From: Candidatus Mcinerneyibacteriota bacterium
GTDB lineage: Bacteria > AUK180 > JAQVHJ01
Assembly (NCBI GenBank): GCA_030630935.1
Contig: DAOVMD010000257.1
Span: 1 to 5,132 of the forward strand
Length of the DNA: 5,132 nt
Direction: 5' to 3'
Below the pieces are notes generated by a model. The model was not told the origin of the DNA and ran no database searches. It saw nothing but the letters and a program-made list of their open reading frames with translations. Of this stretch, positions 1-5,132 are shown piece after piece (within the stretch, counting starts at the first letter, position 1; every line of letters starts with the position of its first letter). A program made the position numbers and the translations under genes.

Positions 1-2
1 CT

Positions 3-92
3 CCAATATTAATAGAAGTTGAGAAACTAAAAAAGCCCTTTAAAGTTCCATGGTTAAAAAATAAAACTATTGAGATAGTATGGACTCCATAA
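3..92 (+). CDS. C-terminal fragment of an unidentified protein (5'-truncated by window edge)
   Basis: An open frame enters from the left edge and ends at a TAA at 90-92, giving 29 residues with the character of a real protein end (starts PILIEVEKLKKPF, ends IEIVWTP). The other two plus frames are soon closed by stops. I do not recognise the family; the alternation of hydrophobic and charged residues suggests a beta-rich end. It lies 87 bp upstream of the DUF6602-like gene on the same strand and could share a transcript with it. It is short, so a chance open frame remains possible. Confidence 0.4.
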   Translation, partial: PILIEVEKLKKPFKVPWLKNKTIEIVWTP

Positions 93-167
93 TATTCTAT
101 TTTATATGACGATTAAACTACTTGCGAAAATCGGTGTTTAATATAAAATGACTCTAAATTTAAACAA

Positions 168-174
168 AGAAGGA
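168..174 (+). promoter_or_regulatory. Ribosome binding site of the DUF6602-like gene
   Basis: AGAAGGA lies 5 bp before the ATG at 180. It is a good Shine-Dalgarno match and supports that start codon. The 60 bp upstream is AT-rich. A TTGCGA at 122-127 and TATAAA at 142-147 are only 14 bp apart, so I do not call a promoter. Confidence 0.6.
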
Positions 175-179
175 ATTAT

Positions 180-977
180 ATGAATCAAAGATATTTGAAT
201 CCAGAGAAATTTCAAGAATCTATTACAAAGGAGTTAAATGTAGTAAGTAATAGAGTTAGAAATCTTATTGGTGATGCAAACTGGGGAGATGAAGGCAGAT
301 ATAAAGAGGCAGTACTTAAGAATGTAATAAGAAGATTTTTACCCTCAAACTTATCAATAGGCTCAGGTTTTATAGTTAGAAGTAGAGATAGTAGTAATAA
401 CATTAGCATTTCAAAGCAAATAGATATAATAATCTATGAAAATACAATCCCTGTTTTATTTTCAGAGGGTGATTTGATTATTACTACCAATGAAAATGTA
501 AAAGCTATTATCGAAGTAAAAACAAAAATTTATAATAATCAGTTCGAAAAGATTCTAAATACCACAATAGAAAATGCAAAATTTATGGAAGATTTTAATA
601 AATTTAATGGTGTATTTTCTTTTGAACCTGAAACTGAAGATCTTGATCTACAAATTAATAAAATAAAAGAAGTCTTAAAAATATTGGGAGAAGATGGAAA
701 ATATATTAATCATATTTCTATAGGACCATATATTTTTATAAAATACTGGAAAAAAGACGAAAACATGTGTAATAATTACAACTCGCATTTTGGTTGTTAT
801 GGTATTTATAAGTTTAGAAATAATAATGAATCAAAGCAATTATCTTTTTCATACTTTATCTCAAATCTTCTATATTTATTAACAAATAAAAGACTTAATA
901 AGAGATTATGGTATTTATTTCCAATAAAAGGAGGAAAGGAACAATATCGTTTTGAAACGGTATTTCTAAAGGAATAA
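180..977 (+). CDS. DUF6602-like PD-(D/E)XK nuclease-fold protein
   Basis: A 265-residue soluble protein. Its first half matches the DUF6602 pattern as I remember it: a tryptophan-glycine-glutamate stretch (WGDEGRYKEAVL, residues 35-46), a conserved LPSNLSIGSGF segment (54-64), then QIDIIIYE (80-87) and AIIEVKTK (109-116). These fit a PD-(D/E)XK nuclease core: Glu43 on the first helix, Asp82 on the central strand and Glu112-x-Lys114 on the next strand, with Gln80 ahead of the Asp. No helicase, methylase or specificity domain is fused to it. The C-terminal half (about 140-265) is less conserved, with no membrane helix or signal peptide. The family is uncharacterised but often annotated near restriction or defence genes, so a nuclease role is inference. 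The gene uses mostly AT-ending codons and AGA for Arg, and is more AT-rich than the ABC gene in the opposing operon, which hints at separate acquisition. The start is supported by the SD at 168-174. Confidence 0.75.
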   Translation: MNQRYLNPEKFQESITKELNVVSNRVRNLIGDANWGDEGRYKEAVLKNVIRRFLPSNLSIGSGFIVRSRDSSNNISISKQIDIIIYENTIPVLFSEGDLIITTNENVKAIIEVKTKIYNNQFEKILNTTIENAKFMEDFNKFNGVFSFEPETEDLDLQINKIKEVLKILGEDGKYINHISIGPYIFIKYWKKDENMCNNYNSHFGCYGIYKFRNNNESKQLSFSYFISNLLYLLTNKRLNKRLWYLFPIKGGKEQYRFETVFLKE

Positions 978-1184
978 AAGGAATAGGGTGCCGGCCTCTT
1001 ACTTCTTTTTTGAAAAAATTTTCATATAGTGAATTGGTGATTAACGACAATTAGAATTACCGGGAAACGAAAATTAGAATTGCTGCCATCAATTGCCTTG
1101 ATTATAAAATAAGTATCATCTTCTCTAAATATGTGATTTTATATTTCATATACAAATGGGAAAACCTCAGAAATGCAGGACTTC
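978..1184. other. Intergenic region between convergent genes; no gene supported
   Basis: This 207-bp gap separates the ends of the DUF6602-like gene and the minus-strand operon. Apart from the IS21-like repeat block, I see no open frame with a start and ribosome site. I looked for terminator hairpins serving either side and found none convincing; GCCGGC at 991-996 is a bare 6-bp palindrome, and the T-rich stretch after it has no stem. The minus strand has a short start-less open stretch at 1022-1138 that could be an old gene fragment. Confidence 0.6.
1036..1087. repeat. Tandem-like direct repeat resembling an IS21-family terminus (relic)
   Basis: AACGACAATTAGAATTAC (1043-1060) and AACGAAAATTAGAATTGC (1066-1083) match at 16 of 18 positions with a 23-bp period. 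The block begins TGGTGATTAACGAC at 1036. IS21-family ends characteristically begin with TG and carry two or more internal direct repeats of about this size. No istA/istB coding sequence is present in the window and no second end was found, so this would be a solo end or remnant. The identification rests on pattern memory only. Confidence 0.35.
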
Positions 1185-2381
1185 TTATAATATCTTTAAC
1201 ATCTCTTCAAGGATATCAAGATTCGAATTAAATTGCAGAAGTTTAAAGAATGTTTTAAGGTAGGTATTTTTATTAGAAGTTTTATTGATTATAGATTGTA
1301 CTTTTAAAGATCCTGAGAATAGAGAGAAATAGTATAAAAAGTTAGAGAAGTCTGGGGTCTGATTTTGATTAAAATTAAAAATCAACCCGGGGTTTTCAGT
1401 AATCTGTATTATTTCCTTTTTAATATTCAAGTCTGCCTCAAAAACCTTTTTAATTTTTAAATATTCAAAGTATGCTTTTAATGTATAAAAGGATAATTGA
1501 GAATTCAATAAATTATTTAGATAATCAAGGTCTTTATTTGTCACCTTTAATTCCTTTTTATATTCCTTAACGAAATCTAAAGCCAACCTTGATGCAGCGT
1601 TTGCAATTCCTTCTGAGACAGGTTTATTAAAAAATTGAACTCCCGGTTTGAAATCAGCATTAAAACAACCTGGCATCTCTCTTGAATAGAATCCGTTTAA
1701 AGCATGCCCAAAATATTCATGGAAAATAGTAGGCAGTATCAATATCCAGTTATAAGATATCTTATTCTTCTTCAAAAATACTAAGACAAAATTAATATCA
1801 ATATTAATCATCTGCAATCCCGGGTTATAATTTGACCCGACATTGTATTGTATCAAATCAACGGTAATATTAAACCCCGATGGGATTAACTTTTGTTTGA
1901 AGCCCCAGTCAATGATCATTGGTTTGATCTTTTTAAATTCTTCCTTCAGGTTGCAATAAATATTATCATTAAGTTCATGTAACCGGTTATATGAATATTG
2001 AGTTTCAAGTGAATAATATTTCCAGAGCTGCTTATAATCCATGTTCCTCAGGTAAAGTTCCAGGTTCTTTAAAGAATCATTGCCGAATAAAACTTTACAA
2101 AAATCATCAATTGAGAAATTCTTATAATTAAATTGAAAATCACCTCTTGCTTGACAAGCTTGTAATCCTCGTGAAATTTGCTTCAAAATTAATGCTTCAA
2201 ATTTCGAACCCGGTTTAGTTTTTTTTATACTTTTTTGTAACCTGGAAATATCGTTTGATATAAGATTATAACCATAAGTGTTTGGAAATTCTTTATTGGT
2301 CTTTTGAAATATTTCAAATTTTTCAAGGAATTTATTATACTCTAAGAGTATCTTAGTAATGTTTTTATTGATTTTTTTCAT
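1185..2381 (-). CDS. Putative gluzincin-like zinc metallopeptidase with HEXXXH motif
   Basis: A 398-residue protein, last gene of the operon. Residues 221-226 are HEYFGH, followed by ALNG, on a helix preceded by a hydrophobic stretch (WILILPTIF). This is HEXXXH, one residue longer than classic HEXXH. The likely third zinc ligand is Glu257 in VSEGIANAAS, 31 residues downstream. HEXXXH occurs in DPP III (M49, HEXXGH) and in DUF1704/MATCAP-type tyrosine carboxypeptidases. In the latter the third ligand sits in an EEGLA-like motif, so spacing and motif favour the DUF1704-like comparison. The Lys-rich N-terminal half is helical in character. There is no signal peptide or membrane segment, so it should act in the cytoplasm. 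I choose ATG at 2381 over the in-frame GTG at 2435. The ATG overlaps the preceding stop by 17 bp and has GGAAG just before it, whereas the GTG would force a 71-bp overlap. Next to an exporter without a peptidase domain, trimming of the exported peptide is a reasonable inference. The substrate is unknown. Confidence 0.7.
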   Translation of the reverse strand: MKKINKNITKILLEYNKFLEKFEIFQKTNKEFPNTYGYNLISNDISRLQKSIKKTKPGSKFEALILKQISRGLQACQARGDFQFNYKNFSIDDFCKVLFGNDSLKNLELYLRNMDYKQLWKYYSLETQYSYNRLHELNDNIYCNLKEEFKKIKPMIIDWGFKQKLIPSGFNITVDLIQYNVGSNYNPGLQMINIDINFVLVFLKKNKISYNWILILPTIFHEYFGHALNGFYSREMPGCFNADFKPGVQFFNKPVSEGIANAASRLALDFVKEYKKELKVTNKDLDYLNNLLNSQLSFYTLKAYFEYLKIKKVFEADLNIKKEIIQITENPGLIFNFNQNQTPDFSNFLYYFSLFSGSLKVQSIINKTSNKNTYLKTFFKLLQFNSNLDILEEMLKIL

Positions 2382-2715
2382 ATTCTTCCAGGGTTTTAAG
2401 TAAAAATTTAATATTTTTATTAATAGATTTTCCACTCATTGAAACAGTAATTGAAATCACTTCAAATATTTCCTGTTTTGTCGCGCCATTTTCAAGTGCT
2501 GAGATAAGGTGTGTTTTTACGCATGAATCACAATCTTGAAGCAGTCCCATGGCAATCCTGATAAATTCCATATATTTATATGAGAAGACTCGTTCATCTC
2601 TTTTCCGGGACCAGAATTTCTTGAAATGTTCAGCAAAATCTGGATATTCTTCCCGGAAGGAGTTTACAAATGCTTCCGATGCCCTTTGTTTTTGTAGGTC
2701 TTTATTATTTTCCAT
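2365..2715 (-). CDS. AhpD-like / carboxymuconolactone decarboxylase-family thiol protein
   Basis: A 116-residue, mostly helical protein of typical single-domain CMD/AhpD-fold length. The active-site pattern is complete: Glu50, then Cys62-Asp-Ser-Cys65, then His69. The spacing is 12, 3 and 4 residues, the same as Glu118/Cys130/Cys133/His137 of mycobacterial AhpD. A thiol-redox or peroxidase-type activity is therefore plausible, rather than the lactone decarboxylation of the name-giving branch, which lacks the cysteine pair. After the motif come ISALENGATKQEIFEVIS and a C-terminal helix, as usual for the family. It is cytoplasmic, with no signal. Its ATG overlaps the end of the adaptor gene by 11 bp and its own end overlaps the protease start, so it is fully embedded in the operon. 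Its partner is not evident: no AhpC or peroxiredoxin lies nearby. It may keep a cysteine-containing substrate reduced or oxidise it, but this is inference. Confidence 0.85.
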   Translation of the reverse strand: MENNKDLQKQRASEAFVNSFREEYPDFAEHFKKFWSRKRDERVFSYKYMEFIRIAMGLLQDCDSCVKTHLISALENGATKQEIFEVISITVSMSGKSINKNIKFLLKTLEEYEKNQ

Positions 2716-3220
2716 CTTTAATCTTTGTCTTTTTAAAGAAATTATTTAATATAAAATATATGATATAATCTTCATATATTATGATCTTCACCTTTGCAGT
2801 TAATCCCGGGCGTATAATTCCCTCTTTAATATATTTATCGAATTTATCATCTGTAATTTTCACAGAGCCTTTATAATATGTTAGCTTAGAAGAATTATCC
2901 TGAATAGGTAAGTTTGAGATTTCTATAAGTTCCCCAGAAAAGATGTCAAATTCAATATATGGTAATGCAGTTATAAAGATTTTTGTTTCCATTCCGACTT
3001 TAACCCGAGTAAGTTTAGTCTCCGGGACATTAATTTCAACTACCCATTCGGATTGGGTTTCTTGAAGTACAAGCTTACCTTGAAAGTCTATGGACTCGGA
3101 AGTTTTGAAGAAAAATGATAGTACGAAAAGAATTACAACTAAAGAAATAATAACTAAAATAAATGACCTTAGCAATTTCTCTGTATAGAAGAAGAATTTA
3201 TCGTTCTTATCTTTTTTCAT
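2705..3220 (-). CDS. Minimal HlyD-like membrane-fusion (adaptor) protein
   Basis: A 171-residue protein: a short charged cytoplasmic tail with 6 Lys in the first 15 residues, one membrane helix (about 18-38), then an extracytoplasmic beta-rich domain. Residues 60-150 match the end part of HlyD-type adaptors: VVEINVPETKLTRVKVGMET (59-78, strand-turn-strand with KVG), LPYIEFDIFSGELIEIS (86-102) and the closing IIRPGLTAKVKIIIYE (135-150), equivalent to the LRPGM segment. The lipoyl domain and the coiled-coil hairpin, normally between helix and barrel, are absent; the family is usually about 350-450 residues. It probably docks on the ABC exporter encoded just upstream, whose TAA is followed directly by this ATG (zero spacing). 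Without a hairpin it is unlikely to reach a TolC-type channel. I see no broken remnants of the missing part, so this looks like a compact adaptor rather than a pseudogene, though an internal deletion is possible. Confidence 0.75.
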   Translation of the reverse strand: MKKDKNDKFFFYTEKLLRSFILVIISLVVILFVLSFFFKTSESIDFQGKLVLQETQSEWVVEINVPETKLTRVKVGMETKIFITALPYIEFDIFSGELIEISNLPIQDNSSKLTYYKGSVKITDDKFDKYIKEGIIRPGLTAKVKIIIYEDYIIYFILNNFFKKTKIKDGK

Positions 3221-4942
3221 TTAATACACCGTTAATCTATTATATAAATTTTTATAAACCTTAGACGAACTCATTAGTTCTTCATGTTTTCCCTGCTCAA
3301 CAATCCCGCCTTTTTCAACTACAAAGATTGTATCAGCATCTTTAATTGTTGAGAGCCGGTGAGCAATTATCAATGTTGTCCGATTTTTCCTAAGTTCTTT
3401 TAATGCTTCCTGTATGAACTGTTCAGATTCTAAGTCCAGGGAAGATGTCCCTTCATCAATAATTAGAATAGGAGGTTTCATAAACAGGATTCTTGCAAGC
3501 GCCACCCTTTGTTTTTGTCCCTGGGATAATCTTGAACCTCTTTCCCCGATAATAGTATTAAGGCCTTCCGGGAGTTTCTCAATAAACTCATCAACGTGTG
3601 CAGCTTTTGTTGCCTGGTTAAGCAGATCCGCACTATAATTTTCTCTTCCGAGTGTAATATTATCAAGGACTGTTCCGTAGAACAAGAATGGATCCTGCAT
3701 TACAATACCTATCTTCTCTCTCAAGGAATCAACTTTAATATCTTTAATATTGAAATTGTCAATCTTAACGATTCCCGAAATCGGGTCATAGAATCTTGGA
3801 ATGAGACAGGCAATGGTAGTTTTGCCTACACCGCTCTTTCCTACTAATGCAGCAGTTGTACCTGCAGGAATCTTTAAATTTATATTTTGGAGAATAAAAT
3901 TCTCCTTGTCATAACTGAAAAACACATCTTTAAATTCAATGTCACCCTTAATGTCATCCGGGAGGTCCTGAGCATTTGGAGCATCAGCAATCTGGGAAGG
4001 AATATCATAAATTTCAAAAAATCTATTCGTATGAACAAGTGTAATCTGGATATCCTGAGTTAACGTTATCATCTCCCGGATAGGGTTGTAAAGATACCCG
4101 ACAAACATGGTGAATGCAAGATATTTTCCCAGGGATAAGTCGCCTGATAAAATATGTGACCAACCATACCACATATAAAGAAAGATACTAATTGACCTGA
4201 AAAATTGGAGAATAAAGAACGCTCCATTCTGAATGAAACCCGATTGGACTTTTAATTTGAATAATTCATTATAAAGATTTTTTATCCTGATCTTTATTCT
4301 CTCTTCAATCTTTAATGACTGAACAGTCTTAATTCCTGACAGGGATTCGTAATTCTTTGCGGCGACTTCCGCACCTTTTTCTGCTGCTGCTTTTGTATAT
4401 TTCCGTACAAGCTTATTTGTATATGAATAAAGAATTGCGTCTAAAGGCAGGAGACATATCGCGATTAAAGCTAAAACGGGGTGTATTAAGAAAATAATTA
4501 CAGGAAAAACTATTAATGAAAGAATATTCATTATAATCCGATTAATAAGATCAGTAATTCTATAGATGGATTCACCGGCATCCCTGAATCTTGAAATGAT
4601 CTCCCCAACCTCTCGGGAATCATAGAAGTTAAATGATAAATTTAAAAGATGTGAGAAAAACCGTAACTGAACATCGATCCACATCTTTAAACCCATATTA
4701 AACATGAAGAAATTTCTCAGGAACGAAAACAACGCCCCGGTTATTGCGAATAATAAAATCGAAATAATAATGAAGAGCATAAGGTCGGTATTCTGCTCAG
4801 GATAAACCTTATCAACTAAAATCCGGGTTAACCATGGAATCGGGAGAGAAAATAATGTGACAATTATCCCCGCGATAATCGACTCCGCAACATAACCCCA
4901 ATAATGCTTAACTAACTTTGCAAATCTAAATAATTCTTTCAT
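3221..4942 (-). CDS. ABC exporter, fused membrane and ATPase domains (ABCB/peptide-export type)
   Basis: A 573-residue half-transporter that should act as a homodimer in the inner membrane. Six membrane helices are visible at about 18-38, 52-75, 134-155, 156-175, 236-260 and 272-288. The ATPase domain has all its motifs: A-loop Tyr344, Walker A GKSGVGKT (368-375), Q-loop Gln416 in MQDPF, signature LSQGQ (472-476), Walker B ILIIDE (492-497, catalytic Glu497), D-loop SSLD (500-503) and switch His528. There is no N-terminal C39 peptidase domain, so any leader removal must be done by another protein; the operon encodes a metallopeptidase. I place the start at ATG 4942. The longer frame opening at TTG 4978 begins inside a perfect -35 box and has no ribosome site. 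The protein from Met4942 opens with MKELFRFAKLVKHYW, a normal exporter N-terminus. The sequence alone does not decide between lipid, drug and peptide substrates; the adaptor and protease neighbours favour a peptide. Confidence 0.92.
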   Translation of the reverse strand: MKELFRFAKLVKHYWGYVAESIIAGIIVTLFSLPIPWLTRILVDKVYPEQNTDLMLFIIISILLFAITGALFSFLRNFFMFNMGLKMWIDVQLRFFSHLLNLSFNFYDSREVGEIISRFRDAGESIYRITDLINRIIMNILSLIVFPVIIFLIHPVLALIAICLLPLDAILYSYTNKLVRKYTKAAAEKGAEVAAKNYESLSGIKTVQSLKIEERIKIRIKNLYNELFKLKVQSGFIQNGAFFILQFFRSISIFLYMWYGWSHILSGDLSLGKYLAFTMFVGYLYNPIREMITLTQDIQITLVHTNRFFEIYDIPSQIADAPNAQDLPDDIKGDIEFKDVFFSYDKENFILQNINLKIPAGTTAALVGKSGVGKTTIACLIPRFYDPISGIVKIDNFNIKDIKVDSLREKIGIVMQDPFLFYGTVLDNITLGRENYSADLLNQATKAAHVDEFIEKLPEGLNTIIGERGSRLSQGQKQRVALARILFMKPPILIIDEGTSSLDLESEQFIQEALKELRKNRTTLIIAHRLSTIKDADTIFVVEKGGIVEQGKHEELMSSSKVYKNLYNRLTVY

Positions 4943-4949
4943 ATAAAAT

Positions 4950-4978
4950 ATTTTAATATATTTAGACGGATTTGTCAA
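4950..4978 (-). promoter_or_regulatory. Promoter of the four-gene operon
   Basis: On the minus strand TTGACA (4978-4973) is followed after exactly 17 bp by TAAAAT (4955-4950), one mismatch from TATAAT. The start of transcription would be near 4943, immediately before the ABC gene ATG at 4942. The mRNA would thus be leaderless or nearly so, which agrees with the lack of any Shine-Dalgarno before this ATG. Confidence 0.75.
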
Positions 4979-5010
4979 GGAAAAAAAAGTTCATGATGTT
5001 ACAATATGAA

Positions 5011-5045
5011 AATGTTAACATTAATTACTAAATAGAAATGTTAAC
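5011..5045. repeat. AATGTTAAC repeat pair and palindrome, candidate operator
   Basis: AATGTTAACATT (5011-5022) is a perfect 12-bp palindrome. AATGTTAAC recurs at 5037-5045, with 26 bp between the copies. The second half of the palindrome (TTAACATT) can also pair with AATGTTAA at 5037-5044, across 14 bp. A further TTAACAT lies at 5068-5074. The block sits between two divergent promoters, about 70-100 bp upstream of the operon start, where a regulator could act on both. AT-richness makes partial matches less surprising, but the perfect copies are notable. Confidence 0.4.
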
Positions 5046-5052
5046 TTTTTAC

Positions 5053-5082
5053 TTGCTTACTAATCTTTTAACATGATATAAT
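5053..5082 (+). promoter_or_regulatory. Divergent plus-strand promoter with extended -10
   Basis: TTGCTT (5053-5058) and TATAAT (5077-5082) are 18 bp apart, with TG at 5074-5075 giving the extended TGnTATAAT element. Transcription would start near 5089 and run out of the window at the right edge. It would carry a 5' leader of a little over 40 bases, including the strong ribosome site at 5118-5128. Confidence 0.65.
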
Positions 5083-5132
5083 TCACCTCCGAAGTGAGGG
5101 AGCGGGAGCGACCGAACAAAGGAGGTGAATTA
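5079..5132. repeat. Perfect 12-bp inverted repeat enclosing a G-rich 30-nt loop
   Basis: TAATTCACCTCC (5079-5090) is the exact reverse complement of GGAGGTGAATTA (5121-5132). The repeat ends exactly at the window edge, so it may continue. The left arm contains most of the -10 box; the right arm contains the Shine-Dalgarno of the gene beyond the edge. The loop holds GGGAGC twice in tandem (5098-5109). It could be an RNA hairpin hiding the ribosome site in read-through transcripts, a protein-binding palindrome, or the edge of a repeated element. There is no T-tract in view to call it a terminator. Confidence 0.6.
5118..5128 (+). promoter_or_regulatory. Strong Shine-Dalgarno of a gene starting beyond the right edge
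   Basis: AAAGGAGGTGA is a full match to the 16S rRNA anti-Shine-Dalgarno and ends 4 bp before the window edge. A start codon would be expected within a few bases outside. With the plus-strand promoter at 5053-5082 it defines a divergent gene facing away from the exporter operon. It is the strongest ribosome site in the window, as expected for a highly made product such as a small peptide; this is inference. Confidence 0.6.

Follow-up and report, generated by a model that had tools for sequence, protein, structure and literature searches.

The four-gene operon

The window, which is the whole 5,132 nt stretch analysed here, is one entire contig (G000:C192) of a fragmented genome that is 80 % complete. 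It contains an operon of four consecutive minus-strand genes, encoding an ABC exporter, an HlyD-type mini-adaptor, an AhpD/CMD protein and an HExxGH protease. The features are as follows.

4994-5132, minus strand: dispersed repeat of the genome, whose end is 15 bp upstream of the -35 box; context on the promoter side, not specific to the peptide system
4950-4978, minus strand: sigma70-type promoter, TTGACA (4973-4978), N17, TAAAAT (4950-4955)
4942-3221, minus strand: ABC exporter, 573 aa, membrane domain fused to the ATPase (Pfam PF00664 and PF00005)
3220-2705, minus strand: HlyD-type mini-adaptor, 171 aa, C-terminal region of TIGR01843
2715-2365, minus strand: AhpD/CMD protein, 116 aa, PF02627
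2381-1185, minus strand: HExxGH...SEG gluzincin-type protease, 398 aa, motifs invariant in the alignment with relatives
1698-1721, minus strand: HEYFGHAL motif of the protease

The original prediction of four genes arranged end to end behind one promoter agrees with these coordinates. At the ABC/adaptor junction TAA is followed immediately by ATG, the adaptor and CMD genes overlap by 11 bp (2705-2715), and the CMD and protease genes overlap by 17 bp (2365-2381). The last value is given for a protease start at ATG 2381 which, in the alignment, fits the protein starts of the relatives better than does the longer ORF from GTG 2435. Only 7 nt separate the promoter from the ATG of the ABC gene, and the operon mRNA would therefore be nearly leaderless. 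As the contig ends within the dispersed repeat, no further upstream reading is possible.

Counterparts of all four proteins were available from G002 and G003, which are two of the seven genomes in our sample of the phylum (G000 to G006, G000 being the genome of the window). The exporter is 63 % identical to these counterparts. A C39 peptidase domain was not found in it, and the membrane domain begins at residue 21 (Pfam). It had been predicted that the exporter lacks a C39 peptidase and that the operon supplies a separate metallopeptidase, and both hold. C39 peptidase exporters (PCATs) have an N-terminal C39 domain, whereas neither a C39 nor a C39-like domain is present here.

The adaptor consists of one transmembrane helix and a C-terminal barrel region, with the lipoyl and coiled-coil parts absent. 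Only the C-terminal region of TIGR01843 is matched (55 bits, adaptor residues 58-163), as expected for an adaptor stripped to its barrel. Identity to the G002 and G003 counterparts is 28-30 %. These are 227 aa long, and the adaptor of a further genome, G001, is 302 aa long and includes lipoyl and HlyD domains. Judging from these sequences, the adaptor seems to have been reduced stepwise, from 302 to 227 to 171 aa. The use of an ABC protein with an HlyD-family protein for peptide export is common to this operon and to type I secretion (HlyB-HlyD-TolC). However, the type I systems have a full HlyD adaptor with a coiled coil that meets TolC, and here the coil is absent in three of the four genomes, the fuller adaptor being found only in G001. 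The phylum is diderm, with Omp85 found in all seven genomes.

The third protein matches PF02627 (E 1e-11), confirming that an AhpD-type protein is part of the operon. Its CxxCxxxH motif (C62, C65 and H69) is invariant in the aligned relatives, to which it is 33-35 % identical (G002 and G003), and the best solved relative is AhpD (5dik, E 5e-11). The combination of AhpD with a RiPP, a precursor peptide and an ABC transporter was not found in the literature searched and, as far as that literature shows, this would be the first link of an AhpD-type thiol protein to RiPP export.

The protease family has no match in Pfam, NCBIfam, PADLOC or PDB sequences, and a PHROGs search gave a match only at chance level (E 0.24). 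Identity to the G002 and G003 counterparts is 34-35 %. HExFGHALNG and SEGIA are conserved without change in the three aligned sequences, all of which thus have the HExxH (as HExFGH) and downstream Glu (in SEG) of gluzincins (clan MA). No signal peptide was seen. Two AlphaFold models were weak (pLDDT 57 and 47). The low-confidence pLDDT 57 model resembles DUF885, M32 and M3 peptidases, with VIA-align Z values of 6-8 over 188-243 residues against 3iuk, 3o0y, 3u24, 1k9x and 2h1j; a Foldseek search with the protease model gave only chance matches, none below E 0.001. A protease profile run on a sample of 386 genomes retrieved nothing convincing outside the phylum (one borderline match, E 0.0096), and on this basis the family is apparently restricted to this phylum. 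A contig scan using automatic patterns that lack the HExxGH motif returned only the two known relatives.

Conservation in the phylum and Cys-rich precursors

The original prediction proposed a search for conserved linkage of the four genes and for a short ORF shared by the loci. Both were run. G003:C2 and G002:C99, from genomes of the same class as that of the window, carry these four genes in unchanged order and tightly joined, and the arrangement is therefore not due to chance. In G001, which belongs to the window's own family, the ABC, HlyD and CMD genes are present without the protease gene. The protease was found neither beside the CMD gene nor anywhere else in this 72 %-complete genome, and so is not universal in the system.

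The G003:C2 locus led to the short ORF. On the opposite strand there, about 110 bp from the 3' end of the operon, is a Cys-rich ORF truncated at the contig end, and a search of the phylum seeded with it revealed a precursor family, with three tandem copies in G000:C275, two in G002:C102, two in G003:C3 and one in G001:C14. In G001, some 240 bp separate the precursor from the CMD gene in the exporter operon, making this the second genome in which a precursor lies beside the operon. The precursors share the leader MK[FY]IxTPExKK and the core CALCSEDPxFC, which is single or doubled, and further Cys residues are in Gly/Asn-rich linkers.

A six-frame motif scan of the window did not detect a precursor or other substrate ORF. 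In G000, the precursors, the modifying enzymes and the exporter are on three different contigs, and their linkage is not seen in the window's genome. The earlier proposal that the operon matures and exports a peptide, possibly Cys-containing and encoded nearby, is thus supported by the linkage and by the precursor family, but not as to proximity in the window's own genome, where the precursor is on another contig.

The adaptor, the precursor and a radical SAM enzyme (rSAM) are all present in G000 to G003 (4 of the 7 genomes), and the protease is in three of these. Adaptor, precursor and protease are absent from G004, G005 and G006, where the rSAM is missing or only remotely matched. This co-occurrence is 4/4 versus 0/3, but G002 and G003 represent one genus and the number of independent events is small.

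Maturation enzymes and known RiPP systems

Genes for the modifying enzymes, namely the radical SAM/SPASM and ATP-grasp proteins, are located outside the window. In G002:C102 and G003:C3, a three-gene operon beside the precursors encodes an ATP-grasp-like protein, a radical SAM/SPASM enzyme and a RimK-like ATP-grasp protein. The rSAM and the second ATP-grasp protein are also found at G000:C320 and G001:C351. The last of the G002:C102 precursors, which is contiguous with the maturase operon, corresponds to the precursor at the contig end of G003:C2, and both contigs share the adjacent terminator. A direct overlap of G003:C2 and G003:C3 was not found. However, because of this synteny at the contig end and the shared terminator, the two contigs are most probably linked by way of the tandem precursors, and the exporter operon, precursors and maturase genes of G003 would then form one cluster.

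Among the NCBIfam models, the rSAM scores highest against that of the Clo7bot maturase, TIGR04334, at 361 bits, which is under the curated cut-off of 600 bits. PF04055 is matched, and the CxxxCxxC motif and the C-terminal Cys motifs characteristic of a SPASM protein are conserved. The best solved relative is 5wgg, which we take to be the thioether maturase CteB. The closest relatives of the rSAM beyond the phylum (44 % identity; G272, G142 and six more) have no ATP-grasp, adaptor, CMD or protease gene next door. The relationship of the first ATP-grasp-like protein to ATP-grasp enzymes is only weakly visible. The second has 7drm, presumably the graspetide ligase PsnB, as its best solved relative (E 1e-35), and CdnC and AMdnB also match; against TIGR04187 it scores 79 bits where the cut-off is 350. 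A graspetide-type ligase is therefore encoded adjacent to the precursor in G002:C102 and G003:C3. ATP-grasp relatives on archaeal plasmids have no annotated rSAM neighbour.

The nearest known system is Clo7bot (TIGR04333 precursors and the TIGR04334 rSAM CtpM), a name that was not found in the literature searched. In Paraclostridium bifermentans, plasmid NZ_CP094934.1 carries a Clo7bot locus. It encodes a tandem array of nine small Cys-rich proteins (MKFIKKPARKFEEGYC...), of which seven have a Clo7bot peptide annotation, together with the rSAM CtpM, an ABC exporter that has no C39 domain and, between the rSAM and the ABC protein, a 206-aa HExxH peptidase with HEFIH and NEG, resembling Peptidase_MA_2. 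The systems described here are like it in having small Cys-rich precursors in tandem with a leader that starts MK[FY]IxxPx[RK]K (MKFIKKP in Clo7bot), a homologous rSAM/SPASM enzyme (about 39 % identity), a separate HExxH peptidase and a C39-less exporter. They differ in the addition of the ATP-grasp pair, the HlyD-type adaptor and the AhpD/CMD protein, in the CALCSEDPxFC cores, in the diderm host, in the location of the exporter genes in a separate operon, and in the unrelated protease family; no sequence similarity of the window protease to the Clo7bot peptidase was found.

The precursors score at most 9.6 bits against TIGR04333, in the leader region, which is below the cut-off of 31 bits. 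The leader match to Clo7bot extends over 17 columns (hhalign P 8e-5). The pattern M[KR][FYLW][IVL]xxP, with three or more Cys after it, matched 16 times in 19 loci of these systems and not once in 16 other loci of the phylum; shuffled sequence (3.2 Mb) gave 2 matches. The plan is thus Clo7bot-like, yet the scores are below the curated cut-offs for membership. The original prediction had not recognized the combination as a described RiPP system. This needs to be modified in view of the resemblance to Clo7bot, but on the sequence comparisons the graspetide-type ATP-grasp pair, the reduced adaptor, the AhpD protein and the unrelated protease family do appear to be new relative to it.

Two further groups share parts of the system. 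Graspetides, including the Bacteroidetes grasp-with-SPASM type (TIGR04192/TIGR04193; PMC8939145), also have a RimK-like ligase beside a SPASM enzyme and a precursor. HlyD-family proteins are often encoded in graspetide loci, the combination of ATP-grasp, SPASM and HlyD is known, and zincin peptidases have been reported in some CPR graspetide loci (PMC8939145). In contrast, the ATP-grasp protein here is far below the TIGR04192 and TIGR04187 cut-offs, there is no C39 domain, the precursors and rSAM are of the Clo7bot type, and AhpD is absent from that survey (PMC8939145). The TIGR04463/CefB/PapB-type maturases (Cys-rich, ranthipeptide) belong to the same rSAM/SPASM superfamily and act on Cys-rich substrates, but score lower than Clo7bot and have other precursors and neighbours.

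Proposed role of the operon

Taken together, the operon very probably carries out processing and export in a Clo7bot-type RiPP system, the precursors and maturation enzymes of which are encoded elsewhere in the genome. In the proposed pathway, those other loci would supply the precursors, frequently as tandem copies, which have an MK[FY]IxTPExKK leader and CALCSEDPxFC cores. The rSAM/SPASM enzyme would form thioether cross-links from precursor Cys residues, and the ATP-grasp ligase may add ester or amide links between the conserved Thr, Ser or Lys and the Glu or Asp of the TLCALCSEDP block, with the degenerate ATP-grasp-like protein as a putative partner of this graspetide-type ligase. The CxxC of the CMD/AhpD protein could keep free thiols reduced or resolve wrong disulfides. 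The predicted cytoplasmic HExxGH protease would remove the leader, a step assigned to it because a C39-less exporter cannot cut the leader, and the peptide would then cross the inner membrane of the diderm host through the ABC protein and its barrel-only HlyD adaptor.

What was an anonymous four-gene operon would thereby become a concrete peptide system of an uncultured phylum, with a precursor family, modifying enzymes and an exporter, in which two RiPP chemistries (radical SAM and ATP-grasp) are tied to a single precursor of a type, Clo7bot, that has hardly been studied. Whether it represents a new RiPP class is a more tentative proposal, which we consider possible but do not favour. In such a class, a single Cys-rich precursor would be doubly cross-linked, by a Clo7bot-like rSAM/SPASM enzyme (thioethers) and a graspetide ligase (ester/amide), and would be handled by an AhpD-type thiol protein and cut by a new cytoplasmic gluzincin leader peptidase before export by a coil-less HlyD/ABC pair.

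The role of the protease allows another reading. Metalloproteases are well established as RiPP leader peptidases (PMC10885120), and the family is a candidate new one. Alternatively, precursor export could be correctly assigned, with the HExxGH protease degrading leaders or misfolded precursors, or trimming the N-terminus after a cut by another enzyme. Two-step proteolysis is known in RiPPs (PMC10885120), the exporter, CMD protein and precursor of G001 have no protease beside them, and another HExxH protein is encoded near the precursors at G000:C275. However, gene overlap indicates that the protease is co-transcribed with the exporter in three of the four genomes, and Clo7bot also has its separate HExxH peptidase between the rSAM and the ABC protein. 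We regard this alternative as rather unlikely, and retain leader removal as the proposed function.

It is very unlikely that the exporter is an MsbA-like lipid or drug flippase followed by small, unrelated housekeeping genes. The best NCBIfam scores do include MsbA_rel (405 bits) and MsbA (403 bits), but these are about equal to that of HlyB (400 bits) and all are under the cut-off. This reading also has to contend with the conservation of the adaptor, thiol protein and protease in tight overlap, with a precursor adjacent in two genomes and with maturation enzymes in the same four genomes.

Finally, lipoproteins of about 255-295 aa with a Cys-rich tail, paired with CPBP membrane proteases, were considered as the exporter substrate, as the family is multi-copy and one of these pairs is a divergent neighbour of the operon in G002:C99, but this candidate was dropped as highly improbable because its distribution does not match that of the operon (G005 and G006 have the family but no operon, and G000 and G003 have the operon but not the family), and these proteins carry a Sec/lipobox N-terminus of their own.

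A dispersed repeat upstream of promoters

Window 4994-5132: dispersed repeat of the source genome, upstream of the promoter of the exporter operon.

Besides the window, copies lie in 10 other contigs of the same genome, C459, C246, C195, C94, C38, C78, C438, C109, C233 and C323 (loci L033-L043). In all 13 copies seen, 12 of them independent, a TTGACA box lies exactly 15-16 bp downstream of the repeat end, the background frequency of this hexamer being 3.7e-4 per base, and most copies also have a good -10 box, spaced N16-17 from it. The downstream promoters and genes are not related to one another. The copy on C438 is a 72-bp palindrome with a divergent promoter on each side. The repeat is either a mobile element whose target sites lie directly upstream of sigma70 promoters, or an activator block, placed upstream of promoters, that has been copied widely.

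Proteins and a candidate precursor at maturase and precursor loci

L109:4063-4584 and L097:5432-6352: first ATP-grasp-like protein.
L143:9004-9123 (contig C19 of genome G025): 34-aa ORF, MRWVVKPGLRIGPNGGCDVNCGSNSGCVQNQKLW, immediately after a Clo7bot-like rSAM gene.
L096:6111-6806 (contig C275 of the window's genome): HExxH...E protein (THEMAHRFH, FFEGFAIH).

In the first ATP-grasp-like protein the usual E-x-N metal site is gone, with PSPD where ExNSSP is expected; this protein may therefore be without catalytic activity and serve as a partner that binds the substrate. The leader pattern is also present in the 34-aa ORF, which may be a precursor missed by the annotation. The HExxH...E protein is encoded ~1.6 kb from the tandem precursors, and its sole match, a weak one, is SprT-like.

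Lipoproteins and a putative nuclease

L005:5089-6766 (contig C99 of genome G002), L049, L051, L052, L047 and L048: Cys-tailed lipoprotein family.
Window 180-977, + strand: DUF6602 protein.

The lipoproteins (~255-295 aa, with a Cys-rich C-terminal tail) form a multi-copy family, several members of which, in G002 and G005, are encoded directly ahead of a CPBP (Rce1-like) membrane protease. The genomes with this family are not the same set as those with the exporter operon. The DUF6602 protein matches PD-(D/E)XK/NucC-like nuclease models in PADLOC (E 1e-10 to 1e-21), and is possibly a defence effector nuclease.
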